Source of the DNA: Polaromonas sp.
GTDB lineage: Bacteria > Pseudomonadota > Gammaproteobacteria > Burkholderiales > Burkholderiaceae_C
DNA: 64,000 nt
Assembly (NCBI GenBank): GCA_013298815.1
Contig: JAAFJF010000006.1
Span: forward strand, 505 to 64,504
Direction: 5' to 3'
Part shown: piece by piece, positions 1 to 64,000 of the stretch
Numbering within the stretch: the first letter of the stretch is position 1
How the letters are laid out: the number at the start of each line of letters is the position of its first letter
Program-made: the position numbers and the translations under genes
Notes under the pieces: generated by a model
Databases searched by the model: none
Seen by the model: only the letters and a program-made list of their open reading frames with translations
What the model was told of the DNA's origin: nothing

Positions 1-885
1 GGTGTAGTGCATGCGTGAGCAGGCGATCAACTCGCCCTCTGTTGGCTCTGGGCCAAATGCATCGCTGGCTATGCTGACCATGCTACCCAAGGGAATGCCA
101 TGTTCGTCCTGAAAAACTGAATTTAAAGGGTCATTTTTCACACTAGCAGACGTATTACTTGCACAAACAGCTATTGAATCTATAGCATTTGATTTGTGCA
201 TGGTGCCTGAGCCAATCGCGGCCATACGATCCATCCACGCCAAAACCGCTGGCGTCGCATCCAAAATACCAGCCATGGCAGAGGTGCAACGGCGCGTGAA
301 CCACAGCGGGTGGTAGACCGCAAAGTCTGCAATGCAGGGCACGTCACCCAGCAAAAAGGGTTGCTCTTCCACCATATGGCTGATACGACGCAGGTAAGAT
401 TTGTAACTGGCAGCTGCATCCGCTGGCGGCAAACGCGGCACAGCAACGCGCATCTTGGCACGGTCGTCACCGAACGCTTTGGCTACCGCCATGTTCTCGG
501 GCTTGGTGTCTGGTTGATTAAGGCCAAACATCTGTGCCGCCCCTGCAGGGCTGAAGTTGTAGGCCATGGCCGCCCAGAACAACGTCGTGTCTGCCCACTG
601 CGCCAAGATGCGTGCAACGCCTTTTTGATGGGTTGGGTACAGCGTGGGTGTGGGGTGCAATTGCTCCAGCACATCGCAAATCAAAGCACTGTCGCAGTAA
701 ATATCAGCGCCAATCTGCATGAAAGGCGTTTTACGGTAGCCGCCTGTCAAGGCCACCACATCAGGTTTAGGCATGATCATGGGAATCACTACCGATTGCC
801 AACTGAGGTTTTTATAACCCAGCACCAAACGCACTTTTTCAGAAAAAGGAGAGGTGGGATAGTGGTGCAGAATGATGTTAGACAT
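1..885 (-). CDS. glutathione S-transferase family protein (3' end cut by window)
   Basis: The frame is open from an ATG at 885 to the left edge, so about 295 residues are present and the C-terminus is missing. The N-terminus (MSNIILHHYPTSPFSEKVR) has the thioredoxin-fold GST start with a Ser-Pro-Phe segment. The motif GGYRKTPFMQIG and the acidic DSALICDVLEQ helix fit the glutathione-binding half, and a helical C-terminal domain follows (LLGDVPCIADFAVYHPLWF). A further C-terminal extension contains an in-frame copy of the dispersed repeat (residues about 238-248). It is the last visible gene of the lipid-catabolism operon, 23 nt behind the MDR oxidoreductase. The family assignment is firm; the substrate is unknown. 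Confidence 0.85.
   Translation of the reverse strand, partial: MSNIILHHYPTSPFSEKVRLVLGYKNLSWQSVVIPMIMPKPDVVALTGGYRKTPFMQIGADIYCDSALICDVLEQLHPTPTLYPTHQKGVARILAQWADTTLFWAAMAYNFSPAGAAQMFGLNQPDTKPENMAVAKAFGDDRAKMRVAVPRLPPADAAASYKSYLRRISHMVEEQPFLLGDVPCIADFAVYHPLWFTRRCTSAMAGILDATPAVLAWMDRMAAIGSGTMHKSNAIDSIAVCASNTSASVKNDPLNSVFQDEHGIPLGSMVSIASDAFGPEPTEGELIACSRMHYT
143..174 (-). repeat. dispersed repeat copy a (inside GST gene)
   Basis: On the minus strand the core reads ATAGCTGTTTGTGCA, then AGTAATACGTC, then TGCTAG. It is a diverged copy of the family found throughout the window. It is translated in frame as IAVCASNTSA within the GST C-terminal region. The TAG of the consensus is TGT here. Confidence 0.75.
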
Positions 886-908
886 AAGAATCTCGCTTTA
901 GAGAATTT

Positions 909-1925
909 TTAAACCAGTTTTACCAACTGTTTGCCGAAATTTTTGCCACTAAGTAAACCTAAAAATGCCTCAGGTGCAGATTCAATTCCCGAAGCGATAG
1001 ATTCGCGGAATTTCAATTTTCCAGTTGCCACCAAGCCGCCTAATTCTCTCAAAGCTTCTGGCCAATGCTCCATGTGCTCAGACACAATGAAGCCTTGCAT
1101 CAACAAGCGACTCATCAAAAACAACTGTGGCTGCGTGATAGGTACGGGCACGCCGTTATAGCCTGCAATCATGCCGCATAGCGCGATGCGACCAAATGCG
1201 TTCATATTACTCAACACTGCATCTAATATTGCACCACCTACGTTTTCAAAGTAGCAATCAACGCCATTTGGGGCAGCTTCTCGCAAAGCTTTGTACAAAG
1301 ACTTGGCATCAGGGAAAGCCTTGTAATCAATACAAGCATCAAAATCTAGCTCGTCAACAACATACTTGCATTTGTCAGCTCCTCCAGCAAAGCCAACAAC
1401 GCGGCAGCCTTGGGCTTTTGCAAGCTGGCCAACCACGCTACCCACTGCACCGCTGGCTGCACTGACAACAACAGTTTCACCGGTTTTTGGCTGGCAAATT
1501 TTCATGAGTCCATACCAAGCGGTCACACCAGGCATGCCGACTGCACCCAAATAGGCGCTCAGCGGTATGTGTGCTGTGTCAACTTTACGCATCGCGCCGA
1601 GAGCATTACCGTCAACCACGCTGTATTGCTGCCAGCCACCCATGCCAACAACTTTGTCACCCACTGCATATTTGGCGTGCCGGCTTTCGATCACCTCTCC
1701 CGCCGTGCCACCGCCCATGACTTGACCCAATGCTTGCGCAGCAGCGTAACTTTTGCTGTCGTTCATACGACCACGCATGTAGGGGTCTAGACTAAGAAAG
1801 TGATGTTGCACCAGCACTTCGCCTTCTTGCAAAGCTGGCGTTGTACTGTTAATTAACTTGAAATTACTTGCAACAGCAGCACCGGTTGGACGGTTATCTA
1901 AATGGATTTGGATATTATTTGGCAT
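909..1925 (-). CDS. MDR-family NADP-dependent oxidoreductase (2-alkenal/enone reductase type)
   Basis: This 338-residue protein belongs to the medium-chain dehydrogenase/reductase family, in the zinc-free prostaglandin reductase/CurA-like branch. It carries the early motif LDPYMRGRM, then the nucleotide-binding glycine-rich segment AASGAVGSVVGQLAK around residues 155-170, and the FENVGGAILDAVL motif. No zinc-ligand cysteine cluster is seen. Known members reduce alpha,beta-unsaturated aldehydes or ketones with NADPH, which suits a place in a fatty-acid degradation operon. It sits 31 nt downstream of the thioesterase and 23 nt upstream of the GST. The substrate is inferred only at class level. 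Confidence 0.88.
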   Translation of the reverse strand: MPNNIQIHLDNRPTGAAVASNFKLINSTTPALQEGEVLVQHHFLSLDPYMRGRMNDSKSYAAAQALGQVMGGGTAGEVIESRHAKYAVGDKVVGMGGWQQYSVVDGNALGAMRKVDTAHIPLSAYLGAVGMPGVTAWYGLMKICQPKTGETVVVSAASGAVGSVVGQLAKAQGCRVVGFAGGADKCKYVVDELDFDACIDYKAFPDAKSLYKALREAAPNGVDCYFENVGGAILDAVLSNMNAFGRIALCGMIAGYNGVPVPITQPQLFLMSRLLMQGFIVSEHMEHWPEALRELGGLVATGKLKFRESIASGIESAPEAFLGLLSGKNFGKQLVKLV

Positions 1926-1956
1926 AGTGCAAAAATTTATTTGGTTTTACTTGGGT

Positions 1957-2364
1957 TTATTTGGTTATACGTTTGACGTATTTAAAAGTACCTGTAGCGT
2001 GGGAGCATAAATTGCCGTGTGCGTCGTAAACACTAGCCTCTGTAAACGCCATCTTACTTGTACGTTTCAGCAAATGACCTTTAGCAATCAAGTCACCAAC
2101 TGCGGCCTGCATGAACGTGGTTTTCATCTCTATGGTCAACACCGCAAGCTCAGGATCGACACTGCGTGCCGCTAATGCCATTGCAACATCAAGCAATGTC
2201 ATACTCACACCACCATGAACACCATTCAAAGAGTTGTAATGTTCGGGTTTTGGTGCGTAATCAATTTGTGAGTTGCCATTTTCAAACAAGCTGAGCTGAA
2301 AACCTAGTAAGCTTACAAAGGGAATTTCAACGCCAAATTTCATAGCGTATTTTTCAAATGACAT
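1957..2364 (-). CDS. PaaI-type hotdog-fold thioesterase
   Basis: The 135 residues form a single hotdog domain. The motif NSLNGVHGGVSMTLLDVAMALAA holds the usual catalytic-region Asn-x-x-x-x-x-His-Gly-Gly pattern of PaaI/YigI thioesterases, followed by TIEMKTTFMQAA. The likely reaction is acyl-CoA hydrolysis, with CoA release when degradation intermediates accumulate. The start follows the SDR stop by only 6 nt, so translation is probably coupled. The chain-length preference cannot be read from the sequence. Confidence 0.87.
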   Translation of the reverse strand: MSFEKYAMKFGVEIPFVSLLGFQLSLFENGNSQIDYAPKPEHYNSLNGVHGGVSMTLLDVAMALAARSVDPELAVLTIEMKTTFMQAAVGDLIAKGHLLKRTSKMAFTEASVYDAHGNLCSHATGTFKYVKRITK

Positions 2365-2370
2365 AAAGCA

Positions 2371-3162
2371 TCAACCGCCCGTCACGACAGATACGCCACC
2401 ATCAACAGCCATCCATTGACCAGTGATGTGCTTACCAGCAGCTGAGGCAAACAGCAAAGTTAGCCCTTTCAAATCCTCGTCATCGCCCAAGCGCTGTAAG
2501 GGCGTGCCACCAATGAGTTTGTCCTCGCCTAAAGCTTTAAGCGTTCCCATGGTCATACGGCTTGGGAAAAAACCTGGGCAAATGGCGTTGACGGTGATGT
2601 TGTGCGCGCCCCACTCTGCACCCAGCGTGCGTGTAAAGTTAACGACTGCACCTTTTGATGTGTTGTAAGCGATAGTCTGCATGCCAGCTGGGTTGCCATT
2701 CAAACCAGCGATAGATGCGATATTAATGATGCGACCTGATTTTCTAGGAATCATGCTGAGCTTGGCAACATGTTGGCTCAGGATGAAGTAGCCACGAATA
2801 TTGAGATTCATGACTTTGTCCCACGCCTCGACAGGATGATCTTCCGCTGGTGCACCCCAAGCCGCGCCTGCATTGTTGACCAAAATATCAATGTGCCCCA
2901 TGCGCTTGATGCACTCGGAAGCCAATGCGCGAATATCAGTCTCTTTGCCGCAATCTGCAGCAATCCAATCTGCATCAATACCTGCAGCTTTGAGCTCTGC
3001 CACCGCTTGCATCAAATCTTCGGCTTTGCGTGAACTGACGATCACTTTAGCACCAGCCTCACCCAAAGCGTGCGCCATTTGCAGGCCCAAGCCACGTGAG
3101 CCTCCTGTTACCAGTGCAGTTTGCCCTTTGAGATCAAATAATTGTTGAATCGTACGTGCCAT
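2371..3162 (-). CDS. short-chain dehydrogenase/reductase (SDR)
   Basis: This 263-residue classical SDR has the cofactor motif TGGSRGLG (residues 20-27), the structural NNAG motif (LVNNAGAAWG) and the catalytic YNTSKGA (Tyr-x-x-x-Lys), and it ends with a typical GGVSVVTGG tail. It probably oxidises a hydroxyl of an acyl-CoA or related alcohol with NAD(P). It lies between the acyl-CoA dehydrogenase and the thioesterase on the same strand, which supports a role in lipid or carboxylic-acid catabolism. The substrate is not identifiable. Confidence 0.9.
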   Translation of the reverse strand: MARTIQQLFDLKGQTALVTGGSRGLGLQMAHALGEAGAKVIVSSRKAEDLMQAVAELKAAGIDADWIAADCGKETDIRALASECIKRMGHIDILVNNAGAAWGAPAEDHPVEAWDKVMNLNIRGYFILSQHVAKLSMIPRKSGRIINIASIAGLNGNPAGMQTIAYNTSKGAVVNFTRTLGAEWGAHNITVNAICPGFFPSRMTMGTLKALGEDKLIGGTPLQRLGDDEDLKGLTLLFASAAGKHITGQWMAVDGGVSVVTGG

Positions 3163-3202
3163 ATTTACTCCAAGTTAAATAGCTGATCGATATCGAGTCA
3201 GC

Positions 3203-3451
3203 TTAAAAATCATCTTCAGCCATGTTGGCACAGGTCAAGTCGCGGCTACTCACTACATTTAGCCATGCTGTAATTTTTGGCAATTCATAAGCATAAAAAT
3301 ACGCTGTAGCCTTCGTGTTTGTTGCCTTAGCAGCTATCTTATTGACAGCAACATCCAACCACATCCAAGCAATTACCATATGCCCAAAAGCTTGCATGTA
3401 CGGTACTGCGTTGGCTAATGCTTCATTCGGGTTTAGATCGCTGTAGACCAT
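3203..3451 (-). pseudogene. C-terminal piece of acyl-CoA dehydrogenase in a shifted frame
   Basis: These 82 codons read as the usual C-terminal helical domain of the ~600-residue acyl-CoA dehydrogenase branch: ALANAVPYMQAFGHMVIAW, then YAYELPKITAWL, then a Cys-containing tail. The piece is out of frame with the main body and overlaps it by 19 nt, as expected if one base is missing in the 3433-3451 stretch. It contains an in-frame dispersed repeat (IAAKATNTKA). An independent start at the ATG at 3451 cannot be excluded, but the segment is not a free-standing family that I know. A sequencing error is also possible. Confidence 0.75.
3306..3337 (-). repeat. dispersed repeat copy b (inside acyl-CoA dehydrogenase tail)
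   Basis: The minus strand reads ATAGCTGCTAAGGCA, then ACAAACACGAA, then GGCTAC. It is translated as IAAKATNTKAT. The TAG of the consensus has become AAG. Confidence 0.8.
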
Positions 3452-5031
3452 GCTGCTTTAGTTGCTTCATTAACAGATATAACCGCACAGTCCAAATCAC
3501 TTGTGTATTTAACAAGCTGAGGAAACTGCGCCGCACGTTTGCTCGTCGCCGCAATCCTTTGCATCAACAACTGCCAAGCCTTCCCACCTTCCATGAGCAC
3601 TTTACGCCCGAGCAGATCAGCCGCTTGTATACCATGTGTTCCTTCATGAATCATGTTCAAACGGTTATCGCGCCAATATTGCTCCACCGGAAAATCACGC
3701 GTGTAGCCGTAGCCACCATGAATTTGAATGGCTAAGCTATTAGCTTCTAAGCACCATTCGCTAGGCCAACTTTTTGCAATCGGCATCAGTACTTCTAATA
3801 TAAGTCGCGCTTCTTCGGCAGAGGCTGCAGCGCCCGTCATTTCTTCATCAACCATGCGGGCACAATAAAGTTCTAAAGCCAAGGCACCTTCACAATACGA
3901 TTTTTGCGCAAGCAGCATGCGTTTGACATCTGCGTGCTCGATGATACGAACCTGCGGTTGCGATGCATCTTTGCCCGAAGTACCTAGGACGCGTCCTTGC
4001 GGACGGTTTTTGGCATAATCCAGCGAGGCGTAATAACCAGCTAAACCAAGCATGGTTGCCGCAGTTCCCACGCCAATACGCGCTTTGTTCATCATGTGAA
4101 ACATGCAGCGCAAACCTTCACCTGGTTTGCCAACTAAGTATCCAACCGCGCCCGCTTGACCACCGGGCTTGAATTTACCCTCGCCAAAATTAAGCAAGGT
4201 ATTCGTTGTGCCACGCCAGCCCAACTTGTGATTCAAGCCAGCTAAGGCAACGTCATTTCTTTCACCCGTCAACTGCGCTTGTTCATTCACCATCTTTTTA
4301 GGAACGATGAACAATGAAATACCTCGCGTACCAGCAACCAATTTTCCAGACTCATCAGGAATTTTAGCGAGTACGAGGTGGATGATGTTTTCGGTCAACT
4401 CGTGGTCACCCGAAGAAATCCACATCTTGTTGCCTTTAAGGCGATAGCGTGGCCCTAAGGCGTCGTTTTGCCAATCATCCCCCAAAGTACCGCCAACATC
4501 TGGACTGGCACGGGTGGTGATGTCTGACAAACTTGAGCCAGCTTGAGGCTCACTCAAGCACATGGTGCCAGCCCAACGGCCTGAAAATTCGTTGTTGGCG
4601 AAAACTTCTTTTTGCTTATCTGTGCCATGCACCAAAAGCAAACCTGCATTGCCTGCTGTCAACATATTTGAGCCTATGCTAACTGACGCACAGGCAAAAA
4701 ATGCATTGGCCGCAGCCTCCACGGCATAGGGTAGCTGCATGCCGTTTAATGCATAGTCTTGCGCAGCACTCAGCATGCCAGAAGCGACATAGGCATCGTG
4801 CGCATCGTGCGTGGCTTTCGGCAGGATGACTTTTTCCCCATCAAACTGCGGCTCTTGCGTATCGACCAGTCGATTGAAGGGTGCATATTTCTCGCGAGCG
4901 ATTCGTTCGCAAGTGTCTAAAACGGCATCGAAGGTTTCGCGCGAGTGATCTGCAAATCTCTCGCGTTTGTTCAACGATTCAACATCTAACCAATCGTAAA
5001 GTAAGAAATCAATCGTTGAACGTAAACCCAT
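3433..5031 (-). CDS. acyl-CoA dehydrogenase, main body (frameshifted before the C-terminal domain)
   Basis: The 532 residues cover the N-terminal helical, beta and C-terminal catalytic domains of an FAD-dependent acyl-CoA dehydrogenase. Key segments are GTMCLSEPQAGSSLSDI (FAD/substrate loop), YRLKGNKMWISSGDHE, and QIHGGYGYTRDFPVEQYWRDNR near residue 435. It would make the trans-2-enoyl-CoA used by the downstream hydratase. Homologues of this branch are about 600 residues; here the frame ends after AAWSTAI while the missing domain continues in the next frame (3203-3451). The gene starts 11 nt after the thiolase stop, so it is in the same operon. Activity is uncertain if the frameshift is real. 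Confidence 0.88.
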   Translation of the reverse strand: MGLRSTIDFLLYDWLDVESLNKRERFADHSRETFDAVLDTCERIAREKYAPFNRLVDTQEPQFDGEKVILPKATHDAHDAYVASGMLSAAQDYALNGMQLPYAVEAAANAFFACASVSIGSNMLTAGNAGLLLVHGTDKQKEVFANNEFSGRWAGTMCLSEPQAGSSLSDITTRASPDVGGTLGDDWQNDALGPRYRLKGNKMWISSGDHELTENIIHLVLAKIPDESGKLVAGTRGISLFIVPKKMVNEQAQLTGERNDVALAGLNHKLGWRGTTNTLLNFGEGKFKPGGQAGAVGYLVGKPGEGLRCMFHMMNKARIGVGTAATMLGLAGYYASLDYAKNRPQGRVLGTSGKDASQPQVRIIEHADVKRMLLAQKSYCEGALALELYCARMVDEEMTGAAASAEEARLILEVLMPIAKSWPSEWCLEANSLAIQIHGGYGYTRDFPVEQYWRDNRLNMIHEGTHGIQAADLLGRKVLMEGGKAWQLLMQRIAATSKRAAQFPQLVKYTSDLDCAVISVNEATKAAWSTAI

Positions 5032-5042
5032 ATTCAGCCTTT

Positions 5043-6218
5043 TTACAAAACTTCAAAAATGCCACACGCACCCATTCCACCACCAATACACATCGTCACT
5101 GCCACGCGCTTGGCGCCACGGCGCTTGCCTTCGATCAATGCGTGGCCAGTTAACCGCTGGCCGCTGACACCGTAAGGATGACCGACAGCAATCGCACCAC
5201 CGTTGACATTCAAACGCTCTGCAGGAATACCTAACTTGTCGCGACAATACAAAACTTGAACCGCAAAGGCCTCGTTCAACTCCCATAAATCAATATCGCT
5301 GACTTTGAGCCCCAAACGGGCCAAGACTTTAGGAATGGCGAACACAGGGCCAATGCCCATCTCATCGGGCTCACAACCAGCGACAGCAAAACCAAGGAAA
5401 CGGCCCAATGGTTGCAAGCCTTTTTTCTCAGCCAGCGTCTCGTTCATCAACACGCAAGCACCACCACCGTCTGAAAACTGGCTAGCATTTCCAGCAGAAA
5501 TCAAACCGCCCGGCAAGGCTGAACGTAAGCCAGCGATACCTTCTTTGGTCGTGCCATCACGTATACCTTCATCCTGACTCACTGTCACTTGCTTGGTCGT
5601 CAAGCCCATCACAGGATCTGCAACACCCATGGTCACCGTAATAGGTGCAATTTCTGCTTGAAAGTAGCCTGCAGCCAAAGCCGCTACAGCTTTTTGTTGG
5701 CTAGCTGCACCGTACTCGTCCATGGCTTCACGGCTGATACTGTAGCGTTTGGCGACTTGCTCTGCCGTTTGCAACATGTTCCAGTAAATTTCTGGCTTGT
5801 TTTTCACCAACCATGCATCGGCCAGCATATGCGTGTTCATTTCCTGTTGAACACATGAAATACTTTCTACGCCACCCGCCACATAAATATCGCCCTCTCC
5901 CGCAATGATGCGTTGTGCGGCTAAGGCAATGGTTTGTAAGCCTGAAGAGCAAAAGCGATTCACGGTCATGCCCGAAGTGGTGATCGGCAAACCCGCGCGT
6001 AGCGCTACTTGACGCGCAATGTTGGCACCTGTAGCACCCTCAGGGTTGGCACAACCCATGATCACGTCGTCAACTTCTGCACCTTCAATGCCTGCGCGTT
6101 TGACAGCATGCTCAACGGCGTGACCACCTAATGTTGAGCCATGCGTCATGTTGAAAGAACCTTTCCAGCTTTTAGCCAAAGGGGTGCGTGCGGTAGAAAC
6201 AATTACTGCTGATGTCAT
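5043..6218 (-). CDS. acetyl-CoA C-acyltransferase (thiolase)
   Basis: This 391-residue thiolase performs the last step of beta-oxidation, releasing acetyl-CoA by CoA-dependent cleavage of 3-ketoacyl-CoA. The catalytic nucleophile is the Cys in [12 protein letters not shown] (residue about 90). The second motif [17 protein letters not shown] has the conserved His, and the C-terminal [14 protein letters not shown] carries the second active Cys. Length and motifs are normal. The start [14 protein letters not shown] is conserved in the family. It lies between the hydratase/dehydrogenase (56 nt upstream) and the acyl-CoA dehydrogenase. Confidence 0.95.
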
Positions 6219-6274
6219 GATATTTCCTAATTCGGTTTGCCTGTAATTTATTAACTACTAGCTTAGTTAAATGC

Positions 6275-8374
6275 TTAATTGAACGTTTTGCCTTCAGCCA
6301 CAAGCTTAGCCAAAAGTGGCGCTGGCTTCCAAAATGTGCCATCATCCAGCGGGTTTTGCGCAAATTTATTCATGCTTTGCACCACATTGAACAAGCCCAC
6401 TTGGTCGGCATAGTTCATAGGGCCACCTCGGTATATGGGGAAGCCGTAACCCATGAGGTAAACCATATCAATATCGCTAGCCTTCGTCGCAATGCCTTCT
6501 TCAAGAATATGCGCCGCTTCATTGACCAAGGCATACACCAAACGTTGCACAATTTCATCATCCGAGATTTTACGTGGTGTGATGCCTAAAGATTTACGAT
6601 GCTCTTCAATCATGGCAACGACTTCTGCATTTGGTACGGCATCACGTTTACCAGCAATATAGTCGTACCAACCCGCGCCTGTTTTTTGACCAAAGCGACC
6701 TTTTTCGCACAACAAATCAGCCGTTTTGCTGTACTTCATGTTTGGTTTTTCAACGACACGGCGTTTGCGAATAGCCCAGCCAATATCATTGCCTGCCAAG
6801 TCACCCATACGGAATGGCCCCATCGCAAAACCAAAATTCTCCATAGCTTTATCAACTTGCGCTGGCGTACAGCCTTCGTCCAGCAAAAAACCACCTTGAC
6901 GACCATACTGCTCAATCATACGATTGCCAATGAAGCCATCACACACGCCTGACACAACCGAAGTTTTCTTGATCTTTTTACCCAGCGCCATGACGGTAGC
7001 TAAAACGTCTTTAGCCGTTTTTTCACCGCGAACAACCTCAAGCAACTTCATCACGTTAGCAGGGCTGAAGAAGTGTGTACCGACAACATCTTGTGGACGT
7101 TTTGTAAAACTAGCGATTTTGTTTAAATCTAGCGTTGAGGTGTTGCTGGCCAAGATGGCACCTGGTTTCATCACACGGTCAAGCTCTTTGAAAACAGCTT
7201 CTTTGACTCCCATTTCTTCAAACACAGCTTCAATGACCATGTCGGCATCGTTCAAATCGTCGTAACTCAATGTCGTGCTCAGCATGCTCATGCGCTGGTC
7301 ATACTTGTCTTGCTTGAGTTTGCCTTTTTTGACCTGTGCTTCGTAGTTTTTACGAATTGTCGCAATACCGCGATCCAAAGCATCTTGCTTCATTTCTAGC
7401 ATTTTGACGGGAATGCCTGCATTCAAGAAATTCATGGCAATGCCGCCACCCATAGTTCCAGCACCAATAACAGCTATTGATTTGATGGCGCGTTGCGGTG
7501 TATCTGCTGGCACGTCTGGAATTTTTGATGCTGCGCGATCTGCCACAAAGATATGACGAAGTGCTTTGCTTTCAGGTGTCAGCATGAGATTGATGAACAA
7601 GTCACGCTCGATGCGCATACCTGCCTCAAACTTTTGTTTGGTAGCTGCAATCACAGCCTCAACTACCTTCATGGGAGCAGGGTAGTTTTTTGACATCCCT
7701 TTCACCATATTGCCAGCAAAGCCAAAATAGGCATCGCCCAAAGGGTGTTTGCAAGGCAAGTTACGCACCAATGGCAAAGGTCGAACCGCTGCGACGGATT
7801 GGGCGAAGACAATCGCCTCCTCAGCCAAAGTCTCCGAAGAAGCAGATAATTTATCAAACAACTTTTGACCAGGCAATTGGGCCAACAATTCGCTTTTCAC
7901 TGGTTCGCCACTAACCATCATGTTAAGCGCTGCTTCAACGCCCAATACACGTGGTAATCTTTGCGTACCACCTGCACCTGGAACCAAGCCCAACTTAACT
8001 TCTGGCAGCGCAATGCTGCAACCAGGCGCTGCAATGCGGTAATGACAACCTAAAGCCAACTCTAAACCACCACCCATGGCAACGCTGTGCATAGCAGCAA
8101 CCACAGGCTTAGATGAATTTTCCACCGCCAAAATGACGCTTAATAAATTGGGCTCTTGTAACGCCTTAGGACTTCCAAACTCTTTGATATCTGCGCCACC
8201 AGAAAATGCTTTTCCAGCACCAGTAATCACAATTGAAGTTACCGAAGCATCTTGGTTAGCCAAAGTCAAACCGTCTGTAATACCTTGTCGAGTGGCTAGC
8301 CCTAAACCATTTACTGGCGGATTATCCAAAGTTATGATTGCCACGCTACCATGGACTTTATACTGTGCTGTCAT
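6275..8374 (-). CDS. bifunctional enoyl-CoA hydratase / 3-hydroxyacyl-CoA dehydrogenase (FadB/FadJ-like)
   Basis: The 699-residue fusion has an N-terminal crotonase domain (residues 1-190; oxyanion segment FSGGADIKEFG and MGGGLELALG). An NAD-binding 3-hydroxyacyl-CoA dehydrogenase domain begins near residue 297 with AVIGAGTMGGGIAMNF. The catalytic THFFSPANVMKLLEVV follows, then the HCDH C-terminal domains. It hydrates enoyl-CoA and oxidises the 3-hydroxyacyl-CoA. It is the first gene of the beta-oxidation operon. A 14-bp palindrome sits 38 nt upstream of its ATG. It resembles the peroxisomal multifunctional layout rather than E. coli FadB by its short linker. Confidence 0.95.
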   Translation of the reverse strand: MTAQYKVHGSVAIITLDNPPVNGLGLATRQGITDGLTLANQDASVTSIVITGAGKAFSGGADIKEFGSPKALQEPNLLSVILAVENSSKPVVAAMHSVAMGGGLELALGCHYRIAAPGCSIALPEVKLGLVPGAGGTQRLPRVLGVEAALNMMVSGEPVKSELLAQLPGQKLFDKLSASSETLAEEAIVFAQSVAAVRPLPLVRNLPCKHPLGDAYFGFAGNMVKGMSKNYPAPMKVVEAVIAATKQKFEAGMRIERDLFINLMLTPESKALRHIFVADRAASKIPDVPADTPQRAIKSIAVIGAGTMGGGIAMNFLNAGIPVKMLEMKQDALDRGIATIRKNYEAQVKKGKLKQDKYDQRMSMLSTTLSYDDLNDADMVIEAVFEEMGVKEAVFKELDRVMKPGAILASNTSTLDLNKIASFTKRPQDVVGTHFFSPANVMKLLEVVRGEKTAKDVLATVMALGKKIKKTSVVSGVCDGFIGNRMIEQYGRQGGFLLDEGCTPAQVDKAMENFGFAMGPFRMGDLAGNDIGWAIRKRRVVEKPNMKYSKTADLLCEKGRFGQKTGAGWYDYIAGKRDAVPNAEVVAMIEEHRKSLGITPRKISDDEIVQRLVYALVNEAAHILEEGIATKASDIDMVYLMGYGFPIYRGGPMNYADQVGLFNVVQSMNKFAQNPLDDGTFWKPAPLLAKLVAEGKTFN

Positions 8375-8411
8375 GCAAATATTCCTTCAAAAGCTGTGCA
8401 AGTAACAAAAT

Positions 8412-8425
8412 AGAACGGTCGTTCT
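8412..8425. promoter_or_regulatory. palindromic operator candidate upstream of beta-oxidation operon
   Basis: AGAACG-gt-CGTTCT is a perfect 6-bp inverted repeat with a 2-bp centre, 38-51 nt upstream of the hydratase/dehydrogenase start. Short CG-centred palindromes of this kind are typical of TetR-family repressors, and TetR-type regulators of fatty-acid degradation are known in proteobacteria. No regulator gene lies in the window, so the binder is inferred. Confidence 0.5.
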
Positions 8426-8470
8426 TTTTTTAATATTGTAGTGAGAAATTTTTGACTTTCAAATCTCAAA

Positions 8471-8484
8471 GTCCCCACTGGGAC
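8471..8484 (-). terminator. weak terminator-like hairpin after livF
   Basis: GTCCC-cact-GGGAC forms a 5-bp stem about 20 nt past the livF stop on the minus strand and is followed by TTTGAGATTTG. The T-rich tail is interrupted, so this is only a candidate end for the liv transcript. Confidence 0.3.
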
Positions 8485-8502
8485 AAGTCGTTTGGGCCAA
8501 CT

Positions 8503-9198
8503 TTAAACCTCTAACCATTCTTTACGAATAGTTGCATCCGCTCTCAGAGAATCTGGCGTGCCAGAGAAAACGATACTGCCGTGCCCCATCACTAAAGCGC
8601 GATCGGAAATTGCCATAGCGATAGTCAATTTTTGTTCGATGAGCAACACAGAAACGCCTTTTGAGCGAAGAGTTTTAAGGTATTGTCCGACCAACTCAAC
8701 TATTTTTGGAGCCAGGCCTTCAGTGGGTTCATCAATGATGATGAGATCAGGATCCCCCATCAAAGTGCGACAAAGCGTCAGCATCTGTTGCTCACCACCT
8801 GAAAGCACACCAGCTTCTGTGTGTTCACGCTCTTTAAGGCGAGGAAACATACTGAACATGTCGTCAAAAGACCAGCGGCTACCTTTACCAGCTCCTTTTT
8901 GACCGAGCAGTAAATTTTGCCTCACTGTTAAGGTTGGGAAAATATCGCGATTTTCAGGAACATAGCCAATTCCTAAATGCGCAATTTCAAACGCTTTCTT
9001 ATCATTCAGTGGCTCACCCTTCCAAGATAAAGCACCTTGCCAGTCAACTAACCCCATGATTGCTTTGGCTGTGGTCGATCGCCCTGAACCATTACGACCT
9101 AACAAAGCCACAATCTCACCAGGTTGCACATCGAACGAGACACCATGCAATACATGACTTTTTCCGTAGTAAGCATGAAGATTTTCAATACTAAGCAT
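8503..9198 (-). CDS. livF: branched-chain amino acid-type ABC transporter ATPase LivF
   Basis: The 231 residues starting at MLSIENLHAYYG form one ABC ATPase. The start at 9198 overlaps the livG stop by 8 nt; the frame runs further upstream but the extra residues match nothing. The ABC signature LSGGEQQ, Walker B LIIIDEPTEGLAP and the H-loop region are present. Oddly, Walker A reads GRNGSGRST: the usual Lys is Arg (codon CGA). With LivG it powers uptake of branched-chain amino acids or related carboxylates. The family assignment is secure; the substrate is not. Confidence 0.93.
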   Translation of the reverse strand: MLSIENLHAYYGKSHVLHGVSFDVQPGEIVALLGRNGSGRSTTAKAIMGLVDWQGALSWKGEPLNDKKAFEIAHLGIGYVPENRDIFPTLTVRQNLLLGQKGAGKGSRWSFDDMFSMFPRLKEREHTEAGVLSGGEQQMLTLCRTLMGDPDLIIIDEPTEGLAPKIVELVGQYLKTLRSKGVSVLLIEQKLTIAMAISDRALVMGHGSIVFSGTPDSLRADATIRKEWLEV

Positions 9199-9967
9199 GT
9201 TGCGCTCCTTGTTCATCGGCAACGGCAGACCCCAAGTATGCGTCTTGAACTCGCTGGTTAGCACGTACTGCATCTGGCGTGTCATAAGCGAGCACTTCAC
9301 CGTACACGACAACCGCAATTTTGTCTGCTAAGCCGAAAACGACACCCATATCGTGTTCAACTGTTAACAGCGTTTTTCCTACTGTTACTTCTTTGATGAG
9401 ACTGATAAACCGCGTTGTCTCTGTTTTACTCATACCAGCAGTTGGCTCATCTAACAATACAACGCTGGCACCACCGCCAATAGTTACACCAATCTCTAGA
9501 GCGCGTTGCTCAGCGTACGTCAAATTAGCTGCCAACACGTCTCTCTTTTTATCAAGTTTGATCATGGACATCAGCTCTTCCGTTCTCGCATTTGCATCAT
9601 CCAAGTCAGCCAGAAATTTTAAGAATGTGTATTTGTAACCCAAACTCCATAGCACACTGCATCTCAAATTTTCAAAAACACTTAATTTAGGAAAAATATT
9701 AGTGATTTGAAAACTGCGTGACAAACCCATGCGGTTAATTTCAAATGGTTTTTTACCATTGATTTTTTGACCATGTAGCAATACGTCACCACTTGTCGGT
9801 GGAAAACGTCCACTGATTAAATTGAACAATGTCGATTTTCCAGCCCCATTAGGACCAATGATGGCTAATCGCTCACCGACTGGAATATCCAAATTAACGC
9901 CACGAATTATTTCACTCTTACCAAAGCTTTTACGCAAATCTTTGAGTTGTAATGCGTAGGAGCTCAT
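9191..9967 (-). CDS. livG: branched-chain amino acid-type ABC transporter ATPase LivG
   Basis: This 258-residue ABC ATPase has a canonical Walker A (GPNGAGKST, residues about 38-46), Walker B VVLLDEPTAGM and the LivG-type segment ISGRFPPTSGDVLL. The ABC signature is degenerate (LTYAEQRALEIG instead of LSGGQ), which is common in LivG. The start overlaps the livM stop by 4 nt (ATGA), and the end overlaps livF by 8 nt, so livMGF are translationally coupled. Confidence 0.94.
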   Translation of the reverse strand: MSSYALQLKDLRKSFGKSEIIRGVNLDIPVGERLAIIGPNGAGKSTLFNLISGRFPPTSGDVLLHGQKINGKKPFEINRMGLSRSFQITNIFPKLSVFENLRCSVLWSLGYKYTFLKFLADLDDANARTEELMSMIKLDKKRDVLAANLTYAEQRALEIGVTIGGGASVVLLDEPTAGMSKTETTRFISLIKEVTVGKTLLTVEHDMGVVFGLADKIAVVVYGEVLAYDTPDAVRANQRVQDAYLGSAVADEQGAQHA

Positions 9968-11256
9968 AGGGACTCCTTTCTTTTAATTTCATTTTCTATA
10001 AATTCTTGAATTGTGCTCCATTGAATGGCAAACTTACGGCGTGTCAACTCAAATACTAACGAACCTGCCAACATAACTGCAACAGCCCCACCCCAGCTTG
10101 TTGCACTTTTCACATTCAAACCAATGTTTAAAAAGGTAAGCCCTGCTCCCAACGCTTGATTTAATTGCATGTGATAAACCATTTCTACCATTGCAGCCAA
10201 ACCAAGAAGTGCTATTGATCCTGAGGCAAACAACAAGCAATATTTACCGATAAGTGGTTTAAATTTTCCGTAAGCGACGACACGAAAATTCATCATGATT
10301 AAGCTGGCGAAACCACCCGGCGCGTACATCACCATAAATAAAAATAACAAGCCTAAATAAAGGAGCCAAGCTTTGGTAAGTTCGCTGAACAACACAAACG
10401 CTAAAACAGACAAAATACCTCCAATAATGGCTCCAAAGAAGAACGTGGCTCCACCTAGAAATGTAAACAATAAAAACACACCTGAGCGCGGACCACTTAC
10501 ATTTTCAGAGGTCACAATTTCAAAATTTAAAGCGGCAAGAGCTCCGCCAATTCCAGCAAAAAAACCTGCGATCATAAAAGCAATATATCTGACTCTCTGA
10601 GTGTCGTACCCAACAAACTCAACGCGTTCAGGGTTATCACGCACCGCATTCAACATTCGACCCAATGGCGTCCGCGTTAATGCAAACATGAGCGCTGTAC
10701 ACACAAACGTATAAAGTGCAATAAGGTAATAAAGTTGAATTTGAGGGCCAAAAGTGATCCCGAAAGGTGAGCTACCTGTCACCCTGTTACCACTAACACC
10801 ACCTTCTCCTCCAAAAAAACCTGGGAACATCAATGACATAGCCCAAATTAACTCACCGATACCTAGAGTGATCATGGCGAACGGCGTACCAGCTTTTTTA
10901 ACGGTGACCGAACCAAAAATAGCGGCAAACACTAAACCAGCTAGCCCGCCGACAATCGGCACCATACTTACAGGTAAGGGTAATGCACCCGAACTAATCA
11001 TATTAAGCGTATGAATAGCCATAAAAGCACCTAGCCCAGAATACACAGCATGGCCAAAGCTCAACATACCACCTTGACCTAGCAAGATGTTGTAGCTCAA
11101 ACAGATAATAATAAAAATACCCATCTGACTCAGCATGGTGTGTGACAAAGAGCTTGTAAAAAGCAATGGCGCCAAGACCAAGACCAAGGCGAAAAAACTC
11201 CAAACAAGAATTCGCCCAATATTCAACGGTTTGAATTTAACAACATTGTTTGACAT
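9964..11256 (-). CDS. livM: ABC transporter permease LivM
   Basis: The 430-residue inner-membrane permease has about 10 hydrophobic segments and the LivM hallmarks LLGQGGMLSFGHAVYSGLGAF and the cytoplasmic EAA-like loop RTPLGRMLNAVRDNPERVEFVGYD. A further hydrophobic C-terminal block (residues 335-400) follows the usual permease core. It starts 3 nt after the livH stop. It forms the membrane channel together with LivH. Confidence 0.93.
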   Translation of the reverse strand: MSNNVVKFKPLNIGRILVWSFFALVLVLAPLLFTSSLSHTMLSQMGIFIIICLSYNILLGQGGMLSFGHAVYSGLGAFMAIHTLNMISSGALPLPVSMVPIVGGLAGLVFAAIFGSVTVKKAGTPFAMITLGIGELIWAMSLMFPGFFGGEGGVSGNRVTGSSPFGITFGPQIQLYYLIALYTFVCTALMFALTRTPLGRMLNAVRDNPERVEFVGYDTQRVRYIAFMIAGFFAGIGGALAALNFEIVTSENVSGPRSGVFLLFTFLGGATFFFGAIIGGILSVLAFVLFSELTKAWLLYLGLLFLFMVMYAPGGFASLIMMNFRVVAYGKFKPLIGKYCLLFASGSIALLGLAAMVEMVYHMQLNQALGAGLTFLNIGLNVKSATSWGGAVAVMLAGSLVFELTRRKFAIQWSTIQEFIENEIKRKESL

Positions 11257-11259
11257 GAC

Positions 11260-12207
11260 TTAACCTTCTCGCGTACCTAAAAGACCTTTGGGTCTAAAAA
11301 TCAAAATCAACACCATAAAAAGATAAGGCATGATAGGAGCAACTTGGCTGACTTTTAAGGATAAAAGCTCGTAACCCAAAGTACTCGGTGTAATGGCAAC
11401 GCCAATTGATGAAGCAGCACCTGCTAAAGATGCATCTATACCCACGGCAAAGGTTTGCACAACGCCAATAATTAGTGAAGCAAGCAATGCCCCGCCTAAG
11501 GAGCCCAAACCACCAACCACGACCACAACAAAAATAATAGAACCAACAGTTGCAGCCATACCCGGCTCGGTTACAAATGCATTACCACCAATAACACCTG
11601 CAAGCCCGGCTAAAGCTGCACCACCACCAAACACCAACATAAAAACACGAGGAACGTTGTGGCCAAGTGCTTGCGCTGTTTCAGGGTGTGTGAGCGCCGC
11701 TTGTATCACCAAGCCTATTCTTGTTCTGGTCAAAAGCAACCAAATCGATAGCAACATCATCAAAGCTACAAACATCATAAAAGCACGATATTTCGGGAAC
11801 TGCGTCCCAAACAATGTAAACAACGGGCCATCTAAGGCCGCTGGAATCCGATAATCTAGTGATGCACGGCCCCAAACCAGCTGCACCAACTCCAACAAGA
11901 TGAATGCCAAACCAAAAGTAATCAGCAACTCAGGCACATGTCCAAATGGGTGCACTTTACGCAAAAAATAGCGCTCGAATCCTGCTCCCACGACTCCAAC
12001 CACCAAAGGCGCAATAAACAGTGCAACCCAAAAGCCCAAGAACTGAGTTATCGTGTAAGCAAAGAAAGCACCCAACATATAAAAACTAGCATGTGCAAAA
12101 TTGAGCACTCCCATCATGCTAAAAATCAGGGTCAAGCCCGAACTAAGCATGAATAGCAACAAGCCGTAGCTGATGCCATTAAGTAGCGAATTGGTAAAAA
12201 ATTCCAT
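11260..12207 (-). CDS. livH: ABC transporter permease LivH
   Basis: I chose the ATG at 12207 (MEFFTNSLLNGISYGLLLF), giving 315 residues; an upstream in-frame ATG at 12249 adds 14 residues that are not family-like. The protein has around eight membrane segments, the LivH start SGLTLIFSMMGVLNFAHAS and the loop RTRIGLVIQAALTHPETAQALGHN. It is separated from livK by 89 nt that contain a strong hairpin. Confidence 0.92.
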   Translation of the reverse strand: MEFFTNSLLNGISYGLLLFMLSSGLTLIFSMMGVLNFAHASFYMLGAFFAYTITQFLGFWVALFIAPLVVGVVGAGFERYFLRKVHPFGHVPELLITFGLAFILLELVQLVWGRASLDYRIPAALDGPLFTLFGTQFPKYRAFMMFVALMMLLSIWLLLTRTRIGLVIQAALTHPETAQALGHNVPRVFMLVFGGGAALAGLAGVIGGNAFVTEPGMAATVGSIIFVVVVVGGLGSLGGALLASLIIGVVQTFAVGIDASLAGAASSIGVAITPSTLGYELLSLKVSQVAPIMPYLFMVLILIFRPKGLLGTREG

Positions 12208-12265
12208 ATCTATATTCAGTAAAAAAAATGGAGCACGCAAGTGCCCCATTCATAGATTGAAGCAA

Positions 12266-12283
12266 AGCTGCATTTCTGCAGCT
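12266..12283. promoter_or_regulatory. intercistronic hairpin between livK and livH
   Basis: AGCTGCA-tttc-TGCAGCT is a perfect 7-bp stem with a tetraloop, just after the livK stop. No T-run follows on the minus strand. Such a structure could protect the upstream livK mRNA or partly stop transcription, giving more binding protein than permease. The role is inferred. Confidence 0.45.
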
Positions 12284-12296
12284 AAGCGGTTAAGCA

Positions 12297-13598
12297 TCAA
12301 GAAGGGCGCTTCATTTGGCAAGAAGTAGGCGTAGATGAAACATACGGCTCTAAAGCTTTTACAACTGCAAAGTTAAAACCTGTGTTTTCTTCACTGTACG
12401 GATCTTTAGCGGTAGCCTTTGTCCATTTACTGATGTAGATGTGTTGCTGCAACTGATGATCAGATTTACGCATTTTTGCCTCACCACTAATGCCCTTGAA
12501 TGTCATATCCTCCATGGCGAAGGCAACTTTCACAGGATCCGCGCTTTTGGCGTTTGCAATACCTTGTGCGAGCATTGACACAGCCAAATAAGTTTGAAAG
12601 GTGTAATAGTCATCATTGAACTTCGCTTTAAAGTCGTTGCGCAACTGACGCAAATCGCCTGTAAAGTTTGAGTGACTGATAGCTACTTGGCTCACATTCA
12701 TGTCTTTGCCTTGCGCCAACGCTGTAGGCGTACCAGATACACCCGCATAGTAAGCGTAAAGCGGCAGCTTCATACCAGCATCATTTAAAGCCTTAACGAG
12801 CAGAGTCATATCGGTACCCCAGTTGCCTGTAACGATAGCATCTGCGCCAGCAGCCTTAATCTTGGCTACATAAGGGGAGAAGTCTTTAACCTGTGCAATT
12901 GGATGCAAATCTTCACCAACAATCTTCACATCAGGGCGTTTACGAGCGATACCTTCTTTGAAGTATTTGGCAACTTGCTGTCCGTGTGCGTAATTCTGAT
13001 TGATCAAATATACATTTTTGACTTTAGATTCATCTTTGACAAAACTAGTCAGCGCTTCCATTTTCATAGAAGTGTCTGCATCTAAGCGGAAATGCCAGAA
13101 GCTGCATTTTTCATTAGTCAGCGCAGGGTCAACTGCTGCGTAATTGAGATAAACCACCTCCTTACCTGGATTACGCTCATTATGTTTGCTGATAGCATCA
13201 GACAAAGCACCCGCCACAGCAGAACTGTTACCCTGCGTCACATAGCGAAAACCTTGGTCAATAGCAGCTTTCAGTTGATTAAGCGCTTCTTGGGGTGAGC
13301 CTTTGTTATCAAACGCAACGAATTCAAAATTCACGCCAGCTGGGTTTTTTGCGCCAGACAAGCGCTCAGCCACGAACTGATAGCTCTTGAGTTGATTTTG
13401 ACCCACATTAGCAAACGCGCCAGAGAGTCCCTCAATCATGGCGATTTTAATGGTCTGACCTTTTGTTTCGGAAGGTGCCGAGGCTGCTGCAGGAGCTGCT
13501 GCCACAGGTTTTGCAGCAGGCTTAGCAGCTTGTGCAAGTACCAAACCACAGGTCAACAAAACTACGCTAGCCGTGACCGCTTTCAATGCAAATTTCAT
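12297..13598 (-). CDS. livK: periplasmic substrate-binding protein of the Liv-type ABC transporter
   Basis: The ATG at 13598 follows a GGAG ribosome site and starts a clear signal peptide (MKFALKAVTASVVLLTCGLVLAQA), giving 433 residues. An Ala/Pro linker follows, then the type-1 periplasmic binding fold beginning TIKIAMIEGLSGAFANVG. Segments such as YVTQGNSSAVAGALSDAI and DAIVTGNWGTDMTLLVKAL match the LivK/Leu-Ile-Val-binding family. It is first in the livKHMGF order and lies 101 nt downstream of an acyl-CoA ligase. The substrate may be an aromatic or aliphatic acid rather than an amino acid, as is common in Burkholderiales; this is inference. Confidence 0.9.
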   Translation of the reverse strand: MKFALKAVTASVVLLTCGLVLAQAAKPAAKPVAAAPAAASAPSETKGQTIKIAMIEGLSGAFANVGQNQLKSYQFVAERLSGAKNPAGVNFEFVAFDNKGSPQEALNQLKAAIDQGFRYVTQGNSSAVAGALSDAISKHNERNPGKEVVYLNYAAVDPALTNEKCSFWHFRLDADTSMKMEALTSFVKDESKVKNVYLINQNYAHGQQVAKYFKEGIARKRPDVKIVGEDLHPIAQVKDFSPYVAKIKAAGADAIVTGNWGTDMTLLVKALNDAGMKLPLYAYYAGVSGTPTALAQGKDMNVSQVAISHSNFTGDLRQLRNDFKAKFNDDYYTFQTYLAVSMLAQGIANAKSADPVKVAFAMEDMTFKGISGEAKMRKSDHQLQQHIYISKWTKATAKDPYSEENTGFNFAVVKALEPYVSSTPTSCQMKRPS

Positions 13599-13699
13599 AT
13601 TCACTCCATTTAAAAGTACATATTGAAGATTAACTCTAATTTTGAAAATCAGTCTCAGGGATTGCCCTAGAACTATCGCCAATGCGACTAAACTTACGC

Positions 13700-15340
13700 C
13701 TAACTTTGAGGAAGTTTGTAGTCCTTCAAGGTTTCGCGTAATTTGGTTTTTAGCATTTTTCCAGTTGCACCCAAAGGAATCGCGTCTACGAACACCACAT
13801 CGTCAGGGATTTGCCATTTCGCTGTTTTACCTTCGTAATAAGCAATCAAAGCTTCACGCGAGACATCCGCGCCAGGTTTTTTTACTACAGCAATAATCGG
13901 ACGTTCGTCCCACTTGGGGTGATAGACGCCAATACATGCTGCCATTGCCACCGCAGGGTGCGCAACGGCGATGTTTTCAATGTCAATCGAACTAATCCAC
14001 TCGCCGCCTGACTTGATCACATCTTTACTGCGATCGGTGATTTGCATATAGCCATCTGGGTCTATCGTAGCAACGTCACCCGTAGGAAACCAGCCGTCAA
14101 CCAGCGGACTATTTGGCGAGGGTTCTTCAGATTGTTTAAAGTACTCAGCAACAATCCAAGGGCCTTTGACCAGCAAATCTCCAAATGCTTTGCCATCGTG
14201 TGGCAACTCTTTACCAGATTCGTCGATGATCTTCATGTCCATGCCGTAGATGGCACGACCTTGCTTCAAGCGAATTTTCATTTGCTCTTCTTTTGAGAGC
14301 AAAAGATGCTTATTTTTCAGAGTGCACAATGTCCCAAGCGGCGACATTTCAGTCATCCCCCAAGCATGCAGAACGTCAACAACATAGTCATCATTGAAAG
14401 CGTTGATCATCGCTGGCGGACAGGCTGAACCACCAATCACCGTACGATTCAAAGTACTAAAACGTAAGCCATTGGCTTGCATATGACCGAGCAACATTTG
14501 CCACACGGTCGGCACACCCGCAGCGAAGGTCACTTTTTCTGATTCCAGCAAATCGTAGACGGATTTACCATCCAACGCTGGGCCCGGGAAAACCAATTTG
14601 CATCCCGTCAACGCCGCACTGTACGGAATACCCCAAGCATTGACGTGAAACATGGGTACGACTGGTAACACGCTGTCGCGTGCGCTCAAGTTCATCACAT
14701 CTGGCAAAGCGGCCGCATAAGCATGCAAAACCGTGGAACGATGGCTGTAGAGCGCAGCTTTCGGGTTGCCTGTTGTGCCACTGGTGTAGCACATGCTGGA
14801 AGCAGAGTTTTCGTCAAACACTGGCCATGTGTAAGCGCTGTTCTGCTTACCGATCCAGGCTTCGTAACTGATTAAATTTGGAATGCCAGAATCTTGCGGC
14901 AACTTGTCAGCATCGCACAACATCACATAGTGTTTGATGGTAGTGCAGCGGGCGTGCACAGCTTGCACGATGGGCAAAAAGTTAGCATCAAAGCACAGCA
15001 CTTGGTCTTCAGCATGGTTCGCAATCCACACCACTTGATCGGGGTGCAAGCGCGGATTCAACGTGTGAAGTACGCGACCTGAACCACTCACGCCAAAGTA
15101 AATTTCCATATGGCGGTAGCCGTTCCAAGCTAGCGTTGCGACACGTTCGCTGAAACCAAGCTTCAAACTGTCTAAGGCATTGGCGACTTGACGTGATCGC
15201 ACTGCCAAATCTTTGTAGGTATAGCGATGCAAATCGCCTTCCACACGACGCGAAACAATTTCTCCATCACTGTGGTGACGTTCCGCAAACTCAATCAAAC
15301 TTGAAATCAGCAACGGCTGATTTTGCATCAAACCCAACAT
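13700..15340 (-). CDS. acyl-CoA ligase (AlkK/DmdB-like, medium-chain or methylthiopropionyl type)
   Basis: The 546 residues start at [15 protein letters not shown] (ATG 15340, preceded by GAGGAG). They form an adenylate-forming enzyme: the AMP-binding motif [16 protein letters not shown], then [15 protein letters not shown], then [17 protein letters not shown] and [15 protein letters not shown], and near the C-terminus the Lys of [12 protein letters not shown]. It activates a carboxylic acid to its CoA ester with ATP. The length and N-terminus match the AlkK/methylthiopropionyl-CoA ligase branch. Its position between the liv transporter and the beta-oxidation operon suggests uptake, activation and degradation of acids. 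Confidence 0.9.
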
Positions 15341-15408
15341 CGTGATACTCCTCGTTTTAGACTCTAACTCACAAGACTTCAACGAATAGTATCACTCAAA
15401 CCACCACT

Positions 15409-15445
15409 CAAAAAAGGCAAGTTCAAAAGAAATGACTTGGCTTTT
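15409..15445 (-). terminator. rho-independent terminator after the small lipoprotein gene
   Basis: Reading the minus strand, a 7-bp stem with one mismatch (GCCAAGT pairing with ACTTGCC) is flanked by an A-run and a T-run of six. It lies about 20 nt past the lipoprotein stop. Confidence 0.55.
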
Positions 15446-15466
15446 GAAGTGCGCTTACTACTAGTC

Positions 15467-15838
15467 TTAGCGCCAATGCCCGCCACTGTGGTACCAACCG
15501 CGCCCCGGCGTGTTGTACCAACCACCGCTATTCCAAGTGCTGTAGCCTGCCGGCGGGCGAGTCCACACACCAGCGCGCCACACATGGCGCCCTCCCGACC
15601 AATACCATAGGCCTGGCGTCCAAACATAACCAACCCCTGGCGATACCGTGACCACTTCGTTGTAAGCGGGAGGTGGCGCAGTTTGAACATATTCAACATT
15701 CGCGCTGACAGATACACCAGGCTGAACCACCGCCACGCGTGACTGGTAATACGGCGCGGGAGCAACAACACAGCCCGTAAGGACAACAGCTGCAGCAGCC
15801 AAACCACTTAAAATTCCGATATTGCGAAGACGTGACAT
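15467..15838 (-). CDS. YXWGXW-type small lipoprotein
   Basis: The ATG at 15838 follows AAGGAG and gives 123 residues. The signal sequence ends in a lipobox LTGC (Cys near residue 22), so an outer-membrane or periplasmic lipoprotein is expected. The C-terminal half is rich in Tyr, Trp and Gly (YVWTPGLWYWSGGRHVW and GGWYNTPGRGWYHSGGHW), which matches YXWGXW-repeat proteins of unknown function common in Burkholderiales. It is a single-gene unit, divergent from selO. Confidence 0.8.
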   Translation of the reverse strand: MSRLRNIGILSGLAAAAVVLTGCVVAPAPYYQSRVAVVQPGVSVSANVEYVQTAPPPAYNEVVTVSPGVGYVWTPGLWYWSGGRHVWRAGVWTRPPAGYSTWNSGGWYNTPGRGWYHSGGHWR

Positions 15839-15948
15839 AACAAACTCCTTAAATACACTTGCAGTACATCCACAATAACCCAAAATCATCAATCTTGGTT
15901 GACTAAAGATTGTTCCACTTTGTAAAGTTGGATGTAAAGATTCATAAC

Positions 15949-17421
15949 ATGACAGCACAAATACATGGCATCACCATTCACCCGACCAAGTATTCAACGC
16001 TGGGCTGCGCATTTCAAACGCCGGTTCAACCGCAGGCTCTGCCCGTGCCTTACTGGGTGTGTCGTAACGCAGCATTAGCGCGCGAAATCGGTTTAAACGA
16101 TGAATGGTTAAGCAACCAAGAACTTCTAGAAACCCTCACTGGCAACCACGTCCCAACCGGCTTACAACCCACCGCCAGCGTCTACAGTGGCCACCAGTTT
16201 GGTCAATGGGCAGGGCAATTGGGAGATGGGCGGGCTTTGAGTTTGGGGCAATTCGAAAATGGCATCGAATTCCAACTCAAAGGCGCAGGCCGAACGCCCT
16301 ACTCGCGTGGCGGCGATGGCCGTGCCGTGCTGCGCAGCTCGATTCGTGAATTTTTATGCTCTGAAGCCATGCACGGTCTAGGCATCGCCACCACCCGCGC
16401 CTTGTGCGTGACGGGTTCAGACGCTCCGGTTTACCGCGAAACTCTAGAGTCCGCCGCCGTCGTCACCCGCACCTCGCCCAGCTTCATTCGATTTGGACAG
16501 TTTGAGCATTTCTCGCACAATAACATGCACGCCGAGCTAAAACAGCTGGCTGATTTTGTCGTTGACAACTTTTACCCCGAATGCCGCGATTCAGCCAACT
16601 ACGCCGGCAACCCCTATGCCGCGCTTTTAGAAGCGGTCAGCCTGCGCACCGCCGAGATGGTCGCCAAATGGCAAGCCGTCGGCTTTTGCCACGGCGTGAT
16701 GAACACGGACAACATGAGCATCCTAGGGTTAACTTTAGATTACGGACCTTTCCAATTTTTAGATGCCTTCAACCCAGACCATATTTGTAACCACACCGAT
16801 AGCTTGGGGCGCTACGCCTACAACAAGCAACCGAACGTGGCTTATTGGAACTTGTTTTGCCTAGGTCAAGCCCTGCTGCCAATTATTGAAGACCAAGAGC
16901 TAGCTTTGGCAGCGCTAGAACCTTACAAAACTGCCTTTCCCAACGCTTTGATGACGCAAATGCGCACCAAATTGGGCTTTGCCAATCCGTCCGAAGCTTT
17001 TGAAGGTGACCGCGCTTTGGTTGAAACCATCCAAAAGCTACTCGCCCAAGACAAAGTGGACTACACCTTGTTTTGGCGCAATTTAAGCGAAGTTATGAAC
17101 GGTAAATCAGTCGATTTGGTACGCGATATGTTTATAGATAGGGCGGCATTTGATGCATGGATGCTACAATATTCAGAGCTCCTTAGGCAGCAAATACGGC
17201 GGCTAGAACCATATTTAATGCTTAAAAATAACCCTAAATACGTTTTACGTAACTATTTAGGCGAACAAGCTATTCGACAAGCGAAACTAAAAGACTTCAG
17301 CGAGGTCGAAACCTTGCTAAAGTTGCTGCAAGCCCCATATGAGGAGTATCCAAATTGCGAACGTTTCGCAGGTTTGCCACCAGATTGGGCTGCGGATATT
17401 GAAATCAGCTGTTCCTCATAA
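15949..17421 (+). CDS. selO: protein adenylyltransferase SelO (YdiU family pseudokinase)
   Basis: The 490 residues start at [15 protein letters not shown]. SelO is a pseudokinase that AMPylates Ser/Thr/Tyr of redox-related proteins. Visible hallmarks are [45 protein letters not shown] (kinase-like nucleotide loop; Lys and Arg conserved), the metal-binding region [19 protein letters not shown] with Asn and Asp, and [12 protein letters not shown]. The C-terminus is C488-S-S; in eukaryotes the matching residue is selenocysteine. A dispersed repeat copy is translated near residues 409-420 ([13 protein letters not shown]). msrB follows 15 nt later, a fitting redox partner. Confidence 0.95.
17175..17206 (+). 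repeat. dispersed repeat copy c (inside selO)
   Basis: The core reads AGAGCTCCTTAGGCA, then GCAAATACGGC, then GGCTAG. It is translated as [11 protein letters not shown], so the TAG is out of frame here and the copy does not interrupt selO. Confidence 0.75.
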
Positions 17422-17436
17422 ACAAGAAAGCTTAAT

Positions 17437-17859
17437 ATGACCTACACCATCCAAAAAACCGACGCCGAATGGAAAGCTCTGCTCGCCGAACGCCAAAAAA
17501 GTGGCGCTGCCGAGCCTTTGGCCTATGACGTGACCCGTCATGAAGCCACCGAACGCGCGTTCACAGGCAAATACGCCGACAACAAGCAAAGCGGTATCTA
17601 TGCTTGCGTCTGCTGTGGCAAAGATTTGTTTGACTCTGCGACCAAATACGACAGCGGCACGGGCTGGCCCAGTTACTACGCACCCTTGAACGAAACTGCT
17701 GTTGGCACGAAAGTCGATGGTTTGTTGTGGACGAAACGCACCGAAGTGCACTGTGCCGACTGCGGCGCACACCTAGGGCACGTCTTCCCAGACGGCCCTG
17801 CGCCAACTGGGCAGCGCTATTGCATGAATTCGGCGTCCTTAGACTTTAAGCCTCGCTGA
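17437..17859 (+). CDS. msrB: peptide-methionine (R)-S-oxide reductase MsrB
   Basis: The 140 residues reduce methionine-R-sulfoxide in proteins. The zinc-binding CxxC pairs are CVCCGKDLF and [16 protein letters not shown]. The catalytic Cys is C129 in [11 protein letters not shown]. The motif [11 protein letters not shown] is typical. No signal peptide is seen, so it is cytoplasmic. It starts 15 nt after selO, consistent with co-transcription of two oxidative-stress genes. Confidence 0.96.
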
Positions 17860-17881
17860 GTGCGACCTTTACAATAGTCTT

Positions 17882-18424
17882 ATGAAGCAAATACTCGATT
17901 TTCTCCCCATTCTGTTGTTTTTCGTCGCCTACAAAACATACGACATCTACACCGCCACCGCCGTCATCATGTCGGCCACCGTGGTGCAGATGGCGATTTT
18001 GTACAAGCTAGACGGCAAACTGGCCACCATGCACAAAGTCACTTTAGCCTTAGTTTTAGGTTTTGGCGCGCTGACGTTGGGTTTTCACGACGAGCGCTTC
18101 ATCAAAATCAAACCGACCGTGCTTTATACCTTCATGGCGCTTGCTTTGGGCATTGCGCTGTGGGTGTACAAAAAGAACTTCCTTAAAACCATGCTGGGTG
18201 CGCAAATGGCGTTGCCTGAACCGGTCTGGCGAAATTTGACAGTGGCTTGGATTGTTTACAGCTTGGCAATGGCCGCCATAAACGCATATGTCGCATACTT
18301 TTACACGACAGAACAGTGGGTCAACTTCAAAGTTTGGGGCTACGCTTTCCCATTGGTTTTCATCGTGGCGCAAGGCATTTACATCGCTAAATACTTGCAA
18401 CCCAAAGACGGCGAAGCTGGATAA
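17882..18424 (+). CDS. yciB: inner membrane septation protein YciB (IspZ family)
   Basis: This 180-residue protein has five or six hydrophobic segments and the family start [25 protein letters not shown], followed by the conserved [14 protein letters not shown]. YciB/IspZ proteins affect cell-envelope and septum function. It lies 22 nt after msrB and 6 nt before the BolA-like gene, so these genes probably form one operon. Confidence 0.93.
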
Positions 18425-18430
18425 CTGCTA

Positions 18431-18700
18431 ATGAAAATCAACGCTGATAACTTGACAATTCGCCTGACCGAGCGGCTAACACCCACGCACCTCGTCGTGC
18501 TGGACGAAAGCGCGGCGCACGCGGGGCATGTGGGCTCGAACGGGACGGATTTTGGCACGCATTTCAGGGTGCAGATTGCTTCACCTTTCTTTACAACCCA
18601 AAGCCGCGTCGCCTGCCACCGGCTTGTGTATGATGCAGTGCAAGATTTCATTGACCAAGGCTTGCATGCTTTGGCGATTGAGGTTGTTAAACCGATTTAA
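18431..18700 (+). CDS. BolA family protein
   Basis: The 89 residues match BolA/IbaG-like proteins: LVVLDESAAHAGHVG with the central His, then THFRVQIASPFFTTQSRVACHRLVYDAVQDFI. BolA proteins pair with monothiol glutaredoxins in Fe-S handling or act in stress and envelope control. It directly follows yciB (6 nt). Confidence 0.92.
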   Translation: MKINADNLTIRLTERLTPTHLVVLDESAAHAGHVGSNGTDFGTHFRVQIASPFFTTQSRVACHRLVYDAVQDFIDQGLHALAIEVVKPI

Positions 18701-18736
18701 ATTTACTTGAATTTATACAAATCCACTACACTTTTA

Positions 18737-18768
18737 ATAGCACTTCAGGCAATAAATACGCCGGCTAG
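18737..18768 (+). repeat. dispersed repeat copy d (intergenic)
   Basis: The core reads ATAGCACTTCAGGCA, then ATAAATACGCC, then GGCTAG, followed by AGCCATATTTAT. It lies between the BolA-like gene and the parvulin gene. It is one of the closest matches to the family consensus. Confidence 0.85.
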
Positions 18769-18839
18769 AGCCATATTTATCACCTAAATTAGTTAAATTA
18801 ACCACTTTTTAATACTTTTACACATTTCAAGGATACTTT

Positions 18840-19631
18840 ATGAAGAAAAATGTACAAAACCACATGCTGGTCGCCGCAGTCAGCGCTATTTTGCTGATCT
18901 CAAACGCAGCCATCGCTCAAAACGTGGCGATCGTTAACGGCAAAGCTGTGCCAAACGCTCGCGTTGAAGCATTAGCTGCTGAAGTCGCCAAATCTGGCCG
19001 CCCTGTGACGCCTGAAGTCAAAGCGCAAATCAAAGACGAAGTGATCGCCCGGGAAATTTTCATCCAAGAAGCTGAAAAACGCGGTTTGGCAGCGACAGAC
19101 GACTACAAAGCGCAAATGGAGTTAGCACGCCAAACCATTTTGATTCGCCAATTGTTTGCCGATTTCCAAAAAAACAGCCCTGTGACAGACGCTGATTTGA
19201 AAGCCGAATACGACAAATTTGCAGCGGCTAACGGTGGCAAAGAATACAAAGCGCGCCACATTTTGGTCGAAAAAGAAGCCGAAGCCAAAGGCGTGATGGA
19301 CAGCTTGAAAAAGGGTCAAAAATTTGAAGATTTGGCTAAAAAACAGAGCAAAGACGCGGGCTCTGGCGCAAAGGGCGGCGATTTGGATTGGGCGAACCCA
19401 AGCAACTACGTGCCTGAATTTGCCGAAGCCTTGCTCAAATTGAACAAAGGCCAAACCTCTGCTGCACCTGTGAAATCACAATTCGGCTACCACATCATCC
19501 GCGTGGACGACGTTCGTACCGCACAATTGCCAAAATTTGAAGAAGTGAAGCCGCAAATTTCACAGCAATTGACACAGCAAAAACTCGCTAAATTCCAAGA
19601 AGATTTGCGCACTAAAGCAAAAGTGGAATAA
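18840..19631 (+). CDS. periplasmic peptidyl-prolyl cis-trans isomerase (parvulin, PpiC/SurA-like)
   Basis: The 263 residues begin with a Sec signal peptide (MKKNVQNHMLVAAVSAILLISNAAIA). A SurA_N-like helical segment follows, then a parvulin domain (residues 135-230) with the motifs YKARHILVEKEAEA, GQKFEDLAKKQSKDAGSGAKGGDLDW and SQFGYHIIRVDD. It assists folding of exported proteins. An ATTTCAAGGA-type ribosome site precedes the ATG. It follows bolA in a conserved order seen in Burkholderiales. Confidence 0.94.
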   Translation: MKKNVQNHMLVAAVSAILLISNAAIAQNVAIVNGKAVPNARVEALAAEVAKSGRPVTPEVKAQIKDEVIAREIFIQEAEKRGLAATDDYKAQMELARQTILIRQLFADFQKNSPVTDADLKAEYDKFAAANGGKEYKARHILVEKEAEAKGVMDSLKKGQKFEDLAKKQSKDAGSGAKGGDLDWANPSNYVPEFAEALLKLNKGQTSAAPVKSQFGYHIIRVDDVRTAQLPKFEEVKPQISQQLTQQKLAKFQEDLRTKAKVE

Positions 19632-19682
19632 GCTAAAGTTGAGTACGCAAGGCTTGAATCAGCTACTCATGAGCGTTTTGGC

Positions 19683-20492
19683 GTGATCGTCCTTCTATCG
19701 CCAGCCAAGTCGCTCAATTACGCCCCCGTGGCTGAGCAAGCCAGCCATTTATCCAACTTGGTGCACACACTGCCGCATTTTGTTCAGCAACCACCCAAAT
19801 TAGTGGCTGCAGCGCGCAAATTGTCGGCAAAAAAGCTGTCTGAATTGATGGGCATCAGCGACGATTTGGCCAAGCTCAACGTTGCACGCTTCAAAGCATG
19901 GCAGCCTGAATACACCACTCAAAACGCGAAACAAGCGGTTTTGGCGTTCGATGGCGATGTTTACACCGGCCTGCAAGCCGCGACTTTGAGTGCAGACGAC
20001 CTGAACTGGTCGCAAACGCATCTTGGCATGCTCAGCGGTTTGTATGGCGTGCTGCGGCCCTTGGATTTGATGCAAGCTTATCGCTTAGAGATGGGCTCAG
20101 CCCTAGCCACAAAAACTGGTAAAACTGCGCATAAGAATTTGTATGGCTTTTGGGGCACACAAATCACTGAGCATTTGAACGAACGGCTGCAAGAAGTCAA
20201 ATCCGATATCGTCGTCAATCTCGCGTCACAAGAGTATTTCAAATCCGTTAAAACTGACGCATTGAAAGCTCGTGTCATCGAATGCGTGTTTGAAGACGAG
20301 AAGAACGGTCAATTCAAAGTCATCAGCTTTTTTGCCAAACAAGCACGTGGCTTGATGGCGCGTTACATTATTTTGAACCGCATCACGGCACCCGCAAAGC
20401 TCAAGAAATTCAACCTAGCGGGTTATGCTTATGCGGCAGACGCATCCACCGAAGACCGCTTGGTATTTCAACGAAAATCTCCCACAAACTAA
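19683..20492 (+). CDS. yaaA: peroxide stress protein YaaA
   Basis: This 269-residue protein starts at a GTG and begins IVLLSPAKSLNY, the YaaA/DUF328 signature. It also carries FDGDVYTGLQA, GLYGVLRPLDLMQAYRLEMG and the C-terminal FFAKQARGLMARYII. YaaA limits intracellular iron and oxidative DNA damage in E. coli. No good ribosome site precedes the GTG, but the N-terminus is clearly conserved. It adds to the oxidative-stress flavour of this run. Confidence 0.93.
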   Translation: MIVLLSPAKSLNYAPVAEQASHLSNLVHTLPHFVQQPPKLVAAARKLSAKKLSELMGISDDLAKLNVARFKAWQPEYTTQNAKQAVLAFDGDVYTGLQAATLSADDLNWSQTHLGMLSGLYGVLRPLDLMQAYRLEMGSALATKTGKTAHKNLYGFWGTQITEHLNERLQEVKSDIVVNLASQEYFKSVKTDALKARVIECVFEDEKNGQFKVISFFAKQARGLMARYIILNRITAPAKLKKFNLAGYAYAADASTEDRLVFQRKSPTN

Positions 20493-20524
20493 TATTTTGA
20501 TCAAAATATAGCCTAAATTGGCAT

Positions 20525-20556
20525 CTAGCCAGCGTATTTACTGCCTAAACAGCTAT
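20525..20556 (-). repeat. dispersed repeat copy e, abutting the hydrolase start codon
   Basis: On the minus strand the core reads ATAGCTGTTTAGGCA, then GTAAATACGC, then TGGCTAG. Its plus-strand end AGCTAT supplies the first two bases of the ATG (20555-20557) of the next gene, so the repeat forms that gene's 5' leader. Confidence 0.85.
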
Positions 20557-21457
20557 GAAAATAAGAGCAAACAATATTGACGTTGAAGTCGAAGACACAG
20601 GCCCTTTACCGCTGGGCAAGAACGGTGAAGCACGCCCTGTGGTTTTACTCATCATGGGTTTAGGCATGCAACTGGTCGCTTGGCCACCCTCGCTGGTGTT
20701 GGCTTTGTTAGAAGCAGGCTACCGCGTGGTGCGGCATGACAACCGCGATATTGGTAAGAGCCAGAAATTTGACAGTTTAGGCAATCCAAATTTGATTTGG
20801 ACGAGTTTGAAGCACAAATTAGGCATCAGCATCACCCCACCTTACAGCTTGCATGACATGGCGTTGGATACGATTGGTGTGCTGGATGCTTTGAAAATTG
20901 ACAAAGCACACATCGTCGGCGTCAGCATGGGCGGCATGATCGCCCAGCGCGTGACGATTGCTGCGCCTGACCGCGTACTCAGCCTGACCAGCATCATGAG
21001 TTCCAGCGGTGCACGTGGGCTGCCGCAAGCGCAATCAAAAGTGCTTGGTACCTTGTTGAGTCGCCCCAAAAGCAACTCAGAAAGCGATGTTGCAGACCAT
21101 TACGTCAAGCTCTTCAAAGTCATCGGCAGCCCTGGCTTCCCAATTGATGCGGCTGAGTATCGTGAACGCATTTTGGAAGGTATTCGCCGCAGTTTCCACC
21201 CCGTAGGTACATTGCGTCAAATGGTGGCGATTGCGGCTGACGCAAAACGTCCTGCAGAGTTGGCAAAAATCACCTGCCCGACCTTGGTGATTCATGGCAA
21301 AGACGACCCCTTGGTGCCTTTTGCCAATGGTGTGGATACCGCTAAACGCATCAAAGGCGCCAGTATTGTGGGTATTGACGGCATGGGGCATGATTTGCCG
21401 CCGGGCGTGGTGACGCGTATCGTCTCGTTACTGATGCCCTTTTTGGCTATGAAATAA
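20555..21457 (+). CDS. alpha/beta-hydrolase
   Basis: The 300 residues show an alpha/beta-hydrolase fold: the oxyanion region LLIMGLGMQLVAWP, the nucleophile elbow GVSMGG (Ser near residue 126), the acid in VIHGKDDPLVP and the catalytic His in GMGHDLPPG. It is an esterase or lipase-like enzyme of unknown substrate. The start codon overlaps a dispersed repeat, and no Shine-Dalgarno sequence is visible upstream. Confidence 0.9.
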   Translation: MKIRANNIDVEVEDTGPLPLGKNGEARPVVLLIMGLGMQLVAWPPSLVLALLEAGYRVVRHDNRDIGKSQKFDSLGNPNLIWTSLKHKLGISITPPYSLHDMALDTIGVLDALKIDKAHIVGVSMGGMIAQRVTIAAPDRVLSLTSIMSSSGARGLPQAQSKVLGTLLSRPKSNSESDVADHYVKLFKVIGSPGFPIDAAEYRERILEGIRRSFHPVGTLRQMVAIAADAKRPAELAKITCPTLVIHGKDDPLVPFANGVDTAKRIKGASIVGIDGMGHDLPPGVVTRIVSLLMPFLAMK

Positions 21458-21492
21458 TTAAATTCAATTTTTTAAAACCCCGCTGAAACGTC

Positions 21493-22371
21493 ATGAACAC
21501 GCCAGAACAATCGCAATTAGGCAAGCAGTCTGCGTACGTTGACCATTACGATGCATCGCTGCTGTTTCCTATTCCTCGCATCGGCAAACGCCGTGAAATC
21601 GGGATTGACGGCACACCGAACTTTTTCGGGGCAGATTTGTGGACAGCGTTTGAGCTGAGCTGGCTTAACCCGCGCGGCAAACCACAAGTCGCCATTGCGC
21701 ACATCACCGTACCGTGCGATAGCACCAACATTGTTGAAAGCAAGTCGTTCAAGTTGTATTTGAACAGTTTCAACAACACGCAATTTGCTGATGTTGCAGC
21801 AGTTACAGCTTGTTTGCGTGCAGATTTGAATGCTGCGATTTGGCAGCAAGCTGGGGCGGATATTGGCGCAAGTCCTATTCAATCATCCGTCGGTGTGAAA
21901 ATTCTATTGCCTGAGATGTTTGACCGCGAGCCCGTGCACGAGTTGGATGGTTTGAATTTAGACCGACTCGACATTGAGTGTCCACTTAGCGCACCAGGCT
22001 CAGCTCCATCACCCGAGTTACTCGTTGCAGCGTTCGACGAAGCGCCCGTGAGTGAGGTTTTAACCAGCAACTTGCTTAAAAGCAATTGTTTGGTGACAGG
22101 TCAACCCGATTGGGGCAGTGTGCGCATCAGCTACGAAGGGCCGCAAATCGACCAAGGCGGGCTGTTGCGATACATCGTGAGTTTCCGCAACCACAACGAG
22201 TTTCATGAACAATGCGTGGAGCGCATTTTTATGGATATTTGGACACGCTGCAGACCCATCAAACTCAGCGTGTATGCGCGTTACACACGGCGTGGCGGGT
22301 TGGACATCAACCCGTTTCGAACCAGCTACCCACAAGCTGTTCCGCAGAATATTCGCACTGCGCGGCAATAG
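21493..22371 (+). CDS. queF: NADPH-dependent 7-cyano-7-deazaguanine reductase QueF (long form)
   Basis: The 292-residue two-domain T-fold enzyme reduces preQ0 to preQ1 in queuosine synthesis. The QueF motif [17 protein letters not shown] is in the first half. The substrate-binding and catalytic Cys is C199 in [14 protein letters not shown]. Its length matches the E. coli-type long QueF. It ends 24 nt from the convergent anti-sigma gene. Confidence 0.96.
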
Positions 22372-22394
22372 TTTTCAGCTGGTGATGACGGCTT

Positions 22395-23213
22395 TCAAAT
22401 CACCTTCTGAATCAAAGCGCCTTTAAACAACACGGGCCCTGTTGGACCACCCGCACTTGGCACACCACCCTTAGGCTCTAAACTGATGGCCAAGGTTGGT
22501 ACTTGTTTAACGTCACCCTCTGCCGTCGCTAAACGCAACACTTTGTCGCCCCCCAGCACACCGAGTGAACGCGGGCCGCCGCTGTTTGGCAGCGCCCACA
22601 GCTGCAGCGATTTATCGTTGGCTTCTTGGTAATCACCCACACGCTGCAGCACTAAATTTTGACTCTTTGAATCAAATGTCACCAGCATGGTCTCGGCAGA
22701 TTTAGCATCAACCAACACAGCCACATACTCAATTTTTGGGGCGACTTTGAGCTGCGCACTCAGTTCATCCACTTGTTTACCGCGAATATCGAGTTGATCG
22801 CGCAAGCTGAATCCTGTTACCACTGCGAGCACTGTCGCTAATGCCCCAGCAGCCGCAGCGCCACGCCAAACCCATAACCCTTGCCAGATGCTACTCAACC
22901 ATGATGCAGAATTGTCGTTATTAGATTGACCGGTTTGTCGTGCTGATTGCCGCGCCAAGTGCATCGCCAAAGCATCTCGCTCGGCCTGCACCATGTTTTG
23001 AATCCGTGTCCAAACAGCAGGAGATGGCAAGATGGGCGATTGCAGCTCGGTCATGCCAGACAACCGACCTTGCCACACCAAGGCAGCAGCACGCACCGTA
23101 GCGTTATCGCGCGAAATAGCTTCAAAGCGGCGGCGTGCCCCTCCGCGCAAAGTGCCCAATGCGTAGTTAGCGGCTAGACGGTCTAAAGTTTGAGGATATT
23201 TACTGAGATTCAT
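22395..23213 (-). CDS. anti-sigma factor (RskA/RsbW-unrelated, single-pass membrane type)
   Basis: The 272 residues begin with a zinc-less anti-sigma N-terminal domain (RLAANYALGTLRGGARRRFEAI). A single membrane helix follows near residues 115-137 (WRGAAAAGALATVLAVVTGFSL), then a periplasmic RskA-like C-terminal domain (LQLWALPNSGGPRSLGVL). It should hold the neighbouring ECF sigma factor inactive at the membrane. Its start lies 12 nt after the sigma stop. Confidence 0.9.
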   Translation of the reverse strand: MNLSKYPQTLDRLAANYALGTLRGGARRRFEAISRDNATVRAAALVWQGRLSGMTELQSPILPSPAVWTRIQNMVQAERDALAMHLARQSARQTGQSNNDNSASWLSSIWQGLWVWRGAAAAGALATVLAVVTGFSLRDQLDIRGKQVDELSAQLKVAPKIEYVAVLVDAKSAETMLVTFDSKSQNLVLQRVGDYQEANDKSLQLWALPNSGGPRSLGVLGGDKVLRLATAEGDVKQVPTLAISLEPKGGVPSAGGPTGPVLFKGALIQKVI

Positions 23214-23225
23214 TCTGATAAGTCC

Positions 23226-23810
23226 TCACGCAAACCGCGCCATGCAACCGCGCAACTGCTCAAGACCACGGCGAATCCAAGTCTTAACCGTGCCCAAAGG
23301 CAGCTTGAGTTGCTCAGCCAAGTCGCTGTGACTCAAATCGCGCAGATAAGCCAAGCTCACCACTTCGCGCTGCTTGTTGTCCAGCTGATTCATGCATTGC
23401 TGCAAGGCCCAAGCTTGTTCGCTAGCCAGTGCGGTGTTCATGGGGTTGGGAGCATCACCCTCAATCGTGTCGCTCAAATACTCGTCTAATTCTTGTGTCA
23501 AATGCATGCGCTCTGAAGAACGTCGACGCAAAAAATCAAGGGCTCGACTGCGCACAATCAAACCCATCCATGCCATCGGCGGGCTCAAGCTGGCACGGTA
23601 ATCAACTGCCGCACGCCAGATGTGCATATAAGCTTCTTGCAACACATCTTCCGCCCACTCGCGCTTGTTCACCACACGCAACGCCAAACCAAAAAGTTTG
23701 GACGATGTCATGTCGTAAAGCGCTTTCAAAGCGGCTTCGTCTTGCTTAGCCATTCGGTCTAGGAGTGTCATCAGGTCACTGTCTGCTTGGTTGGTTTGTA
23801 TTGCGTCCAT
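23226..23810 (-). CDS. ECF RNA polymerase sigma factor (SigK-like group)
   Basis: The 194 residues hold sigma-70 region 2 (LFGLALRVVNKREWAEDVLQEAYMHIW) and region 4 (LSHSDLAEQLKLPLGTVKTWIRRGLEQLRG). Pairing with an RskA-type anti-sigma is the usual SigK-like arrangement. It is divergent from the ferritin-like/cytochrome c genes, which are plausible targets. The intergenic DNA has two TGTTACT...GCATGT copies that may be promoter elements. Confidence 0.93.
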   Translation of the reverse strand: MDAIQTNQADSDLMTLLDRMAKQDEAALKALYDMTSSKLFGLALRVVNKREWAEDVLQEAYMHIWRAAVDYRASLSPPMAWMGLIVRSRALDFLRRRSSERMHLTQELDEYLSDTIEGDAPNPMNTALASEQAWALQQCMNQLDNKQREVVSLAYLRDLSHSDLAEQLKLPLGTVKTWIRRGLEQLRGCMARFA

Positions 23811-23818
23811 GACTACAT

Positions 23819-23942
23819 TGTTACTGAAATATACGCATGTTCCAAGCCGATGGATTCAAAAACCACAGTAAATAAATCTCAACAAAGTATTTTGAATTTA
23901 TTGAATCCAATCCACTGTTACTCAACGTATTCAGCATGTCGC
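23819..23942. promoter_or_regulatory. two similar TGTTACT...GCATGT elements in the sigma/ferritin intergenic region
   Basis: TGTTACT followed by GCATGT occurs at 23819-23840 (9-nt gap) and again at 23916-23939 (11-nt gap), between the divergent sigma gene and the ferritin-like gene. Duplicate elements in such a region could be promoters of the encoded ECF sigma or sites for another regulator. The unequal spacing weakens the case. Confidence 0.3.
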
Positions 23943-23996
23943 TACTTATTTAAGAGCGATTTGAACCATTCAATATTAACTATGAAGGAAGCCATC

Positions 23997-24605
23997 ATGA
24001 AATCTCTGATCTTGAACTCAGCCACCCAACCTATCATTGCATCAAGCCAGCCGTCGCGCCGCTCATTCATGGGTAGCGCCGGTATGCTGTCAGCAGGCGC
24101 AGTGGCACTGTTAGCTGGCAAAGATTCACTCGCGCAAGCCATGGGCGGTGACATGTCCAAAGACGCTGCCATTTTGAACGTCGCACTCGGTTTGGAGCAC
24201 GAAGCTATCAATGCTTATCAGCTCGGTGCTTTGAGCGGTTTATTGCAAAAGCCCGTGCTCGACATTGCCGTCTCCTTCCAAAGCCACCACAAAGCACACC
24301 GTGATGCCTTGATTGCAACGATTCAAAAAATGGGCGGCACGCCCGTGGCCGAAAAGAAAATTAACGATTATGCAAAGGCATTGAAAGCTGACACCTTGAA
24401 AAACCAAGGCGATGTATTGGACTTGGCTGCACGCTTAGAGCTGGGTGCTATCAACGCATACCTGGGCGTGATTCCAGCATTTGGCAGCAAAGATTTAGCA
24501 AAAATCGCAGGTCGTTTAGCTGCAGATGAAACCATGCACTTCACGATTTTGACCAACGCTTTAGGTCGCCCATTGCCGTCTGGCGCTTTGTCATTTGGTG
24601 CTTGA
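23997..24605 (+). CDS. Tat-exported ferritin-like domain protein
   Basis: The ATG at 23997 (after GGAAG) gives 202 residues. A twin-arginine signal (PSRRSFMGSAGMLSAGAVALLAG) precedes a four-helix ferritin-like domain with paired carboxylate/His segments: ALGLEHEAINAYQLGAL, SFQSHHKAHRDAL, RLELGAINAYLG and LAADETMHFTIL. It is probably a periplasmic metal-binding protein (DUF4439/rubrerythrin-like). It overlaps the cytochrome c gene by one base, so the two are probably co-expressed and controlled by the divergent ECF sigma. Confidence 0.88.
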   Translation: MKSLILNSATQPIIASSQPSRRSFMGSAGMLSAGAVALLAGKDSLAQAMGGDMSKDAAILNVALGLEHEAINAYQLGALSGLLQKPVLDIAVSFQSHHKAHRDALIATIQKMGGTPVAEKKINDYAKALKADTLKNQGDVLDLAARLELGAINAYLGVIPAFGSKDLAKIAGRLAADETMHFTILTNALGRPLPSGALSFGA

Positions 24606-25000
24606 TGCGTTCGCAAAGTTACCGTGTCGTCATCAGTAGCTTGCTGCTGATGACGACCTCCTTTGCCATGGCGCAATCCAGCGTCATTACTACTGGTAAC
24701 ACGCTCAAAGGGAAAGAGATTTACGATGCCCGATGCAGCGCCTGCCACAGCGTGGACGACAACCGCGTGGGCCCCATGCATTTGGGTGTGTTTGGACGCA
24801 AGGCGGGCGGCGTTAAAAGCTACCGCTATTCAGACGCTTTGAGTAAGAGCAAAGTAATTTGGAGCCGTGAGACTTTGACCGCTTGGTTGACCAACCCTGA
24901 AGCACTGATACCTGCTCAGCGCATGGGCTACAGCATGGACAACGCGCAAGACCGCGAAGATGTGGTGGCTTATTTGGCGACACTAAAAGTCATCAAATAG
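24605..25000 (+). CDS. small periplasmic cytochrome c
   Basis: The 131 residues begin with a signal peptide (MRSQSYRVVISSLLLMTTSFAMA). A class I cytochrome c domain follows with one heme site, CSACHSVD, and a distal Met in RMGYSMDN. The segments RVGPMHLGVFGRKAG and TWLTNPEAL match cytochrome c2/c550-like proteins. The ATG overlaps the preceding stop (TGATG). It may pass electrons to or from the ferritin-like protein; that link is inferred. Confidence 0.92.
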   Translation: MRSQSYRVVISSLLLMTTSFAMAQSSVITTGNTLKGKEIYDARCSACHSVDDNRVGPMHLGVFGRKAGGVKSYRYSDALSKSKVIWSRETLTAWLTNPEALIPAQRMGYSMDNAQDREDVVAYLATLKVIK

Positions 25001-25033
25001 TTTGCGATTAAATTAACTCACAAACTCACCAAG

Positions 25034-25873
25034 TTACAAACTCGTAAATGGTGTTAAAGGCGCAAGCGCAGGAAACTGCGCTGTGCGCTTTTCTTTCGCC
25101 GCAACAATGGCTTCACGCACATGCGCGTTACTCCAAATCGCGCCTTGCAGCCAGCCCATTTGTTTGAGTGAGTCTTCCACCGAATGATCGCGCGTGTAAT
25201 GAATCGCTTGCTTCGTGCCCCAAATAGCAATCGGTGGTTTACTCGCAATTTCTTTGGCACACTGCATGGCAGCGGCTAGCATCTCGTCGTTGGTTTCAAA
25301 AACCTCGTTCACCAAGCCATACTGCTGCGCTTTGTCCGCCTTCAACCGTCTGCCGGTGTAGGCCAGCTCTTTGACCACGGCTTCTGGCATCAGTTTGGGC
25401 AAGCGCTGCAATGTGCCCACATCTGCCACCATGCCGATGTTGATTTCTTGAATGCAGAAAAACGTGTCTTTGGTTGCATAGCGAATGCAGCACGCTGTGA
25501 CCATATCCACCGCGCCGCCAATACAGCCACCTTGAATAGCGACGATCACAGGAATGCGCAGCGTTTCCAACTTGGTAAACGTGGCTTGCAAATCTGAGAG
25601 AGAATCAAAAATAGCGGCACGACCTTCTGGGCTTTGGTCGTCCATTTGAATGGCATTTGAAAACGTGTCCAACGACATACCAGCACTGAAATGTTTACCC
25701 GTGCTGGATATCACCAAAGCACGCGCTTTGCCATCGCGTTGAATGTGGGTTAGCACCTCATCCAACTCCCGCCAAAAGGTGGGGTTCATGGTGTTCATCG
25801 CCTCGGGGCGATTGAGCACCAGGTGGGCAATGTGCTCGTTGGTACTGATAGAGAAATAGTGCAGGTTGTTCAT
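25034..25873 (-). CDS. enoyl-CoA hydratase/isomerase (crotonase family)
   Basis: About 279 residues from MNNLHYFSISTNEH; a GTG at 25882 would add three codons. Crotonase signatures are STGKHFSAGMSLDTF (first oxyanion strand) and VAIQGGCIGGAVDMVTACCIRYA with FFCIQEINIGMVADVGTLQRLP, resembling delta3,5-delta2,4-dienoyl-CoA isomerases (Asp in VADVG). It probably helps degrade unsaturated acyl-CoAs. It is separate from the main beta-oxidation operon. A 7-bp inverted repeat brackets its ATG. Confidence 0.9.
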   Translation of the reverse strand: MNNLHYFSISTNEHIAHLVLNRPEAMNTMNPTFWRELDEVLTHIQRDGKARALVISSTGKHFSAGMSLDTFSNAIQMDDQSPEGRAAIFDSLSDLQATFTKLETLRIPVIVAIQGGCIGGAVDMVTACCIRYATKDTFFCIQEINIGMVADVGTLQRLPKLMPEAVVKELAYTGRRLKADKAQQYGLVNEVFETNDEMLAAAMQCAKEIASKPPIAIWGTKQAIHYTRDHSVEDSLKQMGWLQGAIWSNAHVREAIVAAKEKRTAQFPALAPLTPFTSL

Positions 25874-25880
25874 AACCTGC
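25861..25880. promoter_or_regulatory. inverted repeat around the crotonase start codon
   Basis: GCAGGTT-gttcat-AACCTGC is a perfect 7-bp inverted repeat with the start codon in the loop. In mRNA it could mask or present the initiation site; it may also be chance, since half of it is coding. Confidence 0.3.
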
Positions 25881-25930
25881 ACTATAAGTTATTTCAAAAA
25901 TGTGTTTTTTGAAATTTATATTTTTTGGTT

Positions 25931-26365
25931 TTATTTAACTGTAATCACATCTCTGTGCATAGGCGCCAACTTGGCTAGCAATTGGTTTTGACTGGTAAAG
26001 GCAATGCCCTGCGCATCCATGGATTTTTGTAGCACTTCGACCAAGGCGTTGAAATCCGTCTTGGTGATGTCCATATTGCTGTGAGTTACCTTCATGTCAG
26101 GGCCTTTGTACTCGCACAGGCCGCCAGACACTTGGCAGATTTGATTGACCAACTGCGATTTCAAATTGACAACGTTGGCATTTTTGAAAGCTTCAGCCAA
26201 ACGCGGGTCAGCCTGCAGGCGCGGAACAAAATCGTCCATCAACTTGACCAAGCCGGCTTTTTCACCAAAGGCTTGGTACAAAGCCGGACTCGAAGACATT
26301 GTTTGTGCGGATACGGCTCCTACAAAGCCAAGTAGCAAAGAAGCGATAAGAATAGTTTTTTTCAT
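25931..26365 (-). CDS. exported group 1 truncated haemoglobin
   Basis: The 144 residues have a Sec signal (MKKTILIASLLLGFVGAVSA) and a truncated globin domain: ALYQAFGEKAGLVKLMDDFVPRLQADPRLAEAF, the LCEYKGPDMKVTHSNM segment with the proximal His, and the C-terminal helix LLAKLAPMHRDVI. Most bacterial truncated globins are cytoplasmic; a signal peptide makes this one periplasmic. Roles in oxygen or NO chemistry are possible. A DUF3034-type protein lies immediately upstream in the same direction. Confidence 0.87.
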   Translation of the reverse strand: MKKTILIASLLLGFVGAVSAQTMSSSPALYQAFGEKAGLVKLMDDFVPRLQADPRLAEAFKNANVVNLKSQLVNQICQVSGGLCEYKGPDMKVTHSNMDITKTDFNALVEVLQKSMDAQGIAFTSQNQLLAKLAPMHRDVITVK

Positions 26366-26424
26366 GGTATTTCTCGATGAGGTAAACGTTAAAAGGTTAA
26401 AAGGTTGAATTTGGATTTAGATTT

Positions 26425-27366
26425 TTAAAATGCAATCTGCCCAGACAAATACACACCCGTTTGCCGTTTAGGTGTGATGCCCGGAATAATGCGACCCAAG
26501 TCAACATAAGCCAGCGTCATAGACACATTTTTAGTGGGTGCCCACGCGATAAAAATATCTTTCCAAGCCTCTTCTTTCAACCCACCGCCCAAGCCAGCAG
26601 CTCGGCCTAGCGCTTCTAAATTATTCGGCTTGCCACGGTATTCCGCACCAATGGCGACGTTTTTGCTCAGCAAATAAGCGATAGAAAACTCAGGCACGAT
26701 TGATCGGCTGTTTTTACCCGGTGCACCCGAGCCAAAACCTAGCAAACCGTTTTGGTTGGCATTGGTGGAACGCAGCGTGGCGTTGACCAGCACGCTTTGC
26801 GCTAAAAATAACTTGGTGGCACTCACGTACACATCAGTACCCGTCGTTTTTGTGCCTAAAAAGTCCAGCACCGAGCCAATCGAGCCCGGTTTCACCGATT
26901 TGTATTCCACACCCACGGCGATTTGCGGCATCAACGAGTCGCTGTCCAACACCGCGTCACCCGCGATGCGTACTTTGGCACCGATGATGTCCATGTTGAT
27001 ATGTTGCCCTGGCGTCACGCCAAAAGGTGCAATGCCATTAAGCGCAATGGCTGGCGATGCGTCAAAATCTTGCCGCGCCAGTGACAATTCCACGCGGTTT
27101 TGGATGCCCACCGCCACGCCATACGTCTTCAAACCGTAATCTTGCGTTTTTGCTGCGGTCGCGTTGGCGCTGAACCCAATTTCGCCGTCTTCCGCGTTGC
27201 TGCCAATAACCGCCCAAGGTGTCAAACCACCACCCGCCGCGCCGTCAATGCTGCTAACGCCGCCTGTGAGCAGTAATTTGCCCGTATCCGCTTGTGCGTT
27301 TAAGCCTGTTAAGCCTAGTAATAAGCCAGCCGCCAAAGCCGTGAATCTTGCGCTTGAATGTTTCAT
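26425..27366 (-). CDS. DUF3034-type predicted outer-membrane protein
   Basis: The 313 residues begin with a signal peptide (MKHSSARFTALAAGLLLGLTGLNAQA) followed by GKLLLTGGVSSIDGAAGGGLTPW, a segment I recognise from DUF3034 proteins. Alternating hydrophobic strands and a final aromatic residue (VYLSGQIAF) suggest a beta-barrel. The function is unknown. It lies 59 nt upstream of the exported globin and is probably co-transcribed with it. Confidence 0.8.
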   Translation of the reverse strand: MKHSSARFTALAAGLLLGLTGLNAQADTGKLLLTGGVSSIDGAAGGGLTPWAVIGSNAEDGEIGFSANATAAKTQDYGLKTYGVAVGIQNRVELSLARQDFDASPAIALNGIAPFGVTPGQHINMDIIGAKVRIAGDAVLDSDSLMPQIAVGVEYKSVKPGSIGSVLDFLGTKTTGTDVYVSATKLFLAQSVLVNATLRSTNANQNGLLGFGSGAPGKNSRSIVPEFSIAYLLSKNVAIGAEYRGKPNNLEALGRAAGLGGGLKEEAWKDIFIAWAPTKNVSMTLAYVDLGRIIPGITPKRQTGVYLSGQIAF

Positions 27367-27473
27367 GTTGAATGTCCTAAGTGGGTTGAAGAAGGTTGAA
27401 AAATGAGGTCTACATCTTTCTTACGCAACGACTTTACGCTTGGATTCAACTATTTAGAAAAATTTCAAATAAA

Positions 27474-28697
27474 TCACTCGTCGAACATATTTGAAATCAA
27501 ATCTTCCTTAGAAGTCTGCAGGGAATTACCAACGGCGCGCTCCACCTCGCCATCCGACGCCACCAGCCCACCCACCCGCACCCCCAGCAAACGCAGCCGC
27601 TTCGTCAGTGGAATGCGCTTCAGGCACAGTCCCGCCGCTTGGCGAATCGTTTTCGGGTCAGCGGTGTAAACATCCAGCGTCTGGTCGCGCGTCGCGGCTT
27701 TGAAGTCGTCATAACGCAGTTTGATGCCTATGGTTTTACCCAAATAGCCCTTGCGCTGCAGGTCGCCTGCCAGTTTGTCACACAGCTCGGTAAAAATCGC
27801 GCCCAGCTCGGCTTTGTCGCGCACGGCATGCAAATCGCGGTCAAAGGTGGTTTCACGGCTGATGGACACCGGCTCGCTGCTCAGCGAAATCGGGTTGTCG
27901 TCGCGCCCCCAACTGGCCCGATGCAGCCACGCCCCTGTGCTTTTGCCGAAGTTGGCAACCAGCCAGGCTTCGTCTTTGGCCGCCAGCTCGCCAATGGTGG
28001 TGATGCCGTTGTTAATGAGCTTTTCATCCATTTTCGGCCCCACGCCGTTGATTTTCCGGCAGGTCAGCGGCCAGATCATCGTTTGCAAATCTTCTTCTAA
28101 AACGATAGAGACGCCGTTCGGTTTGTTGAACTCACTGGCCATTTTGGCGAGCAGCTTGTTGGGCGCGACACCAACGGAACAAGTCAACCCCGTCCGCTCA
28201 AAAATCGTCTGCTGAATCAACTTCGCCAACGCCCTGCCACCCTGTCGCTGACCGCCCGGCACGTCGGTGAAGTCGATATACACCTCGTCCACCCCCCGGT
28301 TTTCCATCAGCGGCGTGAATTCCAGAATCGTCTCTTTGAATATCCGCGAGAAATGCCGATATTGCTCAAAATCCACCGGCAATATGATGGCATCAGGACA
28401 CAGCTTGGCCGCCTTCATCAGCCCCATAGCCGACCCCACCCCAAACTGCCGCGCCGCATAAGTAGCCGTCGTAATCACCCCCCGCCCCACATAATCCTTC
28501 AGCCGCGCAAACGCCTCCACAGGAATATCAGCCCGCGTCTGTCCCTCTGCTAGCTGCTCAATAGCCTCATCCACCTTGCGCCGCCCACCACCAATGACAA
28601 CCGGCAACCCCTTGAGTTGCGGATAGCGCAGCAACTCCACAGATGCGTAAAAAGCATCCATGTCGAGGTGGGCGATTCGGCGGATTTGGGGGGTCAT
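27474..28697 (-). CDS. dinB: DNA polymerase IV
   Basis: The 407-residue Y-family translesion polymerase has the first carboxylates in HLDMDAFYASVELL and the second acidic site in RGVDEVYIDFTD. TCSVGVAPNKLLAKMASEFNKPNG and a helix-hairpin-helix with CRKINGVGPKMDEKL follow, then the little-finger domain. It bypasses damaged template at low fidelity. No beta-clamp motif was verified at the C-terminus. A single gene; no LexA box was identified by eye. Confidence 0.94.
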   Translation of the reverse strand: MTPQIRRIAHLDMDAFYASVELLRYPQLKGLPVVIGGGRRKVDEAIEQLAEGQTRADIPVEAFARLKDYVGRGVITTATYAARQFGVGSAMGLMKAAKLCPDAIILPVDFEQYRHFSRIFKETILEFTPLMENRGVDEVYIDFTDVPGGQRQGGRALAKLIQQTIFERTGLTCSVGVAPNKLLAKMASEFNKPNGVSIVLEEDLQTMIWPLTCRKINGVGPKMDEKLINNGITTIGELAAKDEAWLVANFGKSTGAWLHRASWGRDDNPISLSSEPVSISRETTFDRDLHAVRDKAELGAIFTELCDKLAGDLQRKGYLGKTIGIKLRYDDFKAATRDQTLDVYTADPKTIRQAAGLCLKRIPLTKRLRLLGVRVGGLVASDGEVERAVGNSLQTSKEDLISNMFDE

Positions 28698-28778
28698 GAG
28701 CGAATTATTATGTGCAGACGATATGTGTCTTGCAAATGAAGTTACCAGCTACGTAAATCACTAATACTAACTGCTGCT

Positions 28779-29135
28779 TTACGGCTTTACTTTGGACAGC
28801 CAGTCTTCAAACCACTCAATAGGTAGCCTCTCGTCTTCGAACGAACGTGAGCGTAATTCTTCAATTTGATAAGTATTGATAAGGTACAAATCCCACTGGG
28901 TTTCAACATCGGCAAGAATTGGGAGCAAACTTTCAATTTCTGGTGGTGCGTCGACCTCAATGTATTGACACCAAAATCGGTCGCACCACTCGGCAATTTG
29001 TTTGTGGGAGTGCGGCGCCCCAACAGGATGCGCACCCCACTCAAGCACCTTGATCACTGCCTCACGTGTGAACGGGAGCGTGACTGGGCTAAAACTCAAA
29101 CTCGTTGACGATACTGAGCTCATCGGAGCTGACAT
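28779..29135 (-). CDS. hypothetical protein
   Basis: I do not recognise this 118-residue frame. Its composition is protein-like and acidic: SHKQIAEWCDRFWCQYIEV, then LLPILADVETQWDLYLI, then LPIEWFEDWLSKVKP. No signal or membrane segment is seen. It lies alone between dinB and a repeat-rich gap. The start could lie downstream of the first ATG, because the first 20 residues are Ser/Thr-rich. Confidence 0.55.
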   Translation of the reverse strand: MSAPMSSVSSTSLSFSPVTLPFTREAVIKVLEWGAHPVGAPHSHKQIAEWCDRFWCQYIEVDAPPEIESLLPILADVETQWDLYLINTYQIEELRSRSFEDERLPIEWFEDWLSKVKP

Positions 29136-29268
29136 TTTTCAATTAATTTACACATTACGACTCCTCAATACAACCGATTTTCGTAAGTCTACCCCGAAGC
29201 ATTTAAGTATTCCACAAAACTTCCAGTCGGTAGGTCAAAACTTAAAAGCCAACCCTCAAATGAAGGCT

Positions 29269-29298
29269 CCTTCTTTCGCCCGGCGGGGCGAGAGAAGG
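29269..29298. repeat. GC-rich palindromic intergenic element
   Basis: CCTTCTTTCGCCC pairs with GGGCGAGAGAAGG around a short GGCG loop, and G-rich DNA follows (GGGGGATGAGAGTGGGGG). This layout resembles short palindromic intergenic repeats of many proteobacteria. Only one copy was seen in the window. Confidence 0.55.
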
Positions 29299-29358
29299 CG
29301 GGGGATGAGAGTGGGGGAAACACGCCAGCTTGCACAGCTACAAAACACTATAAATAAA

Positions 29359-29390
29359 ATAGCTGCTCAGGCAATAAATACGCTGGCTAT
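29359..29390 (+). repeat. dispersed repeat copy f (intergenic)
   Basis: The core reads ATAGCTGCTCAGGCA, then ATAAATACGC, then TGGCTAT, preceded by ACTATAAATAAA. It is nearly the consensus. Confidence 0.85.
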
Positions 29391-29420
29391 AGTCACACTT
29401 ACCCCCCTAAAAAGAACCAA

Positions 29421-30173
29421 TCAATCCACCAATTCACGCAATCCCCAAGCCTTCGGCAACTCCCCCGACGGTGGAATAACGAAATTGCCTGCGGGGGCGG
29501 TTTGCAAAACTTGCTCTACCAAGTTGGCGATTTGGGTAACGCGCAGCGGGGCTTGGTTGGCGGGGATCATGTATTTGCCGATACCTAGCATCCAATTTGC
29601 GACCCGTTCCAAGTAATTTCCAGTTTTAACCGCAATATCCGTTTGCGCCATGCGCATGAAAATAACGCGCTCAAAACCTAGCGTCGTGACCACTTGCTCA
29701 TCCAAACTTGCCAAACCTTGCTGCAACGCAGCAGGCAACATGCCAGGCTGGTGTGGCAAAACGACGACCAAATGGCGTATGCCGCTGGCGTACAGCCACT
29801 TGGCCAAAGCGGGGAGTTCGCTGGGGTACGGCGTCCAAATCGTACGTTCGCGGGCGTAGAACATGCGCGGTGGTTCAAACATGACAACGGCTGTTTGGAT
29901 GCGATCTTTGGGTTTCAAAGGTAACCAATCTGCCACCGCTTGCGTAACAGGCAACACTTTGACCCCAGCCATCGCGGCATGAAAGTCTTCCGTCGCCATC
30001 AGCGCCACATGACGGTAACGCCCCAAACTGACTGAAGCCACCAAGCGGCGCACCACCTCGCCACCCAATTTACCACCACCACCCGCAACCAGCACTGCGC
30101 CAAACTGAGGCTTAGCTATGGGTTTTAGGTACTGGCTGGCGGATATGGCAGTGGTTACGTCTAATGAATTCAA
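29421..30173 (-). CDS. NAD(P)-binding Rossmann-fold protein, unknown function
   Basis: The 250 residues contain a Rossmann start AVLVAGGGGKLGGEVVRRLVAS near residues 26-47, consistent with an atypical SDR/NmrA-like fold. Later segments (ALAKWLYASGIRHLVVVLPHQPG and FERVIFMRMAQTD) suit a nucleoside-diphosphate-sugar epimerase-like protein without the classical YxxxK. I do not recognise a specific function. A dispersed repeat lies just upstream of its start. Confidence 0.7.
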   Translation of the reverse strand: MNSLDVTTAISASQYLKPIAKPQFGAVLVAGGGGKLGGEVVRRLVASVSLGRYRHVALMATEDFHAAMAGVKVLPVTQAVADWLPLKPKDRIQTAVVMFEPPRMFYARERTIWTPYPSELPALAKWLYASGIRHLVVVLPHQPGMLPAALQQGLASLDEQVVTTLGFERVIFMRMAQTDIAVKTGNYLERVANWMLGIGKYMIPANQAPLRVTQIANLVEQVLQTAPAGNFVIPPSGELPKAWGLRELVD

Positions 30174-30192
30174 TATATTTACTATAAATAAT

Positions 30193-30224
30193 GTAGCTAC
30201 TTAGGCAATTAATACGCTGGCTAG
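30193..30224 (+). repeat. dispersed repeat copy g (intergenic)
   Basis: The core reads GTAGCTACTTAGGCA, then ATTAATACGC, then TGGCTAG, preceded by TTACTATAAATA. It lies between the Rossmann-fold gene start and the lactate dehydrogenase stop. Confidence 0.85.
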
Positions 30225-30273
30225 AGGCCAAAAACAGCCCCCAAATAGCCTTAATCAGTCTTAAATAGCCCGT

Positions 30274-31419
30274 TTAGTACGTTCCAGGCAGCAAAATCCC
30301 TTTATCCACATGCTGGATATTGGTATGCCCACAAAACGCCATCGTGATGTCCAGCTCTTTGTGGATGATTTGCAGCGCTTTGGTCACGCCCGCCTCGCCC
30401 ATGGCACCTAGGCCGTACACCATGGCGCGGCCGATGAGCACGCCTTTGGCACCCAGCGCCCAGGCTTTGAGCACGTCTTGCCCAGAGCGGATGCCGCCGT
30501 CCATCCAGACTTCGATCTGGTCGCCGACCGCCGCCACAATCGGTGGCAGCGCCTTGATGCTGGATTGAGCACCATCAAGTTGCCGGCCGCCGTGGTTGCT
30601 AACCACAATCGCGTCTGCACCAGTTTCAACCGCGAGTTTGGCGTCTTCCACGTCCTGGATGCCCTTCAAAATCAGCTTGCCACCCCATTGGGCTTTGACC
30701 CATTTGACGTCCTCCCACGACAGGCGCGGGTCGAACTGTTCGTTGGTCCAAACGGCTAGCGAATTCATGTCGCTCACGGCTTTGACGTGGCCGACCAGAT
30801 TACCGAAGCTGCGGCGTTTGGTGCCCAGCATGCCGAAACACCAACGCAGCTTGGTGGATAAATTGATGATGTTGGCAATGGTCGGGCGCGGCGGCGCGGT
30901 CAAGCCGTTTTTCAGGTCTTTGTGGCGTTGGCCGATGACTTGCAAATCCAGCGTCAGCACCAAAGCGCTGCATTTGGCGGCTTTGCAGCGGTCTATCATG
31001 CGAGCCATGGCGTCGCGGTCGCGCATCATGTAGAGCTGAAACATGAAGGGCGCGGTGGTGTTGGCTGCTATGTCTTCGATGGAGCAGATGCTCATGGTCG
31101 ACAAAATGAAGGGGATGCCGAACTTCTCTGCCGCTTTGGCCGCTTTGATTTCGCCATCGGCGCTTTGCATGCCGGTCAAACCGACGGGTGCAATGGCGAC
31201 GGGCATTTTGGCATCTACACCGACCATTTTGGTGGCTGTGGTGCGGTTTTCCATGTTCACGGCGACGCGCTGGCGCAGTTTGATGCTTTGAAAATCAGCC
31301 TCGTTCGCGCGATAAGTGCCTTCCGTCCACGAACCGGAATCAGCGTAGTCGTAAAACATCTTGGGTACGCGTTTTTTGTATAGAACGCGCAGGTCTTCTA
31401 TGGTGGTGATGACGGTCAT
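30274..31419 (-). CDS. FMN-dependent L-lactate dehydrogenase / alpha-hydroxy-acid oxidase (LldD-like)
   Basis: The 381-residue TIM-barrel flavoenzyme oxidises an L-2-hydroxy acid to the 2-oxo acid. Motifs seen are PKMFYDYADSGSWTE, PVAIAPVGLTGMQ, FQLYMMRDRDAM and VSNHGGRQLDGAQSS with the catalytic His and substrate Arg, then DGGIRSGQDVLKAWALGAKGVLIGR for FMN phosphate binding. The length is typical for membrane-associated LldD. L-lactate is the likeliest substrate, but mandelate or glycolate are possible. Confidence 0.92.
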   Translation of the reverse strand: MTVITTIEDLRVLYKKRVPKMFYDYADSGSWTEGTYRANEADFQSIKLRQRVAVNMENRTTATKMVGVDAKMPVAIAPVGLTGMQSADGEIKAAKAAEKFGIPFILSTMSICSIEDIAANTTAPFMFQLYMMRDRDAMARMIDRCKAAKCSALVLTLDLQVIGQRHKDLKNGLTAPPRPTIANIINLSTKLRWCFGMLGTKRRSFGNLVGHVKAVSDMNSLAVWTNEQFDPRLSWEDVKWVKAQWGGKLILKGIQDVEDAKLAVETGADAIVVSNHGGRQLDGAQSSIKALPPIVAAVGDQIEVWMDGGIRSGQDVLKAWALGAKGVLIGRAMVYGLGAMGEAGVTKALQIIHKELDITMAFCGHTNIQHVDKGILLPGTY

Positions 31420-31443
31420 TTAAAAATCTCCAGTTTTATTGTT

Positions 31444-31908
31444 TTAGCGAGAGCACCATTGCTTTTCACAAGGTGTTCCATCTTTATCACCGTCCATCTT
31501 AACGCCGGGGCAGTTCGCTAGAAAATACTTGGCTTCGGCGCAGGACTTCATTTGCGAGCAATACTTCCGCCCATCGCAACTGAAGCTGCTGGATGGCGTT
31601 GATGCGGCTGGTGAATTGGCGGGTGCAGAAACAGGCTTTTCAGGCGTAATAACCGATTTTTCTTGAACAATGGCAGCCTTCTCAGGCGTTGCGATTGCAA
31701 CTGCTTCACGTCGTTTTTTCTCGGAAGCGTTTAGTTCTAGAACCGAGGGGGGTTTGCGAAATTGCACAGCTGGACAGGGATCTTGCTGATAGGTGACTGT
31801 ACCGTTAACCTTGCATTTGTACGTTTGCTGAGCATTGACGCTCGTAGTAACGACAAAAAACCCCGCTACCAAAGCAACCAATGCGGGGAGTGATGAAATT
31901 TTAAACAT
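31444..31908 (-). CDS. exported protein with DUF4124-like and excalibur domains
   Basis: The 154 residues have a signal peptide (MFKISSLPALVALVAGFFVVTTSVNA). A short DUF4124-like segment follows (YKCKVNGTVTYQQDPC), then a Lys/Pro/Ala-rich linker and a C-terminal excalibur motif, CAEAKYFLANCPGVKMDGDKDG followed by TPCEKQWC. The Asp-x-Asp-x-Asp-Gly loop can bind calcium. The role is unknown. It sits in its own unit between the lactate dehydrogenase-like gene and pbpC. Confidence 0.82.
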   Translation of the reverse strand: MFKISSLPALVALVAGFFVVTTSVNAQQTYKCKVNGTVTYQQDPCPAVQFRKPPSVLELNASEKKRREAVAIATPEKAAIVQEKSVITPEKPVSAPANSPAASTPSSSFSCDGRKYCSQMKSCAEAKYFLANCPGVKMDGDKDGTPCEKQWCSR

Positions 31909-31953
31909 ACGTTTTCCTAAATAGCCAGCGCGCTTTGTAAAAAATGAACGGTC

Positions 31954-34254
31954 CTAGAGTTTAGACCGTACACCAGCCCCGCGCACTTCCAGCTTGATTT
32001 CGTCAAGCTTCACACCTTTGGGATCAACCAGCTGCACCACATGCCGCCCTGGCCACGGCAACCATTTGGCGGCGTTGCCTTTGGCGAAGGGTTTGCCGTC
32101 AAGCAGCCAGGCGACGTTCTGGCCTTCTGCCGAGAAACTCACTCGCTGGCGGTTGGGAGGAATGTCCGGATCTAGCGCGATGATCGTGCCTGAGGTGGGT
32201 GAGGTGATGCGGGCGCTGGAAGCTGAATTTCCATCGTTCTGACTCGATTTTGCATCATTTAAGCCATTTTTACCCTTATTTATAGCTATAGCCGGCGTAT
32301 TTACTGCCTGAGCAGCTATTTTGTTGATAGCAAATTGCGATTGCTCTGTTCCCGTCAAAAACCACTCCTGCCGCGCCGCTTCCACCATGGTCATGCCGTT
32401 TTGGGCAAACTGTGCCTGAACTTGTACGAGGTTTGACGGTGCAGGCGGCGCTTTGCTGGACTCGTTTTGATGCAAAAACTGCATCACCGCTGCCCACACG
32501 GGCGCTGCGCCCGCGGTGCCGCTCACGTCCCACATGGCTGCGCCGCTGGCGTTGCCCACCCACACCCCTACGGTGTAGCGCTGCGAGTAGCCCACCGCCC
32601 AGTTGTCGCGCATGTCTTTGCTGGTGCCCGTTTTGACGGCGCTCCAAAACCGCGTCGCCAGCACGCTGTCGGAGCCAAAGGTGCGGGCACGGGCGTTGGT
32701 GTCGCTCAGAATGTCGCTGACGATGAAGGCGGCGCGCGGGTCTATGGCTTGGATTGTGGCTTGGGTACTTGTTGTTTCAGGACGAACGGTTAAATAAGTT
32801 GGACTGGCACGCCCACCATTCGCCAAGCTGCGGTAAGCATTGGTCAAATTCAACAACGACACCTCGGCACTGCCTAGAGCCAAGCTATAGCCGTAAAAGT
32901 CACCCGCCTCCTTGAGCGGCAAGCCCAGCGTTTTGAGCTGTTTGGCAAAGGCATCGGGCGACACCATCACCAAGGCGCGCACCGCTGGCACATTGAGCGA
33001 CGAGCCCAGCGCGGTGCGCACCGAAACCCAGCCTTTGAACTGGCGGTCGTAGTTTTGCGGAATGTAGAGGCCGCCGGCGGTTTGAATGTGGGTGGGCGAG
33101 TCCTCCAGCAGCGAAGCCGCCGTCAAACGCCGCTCGGCAATCGCCTGCGCGTACAAAAACGGTTTCAGCGTGGAGCCGGGCTGACGCAATGCGGTGACAA
33201 AGTCCACCTCGCCAGATCGCCCCAACTCCCCCGACGAACCGACATACGCCAGCACCGCGCCGGTGGCGTTGTCCAGCACCACAATGGCACCGTCTTGCAC
33301 GTTGCGGTTTTGCAGCTCGCGCAGGTGGCGATTCAATGTTTGGTCGGCGAAGCGTTGCAGCGGGGCGCGCAGGGTCGTTGTCACCGTTCGGGCTGAGCTT
33401 GTCGAAGCCTTCTCAGTCTTCTTCGAACCCGCAGACCCTTGGCCCAGCTCAGGGCGAACGGAAAGGACTCGCCGCGCCACATGCGGCGCGATGCCGCTGC
33501 TGGCGTCAAACTCCTTGCGCTGCAGGGCGGCGGTGACGTACAAATCCAGCCCCACGCAATCCGTCTTGACTGTCGGCTGCATCACCTTGAGCACGCCGCA
33601 AGCCCGCAGCGCGACGGCGGAAGGTTTAGCATTGGGAGCGCGAACCAGAGCGGCGGTGACTGCCGCCTCGCGGTCGTCCAGCCCATGCGCGGCCTTGCCA
33701 AACAGGGTGCGGCTGAGAGCGTCTATGCCCACCATCTCGCCCCGAAAAGGCACGTTGTTCAGATATGCTTCCAAAATCTGGTCTTTACGCCAACTGCGCT
33801 CCAGCAACTGAGCAGACACGGTTTGCCCGACTTTTTGCAACACTGATCGCCCGCCTGCTGCGGTCTTCAAATCTTCATCCAACAGCCCAGCCAGTTGCAT
33901 GGTGATGGTGGAGGCTCCGCGTGTTTTGGTGTTCCACACATTGCCCCAAGCTGCGCTGGATACTGCCCGCCAATCGACCCCGCTGTGCTCGTAAAAGCGC
34001 TTGTCTTCACTCAGCACCATGGCGGTACGCAAAGCGGGCGAGATATCAGCCAACGCCACCCACTGGCCACGCCGCACGGTTTTGTCGGCGCGCAGGCTGT
34101 GCATTAATTCGCCGTTTCGGTCCAAAACGCGCACGTCAGACGGTTGAAAAGTGCTTTTTACCTCTTCAAATTTAGGCATAGCCAGCGTATTATCTGCCTG
34201 AATAGCTATTATTAATATAGCAATTGTCTGACAGATGACACGATGAATAGTCAT
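31954..34254 (-). CDS. pbpC: penicillin-binding protein 1C (bifunctional peptidoglycan synthase)
   Basis: The 766 residues start with a membrane anchor. A GT51 transglycosylase domain follows (catalytic Glu in VLSEDKRFYEHSGVD; RGASTITMQLAGLL), then a transpeptidase domain with S361-T-L-K, SSLNVP and VKTGTS. The C-terminal BiPBP_C domain ends the protein (SPTSGTIIALDPDIPPNRQR). Three repeat-derived segments are in frame: residues 16-26 (IAIQADNTLAM), about 265-291 (a different palindromic element) and 646-656 (IAAQAVNTPAI). All fall in linkers. Its ATG overlaps the macroglobulin stop (TAATG), matching the yfhM-pbpC order of E. coli. Confidence 0.94.
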   Translation of the reverse strand: MTIHRVICQTIAILIIAIQADNTLAMPKFEEVKSTFQPSDVRVLDRNGELMHSLRADKTVRRGQWVALADISPALRTAMVLSEDKRFYEHSGVDWRAVSSAAWGNVWNTKTRGASTITMQLAGLLDEDLKTAAGGRSVLQKVGQTVSAQLLERSWRKDQILEAYLNNVPFRGEMVGIDALSRTLFGKAAHGLDDREAAVTAALVRAPNAKPSAVALRACGVLKVMQPTVKTDCVGLDLYVTAALQRKEFDASSGIAPHVARRVLSVRPELGQGSAGSKKTEKASTSSARTVTTTLRAPLQRFADQTLNRHLRELQNRNVQDGAIVVLDNATGAVLAYVGSSGELGRSGEVDFVTALRQPGSTLKPFLYAQAIAERRLTAASLLEDSPTHIQTAGGLYIPQNYDRQFKGWVSVRTALGSSLNVPAVRALVMVSPDAFAKQLKTLGLPLKEAGDFYGYSLALGSAEVSLLNLTNAYRSLANGGRASPTYLTVRPETTSTQATIQAIDPRAAFIVSDILSDTNARARTFGSDSVLATRFWSAVKTGTSKDMRDNWAVGYSQRYTVGVWVGNASGAAMWDVSGTAGAAPVWAAVMQFLHQNESSKAPPAPSNLVQVQAQFAQNGMTMVEAARQEWFLTGTEQSQFAINKIAAQAVNTPAIAINKGKNGLNDAKSSQNDGNSASSARITSPTSGTIIALDPDIPPNRQRVSFSAEGQNVAWLLDGKPFAKGNAAKWLPWPGRHVVQLVDPKGVKLDEIKLEVRGAGVRSKL
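32288..32319 (-). repeat. dispersed repeat copy h (inside pbpC, C-terminal linker)
   Basis: The minus strand reads ATAGCTGCTCAGGCA, then GTAAATACGCC, then GGCTAT. It is translated as IAAQAVNTPAI between the transpeptidase and BiPBP_C domains. Confidence 0.9.
33384..33461. repeat. second palindromic repeat type inside pbpC
   Basis: The left arm CCGTTCGGGCTGAGC and the right arm GCTCAGGGCGAACGG are inverted near-copies, about 50 nt apart; CTTGTCGAAG follows the left arm. Short elements with a GTTCGGGCTGAGCTTGTCGAAG-like arm are widespread in proteobacterial genomes. Here the element is in frame and encodes about 26 residues between the transglycosylase and transpeptidase domains. Confidence 0.75.
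34178..34209 (-). repeat. dispersed repeat copy i (inside pbpC, N-terminus)
   Basis: The minus strand reads ATAGCTATTCAGGCA, then GATAATACGC, then TGGCTAT. It is translated as IAIQADNTLAM at the end of the N-terminal membrane anchor. Confidence 0.9.
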
Positions 34255-37200
34255 TACTTAGCTCCAGGCACTGCCACGACTTGCATCTTCGCGTTCGGCG
34301 CTTCGCCAAACATCTCAGGGGCGTACATAGCTTCGACGCGGCTTGGCGGGAGCGAGAAATTGCCGACATTGTTCAGGCGGATGGTGTATTCCATCTTGAC
34401 CACGCCTTTGGGCAAATATTCATAGTAGCTGCGGAAGGACTCAAAACTGCGCTCTTCAAACGCCGCCCAACCATTGCCAGTGCGCTTTTCGTCTTTGGTG
34501 GCGATTTCAGAATCGCGACCCAAGCCACCGCCCAAAATCGTCGCGCCGGCAGGAACCGGGTCGGTGATTGCCACCCATGTCATGTCAGCCGTGGCGTTGA
34601 CTTCTAGCGTGATGCGTAGCACATCGCCCCGTGTGTAAATGCCTTTAACTGCCTGCTCCACCGGCGTGATGGTCTTTTTGATGCCGTAACCCGCGTTGAA
34701 CGGTGCGTTGAGCTGCACGGCGGCAACGGATTGCAGCGTCAGCCACGGTTTGCCGCTGCCTTGCTGAGTCACCATCAAGGTGTCTTTCAACGATCCTGTG
34801 GCATTTTTCCACGGCAAGAACATGCTGTTGTTTCGCAAATTTCCTGGTGATGCAGGTGCGCCAAACCAGGTGGTTTGGTTGGGAGCACCAGTGGCATCGG
34901 TGGTTTTGATGCGTTCAACTTTGCTCCAATCAACACTCGCACTTCCGGTAGACATAGATGCTTTGGTCAGCCCAGCAACAGGAATAGATTCAAACTTAGC
35001 GGAGAAGCGCTCCAACGCCAAACCGCCCCACAAATTGGCCGTCGTGGTGTGCCAAGCGCCATTTTGCTGGCGGCTGATGAAACCGTTGGCCAGGCGACCC
35101 ATATCGTCTTTCCAGGCCGGGTCGTCCATCACGGCCAGCATCAATTTGGCGCTGTTGACATCGCCATTGGTCATCAACCACCACCAGTAGTCGTCACGCT
35201 CGGTGCTGAAAATCATTTTCGTGCCTTGAAAACTCAAGCGGGCGCGCAGAATCTGGTTCGCCTCGGCCAAATAGGCATCGCGTTTGGGGATGTCGCCCAC
35301 GCGTTTCAAAATCTGCATCCAGTCGATCACCGCGCTGGTTGGCCACTGGTTGGGTGCGATGGTGATGCTGCTGACCATGCGCGCCTGTGCTTTGCCGTAG
35401 CGGGACAGGGCTTCCAGGGCAGCCAGTTTGCGCACATCCAGGTCTTTACGGGGTGACCAGAAATCGCGCGTTAATTTGCCTTCTACAAACGCGATCAGGC
35501 CGCGCTCCATGGGGGCGCGTGCCTCGTCGGGCAGGGCAAAAGCGGGGTTTATCGCTGCGGCTTCGTGGGTGGCGGCCAGCAGGTAGGCGGTCAAGGTGTC
35601 GCTGCCGCGATTGGCCTCACCATCACGCGGCGGGAAGTAATTGGCCAGGCCGTCGCTGTCCAGATAGCTGGGCAACTGCGCCAGCACGCCTTGCCAAAGC
35701 TTGGCATCACGTAAGCCGACTGATTTGCTGGTTTTTTGCTCCAGGCAGGCAAAGGGGTAATTGGCAAACCAGTCGCGCACGCCGGGCAGGCTTTCAGCGA
35801 GCTTGGGCTGCAGGCTCATTTTCAAACCGCCCCGGCCTGGCACCGCATCTGCGGGCGGAGCCACGTCCAGACTGAAGCTACCATCCACCTGCACCAGCGT
35901 GGCCTGCTGCACGGTGAGCGGTACGGCGGGGATGATGCGCTGGCGGGCTTTGAGGGCATCCTTCGCACCTTTTAAATTATCTTTCGCCTCAATCTCCCAC
36001 AAAATCGCCTCGTTGCGGGTTAATGCCAGTTGCGGCGGTGCGGTGACCAGCCAGGCTACTTCACGCGCTTCGCCGGCGGGGATGTCCACCGTTTGTGGTT
36101 TCAACTCCAGCAGCGTGGCGCGGGCGGTGACGTCCACCTTCATCGCCTCTTTGGTGGTGTTGCGCACGGTGATTTGCGCACGGAACTGGTCGTCCTCCCG
36201 CACCAACGGCGGCAGGCCGCTGATGATCTGCAGGTCTTGCGTAGCCTTGATCATGGTTGAACCCGTGCCAAACAAACCGGTGGATGCATCCGCCACGGCG
36301 ACGATTTTGAAGCTGGTAAGGGCATCGTTCAAAGGCACGGTCACTAGCGCTTGACCGTTCGCATCCAGCTTCACGCTGGGGTTCCACAGCAACAAGGTGT
36401 CAAACAGCTCCCGCGTGCCGCTGCGTCCCCCGCCACCGCCAGCAGGCACGGCTTTGCGGCCATAGTGGCGGCGGCCTATGATTTCCATCTGCGCGGTCGA
36501 CGTTTCCACACCCCAGCTGCGGCGCTGCAGCATGGCGTCCAGCAACTCCCAGCTGGTGTTGGGACTGAGTTCCAGCAAGGCCTGATCAACGGCAGCCAAC
36601 GCTACTTCCGCATTGGCAGCGGGTTGGCCGTTGGGCAATTTGACCTGGATGGTGACCAGCGCTTTGCCGCGCACGGGGTAGCTCTCTTTGTCGGCCTTCA
36701 CACTCACGTCCAACTGGTGCGCCTTGGTGCCGACGCGGATTTCTGCCACACCGAAGCGGAAGGCGGGTTTGCTCAGATCGACCAGCGCTGTCGGTGCGAC
36801 ATATTCGCGGCCCTCATACCAAAACGCAGTCCACCACTCACGCGGTGCTTTGTAGCCCCAGGTGAAGAGCGAGTACCAAGGGACATCGCGCAAGCGTCCG
36901 CGTAGCGCCAGCACGCTCACGTAGACGTTGGGGCCCCAGCTGTCTTTGATGGTCAGGTTGATGGTCGGGTCCTGGCCGTTGAGCTGGACGACCTGGGTTT
37001 CGACAATACCTTCGCGTTCCACCGACACCAAAGCGGTAGCAAAGCGGAACGGCATGCGCACCTGGAATTTAGCCACTTCACCGGGTTGGTAGGCTTTTTT
37101 CTCGGGCAGGATGTCCATGCGGTCATGGTCTTCACCGCCGAACCAGACTTCACCCTGCTTGGTCACCGTCACCGAGCTGGCTGCTTGCACGGTGTTGCCG

Positions 37201-40200
37201 TCTTTGTCTTTGGCGGTGACGATCAGCTCCACCTCACCGGGTTCACCCAGCTTGGCTTCGCAGAGCAGCAGGCCACGGCTGTCGCTTTTACCGCTGCAGA
37301 CTTTGCCAAGATCTTTGGATTCGGTTTTATTGTCATAGGTGTAAAAGCCACCCACCAAACGTTTGCGGCTGGTGGTGGTGATACGGGCAAGGGCCTTGAC
37401 CTCCAGGCTCACGCCCTCGGCGGCCTTGCCTGTCAAATCCAACGCTAGCGCCTGAAACTTGATCTGCTGGCTGGTCGAGACCCAGCCCTCGGTTTTGATG
37501 CCGGCAATCACCCCAGCAGGCCACAATGCAGCCACGTTGCGGATGGTTTGTACCTCGCCATTCGGGTCGGCATAGGTGGCCTCCAGCAGCAGTTCTTGCG
37601 CTTGTCTTGAGCTCGGCACTTTGTCCAGCACCAGTTTGCCCGCGCCGTTTTTGTCCAAGCGCAGCGGCAGCTTGTCGGCAATCACGCGCTGGTCTTGGCC
37701 CGCCGTGGCTTCTTCTTCATCAACAGAACCAGTTTTTTTGTCTTTTTGCGGCGGATAGAAACTAAAAGTGTCGTAATCAGCAAAATACAAATTCTTTGAG
37801 CGCACCAGAGCAGAGACCTTGACAGGCAAGTTCATCGCAGGACCGCCCGCGACATAGCTGATTTGCACATCGGAGGGGACTGACGTCACGTTGACCAAGG
37901 CTTTTTTATCAGCGGGTTGGATGCGCCCTTGAAATACGGGTAAACGAAATTCCTCAACACGAAATTGGCCTGAGCTATAGCTGCGGAAATCAGCGCCTGC
38001 ATTCCTATCCTCGGATGTTTTCAGTTCAATCTGATAAATACCAAGTTTGGCTGCAGGTGGAATCACAAAAGTATTTTCAGCACTTTGCCCCCCAGTCGCT
38101 GTCTTTCGCCACACAACTGGCTGGCTGAACTTTTGACCGCTGCCAACGTGCGTGATTTCTAAAAGCTTAGGTTCTGAGCTGCTACTTCCAAAGCCTTTGC
38201 TGTTTTCCGAACGCAAAATGTGCTTCATGTACACCGTTTCACCAGCCCGCAACAAACTGCGGTCAAAAATCGTGTGCAAGCGATCGTCTGGTCGTGGCTC
38301 GTTGCTGGTCGATAAATTAAAGCGCCAAGGTTCTATGCCTTTGTGCCAGTCGCTCCACGTAAAGGCTAAATCTTGCACGCCTTTGGGATCAGCTGTGCCG
38401 GTTCGGGCGCTGATGAAATATGCACGGCGATCTTCGCTGTACTCGTCATCGGCATTGCCCCGCGCCAAACAGCTTGGTGGCTGGGGTGGAATATTGGCCA
38501 TTTTTGCGACGCCTTGTGCATCCGTTTGCGCAGTTGCTAGTTCTTTGCCTCGGCAATCAGACACTGCCACACGTGCATTTGCCACGGGCTTGCCCGTATC
38601 CAGCGTGGTAACCCAAGCAACCGCGTTTTCACGCCCCAACTTAAAATGCACGCCGATGTTAGTCACCAAGGCCGATGTGCGCACGTACATGGTGCGATTA
38701 GGCCCATAGCGATCATCGAGCAGTGATGCGCCCAGGTTTTTAGAGGCGATTTCAAGAACATGAAAACCCGCAGTCAGCGGGATGCCCACCACCTCAAACG
38801 GGCGGCTGGCTTGCGCGTCTGTGGGTTGCGGTAGATCTAAGGTTTTGACACCTGCTTGTCCAGCCAACAAAGACACCATGCGGGTTTGCACAGTGGTGCC
38901 ATCGTCGATGTACTCTTTTCCGTTTTCAATCTTTCTCCCCAGCTTGGGCGGCAGCGACAATTTAGAATCTGTGGCCGCCAAACTGCGCGGCACACTGTAG
39001 TTGCCGTAACGCTGCACTTTTTGATACCAGGCAATGATGTCCGAGTCGGTTTTGAGCTGCAGGTCGCTAACTTTACCTTCTGAGGCATTGCTTACGACAT
39101 TACTTGTGGTTTTTCCATTAACGAGAACACCCACATTCCGCAGCGTCACAGGTAACATCGGCGTCCCGCTCGGCTCGGCAAAGCGCTCCACCACGCCAAA
39201 GGTGCTGGAGGCAAATTTGGCCAAGGGCGGCATCACGCCGGTGGAGACTTTGAGCGGGAAGCTGTCTGCATTGCGCAGGCTGCGGCCTGATGCGTCTTTG
39301 AAGTCTTTGGGTACCTCAAGGGTGAATTGGGTCTGCTCAGGCAAGACCCCTACGCCCACAAACGAAACACCCGTAACCGTGCTCTCGTCGTCTGAATCTG
39401 CCTCAAACTTGGGTTTGAAAGAATCTTTACTAGATATGAGACGAATCGCCGCCGCTTGTTTGCGTGGCACGGGTGTGTTGAAACTCAAACTCAAAGGGCG
39501 CAGCGGTAAGCAAGCGGCCTGAGCATTTTCACGTTCACAACTAAAGCTGGCTGTAAATGGCTCACGCACGGTGAAGTTGAAGCGCTTTTCTACTTTGTTG
39601 AGGATTTGACTGGGTGTTGACACGCCCTTGCCAAAAACAATCTGCAGCTTGGCGGAAGGTGTCAAGCGGCGGTTGCATGAAAACGTCACAAACTTGAGTG
39701 GTTCAGCTGCGGCAGCCTTTTCAAAACCTTGCGATTTGAGCAACTCTGCGCGCTCTTTGCCGTCAATCAATTTGACAGGTAAACGCTCACCCAAACCATC
39801 TACCTGGCACCACATATTGGCCTGCACGCTGGCTAGGGTGGCGGGGCCATTAAGTTGGGCGATGAAATATTGCTCCTCATCTATCGCACCGTAGCTGGGC
39901 AACATGTTGGTGACAAACGGACCACCCGTGTTGAACTGGTAGCTGCTGGAACTGTTTGTACCGCTGAGTTTGGCACCTTTGAGCGATTGCAAAGCAGCGA
40001 CCAGCTTGACTTCACAACGCAGACCGGGTGGCAAATCGCGAGAAAACTCGAATGCCCATTCGCGTTCGTTGACCCAACGGCCTGAACCCTGAGATGCGCT
40101 TGCATCACTGCAACTGACGGTCAGAGGCGCGGCGGCTTTGGGGTCACCAAAATTCACAGCCGCTTCGTCAAACTTGATGACCAATTGGCGAACCTGCGCC

Positions 40201-40334
40201 ACCTCGCCCTGTGGCGACAAGCTGGTGATTTGAAAGGCTTGGGCGCTGAGCGCGAACCCCAAAACACTCACCGCACTGAACGTTTTGAAGAACGTATGAA
40301 TGACTGTTTTAGCGAATTTTTCAGTGATTTTCAC
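34254..40334 (-). CDS. bacterial alpha-2-macroglobulin family protein
   Basis: The 2026-residue exported protein has a hydrophobic signal (HTFFKTFSAVSVLGFALSAQA), multiple MG-like beta domains (MG2 region LRAGETVYMKHILRSENSKGFG), the A2M domain ELFDTLLLWNPSVKLDANG and a thioester domain with C1530-L-E-Q in NYPFACLEQKTS. An intact CxEQ motif suggests a covalent protease trap in the periplasm, paired with PbpC as in E. coli (the ECAM/PBP1c pair). It is larger than E. coli YfhM (about 1650 residues). No lipobox was seen, so it may be soluble periplasmic. Confidence 0.93.
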   Translation of the reverse strand: MKITEKFAKTVIHTFFKTFSAVSVLGFALSAQAFQITSLSPQGEVAQVRQLVIKFDEAAVNFGDPKAAAPLTVSCSDASASQGSGRWVNEREWAFEFSRDLPPGLRCEVKLVAALQSLKGAKLSGTNSSSSYQFNTGGPFVTNMLPSYGAIDEEQYFIAQLNGPATLASVQANMWCQVDGLGERLPVKLIDGKERAELLKSQGFEKAAAAEPLKFVTFSCNRRLTPSAKLQIVFGKGVSTPSQILNKVEKRFNFTVREPFTASFSCERENAQAACLPLRPLSLSFNTPVPRKQAAAIRLISSKDSFKPKFEADSDDESTVTGVSFVGVGVLPEQTQFTLEVPKDFKDASGRSLRNADSFPLKVSTGVMPPLAKFASSTFGVVERFAEPSGTPMLPVTLRNVGVLVNGKTTSNVVSNASEGKVSDLQLKTDSDIIAWYQKVQRYGNYSVPRSLAATDSKLSLPPKLGRKIENGKEYIDDGTTVQTRMVSLLAGQAGVKTLDLPQPTDAQASRPFEVVGIPLTAGFHVLEIASKNLGASLLDDRYGPNRTMYVRTSALVTNIGVHFKLGRENAVAWVTTLDTGKPVANARVAVSDCRGKELATAQTDAQGVAKMANIPPQPPSCLARGNADDEYSEDRRAYFISARTGTADPKGVQDLAFTWSDWHKGIEPWRFNLSTSNEPRPDDRLHTIFDRSLLRAGETVYMKHILRSENSKGFGSSSSEPKLLEITHVGSGQKFSQPVVWRKTATGGQSAENTFVIPPAAKLGIYQIELKTSEDRNAGADFRSYSSGQFRVEEFRLPVFQGRIQPADKKALVNVTSVPSDVQISYVAGGPAMNLPVKVSALVRSKNLYFADYDTFSFYPPQKDKKTGSVDEEEATAGQDQRVIADKLPLRLDKNGAGKLVLDKVPSSRQAQELLLEATYADPNGEVQTIRNVAALWPAGVIAGIKTEGWVSTSQQIKFQALALDLTGKAAEGVSLEVKALARITTTSRKRLVGGFYTYDNKTESKDLGKVCSGKSDSRGLLLCEAKLGEPGEVELIVTAKDKDGNTVQAASSVTVTKQGEVWFGGEDHDRMDILPEKKAYQPGEVAKFQVRMPFRFATALVSVEREGIVETQVVQLNGQDPTINLTIKDSWGPNVYVSVLALRGRLRDVPWYSLFTWGYKAPREWWTAFWYEGREYVAPTALVDLSKPAFRFGVAEIRVGTKAHQLDVSVKADKESYPVRGKALVTIQVKLPNGQPAANAEVALAAVDQALLELSPNTSWELLDAMLQRRSWGVETSTAQMEIIGRRHYGRKAVPAGGGGGRSGTRELFDTLLLWNPSVKLDANGQALVTVPLNDALTSFKIVAVADASTGLFGTGSTMIKATQDLQIISGLPPLVREDDQFRAQITVRNTTKEAMKVDVTARATLLELKPQTVDIPAGEAREVAWLVTAPPQLALTRNEAILWEIEAKDNLKGAKDALKARQRIIPAVPLTVQQATLVQVDGSFSLDVAPPADAVPGRGGLKMSLQPKLAESLPGVRDWFANYPFACLEQKTSKSVGLRDAKLWQGVLAQLPSYLDSDGLANYFPPRDGEANRGSDTLTAYLLAATHEAAAINPAFALPDEARAPMERGLIAFVEGKLTRDFWSPRKDLDVRKLAALEALSRYGKAQARMVSSITIAPNQWPTSAVIDWMQILKRVGDIPKRDAYLAEANQILRARLSFQGTKMIFSTERDDYWWWLMTNGDVNSAKLMLAVMDDPAWKDDMGRLANGFISRQQNGAWHTTTANLWGGLALERFSAKFESIPVAGLTKASMSTGSASVDWSKVERIKTTDATGAPNQTTWFGAPASPGNLRNNSMFLPWKNATGSLKDTLMVTQQGSGKPWLTLQSVAAVQLNAPFNAGYGIKKTITPVEQAVKGIYTRGDVLRITLEVNATADMTWVAITDPVPAGATILGGGLGRDSEIATKDEKRTGNGWAAFEERSFESFRSYYEYLPKGVVKMEYTIRLNNVGNFSLPPSRVEAMYAPEMFGEAPNAKMQVVAVPGAK

Positions 40335-40403
40335 GCTTACCCCTTTTAATTGGGGTTAAGCGTATACGAAAGTGGCTTTAAAAATCAGCCCAATTGCAAA
40401 AAA

Positions 40404-41819
40404 TTAACCCAAGCGCTCGGCATGCCGCGCAATCTGCAGCCGCACCTGCGCCGGCGCAGTGCCGCCTAAAGTGTTACGGGCATTGAGCGAGCCACGCAAG
40501 GAGAGCACGTCGTACACATCATTATCGATTTTCGGGTTGAATTGCTGCAGCACTTCAAGTGGCAGCTCCGACAGATCAACCTGATGCGAGATGGCGGCTT
40601 TGACGGCGTGGGCAACAGCCTCATGCGCATCGCGGAAAGGCAGGCCTTTTTTGACCATGTAATCGGCCAAATCCGTCGCGGTGGCGTAGCCTTTGAGGGC
40701 AGCGCGTTCCATGGCTTCGGGTTTGACGGTGATGGAACCCATCATTTCAGCAAAAATACGCAACGTGTCTTTCAGCGTGTCCACCGTGTCAAACAGCGGC
40801 TCTTTGTCTTCTTGGTTGTCTTTGTTGTAGGCCAGCGGTTGGCCTTTCATCAAGGTGATCAGCCCCATCAAATGACCCACCACGCGACCAGTTTTGCCAC
40901 GTGCCAGCTCAGGCACGTCGGGGTTTTTCTTTTGCGGCATGATGGACGAACCCGTGGTGTAGGCATCGCCAATTTGAATGAATCCAAAACTCTGGCTCAT
41001 CCACAAGATCAACTCTTCACTCAGGCGGCTGATGTGCACCATGGCTAGGCTGGCTGCGGCGGTGAATTCAATTGCAAAGTCGCGGTCACTCACGGCGTCC
41101 AGGCTGTTTTGGCAGACTTGTGGATTGCCTTCTGCATCGACCATGCCCAGCGTTTTAGCAACGCGTTCACGGTCTAGCGGATAACTGGTACCAGCCAAGG
41201 CGGCCGCGCCCAAAGGCAGGCGGTTGACACGGCGACGCACGTCTTGCAAGCGCTCAGCGTCGCGGCTGAACATTTCAACGTAGGCCAGCATGTGGTGGCC
41301 AAAGCTAACCGGCTGGGCCACTTGTAGATGGGTAAATCCAGGCAGGATGACCTCGACATTTTTCTCGGCAATCACCAACAAGGCTTTTTGCAGCTCGGTG
41401 AGTAAATCGCCAATCAAATCAATCTCGCCGCGCAGCCACAGACGCACATCCGTGGCGACTTGGTCGTTGCGGCTACGGCCGGTATGCAGGCGTTTGCCAG
41501 CGTCGCCCACCAGGGTTGTCAGACGGGCTTCGATGTTGAGATGAACGTCTTCCAAATCCAATTTCCACTCAAACGCGCCAGATTCAATCTCGGTGCTGAT
41601 TTGACCCAGCCCTTGCTGGATCGATGCATGGTCAACAGCAGAAATGATCTTTTGCGCAGCCAGCATCTCGGCATGCGCCAACGAGCCGGCAATATCCGCC
41701 TGCCACAGACGTTTGTCAAAAAACACACTGGAGGTGTAGCGTTTGACCAAGTCGCTCATGGGCTCAGAAAACAGGGCGGACCAGGCTTGGGATTTTTTGT
41801 CGAGTTGGTTGGTGGACAT
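40404..41819 (-). CDS. argH: argininosuccinate lyase
   Basis: The 471 residues start at [17 protein letters not shown]; an upstream in-frame ATG adds residues that do not look conserved. The fumarase/lyase signature [12 protein letters not shown] is intact (residues about 280-291). [17 protein letters not shown] and [18 protein letters not shown] are the other conserved loops. It performs the last step of arginine synthesis, producing arginine and fumarate. It is divergent from the sensor kinase gene, an order also known from Pseudomonas (argH beside algZ/algR). Confidence 0.96.
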
Positions 41820-41936
41820 GGGTAAAAAACTTGTAGGTGGCTTAATGAGGCTTAAAAATAGCGCCGTCATCACGGATTTCCTCTATTATCGGGCTTATAT
41901 CGCTCAGTTTTTACCTACTTTGTCCCGCTTTTCAAC

Positions 41937-42956
41937 ATGCCTTCACAGCAACCACAGCCTGCACGAGCTGATACGAGCTCAGTTTTAATATTTGACGCTT
42001 GTCAAGTGGGTGTCGTGCTACGTACTGTTTTGCTGGTACAAACCGTTTTGGCTGTGGCTGTGATGTTTTATACCGATACTGTTCTGGATTGGGCCGCCAA
42101 AGTAGCGTTGGTAACAGGGGGCGCTTTGCCTGGAACGCTGTTGTGGCTCATCGTCACTTGCAGCCTCAAGCACCATTTACAAAGGCTCACACGTCGTAAA
42201 CAATACGCTGCAGGTATTGGTTTGGGATTTATTGCAGGGAATTACGCATGCGGCATGCTGGTGCTAGCTGCGGCAGTTTTTAACCCGCCTTGGCTAGCTT
42301 GTGGTTGTGCTAGCGCACTTATCGCTGCAGCATTAGTGGCGGCTCTGGAGTGGCGCGCTAAGGGGCGTACACCGGCAGCGACGACTGCTAAGCTGGCAGA
42401 GCTGCAATCTCGCATTCGACCGCATTTTTTGTTTAACACACTCAACAGCGCCATCGCACTCGTGCGCCAAGAGCCTGCAAAAGCTGAAGGATTGCTAGAA
42501 GATTTGAGTGATTTGTTCAGAGCTGCACTGGCTGAGCATGGCGAATCGGTGACTTTGGCACAAGAAATTGAATTAGCAAAAAATTACTTATCCATTGAGA
42601 AAGTACGCTTTGGAGAGCGCCTACAAGTGCAATGGCAGCTTGACCCTGCCGCCAATCAGGCCAGATTGCCGCCCCTGTTGCTACAGCCCCTCGTGGAGAA
42701 CGCTGTGCACCATGGGGTAGAACCTAGTCTTCAAGGTGCTCACATTGTCATATTCACCCAATGTAAAAATAGCAAGGTAATCTTGCAAATCACCAACACC
42801 CTAGCCCCTAAATCAAGCACGACGTCAACCACTGGTAACGGTATGGCACTTAAGAATGTGCGCGACAGGCTTCGTTTGTTGCATGACTTGGAAAGCTCAT
42901 TTCAAGCAGGTGAGAAAAGCGGTACTTACGTTGTTCGCATGGAGTTTCCAGTATGA
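41937..42956 (+). CDS. LytS/AlgZ-type sensor histidine kinase
   Basis: The 339 residues have four hydrophobic segments in the N-terminal half. A His_kinase domain follows with the phospho-acceptor His in SRIRPHFLFNTLNSAIALV, then an HATPase region (PPLLLQPLVENAVHHGVEP with the N-box Asn and TGNGMALKNVRDRL). There is no large sensor domain, so the membrane bundle probably senses the signal. It overlaps the response regulator by 4 nt (ATGA). Confidence 0.92.
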   Translation: MPSQQPQPARADTSSVLIFDACQVGVVLRTVLLVQTVLAVAVMFYTDTVLDWAAKVALVTGGALPGTLLWLIVTCSLKHHLQRLTRRKQYAAGIGLGFIAGNYACGMLVLAAAVFNPPWLACGCASALIAAALVAALEWRAKGRTPAATTAKLAELQSRIRPHFLFNTLNSAIALVRQEPAKAEGLLEDLSDLFRAALAEHGESVTLAQEIELAKNYLSIEKVRFGERLQVQWQLDPAANQARLPPLLLQPLVENAVHHGVEPSLQGAHIVIFTQCKNSKVILQITNTLAPKSSTTSTTGNGMALKNVRDRLRLLHDLESSFQAGEKSGTYVVRMEFPV

Positions 42957-43735
42957 GCACGTTTAGTCAAGCGCTCAATGTGTTGATTGTCGACGACGAA
43001 CCACTGGCTCGACAGCGACTACGTACGCTTTTAAGTGATTGCACGCAAACACCGGTTATCGTCGGTGGTGAAGCGAGTAACACCGCCGAGGCACTTGACT
43101 TGCTTGAACAGGTGCAATTTGACGCTGTTTTGCTGGATATTCACATGCCGGGCGGCGATGGTTTAGCACTGGCGCGCCGCTTAAAAGAATTACCTTATTT
43201 TCAAACGAATCCGCCAGCTATCGTCTTCATCACAGCGTATGCTGAGCATGCCGTGGAAGCCTTTGAATTGACGGCGACTGATTATTTGACCAAACCTGTG
43301 CGTCTAGAAAGATTGCAAAATTCGCTACAAAAAATAGAGCAATTTAGGCAATCAATACGCCGGCTAGAGCCCGAAAATGATTCCAAAAAAACGACTGAAA
43401 TTTTAGTTATTCAAGAACGTGGCATTACCGAACGCATACCATTGAGCGAAGTGCTTTATTTGAAAGCAGAACTGAAATACATCAGCGTTCGCACCGCTTT
43501 GAAAACGCATATTTTGGAAGGCAGCTTAAACGAGCTCGAAGTGCGCTACCCAAATAACTTCTTACGCGTTCACCGCAATGCCTTGGTTGCCACCCACGCC
43601 ATGCGGGCGCTAGAAAAGCACCTTGACCCCGATGAAGGCGAATGCTGGGCGGTACGGCTTGTTGGCATTGATGAGCTACTGATGGTATCGCGGCGGCAAT
43701 TATCTGCGGTGAAAGACGTGATATCGAAAACTTAA
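42953..43735 (+). CDS. LytTR-family response regulator (AlgR-like)
   Basis: The 260 residues contain a receiver domain (acidic D14-D15, phospho-acceptor D62 in VLLDIHMPGGDG, Lys in YLTKPVRLERL). A linker with a dispersed repeat follows (residues about 128-140, IEQFRQSIRRLEPEN), then a LytTR DNA-binding domain (LYLKAELKYISVRT, LNELEVRYPNNFLRVHRNALV). It is the partner of the overlapping kinase. The locus resembles argH-algZ-algR of Pseudomonas, but the hemC usually found next is absent. Its 3' end overlaps the convergent reductase gene by 4 nt. Confidence 0.93.
   Translation: MSTFSQALNVLIVDDEPLARQRLRTLLSDCTQTPVIVGGEASNTAEALDLLEQVQFDAVLLDIHMPGGDGLALARRLKELPYFQTNPPAIVFITAYAEHAVEAFELTATDYLTKPVRLERLQNSLQKIEQFRQSIRRLEPENDSKKTTEILVIQERGITERIPLSEVLYLKAELKYISVRTALKTHILEGSLNELEVRYPNNFLRVHRNALVATHAMRALEKHLDPDEGECWAVRLVGIDELLMVSRRQLSAVKDVISKT
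43334..43367 (+). repeat. dispersed repeat copy j (inside LytTR regulator linker)
   Basis: The core reads ATAGAGCAATTTAGGCA, then ATCAATACGCC, then GGCTAG. It is translated as IEQFRQSIRRLE, the same alternative frame as in selO. It lies between the receiver and LytTR domains. Confidence 0.8.
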
Positions 43736-44769
43736 GCTTTGGCTTTATCAGCCTCGGTGATGAAGGAGTCAGCATAAAACTCGTCTTCAGGCAGTTTGCA
43801 AATATTCACAAAATCCGCCTGCGCTGAATCAATCACAATCGGGGCACCGCAGGCGTAGACTTGGTGTTCGCTCAAATCAGCGAAATCCTGCATCACCGCT
43901 TGGTGCACAAAGCCCGTGCGACCCGCCCAAGCATCTTCTGGCAAAGCGTTTGAAACCACGGGCACGTAGCGCAAATTTGGCATGGTCGCCACTTGCGCCA
44001 GCACCCAATCGTTCATGTACAAGTCTGCGGGTCTGCGGCCGCCCCAATACAAGGTTGCAGCTCGCGTGCTGCCCATCTGTTGCATCTGCTCGATGATGGC
44101 TTTGATGGGTGCAAACCCGGTGCCCGAAGCCAGCAAAATAATGGGTTTCGCAGAATCTTCGCGCAGGTAAAAACCACCAAAGGGGCCTTCGATACGCTGA
44201 ATTTCCTTTTCCTTCATCTCACCGAAGACATGGTCGGTAAATTTACCGCCAGGCATGTGGCGAATGTGAAGCTCTAAGGTTTTGCTTTCAGCAACAATGT
44301 GCGGCGCTGATGCCATGGAATAGCTACGGCGTGCACCATCGCGCAAAATGAACTCAATGTATTGGCCGGCTTTGTATTGCAGCGTGTCGCTAGCCGGCAG
44401 TTGCAGCTTGATAGCCATCACATCGTGCGATTTTTTCTCAAGTGAAATCACACGCGACGGCATGCGTTTGATGGGGAAGGCGTCTGCCGATGTGACTTGG
44501 CGCGACTCCAGCACAATATCGCTTTGCGGTTTGGCGCAGCAGGTCAAAATATAGCCTTTGGCTTCTTCCTCCGCGCTCAACGCTTTGGGCTGATGCGTAC
44601 CGTGGACTACTTTGCCTTCCAACATTTTGCACTTGCACGAGCCACACGCGCCGTCTTTGCAGCCGTAGGGCAAAGCGACGCCTTGGCGGATACCTGCGGT
44701 CAAAATAGGCTCATCGGCGGTGGCCATAAAACTACGGTTACTAGGCAAAACGGAAACTTGAAACGGCAT
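43732..44769 (-). CDS. 2Fe-2S ferredoxin/flavin reductase (CDP-6-deoxy-delta-3,4-glucoseen reductase-like)
   Basis: The 345 residues have an N-terminal plant-type 2Fe-2S domain (GCKDGACGSCKCKML and later LTCCAKP supply the four cysteines). An FAD-binding domain with RRSYSMASAP and an NAD-binding domain with LLASGTGFAPIKAIIEQM follow. It moves electrons from NAD(P)H through FAD to a 2Fe-2S cluster. Burkholderiales genomes often name this family after the AscD/RfbI sugar reductase. The true partner is unknown. It is convergent with the response-regulator gene. Confidence 0.9.
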   Translation of the reverse strand: MPFQVSVLPSNRSFMATADEPILTAGIRQGVALPYGCKDGACGSCKCKMLEGKVVHGTHQPKALSAEEEAKGYILTCCAKPQSDIVLESRQVTSADAFPIKRMPSRVISLEKKSHDVMAIKLQLPASDTLQYKAGQYIEFILRDGARRSYSMASAPHIVAESKTLELHIRHMPGGKFTDHVFGEMKEKEIQRIEGPFGGFYLREDSAKPIILLASGTGFAPIKAIIEQMQQMGSTRAATLYWGGRRPADLYMNDWVLAQVATMPNLRYVPVVSNALPEDAWAGRTGFVHQAVMQDFADLSEHQVYACGAPIVIDSAQADFVNICKLPEDEFYADSFITEADKAKA

Positions 44770-44880
44770 TTAGGTATCCTATAGGGTCATCAATCACGCA
44801 TTCATTTGCGTATTTTCTAAAGAGCGCCTATTTTGCCCGTAATTTCAAGCCAATCTCACCGACTGCCCAGAAGACCTGCC

Positions 44881-45861
44881 ATGACGTTCTGGAGCGCCAG
44901 CTTGGGCGCACTACCCGCGCGGTTTCGCAAGCCAAGGCTGTTGATTGTGGGTTGTGGCGATGTGGGGCAGCGCGTTGCCAGCATTCTGAACGCCTACAAA
45001 TCCATCCAAGCGCAACCCTTGCCGCGTACCTTTCGTATATTAGCACTCACTTCGTCTGCAGACCGCATAAATCCTCTCCGCACCCAAGGTATCGTACCTT
45101 TGCTGGGCAATTTGGACGATGGGGCAAGTTTCCGCCGCTTGGCTGGTTTAGCCACCCATGTGCTGCACTTAGCGCCGCCGCCGTCTGAAGGATGGAGCGA
45201 CCCGCGTACGCTGGCTTTGACCCGTACTTTGCGGCTTCGAAGCGCTCCCAGCGCCTTTGTTTACGGCTCAACCAGCGGTGTGTATGGCGATTTAGCCGGT
45301 GGCAGAGCCGTCGAGACCTTGCCCACAGCGGCCAGAACTCCGCGCGCTTTGCGCCGCGTCAGCGCTGAGCAAACCGTGCGTTTTCTTGGACGCAGCACTA
45401 TCAACAGCAACGTTATCCGAACTTCAATTCTGCGGATTCCTGGTATTTATGCCCCTAATCGCGGAGGCGGCACACCCAAAGACCGCCTGCTCAGAGGCAC
45501 GCCCGTACTGGCAGCCAAAGACGACGTTTACACCAACCACATCCACGCCGACGACCTCGCCCGCGCCTGCCTAGCCGCCCTGTGGCGCGGCAAACCGCAG
45601 CGGGTTTACAACGTGAACGACGACAGCCGCCTGAAAATGGGCGATTATTTCGACTTCGCCGCCGATCTCTACAACCTCCCCCGCCCGCCCCGCGTGCCCC
45701 GCAGCACCGCACAAGACCAGCTGCCGCTGATGCTGCTGAGCTTCATGAGCGAATCGCGGCAGATGGACAACGCGCGGATGAAACAGGAGTTGAAGTTGCA
45801 ACTGCGCTACCCAACCGTAAAAACTGGGTTGAGAGAAGCAACGCAACCTAAGCTGCTTTGA
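44881..45861 (+). CDS. NAD-dependent epimerase/dehydratase-like protein
   Basis: The 326 residues start at MTFWSASLGALPARF; a longer start at 44833 is possible. A Rossmann motif LLIVGCGDVGQRVASIL (residues about 20-36) and the segment FVYGSTSGVYGDLAGG resemble the YeeZ/SDR-extended family. The TNHIHADDLARACLAAL segment near residue 230 is common in nucleoside-diphosphate-sugar epimerase-like proteins. No definite YxxxK catalytic pair was confirmed. The function is unknown. Confidence 0.82.
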   Translation: MTFWSASLGALPARFRKPRLLIVGCGDVGQRVASILNAYKSIQAQPLPRTFRILALTSSADRINPLRTQGIVPLLGNLDDGASFRRLAGLATHVLHLAPPPSEGWSDPRTLALTRTLRLRSAPSAFVYGSTSGVYGDLAGGRAVETLPTAARTPRALRRVSAEQTVRFLGRSTINSNVIRTSILRIPGIYAPNRGGGTPKDRLLRGTPVLAAKDDVYTNHIHADDLARACLAALWRGKPQRVYNVNDDSRLKMGDYFDFAADLYNLPRPPRVPRSTAQDQLPLMLLSFMSESRQMDNARMKQELKLQLRYPTVKTGLREATQPKLL

Positions 45862-45894
45862 ATGGCTTTGTAGCCCAAACTTGCTATTATATTT

Positions 45895-45926
45895 ATAGCT
45901 TCTTAGGCAGCAAATACGCTGGGTAT
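45895..45926 (+). repeat. dispersed repeat copy k (intergenic)
   Basis: The core reads ATAGCTTCTTAGGCA, then GCAAATACGC, then TGGGTAT. It lies between two convergent genes and runs directly into an AT-rich hairpin. Confidence 0.85.
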
Positions 45927-45930
45927 AGCT

Positions 45931-45959
45931 ATATTTATGCCATATTTTGGCATAAATAT
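45931..45959. terminator. bidirectional hairpin between convergent genes
   Basis: ATATTTATGCC-atatttt-GGCATAAATAT is a perfect 11-bp inverted repeat immediately after a dispersed repeat copy. It lies between the convergent epimerase-like and S49 peptidase genes. It lacks a GC-rich stem, so termination is plausible but not assured; it may be part of the extended repeat. Confidence 0.5.
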
Positions 45960-45982
45960 GCCCGATTTCGGCATTTTTAGCG

Positions 45983-47011
45983 TTATTGAACCGCTGGAAC
46001 CGTCTTCAAGGCCTTCACAGCGCCTTCTCCGATGGATGCGCCAAACCGCTTGACCAATTTCTCAGCCACGTTGTCGCGCTTGGTGTAGTCAATCAAATCT
46101 GGCGCTTTAACGACTTCGCGGGCGACAAAATCTAAGGTGCCGATTTTGTCAGCCAAGCCCAGCTCAACCGCTTGCTGACCGCTCCAAAACAGACCGGTGA
46201 AGGTCTCAGGCGTTTCTTTGAGGCGCTCGCCACGGCCTTTTTTGACCACGGCTATGAATTGCTGATGAATTTGGTTCAACATGCCTTGCGTGAAGGCGCG
46301 GTGTTTCTCGGTTTGCGGGCTGAACGGATCCATGAAACCCTTGTTTTCGCCAGCCGTCATCAAACGGCGCTCTACGCCCAGCTTTTCCATCAAACCCGTG
46401 AAGCCAAAACCGTCCATCAGTACGCCAATGCTGCCGACAATGCTGGCTTTGTCCACATAAATTTGGTCTGCGGCCACGGCGATGTAGTACGCTGCTGATG
46501 CGCAAGTTTCTTCCACCACGGCATACACTGGCTTTTTGTGCAGTGCTTTGAGGCGATAAATCTCATCGTTGATCATGCCAGCCTGCACAGGGCTGCCGCC
46601 TGGGGAATTGATGAGCAGCACCACGGCTTTCGCGCCTTTGTCCTCAAACGCGCTGCGCAGCGAGGTCATCACTTGGTCGGCACTGGTCTCGCCACCCGAG
46701 GCGATTTCGCCTTTGATCTCGATCACGGCGGTATGGTCAGCGTTCATGTCGGTAGACGGTGCGCCGCGGTCCAAAAGACTGAATGCCAGCAGCGCAAAAA
46801 ACGCCAACCAAGCCAAGCGCACAAAGGTACGCCAGCGGCGCGCTGTTTTTTGCTCCGCCATGTAATTGATGGCCAGTTTTTCTAAAGCCGTGCGCTCCCA
46901 GCTCACGGTTTGGGTGGCAGATTGCGTCGTAGCTGTAGGCTTCTCAGACTGTGAAGCTAGCGTTTGTGGTTCGTGGATGTTGTCGTTTTGGTTATCGTTC
47001 ATAAGTGCCAT
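45983..47011 (-). CDS. S49 family signal-peptide peptidase (SppA-like)
   Basis: The 342 residues have one membrane helix (RLAWLAFFALLAFSLLDRG, residues about 65-85) and a C-terminal S49 serine-protease domain: NSPGGSPVQAGMINDEI, the nucleophile Ser in CASAAYYIAVAADQIYV and IVGSIGVLMDGFG. It degrades cleaved signal peptides or membrane-protein fragments in the periplasm. The start could also be the ATG three codons later (MNDNQ). It lies downstream of the Rieske gene (64 nt). Confidence 0.92.
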   Translation of the reverse strand: MALMNDNQNDNIHEPQTLASQSEKPTATTQSATQTVSWERTALEKLAINYMAEQKTARRWRTFVRLAWLAFFALLAFSLLDRGAPSTDMNADHTAVIEIKGEIASGGETSADQVMTSLRSAFEDKGAKAVVLLINSPGGSPVQAGMINDEIYRLKALHKKPVYAVVEETCASAAYYIAVAADQIYVDKASIVGSIGVLMDGFGFTGLMEKLGVERRLMTAGENKGFMDPFSPQTEKHRAFTQGMLNQIHQQFIAVVKKGRGERLKETPETFTGLFWSGQQAVELGLADKIGTLDFVAREVVKAPDLIDYTKRDNVAEKLVKRFGASIGEGAVKALKTVPAVQ

Positions 47012-47075
47012 TAAAGCGTATCAGGTGGGTCGAATTGGTCAAAAGGCAGGCTGTGAAGCGCTATTTCAGGCTTGG

Positions 47076-47471
47076 TCAAAATTCCAGCGGCTTCAAGTTA
47101 TATGCAGTATGCCAGTGAACCACGCCGCGCTCCTCGCTCAGGGCAATTTTCACCAACCCGCCATTGCACGGCCCACCCACACAATCACCCGTCTCAGGGC
47201 TAAATTCCGCCCCGTGGGACGAGCAAACCAGCCACTGGCCATCACGGTCAAATACCTTGTTGGGCTGCAAATCCAGCTCCATCGCCACGTGACTGCAACG
47301 GTTCAAGTAAGCCTGCGGCAAGCCCTCAAACCGAATCGCAAACGCCCGACATGTCTGCCCCGCATAAACCACATCAAACGGCACAGCCAAGCCACCGTCT
47401 TGCAGATCGGTTGAATTGCAGAGTGGTAATTGCTCAGATGGGGTTACAAATTGGATGGTGGATTCGGTCAT
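47076..47471 (-). CDS. Rieske 2Fe-2S domain protein
   Basis: The 131 residues form one Rieske domain with the cluster ligands Cys-x-His in RCSHVAMEL and Cys-x-x-His in VCSSHGAEF, then GDCVGGPCNGGL. It is a ferredoxin-like electron carrier of unknown partner. It normally sits beside the HAD phosphatase in related genomes; here a toxin-antitoxin module and dispersed repeats separate the two. A diverged copy of its first ~20 codons lies on the far side of that module. Confidence 0.9.
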   Translation of the reverse strand: MTESTIQFVTPSEQLPLCNSTDLQDGGLAVPFDVVYAGQTCRAFAIRFEGLPQAYLNRCSHVAMELDLQPNKVFDRDGQWLVCSSHGAEFSPETGDCVGGPCNGGLVKIALSEERGVVHWHTAYNLKPLEF

Positions 47472-47540
47472 TTTTACTATTAATTTGATAGCTGTTTAGG
47501 CAATAAATACGCTGGCTATAGGCATTATTTTACTGAATTT
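47407..47540. repeat. direct repeat, left copy flanking the TA module
   Basis: This stretch comprises the 5' end of the Rieske gene and its upstream dispersed repeat. It aligns with 48605-48745 in the same orientation. By eye there are about 10 differences in the 59 coding bases compared, mostly transitions. Confidence 0.75.
47488..47519 (+). repeat. dispersed repeat copy l (upstream of the Rieske gene)
   Basis: The core reads ATAGCTGTTTAGGCA, then ATAAATACGC, then TGGCTAT, preceded by TTACTATTAATTTG. It lies 17 bp from the Rieske start codon. Confidence 0.9.
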
Positions 47541-47546
47541 AGTCAT

Positions 47547-48140
47547 TTAACGAACACCTAAAACTGTTTTTGCCCAAATTGGTAAATCAGTGACACCTTC
47601 AATTAAAGCACCTTTTCTGCAAGTGGCGATGTGCTCCAAACCACTGCTCTGTATATCTTGAGAGTCGTATAGGAATGCAGCATCTGCCAGCGGTATCGCT
47701 TTGGCAAGATTGGCTAATGTCCTAGGATAGCGGGATAAGATTTTGTCAGTCGGCACGTCGTGCCCACCCTCAAGTACTCGCTGTCTGACGCGTTCAACCA
47801 GTATTTCTGGGTTATCAAGAGCAACAACGTAGAGGACAATTTGATAACCCGCTTGTTTTGCATGCTCAATCAAGTCGATTTTCGACGCGTGCGAGAAAAC
47901 AGTTTCACTAGCGAACGAGCGTTTTTCCTGTATCAAATTGCTGCGTCTGCCTTCTGCCCAACTTCGCGCAGCTTCAGTGCGTTTGAGAGGGTTTTTGATA
48001 TGTTTGAGATGCTCACGCTCGTAAATATCAGCATTGATGAATTCAAGTTTTGAATCAATCAACCCCTCAGCCAGCAGTGCCCAGTACAAGGATGACTTGC
48101 CCGCGCCATTGGGGCCGGCGAGCAAGTGAAAAATAGGCAT
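47547..48140 (-). CDS. zeta-toxin-like P-loop kinase
   Basis: The 197 residues have a P-loop GPNGAGKSS (residues 9-17), INADIYEREHLK with a candidate catalytic Asp, SFASETVFSHASKIDLIEHAK and the substrate-loop motif RVRQRVLEGGHDVP. This is the pattern of small zeta-like (COG4185-type) proteins. Zeta toxins phosphorylate UDP-N-acetylglucosamine and so stop cell-wall synthesis; activity here is inferred from family. The gene follows a ParD-like antitoxin gene by 23 nt, so the pair looks like a TA module. Confidence 0.83.
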   Translation of the reverse strand: MPIFHLLAGPNGAGKSSLYWALLAEGLIDSKLEFINADIYEREHLKHIKNPLKRTEAARSWAEGRRSNLIQEKRSFASETVFSHASKIDLIEHAKQAGYQIVLYVVALDNPEILVERVRQRVLEGGHDVPTDKILSRYPRTLANLAKAIPLADAAFLYDSQDIQSSGLEHIATCRKGALIEGVTDLPIWAKTVLGVR

Positions 48141-48163
48141 TAAAAATGAGCGATGAGAAAAAT

Positions 48164-48511
48164 TTAACCCACAAGCGCTTGATTTGCTGTCACGATGGTA
48201 TGAAATTGCCGTTTCAACGCACCACTGTTGTTCGCGATACTCATTTTGGCTATATGCGCTTCTAACGAGTCACTGCCAGCATTGGTCTCATTGCCAGCAG
48301 TATCTTGCTGCAGCGCCTGCTCCGCTTGCAAAATCGTCAACCCGCTGGCTTCCATTTTTCGCCCCAAAGCAGCCCAATACTCAATTTGCCCCGCCGTTGA
48401 ACGGCGAAACGTCTGCGCAGATTCCTTAGCTGCGCTAACCAAAGCCGCAGGCAATTTGACAGACAGGTGGCTAGGCGCAACTGGAGGGCTCACAAGTGCT
48501 TCAAGCATCAC
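48164..48511 (-). CDS. ParD-like antitoxin
   Basis: The 115 residues include VKLPAALVSAAKESAQTF followed by RRSTAGQIEYWAALGRKMEASG, the ribbon-helix-helix/helix pattern of ParD-like TA antitoxins, and a variable C-terminus that would bind the toxin. It is the upstream gene of the pair, as expected for an autoregulated antitoxin. The start could be at the second ATG (48508). Confidence 0.75.
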   Translation of the reverse strand: MMLEALVSPPVAPSHLSVKLPAALVSAAKESAQTFRRSTAGQIEYWAALGRKMEASGLTILQAEQALQQDTAGNETNAGSDSLEAHIAKMSIANNSGALKRQFHTIVTANQALVG

Positions 48512-48596
48512 AACTCCTCAAAAGATGACAATGGCTATATTTTATCCAAAAAGGCAAAATGGCGCAAAAAGAGTCAAAAAGAACCAAACTTATACA

Positions 48597-48663
48597 AATC
48601 AGCTGAGTTACAGAGCGGTAATTGCTCGGATGGAGTTACGAATCGGATGGTGAATTTGGGCAT
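48597..48663 (-). pseudogene. 5' fragment of a Rieske gene
   Basis: From an ATG at 48663 the frame reads TIRFVTPSEQLPLCNSADL, against TIQFVTPSEQLPLCNSTDL at the start of the intact Rieske gene. Homology stops after about 23 codons, where sequence leading into the TA module begins. No Rieske cluster ligands are present, so it cannot make the protein. Confidence 0.8.
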
Positions 48664-48745
48664 TTGCATTGTAAATTTACTATGAATTTAATAGCTGCTT
48701 AGGCAATGAATATGCTGGCTAGAGGCATATTTGATGCCATTTTAG
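48605..48745. repeat. direct repeat, right copy flanking the TA module
   Basis: This is the partner of 47407-47540: a remnant Rieske start plus a dispersed repeat. It ends about 17 bp before the HAD phosphatase stop, where the intact Rieske promoter region would be expected. Confidence 0.75.
48691..48722 (+). repeat. dispersed repeat copy m (next to the HAD phosphatase gene)
   Basis: The core reads ATAGCTGCTTAGGCA, then ATGAATATGC, then TGGCTAG, preceded by TTACTATGAATTTA. GGCAT-atttg-ATGCC follows as a small hairpin. Confidence 0.9.
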
Positions 48746-48761
48746 AACATTTACATCGTTT

Positions 48762-49433
48762 TCAAGCAAATTCAGCCATCCAAGCGTCCAACTCTGCCAC
48801 GGAATGCGCGATGTGCAAAGGTTTGAAGGCTGCAAAGCTGTCAGGCTCATGCGCACCGTAGCTGACACCTACGCTGGCGCAGCCGGCGTTTTGCGCCATC
48901 AAGAGGTCGTGGGTGGTGTCGCCGATCATCAAGGTGCGCTCGGGCGGGACGTTGAGTTCTTCCATCAGCTCGTGCAGCATCAGCGGGTCAGGTTTGCCTG
49001 CGGTTTGGTCTGCGGTGCGGGAGGCGTGGAAAAGTCCTTTTAATTCAACGGCTTGCAGGGCATCGTCTAAGCCACGACGGCTTTTGCCGGTGGCTACTGC
49101 TAGCAAATGGTTGCGCTGTTTTAGACCTGCCAACAGCTCTAAAACGCCGCTGAACAGGGTGATGTCGTCCATGCTTTGCGCGTAGTGAAACTTATAGCGC
49201 TCGCCCAGCATGGGGTATTTGCTGGGGGGCACGTCGGGCGCGGCGTGGGCTAAGGCTTGCATCAAGCCCATGCCGATGACGTAAGAGGCGTCTTGGTCAG
49301 ACGGTTTTGCGCCGCCCACATCGACGACCGCCGCCTGGATGCTGCGGGTGATGATGGCGGTGGAGTCGAAGAGGGTGCCGTCCCAGTCGAAGGCGATTAG
49401 GTCAAATTTGCGGTCGGATTGTCTGGTTGTCAT
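48762..49433 (-). CDS. HAD-superfamily phosphatase (phosphoglycolate phosphatase-like)
   Basis: The 223 residues contain the HAD motif I nucleophile in DWDGTLFDS, motif II in VATGKSRRGLDDAL, and motifs III-IV in KPDPLMLHELMEE and MIGDTTHDLLMAQNAGC. It dephosphorylates a small phosphorylated metabolite, possibly phosphoglycolate. It follows rluC by 8 nt, so the two are an operon, consistent with the rne-rluC-HAD order in Burkholderiales. Confidence 0.9.
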   Translation of the reverse strand: MTTRQSDRKFDLIAFDWDGTLFDSTAIITRSIQAAVVDVGGAKPSDQDASYVIGMGLMQALAHAAPDVPPSKYPMLGERYKFHYAQSMDDITLFSGVLELLAGLKQRNHLLAVATGKSRRGLDDALQAVELKGLFHASRTADQTAGKPDPLMLHELMEELNVPPERTLMIGDTTHDLLMAQNAGCASVGVSYGAHEPDSFAAFKPLHIAHSVAELDAWMAEFA

Positions 49434-49441
49434 GGAAAATT

Positions 49442-50596
49442 TCAGTTTAAAGATTCAACAAAATTCTGTAGTTCAGGCGGTAATTCGTTTTGTAATTCGA
49501 TCCGTTCTGTGGTTGATGGATGAGTGAGTTGCAAGCGCCAAGCATGCAAAAACATTCGTTTTAAGGGGTTGGTTTGCGACAAATTCTGAAATTTAGACGG
49601 CTTTTGCAGCGCTTTGTTCAGTTCAAAATCGCCATATTTGTCGTCGCCCGCAATCGGGTGACCTTCGCTGGCGAGATGAACGCGAATTTGATGGGTGCGG
49701 CCGGTTTTGATGGTGACTTCTAGGAGCGTATAAGCCGCGAAGGTCTGCCGAATTTTGACCAAGGTGACAGATTTCATGCCTTCGGGGTCGTCTTTGGTGG
49801 TGACTTTAACGCGGCGTTCGCCTTCAGAACCATCTTTGGTGGGCAGCAAGTATTTGTGCAAGGGCTTATCGAGCACCTTCTTATTAGCAGGCCACGCGCC
49901 CACAACCAGAGCCAAGTAGGTTTTGCCCGTTTCGCGCTCGCGGAATTGGTTTTGCAGATTCGTCAGCGCGCTGCGTTTTTTTGCGACCAGCAAAATACCG
50001 CTGGTTTCGCGGTCTAGGCGATGCACCAATTCGAGGAATTTAGCCTGCGGCCTGGCCATGCGCAGCTGCTCAATCACCCCAAAGCTGATGCCCGAGCCAC
50101 CATGCACGGCCACGCCAGCAGGTTTGGAAATCGCCAAAATGTGCTCGTCTTCCAGCAAAATCGGGAAATCCTTCAAGATCGAGGTTTTGCTAATTTTGCG
50201 GCCATCCGTAGCGTTTGAAGTGGCATTTTCTAATGAGTTAGTAAGCGCATACTTCGCCGCCTCATGCGCCATCGCCTCGGTTTTCTCGGCCATGCGCTCA
50301 GACACGCGTACGGGTGGCAGGCGTATGATGTCGCCCTCTGCAATACGGGTATCGGCCGACGCTCTGCCTTTGTTGACCCGCACTTCACCGCTGCGAATGA
50401 TGCGGTAGACGTGGGTTTTGGGCACGCCTTTGAGCTGGCGGATCAAAAAATTGTCAAGCCGCTGTCCGTCCGAGTTTTCGTCAACCATGACAAATTCCGC
50501 CTTTGGTTCTGACTTAGGTGGGATATTTGCAATTTGTGGCTGCAAAGTAGGTTTTTCTGGTGCTTTATTCAATCCTACCTCTATAATGTGTTTCAC
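49442..50596 (-). CDS. rluC: 23S rRNA pseudouridine synthase RluC-type
   Basis: The 384 residues have an N-terminal S4 RNA-binding domain (RLDNFLIRQLKGVPKTHVYRII, residues about 46-67) and a RluA-family catalytic domain with the Asp in LVHRLDRETSGILLVAKK, then GRTHQIRVHLASEGHPIAGDDKYG. RluC modifies positions near 955, 2504 and 2580 of 23S rRNA in E. coli. The first ~35 residues are an extension without family resemblance. It is divergent from rne, a classical arrangement. Confidence 0.92.
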   Translation of the reverse strand: MKHIIEVGLNKAPEKPTLQPQIANIPPKSEPKAEFVMVDENSDGQRLDNFLIRQLKGVPKTHVYRIIRSGEVRVNKGRASADTRIAEGDIIRLPPVRVSERMAEKTEAMAHEAAKYALTNSLENATSNATDGRKISKTSILKDFPILLEDEHILAISKPAGVAVHGGSGISFGVIEQLRMARPQAKFLELVHRLDRETSGILLVAKKRSALTNLQNQFRERETGKTYLALVVGAWPANKKVLDKPLHKYLLPTKDGSEGERRVKVTTKDDPEGMKSVTLVKIRQTFAAYTLLEVTIKTGRTHQIRVHLASEGHPIAGDDKYGDFELNKALQKPSKFQNLSQTNPLKRMFLHAWRLQLTHPSTTERIELQNELPPELQNFVESLN

Positions 50597-51071
50597 TAGC
50601 GCTGCGCTATAAGTAATTGATTTGTCTGGAGTTTAGTCCACATCTTGTCTTACTAGATGAAGCGCCCCGCTGGTAAGGTCGATGCCAGCTAGTCTTTTTG
50701 CACGCAAACATGATGAGCCAACGCTCACTGTGGCCTGCCTTAAGCTTAGTTGAAGCCGACGTTTTGAGACAAACATACGGAATACCCAAAGTTTGCGAGC
50801 TTTTGAAAGAGTCAAGAGCTCACAGATATTATTGTTGAAATCAGTTTAGCACCGCGATTTGCGTTAATTAGAAACCCAAGCCGCCTGTAGTTTTGCTGGT
50901 ATCAAGCGCCTACGCTGGCGCACCGCTGAAGATAACGACAAATTTGTTATTAGAATTTTTCGTTTGATAAGTGTTGCGCAAGCTCTCCGGCAATTCCTCG
51001 TGTCTTGATTCGTCTGTTTTGGCATCGTTTGCTCGTATTGGGCATGTGATGAAAATAGAAAGAAGATACCG
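50597..51071. other. rluC-rne divergent intergenic region (long rne leader)
   Basis: This 475-bp region has no convincing gene. It contains an rne promoter candidate (50803-50832), which implies a leader of about 230 nt. A small hairpin, GCTGG-12 nt-CCAGC followed by T-rich DNA, lies near 50669-50690. In E. coli the long rne leader mediates autoregulation by RNase E; a similar role here is inference. Confidence 0.55.
50803..50832 (+). promoter_or_regulatory. sigma-70 promoter candidate for rne
   Basis: A TTGAAA -35 box (50803-50808), an 18-nt spacer and a TATTAT -10 box (50827-50832) point toward rne. Start of transcription would be near 50839. The match is good but was found by eye. Confidence 0.45.
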
Positions 51072-54071
51072 ATGAAACGGATGCTAATCAACGCCACACA
51101 GACTGAAGAACGTCGTCTGGCCATTGTCGATGGACAAAAACTCCTCGATTACGAAATTGAAATCGAAGGGCGCGAACAGCGCAAAGGTAACATTTATCAA
51201 GCCATCGTGACGCGCGTTGAGCCGTCACTGGAAGCTTGTTTTGTGGATTACGGTGAAGATCGCCACGGCTTTTTGCCGTTCAAAGAAATCTCAAAAATGT
51301 ACTTTGCAGCGGGCGTCAGCCCCAGCCAAGCGCGCATTCAAGACGCCATCAAAGAAGGCCAGCAGCTCTTAGTTCAAGTTGAAAAAGAAGAGCGCGGCAA
51401 CAAAGGCGCGGCGTTAACCACGTTTGTATCCCTCGCTGGTCGTTACGTCGTTTTGATGCCAAACAACCCACGTGGTGGTGGTGTCAGCCGCCGCATTGAG
51501 GGTGACGACAGAGCCGAACTCAAAGAAAACATGGACCAATTGGAATATCCCAATGGTATGAGCATCATCGCCCGCACCGCTGGCATCGGCCGCAGTGCAC
51601 CAGAATTGCAATGGGATTTGAACTACTTGCTGAAACTTTGGACCGCCATTGACGGCGCAGCCAAAGGCGGCAAGGGCGCTTTCTTGATTTACCAAGAATC
51701 TAGTCTGGTGATTCGCGCCATTCGCGATTACTTCAACTCTGACATTGGCGACATATTGATCGACACCGACGATGTGTACGAGCAAGCGCAGCAATTCATG
51801 GCCCACGTGATGCCTGAGCACGCAGCCAAGGTCAAACGCTACCGCGACGACGCGCCGCTGTTCAGCCGCTTCCAAATCGAGCACCAAATCGAATCCGCCT
51901 ATGCCCGCACGGTGCAACTGCCAAGCGGCGGCGCGATTGTGATTGACCATACCGAGGCCTTGGTGTCTGTTGACGTTAACTCGGCACGCTCTATTCGCGG
52001 TGGTGACATTGAAGAAACAGCCACCCGCACTAACTTGGAAGCTGCCGAAGAAGTCGCCCGCCAGATGCGTTTGCGTGACTTGGGCGGTTTGGTCGTGATC
52101 GACTTTATCGACATGGACGAAAGCCGCAATCGCCGCGATGTTGAAAACCGCTTGCGCGATGCTTTGCGTCAAGACCGTGCCCGCGTCCAATTCGGCACGA
52201 TCAGCAAGTTCGGCCTGATGGAAATGAGCCGCCAGCGCCTGAAACCTGCGCTATCTGAAGGTGCGTCCATCCCTTGCCCACGCTGCGGCGGTGCTGGTCA
52301 TATCCGCGATACCGAGTCCAGCGCGCTGCAGATTTTGCGAATCATCCAAGAAGAGTCGCTGAAAGACAGCACCGCTTCTGTGTTGTGCCAAGTGCCGGTC
52401 GATGTAGCTTCGTTCTTGCTGAACGAAAAGCGCCAAGAGATCGCCAAAATCGAACTCAAACAGCGCATCAACGTGTTGATGGTGCCGAACAAGACACTGG
52501 AAACACCGAACTACCGCTTGGAACGCCTGAAACATGACGATCCACGTTTGGAAAACATCGAAGCTAGCTACAAACTGGCCGAAGAGGTGGAAGACCCAAC
52601 CGCTGTGACACGTCGTTCGCAAGAACCAACCAATAAGCAAGTGCCTATCATCAAAGGCGTGTTGCCTGATGCGCCAGCACCCGCTGCAGCGCCACGACCT
52701 GTGGCTGCACCGAATTCGACTGCACCTGTTGCGAAAGCATCTCCAGCTACTGCTAAAACAGCAAAACCTGCTGAAACTGGTTTCTTTGCTTGGGTTAAAG
52801 GGCTGTTTGGCGCAAGCAAACCAGCCGTTGCAGCGCCTGTACGTGCCACAGCTGATGGTGAAAAACGCAGCGATGGCCGCGGCAATGCTCAACGTAGCGA
52901 ACAACGCAACCCACGCGGTGAGCGTACTGAGCGACCTGAAGGCCAAGGCGAGCGCCGTGATGGCCGTGGCCGCAACACACGCGGTGGCCGTGGTGGCGAA
53001 CGCAATAGTGAGCGTACTGGTGAACGCAGCGCGGAACGTACGACTGAACGCCGTGACGAAGTTCGTAGCGAAGCCCGTACAGAAGGTCGTGCAGAGGGCC
53101 GCGTCGAAGGCAGAAGCGAAGGTCGTGGCCCTCGTCCAAACGGTCGCAATCAGCGCAATGAGCCGCGAGTTGATGCAGAAGGCAATCAAATTGCTGCAAA
53201 TAGTATAGCTACTCAGGCAGATAATGCGCCGACTGATGGCAATATTGACACTCAAAACAGAGCTCCCCGTCAAGGTAGTCGCCCTCCGCGGGGTGAGCGC
53301 GCTGAACGTGGTGAGCGCCCTGAACGCGCAGAGCGACCAGAGCGTGGTGAGCGCCGTGAACGTAGCGACCGTAACGGTTCTGAAGCTGTTGCCGGTGCCG
53401 GTGCCGGCGCAGGTGTTGTTGCAGCTGGTTTGGTAACGGCAGTTGTTGCTGATCAAGCCAGTTCTCAAGCAGGCTCTGACTCCCAAGGCATGACACAAGA
53501 TGCTGCGCCAGAAGGCCAACGCAACGAACGCCGCAGCCGTGACCGCTATGGTCGTGACCGCCGCGAACGCAATGGTGATCGTCCAGAGCGTGCTGAGCGT
53601 TTGGGAGATCAGTCTGTGGAATCCGCAACGAACGATGGTGCAGCTCAGACGGCCCCCGCACAAGCTGAATTTGTTAATTCACGCCGAGATACAGCACCTG
53701 CGGCGGCAGCCGATGTTGCCGCTGCAAATCCAGTGGCTTTAGCTGTCGCCCCTGTGGTAGTAGCTCCTGCGCCTGCACCTGCGGCGGCAGTAGCAACTAC
53801 CGTCATGCCAGTGGTCACGTCATACGCTTTACCCGTTTCGGATTTGGCGCATGTGGCAACGACATCAGGTTTGCAATGGGTAGGTTCTGACGCTGCAAAG
53901 ATTGCAGCTGCTCAAGCTGCTATTGCAGCTGAGCTAGCCAATGCACCCGCACATGTGCCACGCGAGCGCCCGCCTGCTGTCGCGGTTGAATCAGCCAACT
54001 TGGTTTTGGTAGAAACCAAGCGTGATTTGCGCGATATGCAACTACCTTTTGAAGCACCGACCGCTTCATAA
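51072..54071 (+). CDS. rne: ribonuclease E
   Basis: The 999-residue endoribonuclease organises RNA decay and rRNA/tRNA processing. The S1 domain is near residues 35-120 (RKGNIYQAIVTRVEPSLEA). The DNase I-like catalytic domain has VVIDFIDMDESRNRRDVE. The zinc-link CPRC is at residues 402-405, where E. coli has 404-407. The C-terminal half is disordered, with Arg/Glu/Gly-rich tracts and Ala/Pro segments, the scaffold region for the degradosome. A dispersed repeat is translated at about residues 712-722 (IATQADNAPT). A terminator follows. Confidence 0.97.
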   Translation: MKRMLINATQTEERRLAIVDGQKLLDYEIEIEGREQRKGNIYQAIVTRVEPSLEACFVDYGEDRHGFLPFKEISKMYFAAGVSPSQARIQDAIKEGQQLLVQVEKEERGNKGAALTTFVSLAGRYVVLMPNNPRGGGVSRRIEGDDRAELKENMDQLEYPNGMSIIARTAGIGRSAPELQWDLNYLLKLWTAIDGAAKGGKGAFLIYQESSLVIRAIRDYFNSDIGDILIDTDDVYEQAQQFMAHVMPEHAAKVKRYRDDAPLFSRFQIEHQIESAYARTVQLPSGGAIVIDHTEALVSVDVNSARSIRGGDIEETATRTNLEAAEEVARQMRLRDLGGLVVIDFIDMDESRNRRDVENRLRDALRQDRARVQFGTISKFGLMEMSRQRLKPALSEGASIPCPRCGGAGHIRDTESSALQILRIIQEESLKDSTASVLCQVPVDVASFLLNEKRQEIAKIELKQRINVLMVPNKTLETPNYRLERLKHDDPRLENIEASYKLAEEVEDPTAVTRRSQEPTNKQVPIIKGVLPDAPAPAAAPRPVAAPNSTAPVAKASPATAKTAKPAETGFFAWVKGLFGASKPAVAAPVRATADGEKRSDGRGNAQRSEQRNPRGERTERPEGQGERRDGRGRNTRGGRGGERNSERTGERSAERTTERRDEVRSEARTEGRAEGRVEGRSEGRGPRPNGRNQRNEPRVDAEGNQIAANSIATQADNAPTDGNIDTQNRAPRQGSRPPRGERAERGERPERAERPERGERRERSDRNGSEAVAGAGAGAGVVAAGLVTAVVADQASSQAGSDSQGMTQDAAPEGQRNERRSRDRYGRDRRERNGDRPERAERLGDQSVESATNDGAAQTAPAQAEFVNSRRDTAPAAAADVAAANPVALAVAPVVVAPAPAPAAAVATTVMPVVTSYALPVSDLAHVATTSGLQWVGSDAAKIAAAQAAIAAELANAPAHVPRERPPAVAVESANLVLVETKRDLRDMQLPFEAPTAS
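53205..53236 (+). repeat. dispersed repeat copy n (inside rne tail)
   Basis: The core reads ATAGCTACTCAGGCA, then GATAATGCGCC, then GACTGA. It is translated as IATQADNAPTD in the disordered C-terminal region of RNase E. The right end is eroded. Confidence 0.75.
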
Positions 54072-54089
54072 GAAATACGAGCCTCCCAT

Positions 54090-54126
54090 GAAAAGCCGCT
54101 GTCGCGCAAGCACAGCGGCTTTTTCG
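54090..54126 (+). terminator. rho-independent terminator after rne
   Basis: AAAGCCGCTGT pairs with ACAGCGGCTTT around CGCGCAAGC, followed by a T-run. It lies about 20 nt after the rne stop. Strong stem and tail. Confidence 0.9.
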
Positions 54127-54197
54127 TGGAAAATAACAGTCCGACATTGCTTTTTCAAGCGATCACCTATTTCGTTAACTTTTTAGGAAATCATACC

Positions 54198-54653
54198 GTG
54201 TCGATTTATGCAAAACTCGAAACGCTAGGCATCGTTTTACCCCCTGTTGCCATTCCTGCTGCCGCTTATGTCCCTTTTGTCAAAACGGGCAACTTGGTTT
54301 TTTTAAGCGGTCATATCGCTAAAAAAAATGGCAAAGCATGGGTTGGACAATTCGGAAAAAATATGACAACAGAAGAAGGGAAAGCAGCCGCACGCAGCAT
54401 TGCTATCGATTTGATGGGAACATTACATGCGGCTGTAGGCGATTTGAACCAGGTCAAACGCATCGTCAAAGTAATGAGTTTGGTGAATTCAACGGGTGAT
54501 TTCACCGAACAGCATTTGGTGACAAATGGTTGCTCTGAACTTCTGGGTGACGTCTTCGGGCCTACAGTTGGCGCGCATGCCCGCAGCGCCTTTGGTGTGG
54601 CTCAAATTCCTATGGGCGCTTGCGTAGAGATTGAACTGATCGCTGAAGTTTAA
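54198..54653 (+). CDS. RidA/YjgF-family protein
   Basis: I chose the GTG at 54198, preceded by AGGAAA, giving 151 residues starting SIYAKLETLG. The fold markers are AYVPFVKTGNLVFLSGHIAKKNG, GDLNQVKRIVKVMSLVNST and HARSAFGVAQIPMGACVEIELIAEV, typical of the longer RidA-like branch. RidA hydrolyses reactive enamine/imine intermediates; this subgroup lacks confirmed activity. It follows the rne terminator, so it likely has its own promoter. Confidence 0.88.
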   Translation: MSIYAKLETLGIVLPPVAIPAAAYVPFVKTGNLVFLSGHIAKKNGKAWVGQFGKNMTTEEGKAAARSIAIDLMGTLHAAVGDLNQVKRIVKVMSLVNSTGDFTEQHLVTNGCSELLGDVFGPTVGAHARSAFGVAQIPMGACVEIELIAEV

Positions 54654-54784
54654 AAAAATACCGAAAAGTAGTCGGTGTTTACCCTCAAAAATTCATGATG
54701 TGAAATGCTCTTTCGCAATTTAGTGCGCAAACGATTATCATCGTGCCAATTTATGACAAAACGCTTTTACGGTGATGTTTCGTC

Positions 54785-55357
54785 ATGCGCCAGTTTTTTA
54801 ACTCTTGGAGCACTTCTGTGAATGGACTACTAAAACTCGCTTTCGGCGTGGATTGGATCAATGAAAAATTTGGGGTTATAGCCTCTTGGACTGTGTTATT
54901 TGCTGCAATGGTTTCGGCAGCGAACGCATTCGTTCGCTATGGTTTTAACTGGAGTTCCAACTCCTTTACGGAAATACAGTGGTATTTTTTCGCCTACATG
55001 GTTATGGTGGGCGCGCCGATCGTACTTAAACTAAATGAACATGTTCGTGTTGACTTGATCTACGGCAAACTCAAGGGCAATCGCCCTGTTTACGTCGATT
55101 TATTTGGCCTAACTTTCTTTCTTCTGCCAGTTATCAGCATGTTGGCATACCTGTCTTGGCCATATTTTTTAAACACTTTTAGCTCAGGTGAAATGTCGCA
55201 AAATGCTGGTGGTTTGATACGTTGGCCTGCCGTCTTGGCACTACCGCTTGGTTTTGCGTTGATGTGGTTTCAAGGATGGTCAGAAATTATCAAACGTGTA
55301 GCCTACCTGACAGGTCACTACCAAATGGACACCCATTACGAAAAGCCGTTGCAATAA
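54785..55357 (+). CDS. TRAP transporter small permease (DctQ-type)
   Basis: The 190-residue membrane protein has four predicted helices and the DctQ features VSAANAFVRYGFNWSSNSFTEIQWYFFAYMV and LNEHVRVDLIYGKL. It pairs with the large permease 74 nt downstream. The solute-binding gene is encoded convergently (57554-58636), and together they probably take up a 2-oxo acid or related monocarboxylate. Confidence 0.9.
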   Translation: MRQFFNSWSTSVNGLLKLAFGVDWINEKFGVIASWTVLFAAMVSAANAFVRYGFNWSSNSFTEIQWYFFAYMVMVGAPIVLKLNEHVRVDLIYGKLKGNRPVYVDLFGLTFFLLPVISMLAYLSWPYFLNTFSSGEMSQNAGGLIRWPAVLALPLGFALMWFQGWSEIIKRVAYLTGHYQMDTHYEKPLQ

Positions 55358-55431
55358 GCGTAGCTGTGTTCACACAAATACATTTACGAAAAGCTATTGA
55401 ACTTATTGCAATAAAAATTTAGGATTTAAAA

Positions 55432-56925
55432 ATGGAAATGGTCAATTTCGCACCCGTCATGTTTGCCGGGCTTATCGTTATCATGCTGATCGGATTTCCG
55501 GTTGCATTCTCACTCGCGGCTTTGGGTTTAGGCAGCGCTTTTTATGCCATTCAAATGGGTTGGTTTCCAGCTGCATTTATGGGCAACTTGCCTATTTCAT
55601 TGTTCTCTATTTTGAACAATGAGCTGCTATTAGCTATACCGTTTTTCACCTTCATGGGTACAATTTTAGAAAAATGCGGCTTAGCAGAAGATATGCTTGA
55701 CTCCATGGGTCAATTGTTCGGACCCAAACGTGGTGGTATCGGCTACTCCGTCATTATTGTTGGCTTTATTTTGGGTGCTATCACGGGAACAGTGGCTGGT
55801 CAAGTGATCGCTATGGCACTGATTTCTCTGCCAGTGATGATGAAATATAACTACAACATGCGATATGCAACAGGCGTATTAGCGGCTTCAGGCACGATCA
55901 CCCAGCTCGTTCCCCCATCTTTGGTCTTAGTTGTTTTAGCGGATCAATTAGGTAAACCAGTAGGTGATATGTACAAAGGCGCGTGGGGTCCTTCTCTGTT
56001 GCAAGTAGCTATGTTTGCACTGTACACGTTTGCGCTGACACGCATAAAGCCTGATTATTTACCGGCCATCCCGCGCACTGAGCGCACTTTAGACGGTTGG
56101 GCGTTGTGGAAAAAATGCTTGCGTGGCATCGTGCCTTCCGCTATTTTGATTTTCACCGTGCTTGGCTCTATGGGTGGCCTGCCATTCCAAGACACCGCCA
56201 TTGCAACGCCGACTGAAGCTGGCGCTATGGGCGTAGTAGGTGCTTTGATATTGGCTGCCATGTCCAAACGTCTGACACCTGCGCTGATTTGGGAGGCGAT
56301 GAGTGGCACTATGCGTTTAACAGCGATGGTGGTGTTTATTCTGATTGGTTCACGCGTTTTTAGCCAAGTATTTCAAGGCGTAGATGGTGCGAAATGGGTT
56401 GAGCATTTGCTGACCGGTTTGCCAGGCGGGCAAGTAGGCTTCTTAATTGTGGTTAACGTGTTTGTATTTTTCTTAGCATTCTTTTTAGACTTCTTTGAAA
56501 TTGCATTCATTATTGTTCCTATGCTTGCACCCGTAGCAGACAAACTGGGGATCGACTTGATATGGTTTGGGGTACTTCTATGTGTGAACCTGCAAACCAG
56601 TTTTATGCACCCGCCATTTGGATTTGCTTTGTTCTATTTACGCGGTATTGCTGATACTTTGTTCAAAGACAAACGCATCCCTGTGCCTGTGAAATCCAAC
56701 GATATCTACATGGGTGCAATCCCTTGGGTTATCATGCAAATCATTCTGGTGTTTGTGGTTATTTTTGTACCGCAGTCGGTAACTATGTTCTTGGACAAAG
56801 AGGTCAAGATAGACGTTGACAAAGTGCAAATTGAAATGCAAGTCGATCCAACTAAAACGCAGTCCAGCGCGGCAGAGGATCAGCGAAAAATGGACGAATT
56901 ATTTAAAGATGCTATCAAAAAATAA
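55432..56925 (+). CDS. TRAP transporter large permease (DctM-type)
   Basis: The 497 residues have about 12 membrane helices and the DctM core: PFFTFMGTILEKCGLAEDML, ATGVLAASGTITQLVPPSLVLVVLADQLG and FFEIAFIIVPMLAPVADKLGI. A charged C-terminal tail of about 45 residues (KVQIEMQVDPTKTQSSAAED) is longer than in the second TRAP permease of this window (428 residues). It drives sodium-coupled uptake. Confidence 0.92.
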   Translation: MEMVNFAPVMFAGLIVIMLIGFPVAFSLAALGLGSAFYAIQMGWFPAAFMGNLPISLFSILNNELLLAIPFFTFMGTILEKCGLAEDMLDSMGQLFGPKRGGIGYSVIIVGFILGAITGTVAGQVIAMALISLPVMMKYNYNMRYATGVLAASGTITQLVPPSLVLVVLADQLGKPVGDMYKGAWGPSLLQVAMFALYTFALTRIKPDYLPAIPRTERTLDGWALWKKCLRGIVPSAILIFTVLGSMGGLPFQDTAIATPTEAGAMGVVGALILAAMSKRLTPALIWEAMSGTMRLTAMVVFILIGSRVFSQVFQGVDGAKWVEHLLTGLPGGQVGFLIVVNVFVFFLAFFLDFFEIAFIIVPMLAPVADKLGIDLIWFGVLLCVNLQTSFMHPPFGFALFYLRGIADTLFKDKRIPVPVKSNDIYMGAIPWVIMQIILVFVVIFVPQSVTMFLDKEVKIDVDKVQIEMQVDPTKTQSSAAEDQRKMDELFKDAIKK

Positions 56926-56936
56926 GTCTTTAAAGT

Positions 56937-57410
56937 ATGGATTCTAAAGGTTGGCCTTTACCGCTCGTACTTGATCTTACAACAGACCAAGTAATCAGTG
57001 GTAAAGCCTTTTCAATCACTTTTCGTGTGCTTTCCTTACTACTTGTAGAGGGTATAGCATGGTGGGCTTATGTGCTTTGGGTCAACGACAAATTAGGGAC
57101 ATCGGTGACCAGCAGTTCACTATGGCTGCTAGCTGCATTAGCTTTAATGATCATCACGGTCTTTTATGTGTTTCGCAGCATCACTTCGATTAGCACTCAA
57201 CATCTAAAACAAAGTTGGATTTGGGATAAAGAAATGCTAGTTGCTGATCTTGCCTATGCAAAACTTATTAGATTGCGTGGTTTTGAATGGTTGATAGCAC
57301 CAAGACTTTATGCCAGAACCCATGGCGGTAAATTTGCTTCGTTTTATGGATCCACGCCCGATGTGTTGAAGCAATTTGAGAGTATCAGCAACAAGCTTAG
57401 CTTGAAGTGA
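56937..57410 (+). CDS. hypothetical membrane protein linked to the TRAP permeases
   Basis: This 157-residue protein has two hydrophobic segments (around residues 27-51 and 60-82) and a basic cytoplasmic tail. I do not recognise the family. It starts 11 nt after dctM and ends before a bidirectional terminator, so it is the last gene of this operon. A role in transport is only suggested by position. Confidence 0.7.
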   Translation: MDSKGWPLPLVLDLTTDQVISGKAFSITFRVLSLLLVEGIAWWAYVLWVNDKLGTSVTSSSLWLLAALALMIITVFYVFRSITSISTQHLKQSWIWDKEMLVADLAYAKLIRLRGFEWLIAPRLYARTHGGKFASFYGSTPDVLKQFESISNKLSLK

Positions 57411-57435
57411 AATCTATCACGTAGCAAAAATCAAG

Positions 57436-57467
57436 TCAAAAAAAACCCCGAATCTCGGGGGTTTTTT
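57436..57467. terminator. bidirectional rho-independent terminator
   Basis: An A-run, CCCCG-aatct-CGGGG and a T-run of six form a symmetric terminator between the convergent membrane-protein gene and dctP. Confidence 0.88.
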
Positions 57468-57553
57468 GTACAAAATAAGTTCAGCTGAAAATACGGCTTT
57501 TTTTATTACATACCCAAGTCACCATAACAGTGAGCTTGGGCATTGCGATAAGT

Positions 57554-58636
57554 TTACAGCTTTTGGGCTTGCATGAAGTCATCAAAACCTGCTTCAGCAA
57601 ATCTGAACCAGAGATTTGAATCAGCACGGAATTTCGAGTAATCGCTGTAGATTTTTTTCCAGTCTTGGTTCTTTTCTGACAACTCAGCATACAGTGCCAT
57701 AGACTCCTTAAACGCCAAGTCCATCACATCTTTTGGAAAGCGCTGAAGCTTGGTGCCAGCACCAACCAACTGCTTCAAAGCAGTTGGATTTTTAGCATCA
57801 TATTTAGCTTGCATATCAGTATGTGCATAGGCAGAAGCAGACTCAATGATTGCTTTATTTTCTGCCGATAAGGTATTGAATGCTTTTTGATTGATGAAGA
57901 AATCTAACTGAGGACCACCCTCCCACCAGCCTGGGTAGTAATAGTTTGGCGCTACTTTGTTGAAGCCTAACTTCAAGTCATCGTAAGGGCCAACCCATTC
58001 AGCAGAGTCAATCGTTCCTTTCTCCAACGCCGTGTAGATCTCGCCTCCTGGGATGTTTTGTGGAACACCGCCCATGCGCTCAAAAACGCGACCAGCGAAA
58101 CCACCGATACGCATTTTCATGCCCTTGAGGTCAGCAGCAGATTTGATTTCTTTACGGTACCAACCGCCCATTTGTGCACCGGTGTTGCCGCCTGGGAAGT
58201 TGATAATATCGTATTTGGCGTAAAACTCACGCATCAGCTTCAAGCCATTGCCTTCGTACATCCAAGCTGTCATTTGGCGACTGTTTAAACCAAATGGAAT
58301 AGCGCAACCCAGTGCAAACACTTCGTTCTTACCGTGAAAGTAGTAAGGTGCTGTATGCGCCATCTCGATTGAGCCTTGTTGCACAGCATCAACCACACCA
58401 AATGGCGGTGTAATCTCGCCACCAGCATGAACAGAGATTTCAAACTTACCACCAGACATAGCTTTGACTTTGGCTGCAAAAACTTCAGCTGCGCCAAAAA
58501 TAGTGTCGAGCGCTTTAGGAAAGCTCGATGACAGACGCCAGCGCACTGCTGCTTGAGCATTAACAACTGCAGGTGCAACACCAGCAGCTAAAACGCCTGC
58601 AATACCAGCGTTTTTAATAAGGGAACGACGATCCAT
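57554..58636 (-). CDS. TRAP transporter solute-binding protein (DctP/TakP-like, Tat signal)
   Basis: The 360 residues start with a twin-arginine signal (MDRRSLIKNAGIAGVLAAGV). HTAPYYFHGKNEVFALGCAIPFG, GGWYRKEIKSAADLKGMKMRIGG and SAEWVGPYDDLKLGF match the TakP/2-oxo-acid-binding branch of TRAP binding proteins; the central Arg and Trp-Val-Gly segment hold the carboxylate. It is transcribed toward its putative permease genes, an unusual convergent arrangement. Confidence 0.9.
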   Translation of the reverse strand: MDRRSLIKNAGIAGVLAAGVAPAVVNAQAAVRWRLSSSFPKALDTIFGAAEVFAAKVKAMSGGKFEISVHAGGEITPPFGVVDAVQQGSIEMAHTAPYYFHGKNEVFALGCAIPFGLNSRQMTAWMYEGNGLKLMREFYAKYDIINFPGGNTGAQMGGWYRKEIKSAADLKGMKMRIGGFAGRVFERMGGVPQNIPGGEIYTALEKGTIDSAEWVGPYDDLKLGFNKVAPNYYYPGWWEGGPQLDFFINQKAFNTLSAENKAIIESASAYAHTDMQAKYDAKNPTALKQLVGAGTKLQRFPKDVMDLAFKESMALYAELSEKNQDWKKIYSDYSKFRADSNLWFRFAEAGFDDFMQAQKL

Positions 58637-58788
58637 GTGATTTACTCCGAGAGGTTAAGTTACATAATCCGAATGCCTTGTGAGCGAACGAAGACCAGTA
58701 GTGATCACCTACGATTGTAGGAAACTTCATGGTAACTTTGGTGCGGGTTTTCCCTCGAACTGCCTAAAGTTCTTAACTAAAGATCAGT

Positions 58789-60672
58789 TTAGACACGTTG
58801 AATAAATGCGCCGATTGAAGCCTCGATACCTAAAGCGTCTAAACCTTGCATAGACAGCAATTTGACAGGGTCGCCATGTTCAATAAAAACATCTGGCAAA
58901 CCAAGTTGCAGCAACGGTTTTATCAACATTAAGGTTTGCAACGCCTCACCCACCGCGCTGCCAGCACCACCCATGATTGCCCCCTCTTCCACGGTGACCA
59001 AAACATCATGTGTCTCCGCTATTTGCTTCAACATGTCAACATCCAAGGGTTTAACCCAGCGCATATTGACAACAGTGGCATCGATTTTTTCAGCGACGGC
59101 TAAGGCAGGCTGCAACATCGTGCCAAACGCCAAGATTGCGACTTTTTTGCTTTGATTTTTAACATCGCGCCTGATTTCGGCTTTGGCATACGGCAAAGCT
59201 GTCAATGACGCATCAACCATGACGCCCGCACCAGCACCACGCGGGTAACGCACGGCAACCGGGTGGTTTTGCTCAAACGCTGTAGTGAGCAATTGACGAC
59301 ATTCATTCTCATCTGCTGGGCAAGCAATGCTCATGTTTGGGATACAGCGCAGGTATGGTATGTCATATGCGCCAGCGTGAGTTGCGCCATCCGCGCCTAC
59401 CAAGCCTGCCCGGTCTAGTGCAAACACAACGGGTAGATTTTGCAAAGCAACGTCATGTATCAGCTGGTCATACGCACGTTGTAAAAACGTGGAATAAATC
59501 GCGACGACTGGCTTTAAACCTTCGCAGGCCAAGCCTCCAGCAAATGTCACCGCATGCTGCTCTGCAATGCCCACATCAAAATAACGCTCAGGAAAGCGCT
59601 TCTCAAACTCAACCATGCCAGAGCCTTCGCGCATGGCGGGCGTAATACCGACCAAGCGATTGTCTTTCTCAGCCATGTCACACAACCATTGACCAAACAC
59701 TTGCGTAAAGGTAGTTTTGGCAGGTGTGGTGGCTTTTTGCAGGCCAATACTGGGATCAAACTTACCTGGGCCATGGTAGGCCACAGGGTCAGCTTCAGCT
59801 AATTTGTAGCCTTGCCCCTTTTTCGTCACGACATGCAAAAACTGCGGGCCTGTTAGCTGTTTGATGTTTTCTAGTGTCGGAATCAAAGACTCTAAATCGT
59901 GCCCATCAATCGGCCCAATGTAATTAAAGCCAAACTTCTCAAACAAAGTAGCCGGCACGACCATACCTTTAGCATGTTCCTCGAATCGCTTCGCTAGCTC
60001 AAACAATGGTGGCGCAACTTTCAAAACTTGCTTACCAGCATTTTTCGCTGCAGCGTAAAACCGACCACTCATTAGCTGCGCCAAGTAGCGATTCAAAGCG
60101 CCTACAGGCGGGCTGATACTCATGTCGTTGTCGTTCAAAATGACCAGCAAATTGCAATCGGCTACGCCAGCGTTGTTCAGCGCCTCAAACGCCATGCCAG
60201 CTGTCATCGCGCCATCACCAATGATGGCTACTGAATACCGCTCATCGCCTTTGATTTTTGCAGCCAATGCCATACCTAAAGCGGCTGAAATACTGGTACT
60301 TGAGTGCGCAGTACCAAACGTGTCGTAATCGCTTTCTTTGCGCATGGGAAAACCGGACAAACCTCCCAACATTCGCAAGGTGTCCATGCGATTGCGCCGC
60401 CCTGTTAAAATTTTGTGCGGGTAAGTTTGATGTCCCACATCCCAAACTAAGCGATCTTCAGGTGTATTAAAAACGTAATGCAACGCGACTGTGAGCTCAA
60501 CGGTTCCCAGATTAGAACTGAGATGACCACCTGTTTTAGACACACTATCTAGTAAATAAGAGCGCAGCTCGTCAGCAACAATGCCAAGCTGCTCGCGGGG
60601 CAACGTGCGCAAATCGGCAGGGTCATTAATCGTCTCTAACAACGGATAAGAAGTAGGCAATGGAAAGTTCAT
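58789..60672 (-). CDS. dxs: 1-deoxy-D-xylulose-5-phosphate synthase
   Basis: The 627-residue thiamine-diphosphate enzyme makes DXP from pyruvate and glyceraldehyde-3-phosphate, the first step of the MEP isoprenoid pathway. Seen are [14 protein letters not shown], the ThDP-binding [18 protein letters not shown] with [19 protein letters not shown], and [17 protein letters not shown]. It lies downstream of ispA, so both isoprenoid genes are on one strand, with a dispersed repeat between. Confidence 0.97.
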
Positions 60673-60683
60673 TTGCTATAAAT

Positions 60684-60717
60684 ATAGCAGCAGCTTAGGC
60701 AGTAAAATAGCCGGCCA
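60684..60717 (+). repeat. dispersed repeat copy o (between ispA and dxs)
   Basis: The core reads ATAGCAGCAGCTTAGGCA, then GTAAAATAGCC, then GGCCA. It is slightly lengthened at the left and eroded at the right. It lies just upstream of the dxs start and downstream of ispA. Confidence 0.75.
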
Positions 60718-60756
60718 CAGCCATATATTGATTATGTATTGGTAAGTATAAATTCG

Positions 60757-61707
60757 TTAAGTCACTCTATTAACAACCATATAGGCCAGTGACTCCAGCC
60801 CCTGTGTGTTGTTAAGACCTGTTTGCTCAAGCGCCGCCAGTGCTTGTTGTAGTAGCTTATCAGCATACGCTTTTGAGGCATCCAAGCCCAGCAATGACAC
60901 AAATGTGGGTTTATCCTGTTCAGCGTCTTTACCCGCAGTTTTACCCAAAGTTGCCGTATCTATGGTGACATCTAAAACGTCGTCTACAACCTGAAACGCT
61001 AAGCCAATAGCTGCACCGTATTCTCGTAAGGCAAGATTCACTGCCGAAGTGGCTTTGCCACATGCAGCCCCCATCATCACACTGGCTTGCAGCAGAGCCC
61101 CCGTTTTTAAGCGATGCATGGTGCGCAATTCATCAATAGTGAGTAATTTTCCAACACTTGCCAAGTCAATCGCTTGGCCGCCGGCCATACCATGGCAGCC
61201 TGCAGACAATGCCAAAATGCGGCAAAGTGTTGCTTGCACAGCCGTATCTACGACATCAGGTGATGGTGTTAACAACTCGAAAGCTAATGCTTGTAAAGCA
61301 TCACCAGCCAACAAGGCTTGTGCTTCGCCAAATTTCACATGCACGGTGGGTTTGCCGCGGCGCAGAATATCGTTATCCATGCATGGCATATCGTCATGAA
61401 CCAATGAATAGGCATGGATAAGTTCAACCGCGCATGCGGCCCTAAGCGCTGCTTGGGTAGATTTCTCATCGGTTGCAGCAACCGCTTCGACCGCAGCTAA
61501 AACCAAAAGTGGACGCAATCGCTTTCCACCATCCAGCACGGCATAGCGCATGGCTTGACTCAAGACGGGGGCTAGGTCTCCAGAGGCGCTTGAATTAAGC
61601 GGTGAGTTCGGAGCCACCCAGTCAGACAAGGCTTGCTCAACGCGTAAAAGTTGAGCGCTCATCCACGCTTCGTGCGAGGCTGCTCTGGGACTTTGAGAGT
61701 GGCTCAT
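60757..61707 (-). CDS. ispA: farnesyl diphosphate synthase
   Basis: The 316 residues start at [15 protein letters not shown], where ATGA overlaps the xseB stop. The first Asp-rich motif is [10 protein letters not shown] and the second [27 protein letters not shown] and [11 protein letters not shown] complete the trans-prenyltransferase pattern. It condenses isopentenyl diphosphate with geranyl diphosphate. xseB-ispA-dxs is a conserved block in proteobacteria. Confidence 0.95.
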
Positions 61708-61973
61708 TCTTGCACCCACGGCTTCAATTGGTCGCCATCAATGACGCTGATTTGATGCTCAATTGCTTCTAGCTTGCCTCGGCAAAAATTCAGCAACTCA
61801 GCACCGCGCTGGTAACCTGACATGAGCTGATCTAATGGCAACTGACCTGACTCTAGCTGTGCGGCTAATTGCTCCAGCTCTTGCAAGGCCGCTTCATAGC
61901 TCAGAGGCATAGCTGTTTTAGATGCCTTGCTGGCTTTTGCACCGGTTTCTGGCAATGAAGATTTGGTTGCCAT
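61704..61973 (-). CDS. xseB: exodeoxyribonuclease VII small subunit
   Basis: The 89 residues start at [14 protein letters not shown]. The family core [19 protein letters not shown] followed by [20 protein letters not shown] is intact. It binds XseA to form the single-strand-specific nuclease; xseA is not in the window. An upstream in-frame ATG would add 18 hydrophobic residues and is unlikely. It overlaps ispA by 4 nt. Confidence 0.93.
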
Positions 61974-62012
61974 GGTTATGAGTAAAAGAAGGTCATCTGA
62001 ATAAAACAAAAA

Positions 62013-62042
62013 AAGGTTAAGACTCAAATAAGCCTTAACCTT
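62013..62042 (-). terminator. rho-independent terminator after the second TRAP operon
   Basis: On the minus strand AAGGTTAAG pairs with CTTAACCTT around a 12-nt loop and is followed by a T-run. It separates the TRAP genes from xseB. Confidence 0.85.
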
Positions 62043-62082
62043 GCATTTTATGTGATACCCACTAGGTTTTGCGTTTTAAACG

Positions 62083-63369
62083 TCAATTCACCCCCATCAA
62101 GCGCGGCAACCACAAACTTAGAGCTGGAATATAGGTTACAGCCAGCAAGACCAGTAAAAGCGCACCAAAAAATGGGTAAAGCGCTTTTACGACCTGTTCA
62201 ATAGGTAATTTGGCAACTGCTGCCCCTACAAACAGCACACCACCCACTGGCGGCGTGATCAAACCCATGCCCAAATTAACCATCATGATCATGCCAAAGT
62301 GAACAGGATCAACCCCTAGAGTTTTAACGATTGGCAACAAAACAGGCGTCATGATCAAAATCAGCGGAGCCATGTCCATCAACGTACCCAAAACCAGCAA
62401 CAAAATATTGATCATCAGCAAAACGACATATTTGTTGTCAGAAACACTGGTAAACATGCCAGTGATCTGCTGCGGTATTTGCATCAAAGTCATGATGTAG
62501 CCAAAGCTCGCTGCAAACCCAATCAAAATCATCACAATCGCTAAAGTTTTAACGGTTCGATGTATCAATTTAGGTAATTCGCGCCATTTGTAATCGCGGT
62601 AAATGCACATGGTCACAAAAAAAGCCCAAATCACTGCAATAGCGGCAGACTCTGTCGCTGTAAAAATACCCGACAAAATGCCTCCCAAAATGATGACCAT
62701 GGTCATCAAACCCCACAGGGCATCAGCACAAATGCGTATTGCTTCCTTCAAAGGGATAACTTCGCCTTTCGGGAAATCCCGCTTTTTAGCGATGAACAAG
62801 CACATGATAGCTAGGGTCAAGCCCAACAACAAACCCGGTAACACACCAGCTAAAAACAAAGCAGCAATTGAGACAGAACCACCTGCTGCCAGCGAGTAAA
62901 TCACGGCATTGTGGCTAGGCGGAATCAAAATCGCTTGCACCGAACCGCTTACCGTCACTGCGGTCGCAAAGTCACGCGGATAGCCTTTTTTCTCCATCTC
63001 AGGAATCAATACCGAGCCAATGGAAGCGGTATCCGCCATCGACGAGCCGGAAATGGCACCAAAAAAGGTTGATGCCAAAATATTCACAAGTGACAAACCA
63101 CCGCGCACAAACCCAACCAACACGCCGGCAAACGCAACCAATCGCCGCGACATGCCCCCCTCCGCCATGATGGCTCCGGCCAATACAAAAAACGGAATAG
63201 CCAAGAGCGAAAATTTATTCACGCCACCCGCGATAGAAATCATGATGGCATCAAATGGAATATCAATCCACCACGCGCCAATCAAGGCAGACAGTCCCAA
63301 AGCATAGGCAACTGGCACGCCTATGATCATCAAACACAAAAATGAGCCTAGCAGTACAAATGCGTCCAT
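62083..63369 (-). CDS. TRAP transporter large permease (DctM-type)
   Basis: The 428 residues are a normal-length DctM: GAIMAEGGMSRRLVAFAGVLVG, FGAISGSSMADTASIGSVLIPEM and NLGMGLITPPVGGVLFVGAAVAK. It starts one base into the small-permease stop. It probably takes up a C4-dicarboxylate or sugar acid; the binding protein gene is cut by the window, so the substrate is open. Confidence 0.94.
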   Translation of the reverse strand: MDAFVLLGSFLCLMIIGVPVAYALGLSALIGAWWIDIPFDAIMISIAGGVNKFSLLAIPFFVLAGAIMAEGGMSRRLVAFAGVLVGFVRGGLSLVNILASTFFGAISGSSMADTASIGSVLIPEMEKKGYPRDFATAVTVSGSVQAILIPPSHNAVIYSLAAGGSVSIAALFLAGVLPGLLLGLTLAIMCLFIAKKRDFPKGEVIPLKEAIRICADALWGLMTMVIILGGILSGIFTATESAAIAVIWAFFVTMCIYRDYKWRELPKLIHRTVKTLAIVMILIGFAASFGYIMTLMQIPQQITGMFTSVSDNKYVVLLMINILLLVLGTLMDMAPLILIMTPVLLPIVKTLGVDPVHFGMIMMVNLGMGLITPPVGGVLFVGAAVAKLPIEQVVKALYPFFGALLLVLLAVTYIPALSLWLPRLMGVN

Positions 63370-63896
63370 CAGATAGCCTCTACTTCTATTTTTTCATGGT
63401 CAAACGTCACCACGGCGCGGTCTTTTTGACTGCCTAACAACATATGTTCGACGAGGAACACGAGCGTCACTAACCCGCCCAGCGGAACAGGTAAGTAGGT
63501 CGCACCAACAGGCATCCACGGGATTTCACCAATGTTTTGCCCCCATGTTTCACCACAGAGCTTGAAACCATAAATAACCATGAACACGGCAACCACAGTC
63601 ATCAGAATGTCCACCACGCTCGCAAAGGGGCGTTTCAGCGAGCTGGGAAGCCTGTCTGTCAACATTGCTACAGCAATATGCGCATTTGCGCGGTACGCCG
63701 CAGCAGCGCCAAAAAAGGTGAATACAACCATCAATAAAATCGAGATTGGCTCTGGCCACTGAGAGCCTGTACCCAACACATAACGCGTAAAAATGCCCCA
63801 AGGAATAATCAACGACATAATAAAAACAGAAGCACCTGAAATCCAGATACACGCCAAGTACAGCGCATCATTAAAGCGCAAAAAATTATTTTTCAT
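63369..63896 (-). CDS. TRAP transporter small permease (DctQ-type)
   Basis: The 175 residues have four membrane helices with the DctQ features PWGIFTRYVLGTGSQWPEPISILLMV and AYRANAHIAVAMLTDRLP. It overlaps dctM by one base. A dctP-like gene lies 31 nt upstream, so the order is dctP-dctQ-dctM. Confidence 0.92.
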   Translation of the reverse strand: MKNNFLRFNDALYLACIWISGASVFIMSLIIPWGIFTRYVLGTGSQWPEPISILLMVVFTFFGAAAAYRANAHIAVAMLTDRLPSSLKRPFASVVDILMTVVAVFMVIYGFKLCGETWGQNIGEIPWMPVGATYLPVPLGGLVTLVFLVEHMLLGSQKDRAVVTFDHEKIEVEAI

Positions 63897-63927
63897 GACT
63901 ATTCCTCAGAGCCTGTCAGTGTGACAT

Positions 63928-64000
63928 TTATTTGGTTGCGTCAATACGCTTCATCAAATCTGCGAACTTTGAACCGTACTTGGTTCTCACAGGTGCAGTC
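63928..64000 (-). CDS. TRAP transporter solute-binding protein, C-terminal fragment (cut by window)
   Basis: Only the last 24 codons are visible, ending TKYGSKFADLMKRIDATK and a stop. This is the usual basic-helical C-terminus of a DctP-type binding protein, and it immediately precedes the permease genes. The family is inferred mainly from position. Confidence 0.7.
   Translation of the reverse strand, partial: TAPVRTKYGSKFADLMKRIDATK

Follow-up and report, generated by a model that had tools for sequence, protein, structure and literature searches.

Direct copies of a dispersed repeat around a zeta/ParD-like gene pair and other variable genes in Polaromonas

Gene cassettes and short repeats in other bacteria

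Integron cassettes are made up of one or more genes between short sites of the same orientation and are found in small arrays. A different kind of variable gene has been described in Neisseria, where minimal mobile elements (MMEs) are whole-gene cassettes that differ from strain to strain between one and the same pair of conserved genes (PMC3082526, PMC3898611). N. meningitidis also possesses almost 700 copies of the short intergenic repeat dRS3/NIME, ATTCCC-N8-GGGAAT, and dRS3 copies have been suggested, in a figure legend, as the site of integration or deletion of pilC1 (PMC3898611). The betaproteobacterial repeat element (BRE), which is dispersed and usually intergenic, has been reported in Comamonadaceae including Polaromonas; in Bordetella it is 75–91 bp long with a mean GC content of 69%, is sometimes tandem and occurs at full length or in part (PMC3110155).

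The site described here, between a HAD-family hydrolase gene and a Rieske-domain gene, is like an MME in that it holds a ParD/zeta pair in the source genome (G000), an Lcl_C lipoprotein gene in the congener G003 and nothing in the congeners G002 and G001. Unlike MMEs, described in these accounts as incorporated by homologous recombination only, the cargo is bounded by copies of a dispersed repeat, which also marks the empty site, and the presence of repeat copies at the junctions suggests that crossover took place in the repeat. Like dRS3, the repeat is short and intergenic and has a small pair of inverted arms with a spacer, but its sequence, TGCTAT-N7-ATAGC-TGCTTAGGCAATAAATACGCCGGCTA, differs from that of dRS3, and, while the Nf1 phage integrase targets dRS3, blastn of this repeat against phage records gave no match. 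With about 57 bp and an A/T-rich sequence, it differs in length and base composition from the BRE as described, which is longer and GC-rich. Genes between same-orientation short sites, small arrays and toxin-antitoxin cargo are shared with integron cassettes and pdif modules; unlike in those systems, no integrase platform was identified, the cargo orientation is variable and the sites are spread over the chromosome, and unlike for integron attC no fixed breakpoint was found, at low resolution. Homology-facilitated illegitimate recombination (PMC3240628) would anchor cargo at one repeat and complete the insertion by an illegitimate join, as the remnant of the Rieske gene described below suggests. 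That process is one of one-ended anchoring, whereas 8 of the 11 repeat-associated insertions considered here are bounded at both ends. By analogy, a repeat-based exchange of cargo in this genus would resemble the MMEs and dRS3 repeats of Neisseria.

The HAD–Rieske site

The window, a 64,000-nucleotide stretch of the G000 genome (Polaromonas sp., contig JAAFJF010000006.1), was compared with itself for repeats, and this unprompted comparison returned a direct duplicate of positions 47403–47525 at 48595–48728, enclosing an intact ParD-like/zeta pair. The two direct matches, 47403–47486 with 48595–48678 (79% identity over 84 nt, spacing 1192 bp) and 47473–47525 with 48676–48728 (89% identity over 53 nt, spacing 1203 bp), are a single duplicated block consisting of Rieske codons 1–23, a short leader and the repeat. 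The intact Rieske-domain gene (47076–47471, minus strand, 131 aa; PF00355, E 1.4e-9) is the native downstream neighbour of the site, as seen from the HAD–Rieske–SppA order of related loci, and its first 23 codons (47403–47471, minus strand) belong to copy A of the block, together with the Rieske-side repeat (47473–47525, plus strand, core CTAT-taatttg-ATAGC). Next follow genes for a zeta-toxin-like P-loop protein of 197 aa (47547–48140, minus strand; PF06414, E 8e-11, and PF13671) and a ParD-like antitoxin candidate of 115 aa with a GTG start (48164–48511, minus strand; PF11903, E 1.5e-8). Copy B is formed by the 23-codon remnant of a Rieske start (48595–48663, minus strand) and the HAD-side repeat (48676–48728, plus strand, core CTAT-gaattta-ATAGC), whose right flank runs collinear with the empty G002 site. 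The HAD-family hydrolase gene (48762–49433, minus strand, 223 aa; PF13419, E 8e-33) is, by conserved gene order, the native upstream neighbour. The first-pass annotation had described a Rieske start and repeat as direct copies around a toxin-antitoxin pair, differing in about 10 of 59 bases; both copies were recovered with the zeta and ParD-like ORFs between them, and a recount from the ATG gave a close figure, 13 differences in 69 bases. In copy B the Rieske similarity stops after codon 23 and the sequence beyond is unrelated. Chance similarity of the copies is excluded by their length and identity and by the sister sites: G002 and G001 have a single repeat there, and the two repeats of G003 enclose other cargo.

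The zeta protein scores 42.2 bits with the PF06414 profile (cut-off 22.3) and contains the Walker A motif GPNGAGKS, of which G-x-N-G-A-G-K is common to four aligned zeta proteins; it is 55% identical to its relative at locus L010 (G023) and 56% identical to that at L011 (G019). Of the 15 zeta loci other than its own, 5 have a ParD-like match directly upstream of the zeta gene (L010, L011, L013 in part, L014 and L020), and the remaining 10 gave no ParD-like match at E 1e-3. The adjacent, predicted antitoxin gene is conserved across genera at those five loci, and from sequence the pair probably works as a toxin-antitoxin system. NCBIfam and PADLOC searches returned no family for the pair, and no PDB sequence matches zeta at E 0.01. 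Zeta has no match in G001–G003 (the G002 assembly is 86% complete), and the best explanation is that the ParD/zeta module is foreign to this lineage and was added at the site.

The gap between the HAD and Rieske genes is at most 102 bp in 79 of 80 related loci and at least 300 bp in one, that of G003, where the Lcl_C lipoprotein gene lies between two direct repeat copies; a tblastn search of the window and of G000:C1 found no match to the Lcl_C protein. The strict repeat core occurs in this gap at only two of the 80 loci, L030 and L031, which belong to G003 and G002. Since a long gap and the strict core are both this rare, the ParD/zeta and Lcl_C cargoes are both read as gains, and cargo gain at the HAD–Rieske site is well supported. 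The empty HAD–repeat–Rieske arrangement, which the annotation had proposed to look for in sister strains, is present in G002 and G001 with a single repeat and no cargo. It had also named two findings that would speak against it, a toxin-antitoxin pair at this site in all relatives without flanking duplication and tandem Rieske genes as the ancestral state. The pair is not so distributed, given the missing zeta match in G001–G003, and tandem Rieske genes are not ancestral, because the related loci have a single Rieske match each. The duplication in G003 comprises approximately the repeat alone, and the extension into Rieske coding sequence is a peculiarity of the G000 allele.

The dispersed repeat and other variable sites

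The repeat, with the consensus given above, is about 55–57 bp long, A/T-rich and present at a density of about one per 5 kb; by extrapolation, a genome would have several hundred copies, most of them close to the ends of genes. The annotation's description of it as dispersed holds, with at least 40 scored places in the source genome (query included) and 15 copies in the window detected with an HMM. For the bare core CTAT-N7-ATAGC, the window has 11 listed matches, with palindromes entered on each strand, and an expectation of 0.19; the core consists of inverted arms around a variable A/T-rich spacer, which is 7 nt among the matches listed with a pattern that allows 6–8. Between convergent genes lie 56 of 146 repeats outside predicted ORFs and between divergent genes 10 of 146, compared with 151 and 150, respectively, of 1013 gene pairs overall, and 84 of 232 repeats are inside ORFs as predicted by a simple ORF caller. 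A structured RNA received no support: the folding of six single copies, compared with shuffles, reached z -1.4 at best, and no structured-RNA family of Rfam was found at the gathering threshold in the whole window. Carriage of this repeat subtype by phages or plasmids was not supported either: blastn at E 0.01 found no match in phage and plasmid records, and among viral_contigs the strict pattern occurs in none, a looser pattern in 2 and the general motif in 29. In 11 of the 31 motif-bearing viral contigs, which were mapped, the copy was between predicted genes in 5 and at or inside ORFs in the rest, and no attachment-site signs were seen around the repeat in these 11. No description of the repeat was found in the literature searched; the Polaromonas JS666 genome paper, which is cited for MITEs (PMC10969869), may describe it.

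Other cargo bounded by the repeat, for which the annotation had advised looking, is found at further sites in addition to Lcl_C in G003. Another such site lies in the window (28711–30253); it consists of a 118-aa ORF, a repeat (29341–29412), a 250-aa ORF and a repeat (30169–30253), and is flanked by genes for a DinB-type polymerase (27474–28697, PF00817) and an FMN-dependent dehydrogenase (30274–31419, PF01070). Its polymerase-gene side is without a repeat in G000, while G003 has different cargo between two repeats and G002 one repeat only. Congener content differs at this site and near 85 kb and 114 kb of G000:C1; tblastn of the sister stretch found none of the cargo ORFs tested at the polymerase/dehydrogenase site and near 85 kb, and a 461-aa ORF near 114 kb was without a match in either the sister or the congener stretches. 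A 279-aa ORF is complete in G003, is reduced to pieces of 124 and 37 bp at the same site in G002 and has no match in the G000 stretch. Finally, G000 and G003 each gave a single strong match to one gene (81–82% identical), which lies at a different site in each genome, both times between direct repeats (G000:C1:261434–263508 and G003:C11:336681–338165), and each site is empty of this gene in the other genome. The DNA homology extends from the gene interior to the interior of the 3' repeat, with the same gene/repeat orientation at both sites. The place corresponding to the G003 unit is repeat-free in G000, G002 and G001, and hence this repeat–gene–repeat unit would not be expected from simple recombination with a repeat already in place. 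It appears that accessory genes are gained, moved and swapped at the scattered repeats.

Approximately 190 kb of synteny was compared (G003:C1 is not syntenic with G000:C1), giving 16 insertions of at least 300 bp, and repeats within 125 bp of their ends were scored against a null of equal-length intervals placed between intergenic points. With this limit, which was chosen after the insertion list was known, same-orientation repeats are present at both ends of 8 of the 16 insertions against 0.85 expected, and none of 200,000 simulations reached 8. A repeat at one end or more is only weakly enriched (11 insertions, 7.2 expected, p 0.04). Repeats are not required for every gain, since five insertions have none within 125 bp of either end and three have one at a single end. 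About half of the small gene insertions in the stretches examined of this freshwater-type Comamonadaceae genus thus lie between direct copies of one repeat family, which turns the anecdote of a dispersed repeat beside a gene into a testable rule whereby repeats predict the positions of variable genes. The motif is matched in 43 of 150 family genomes and the core is present in many genera, so the rule can be checked widely.

Of 25 pairs of neighbouring repeats separated by 150–1000 bp, 23 are direct, compared with 75 of 144 pairs beyond 3 kb. All 16 close pairs of G003 are direct (p 1.5e-5); the source genome alone has 6 direct and 2 inverted pairs (p 0.14), partly shared by descent with its sister, and the bias is weaker in G061 (7 and 3 pairs at this distance). 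The orientation of repeats relative to genes was considered as a cause of direct pairs and dismissed, the bias being weak (48 opposite, 32 same). On average, the two copies of a bounding pair agree at 44.4 of 57 bases and those of a random pair at 38.3 (p 3e-5); bounding copies still differ at 8–21 of 57 bases and are for this reason poor RecA substrates. Not all close direct pairs are gene cassettes, as 12 of the 24 close pairs listed enclose no predicted ORF of at least 70 aa. With one mismatch allowed, the range of possible crossovers spans 36 to 58 of the 58 positions in all but one of 7 cases; the exception, with a narrow range (A167k), is at odds with A114k. In the small arrays seen, one or more genes lie between same-orientation repeats, with variable cargo orientation relative to the repeat.

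Probable recombination at the repeat and alternative explanations

Recombination at dispersed repeats that inserts, moves and swaps cargo is the best explanation of these observations and, on balance, a probable one. The ancestor of the genus would have had a single repeat copy of about 55 bp between the HAD and Rieske genes, and the source lineage would have gained ParD/zeta and G003, independently, the lipoprotein gene, each time with direct repeats on both sides. Incoming DNA with another repeat copy, delivered by transformation or another route, would pair with the resident repeat, and its addition could proceed through crossovers in two repeats, through a circle, or through one homologous end and an illegitimate join. 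A one-sided join in a relative's allelic copy would account for the duplication of 69 bp of the Rieske gene. Recombination of the direct copies with each other could later remove the cargo, moves or swaps would also be possible, and the same process might operate at other repeat copies. The repeat would be the cause and not a by-product, and both the route of entry and dependence on RecA are presumed. Such a process is a possible route for small accessory modules, such as toxin-antitoxin pairs, into core operons without a transposase of their own. As to the annotation's proposal that dispersed repeats act as landing or exchange sites for cargo, the varied cargo at HAD–Rieske, the recurrence elsewhere and the gene at two sites speak for it, and its mechanistic part is what we infer.

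If the cargo were ancestral, or had arrived by whatever means, deletion in the sisters between pre-existing direct repeats would leave precisely what is found opposite a direct pair, a single sister repeat, and the pieces of the 279-aa ORF in G002 fit loss at that site. At HAD–Rieske, however, the cargo-free state of 79 of the 80 related loci and the different cargo of two congeners make gain necessary, the differing congener content near 85 kb and 114 kb and at the polymerase/dehydrogenase site also argues against deletion, and deletion alone gives no account of one gene at different sites in two congeners. As an overall explanation we regard it as unlikely, and some events at sites other than HAD–Rieske may be losses. 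Independent insertions of a mobile REP/MITE-like repeat near gene ends, with unrelated cargo variation, would suit window positions 45868–45957, where G000 and G003 have a repeat, G002 has none and cargo is absent, as well as the preference for convergent gene ends, the intergenic copies in some viral contigs and the half of close pairs listed that have no predicted ORF inside. Yet a repeat of this type should be randomly oriented and its pairs no more alike than others, whereas close pairs are overwhelmingly direct, bounding pairs are closer than random ones, and insertions coincide with repeat pairs well above expectation, which leaves this explanation very improbable.

It is also conceivable, if distinctly unlikely, that a site-specific recombinase recognizes the core TGCTAT-N7-ATAGC and inserts circular cassettes there, as in integrons or Xer/pdif modules. 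The inverted arms with a variable A/T-rich spacer (7 nt among the matches listed), the small arrays, and the one gene found with its 3' repeat at two sites in the same orientation would all be expected, and the spacers of bounding pairs are slightly closer to each other than random ones (18 differences in 7 pairs, mean 2.6 versus 3.7). On the other hand, bounding copies have no common spacer (0–5 of 7 positions differ), which gives no support for a recombinase overlap, the breakpoints are not clustered on the spacer, cargo orientation relative to the repeat is variable, and no candidate enzyme emerged from the IS110 family, absent from all four congeners, or from Y1_Tnp, found in genomes with and without the motif. 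A broader proposal would make the repeat the attachment site of a chromosome-wide cassette system in Comamonadaceae, with several hundred sites of this core, at which a putative recombinase or an outside phage or element enzyme adds, moves and removes single genes or small operons, often a gene together with the repeat at its 3' end, in the absence of an integron platform; we consider this rather doubtful.

For recombination at the repeat, neither IS110-family proteins (four congeners) nor Y1_Tnp are implicated, and no fixed crossover point was found. An IS110/Piv-type recombinase, as for Neisseria dRS3, is present in 4 of 14 genomes and was rejected for this genus. A RAYT/REP relationship was not adopted either: PF01797 occurs in 16 of the 17 queried genomes chosen because they bear the repeat and in 12 of 17 that lack the motif, and the repeat adjoins the gene at 3 of 21 loci, all from congeners. 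The other 18 loci, including those of the congener G001 and the repeat-rich G061, have no strict motif within 700 bp of the Y1_Tnp gene; in G000, G002 and G003 a repeat is located 46–52 bp after it, and G002 has another 90 bp before.

The HAD-Rieske site in the window and its relatives

The window belongs to a Comamonadaceae genome of 3.33 Mb in 90 contigs (G000). On its minus strand, a HAD hydrolase gene (48762-49433), with a pseudouridine synthase gene (PF00849) beyond it, is followed by the feature, an intact Rieske-domain gene (47076-47471) and an S49-type peptidase gene (45983-47011); the HAD-Rieske-peptidase order is present in related loci in the locus comparison. Reading from the HAD gene towards the Rieske gene, repeat copy B comes first, together with a remnant of 23 Rieske codons; the ParD-like gene and then the zeta gene follow, before repeat copy A, to which the intact Rieske gene is joined. 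The direct copies of a Rieske start plus repeat around the putative TA pair, described in the first-pass annotation, are real in the window sequence. Its main interpretation, that the repeats act as exchange sites for cargo, holds up, and the pattern is also found elsewhere in these genomes.

Among 80 family loci having both HAD and Rieske genes, the median gap between the two is near zero. The gap exceeds 300 bp only in L030, the locus of the congener G003 (next longest, 102 bp), and a strict match to the repeat core occurs in it only in L030 and in L031, the locus of G002; a degenerate copy is visible by eye in the G001 gap. The empty HAD-repeat-Rieske arrangement anticipated in sister strains exists in G002 and G001, each with one repeat and no cargo. 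In G003, the site carries a gene for a lipoprotein-like product of 352 aa, in which an Lcl_C domain is recognised (PF07603, E 4.6e-20); two direct repeat copies, 85% alike, bound this gene. The zeta gene has no match in G001, G002 or G003 and has matches in 14 of 60 genomes searched, G000 counted. Since gaps are short across the family and the strict core is confined to L030 and L031, the repeat can be read as having entered the gap within the genus, with cargo as a later arrival.

The Rieske starts of copy A and copy B show 13 differences over 69 bases (about 10 of 59 in the first-pass annotation), with silent changes in 7 of the 12 altered codons by our own count. By eye, both copies share a VTPSEQ stretch, for which G003 has TAPSEQ, and copy B keeps the NSADL reading, as in G003 and G002. 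A duplicate under neutral decay would show no preference for silent changes, so the 13 differences are suggestive, though no more than that, of copy B (or A) being an allele from a related strain. No obvious repeat was seen at the join between the remnant and the ParD side.

Repeat-bounded insertions elsewhere

Synteny was compared between the window and G003:C15:1-80000 and between G000:C1 (A) and G003:C11 (C, numbered from base 200001; contig coordinates are obtained by adding 200,000), with stretches of G002 and G001 added. The count took in insertions with a net length of 300 bp or more, treated same-site cargo of different genomes separately and excluded A 142261 and A 166980 as near-equal replacements. 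Other repeat-bounded cargo, foreseen if repeats are landing sites, was found. Across all insertions counted, same-orientation repeats lie within 125 bp of both ends in 8 of 16, at one end only in three and at neither in five, the 125-bp limit having been picked after the events had been seen. Under a null model preserving interval length and intergenic ends, 0.85 insertions with repeats at both ends are expected, and none of 200,000 simulations reached the eight observed; for a repeat at one end at least, enrichment is only weak (11 vs 7.2 expected, p 0.04).

For instance, a 5.8-kb cluster that includes a molybdopterin oxidoreductase (A 105109-110993) is absent from G003, which has one repeat, and from G002, which has a ~50-bp gap and no repeat. 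A 461-aa ORF (A 114914-116536), with no tblastn match in the sister and congener stretches compared, corresponds to one repeat only in G003, to two repeats 1.45 kb apart in G001 and, in G002, to two contig ends, each with a repeat past which the sequence is different. A further insertion holds an Ldh_2 and TctC pair (A 155132-157513), and in place of a glyoxalase-type gene (A 85503-86182) G003 has two other repeat-bounded segments. The window contains a second case (28711-30253), where G000 has a repeat at just one end and G003 one at each end. A GC-rich second repeat-like block that contains a palindrome, immediately before the A/T-rich repeat (window 29240-29340; L111 15285-15370), is common to both genomes although the cargo differs.

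One gene lies at different sites in two congeners. A 408-aa ORF (G003:C11:336752-337978) and a 392-aa ORF (G000:C1:262256-263434) share 81-82% identity; each lies between same-orientation repeats, and the orientation of the ORF to its repeats is the same in both genomes. Each of the two genomes has one strong match; G001 has a weak one only (E 8e-4) and G002 none. The G000 copy has neighbours whose counterparts lie in G003:C11 at ~261.7-267.6 kb, without the gene; the counterparts of the G003 neighbours are in A near 160.3 kb, without either the gene or the repeats. The two copies are homologous at the DNA level from a point within the gene to a point within the 3' repeat, and there is no alignment upstream. 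This is the one clear relocation in 90 ORF tests, most other matches keeping their neighbourhood; the pair at C 227961-229446 has its match in A likewise at another place.

Other differences were noted. Where G000:C1:133208-133289 holds only a repeat, G003:C11:363099-370478 holds three long ORFs in a 7.4-kb cluster (C 163099), counted among the neither-end insertions, with a repeat 157 bp away at one end; G002 has 3.9 kb of other sequence there and no detected repeat. A 1.7-kb G003 insertion (window 886-913 vs G003:C15:4947-6674) has no nearby repeat and is a counter-example to repeat-bounded gain. In G002:C57:156-1189 (L170), short start and end pieces of a 279-aa ORF, whole in G003, stand beside other sequence, as if the ORF had been cut down.

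Origin of the repeat pairs

Two tests do not rely on synteny. Of 25 pairs of neighbouring repeats spaced 150-1000 bp apart, 23 are direct (p 1e-5, own/sister pairs shared by descent not being independent), including 16 of 16 in G003 alone; G000 alone gives 6 direct vs 2 inverted, which is not significant. At 1-2 kb the counts are 32 direct vs 27 inverted, and beyond 3 kb 75 vs 69; 12 of the 24 close pairs listed enclose no predicted ORF. The copies bounding the eight insertions agree at a mean of 44.4 of 57 bases, vs 38.3 for random pairs (p 3e-5; outer two copies taken in a three-repeat array). Neither this likeness nor the direct bias is expected from two repeats inserting independently.

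We hypothesize instead that recombination at the repeat inserts cargo, which fits the repeat pairs, the one-sided cases, the mixed content and the relocated gene. In a variant, homology would act at one end and illegitimate joining at the other, a known process (PMC3240628). The simple recombination model does not predict the G003 unit C 136681-138165, which stands where three congeners have no repeat. With one mismatch allowed, the possible crossover range covers 36 to 58 of 58 positions in six of seven cases, and the one narrow case disagrees with another. The repeat core has the look of two inverted arms flanking a spacer. Between bounding copies, this spacer shows 0-5 differences in 7 positions (mean 2.6 vs random 3.7), which speaks against a recombinase with a strict spacer-overlap rule.

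The closest known kinds are the minimal mobile elements and dRS3 repeats of Neisseria. The former are whole-gene cassettes exchanged between conserved genes (PMC3082526, PMC3898611), a likeness to the present case; dRS3, with almost 700 copies and short inverted arms, has been suggested to mark pilC1 insertion or deletion (PMC3898611), and both its architecture and its suggested role as a cargo marker are similar. The sequence of the present repeat differs from dRS3, and the betaproteobacterial repeat element BRE (PMC3110155) is GC-rich and longer. No description of the repeat or its cargo role was found in the literature searched, whose coverage leaves most subscription papers outside. Recombination between repeats is an established process and the data show no new enzyme, so the system is not classed as a new kind.

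Sequence and distribution of the repeat

A repeat HMM built from window and sister copies and iterated on 1.18 Mb of sequence from the window, G000, the sister and two additional congeners yielded 241 aligned copies. The conserved core reads (T/C)(G/A)CTAT, seven mostly A/T bases, ATAGC and TGCTTAGGCAATAAATACGCCGGCTA, and density is ~1 per 5 kb (59 copies in 289 kb of G000:C1, 15 in the window). The motif CTAT-N6-8-ATAGCTGCTNR occurs in 43 of 150 family genomes, G000 included, with most copies (228) in G061, where the core is identical and the second half different; a reversed control pattern gave one hit, in one genome only (G027). Of the 146 copies located outside predicted ORFs, 56 are between convergent and 10 between divergent genes; 84 of 232 fall within ORFs called by a simple method, and some of these ORFs may be spurious.

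The repeat is also gained or lost by itself: a cargo-free copy at window 45868-45957 is present in G000 and G003 and absent at the same place in G002. A different ~105-bp element (G000:C1:122594-122696), not reported by the repeat HMM, is 82-88% identical to several G003 places. A Y1_Tnp (RAYT-like) gene, with one match per genome, has a repeat 46-52 bp downstream in three congeners (L185 651-1407; L186 909-1754; G003:C1:192220-192964), and the other 18 loci scanned have no strict-motif match after it. Motif copies also lie between predicted genes of the viral contigs L229, L231, L242, L243 and L255.
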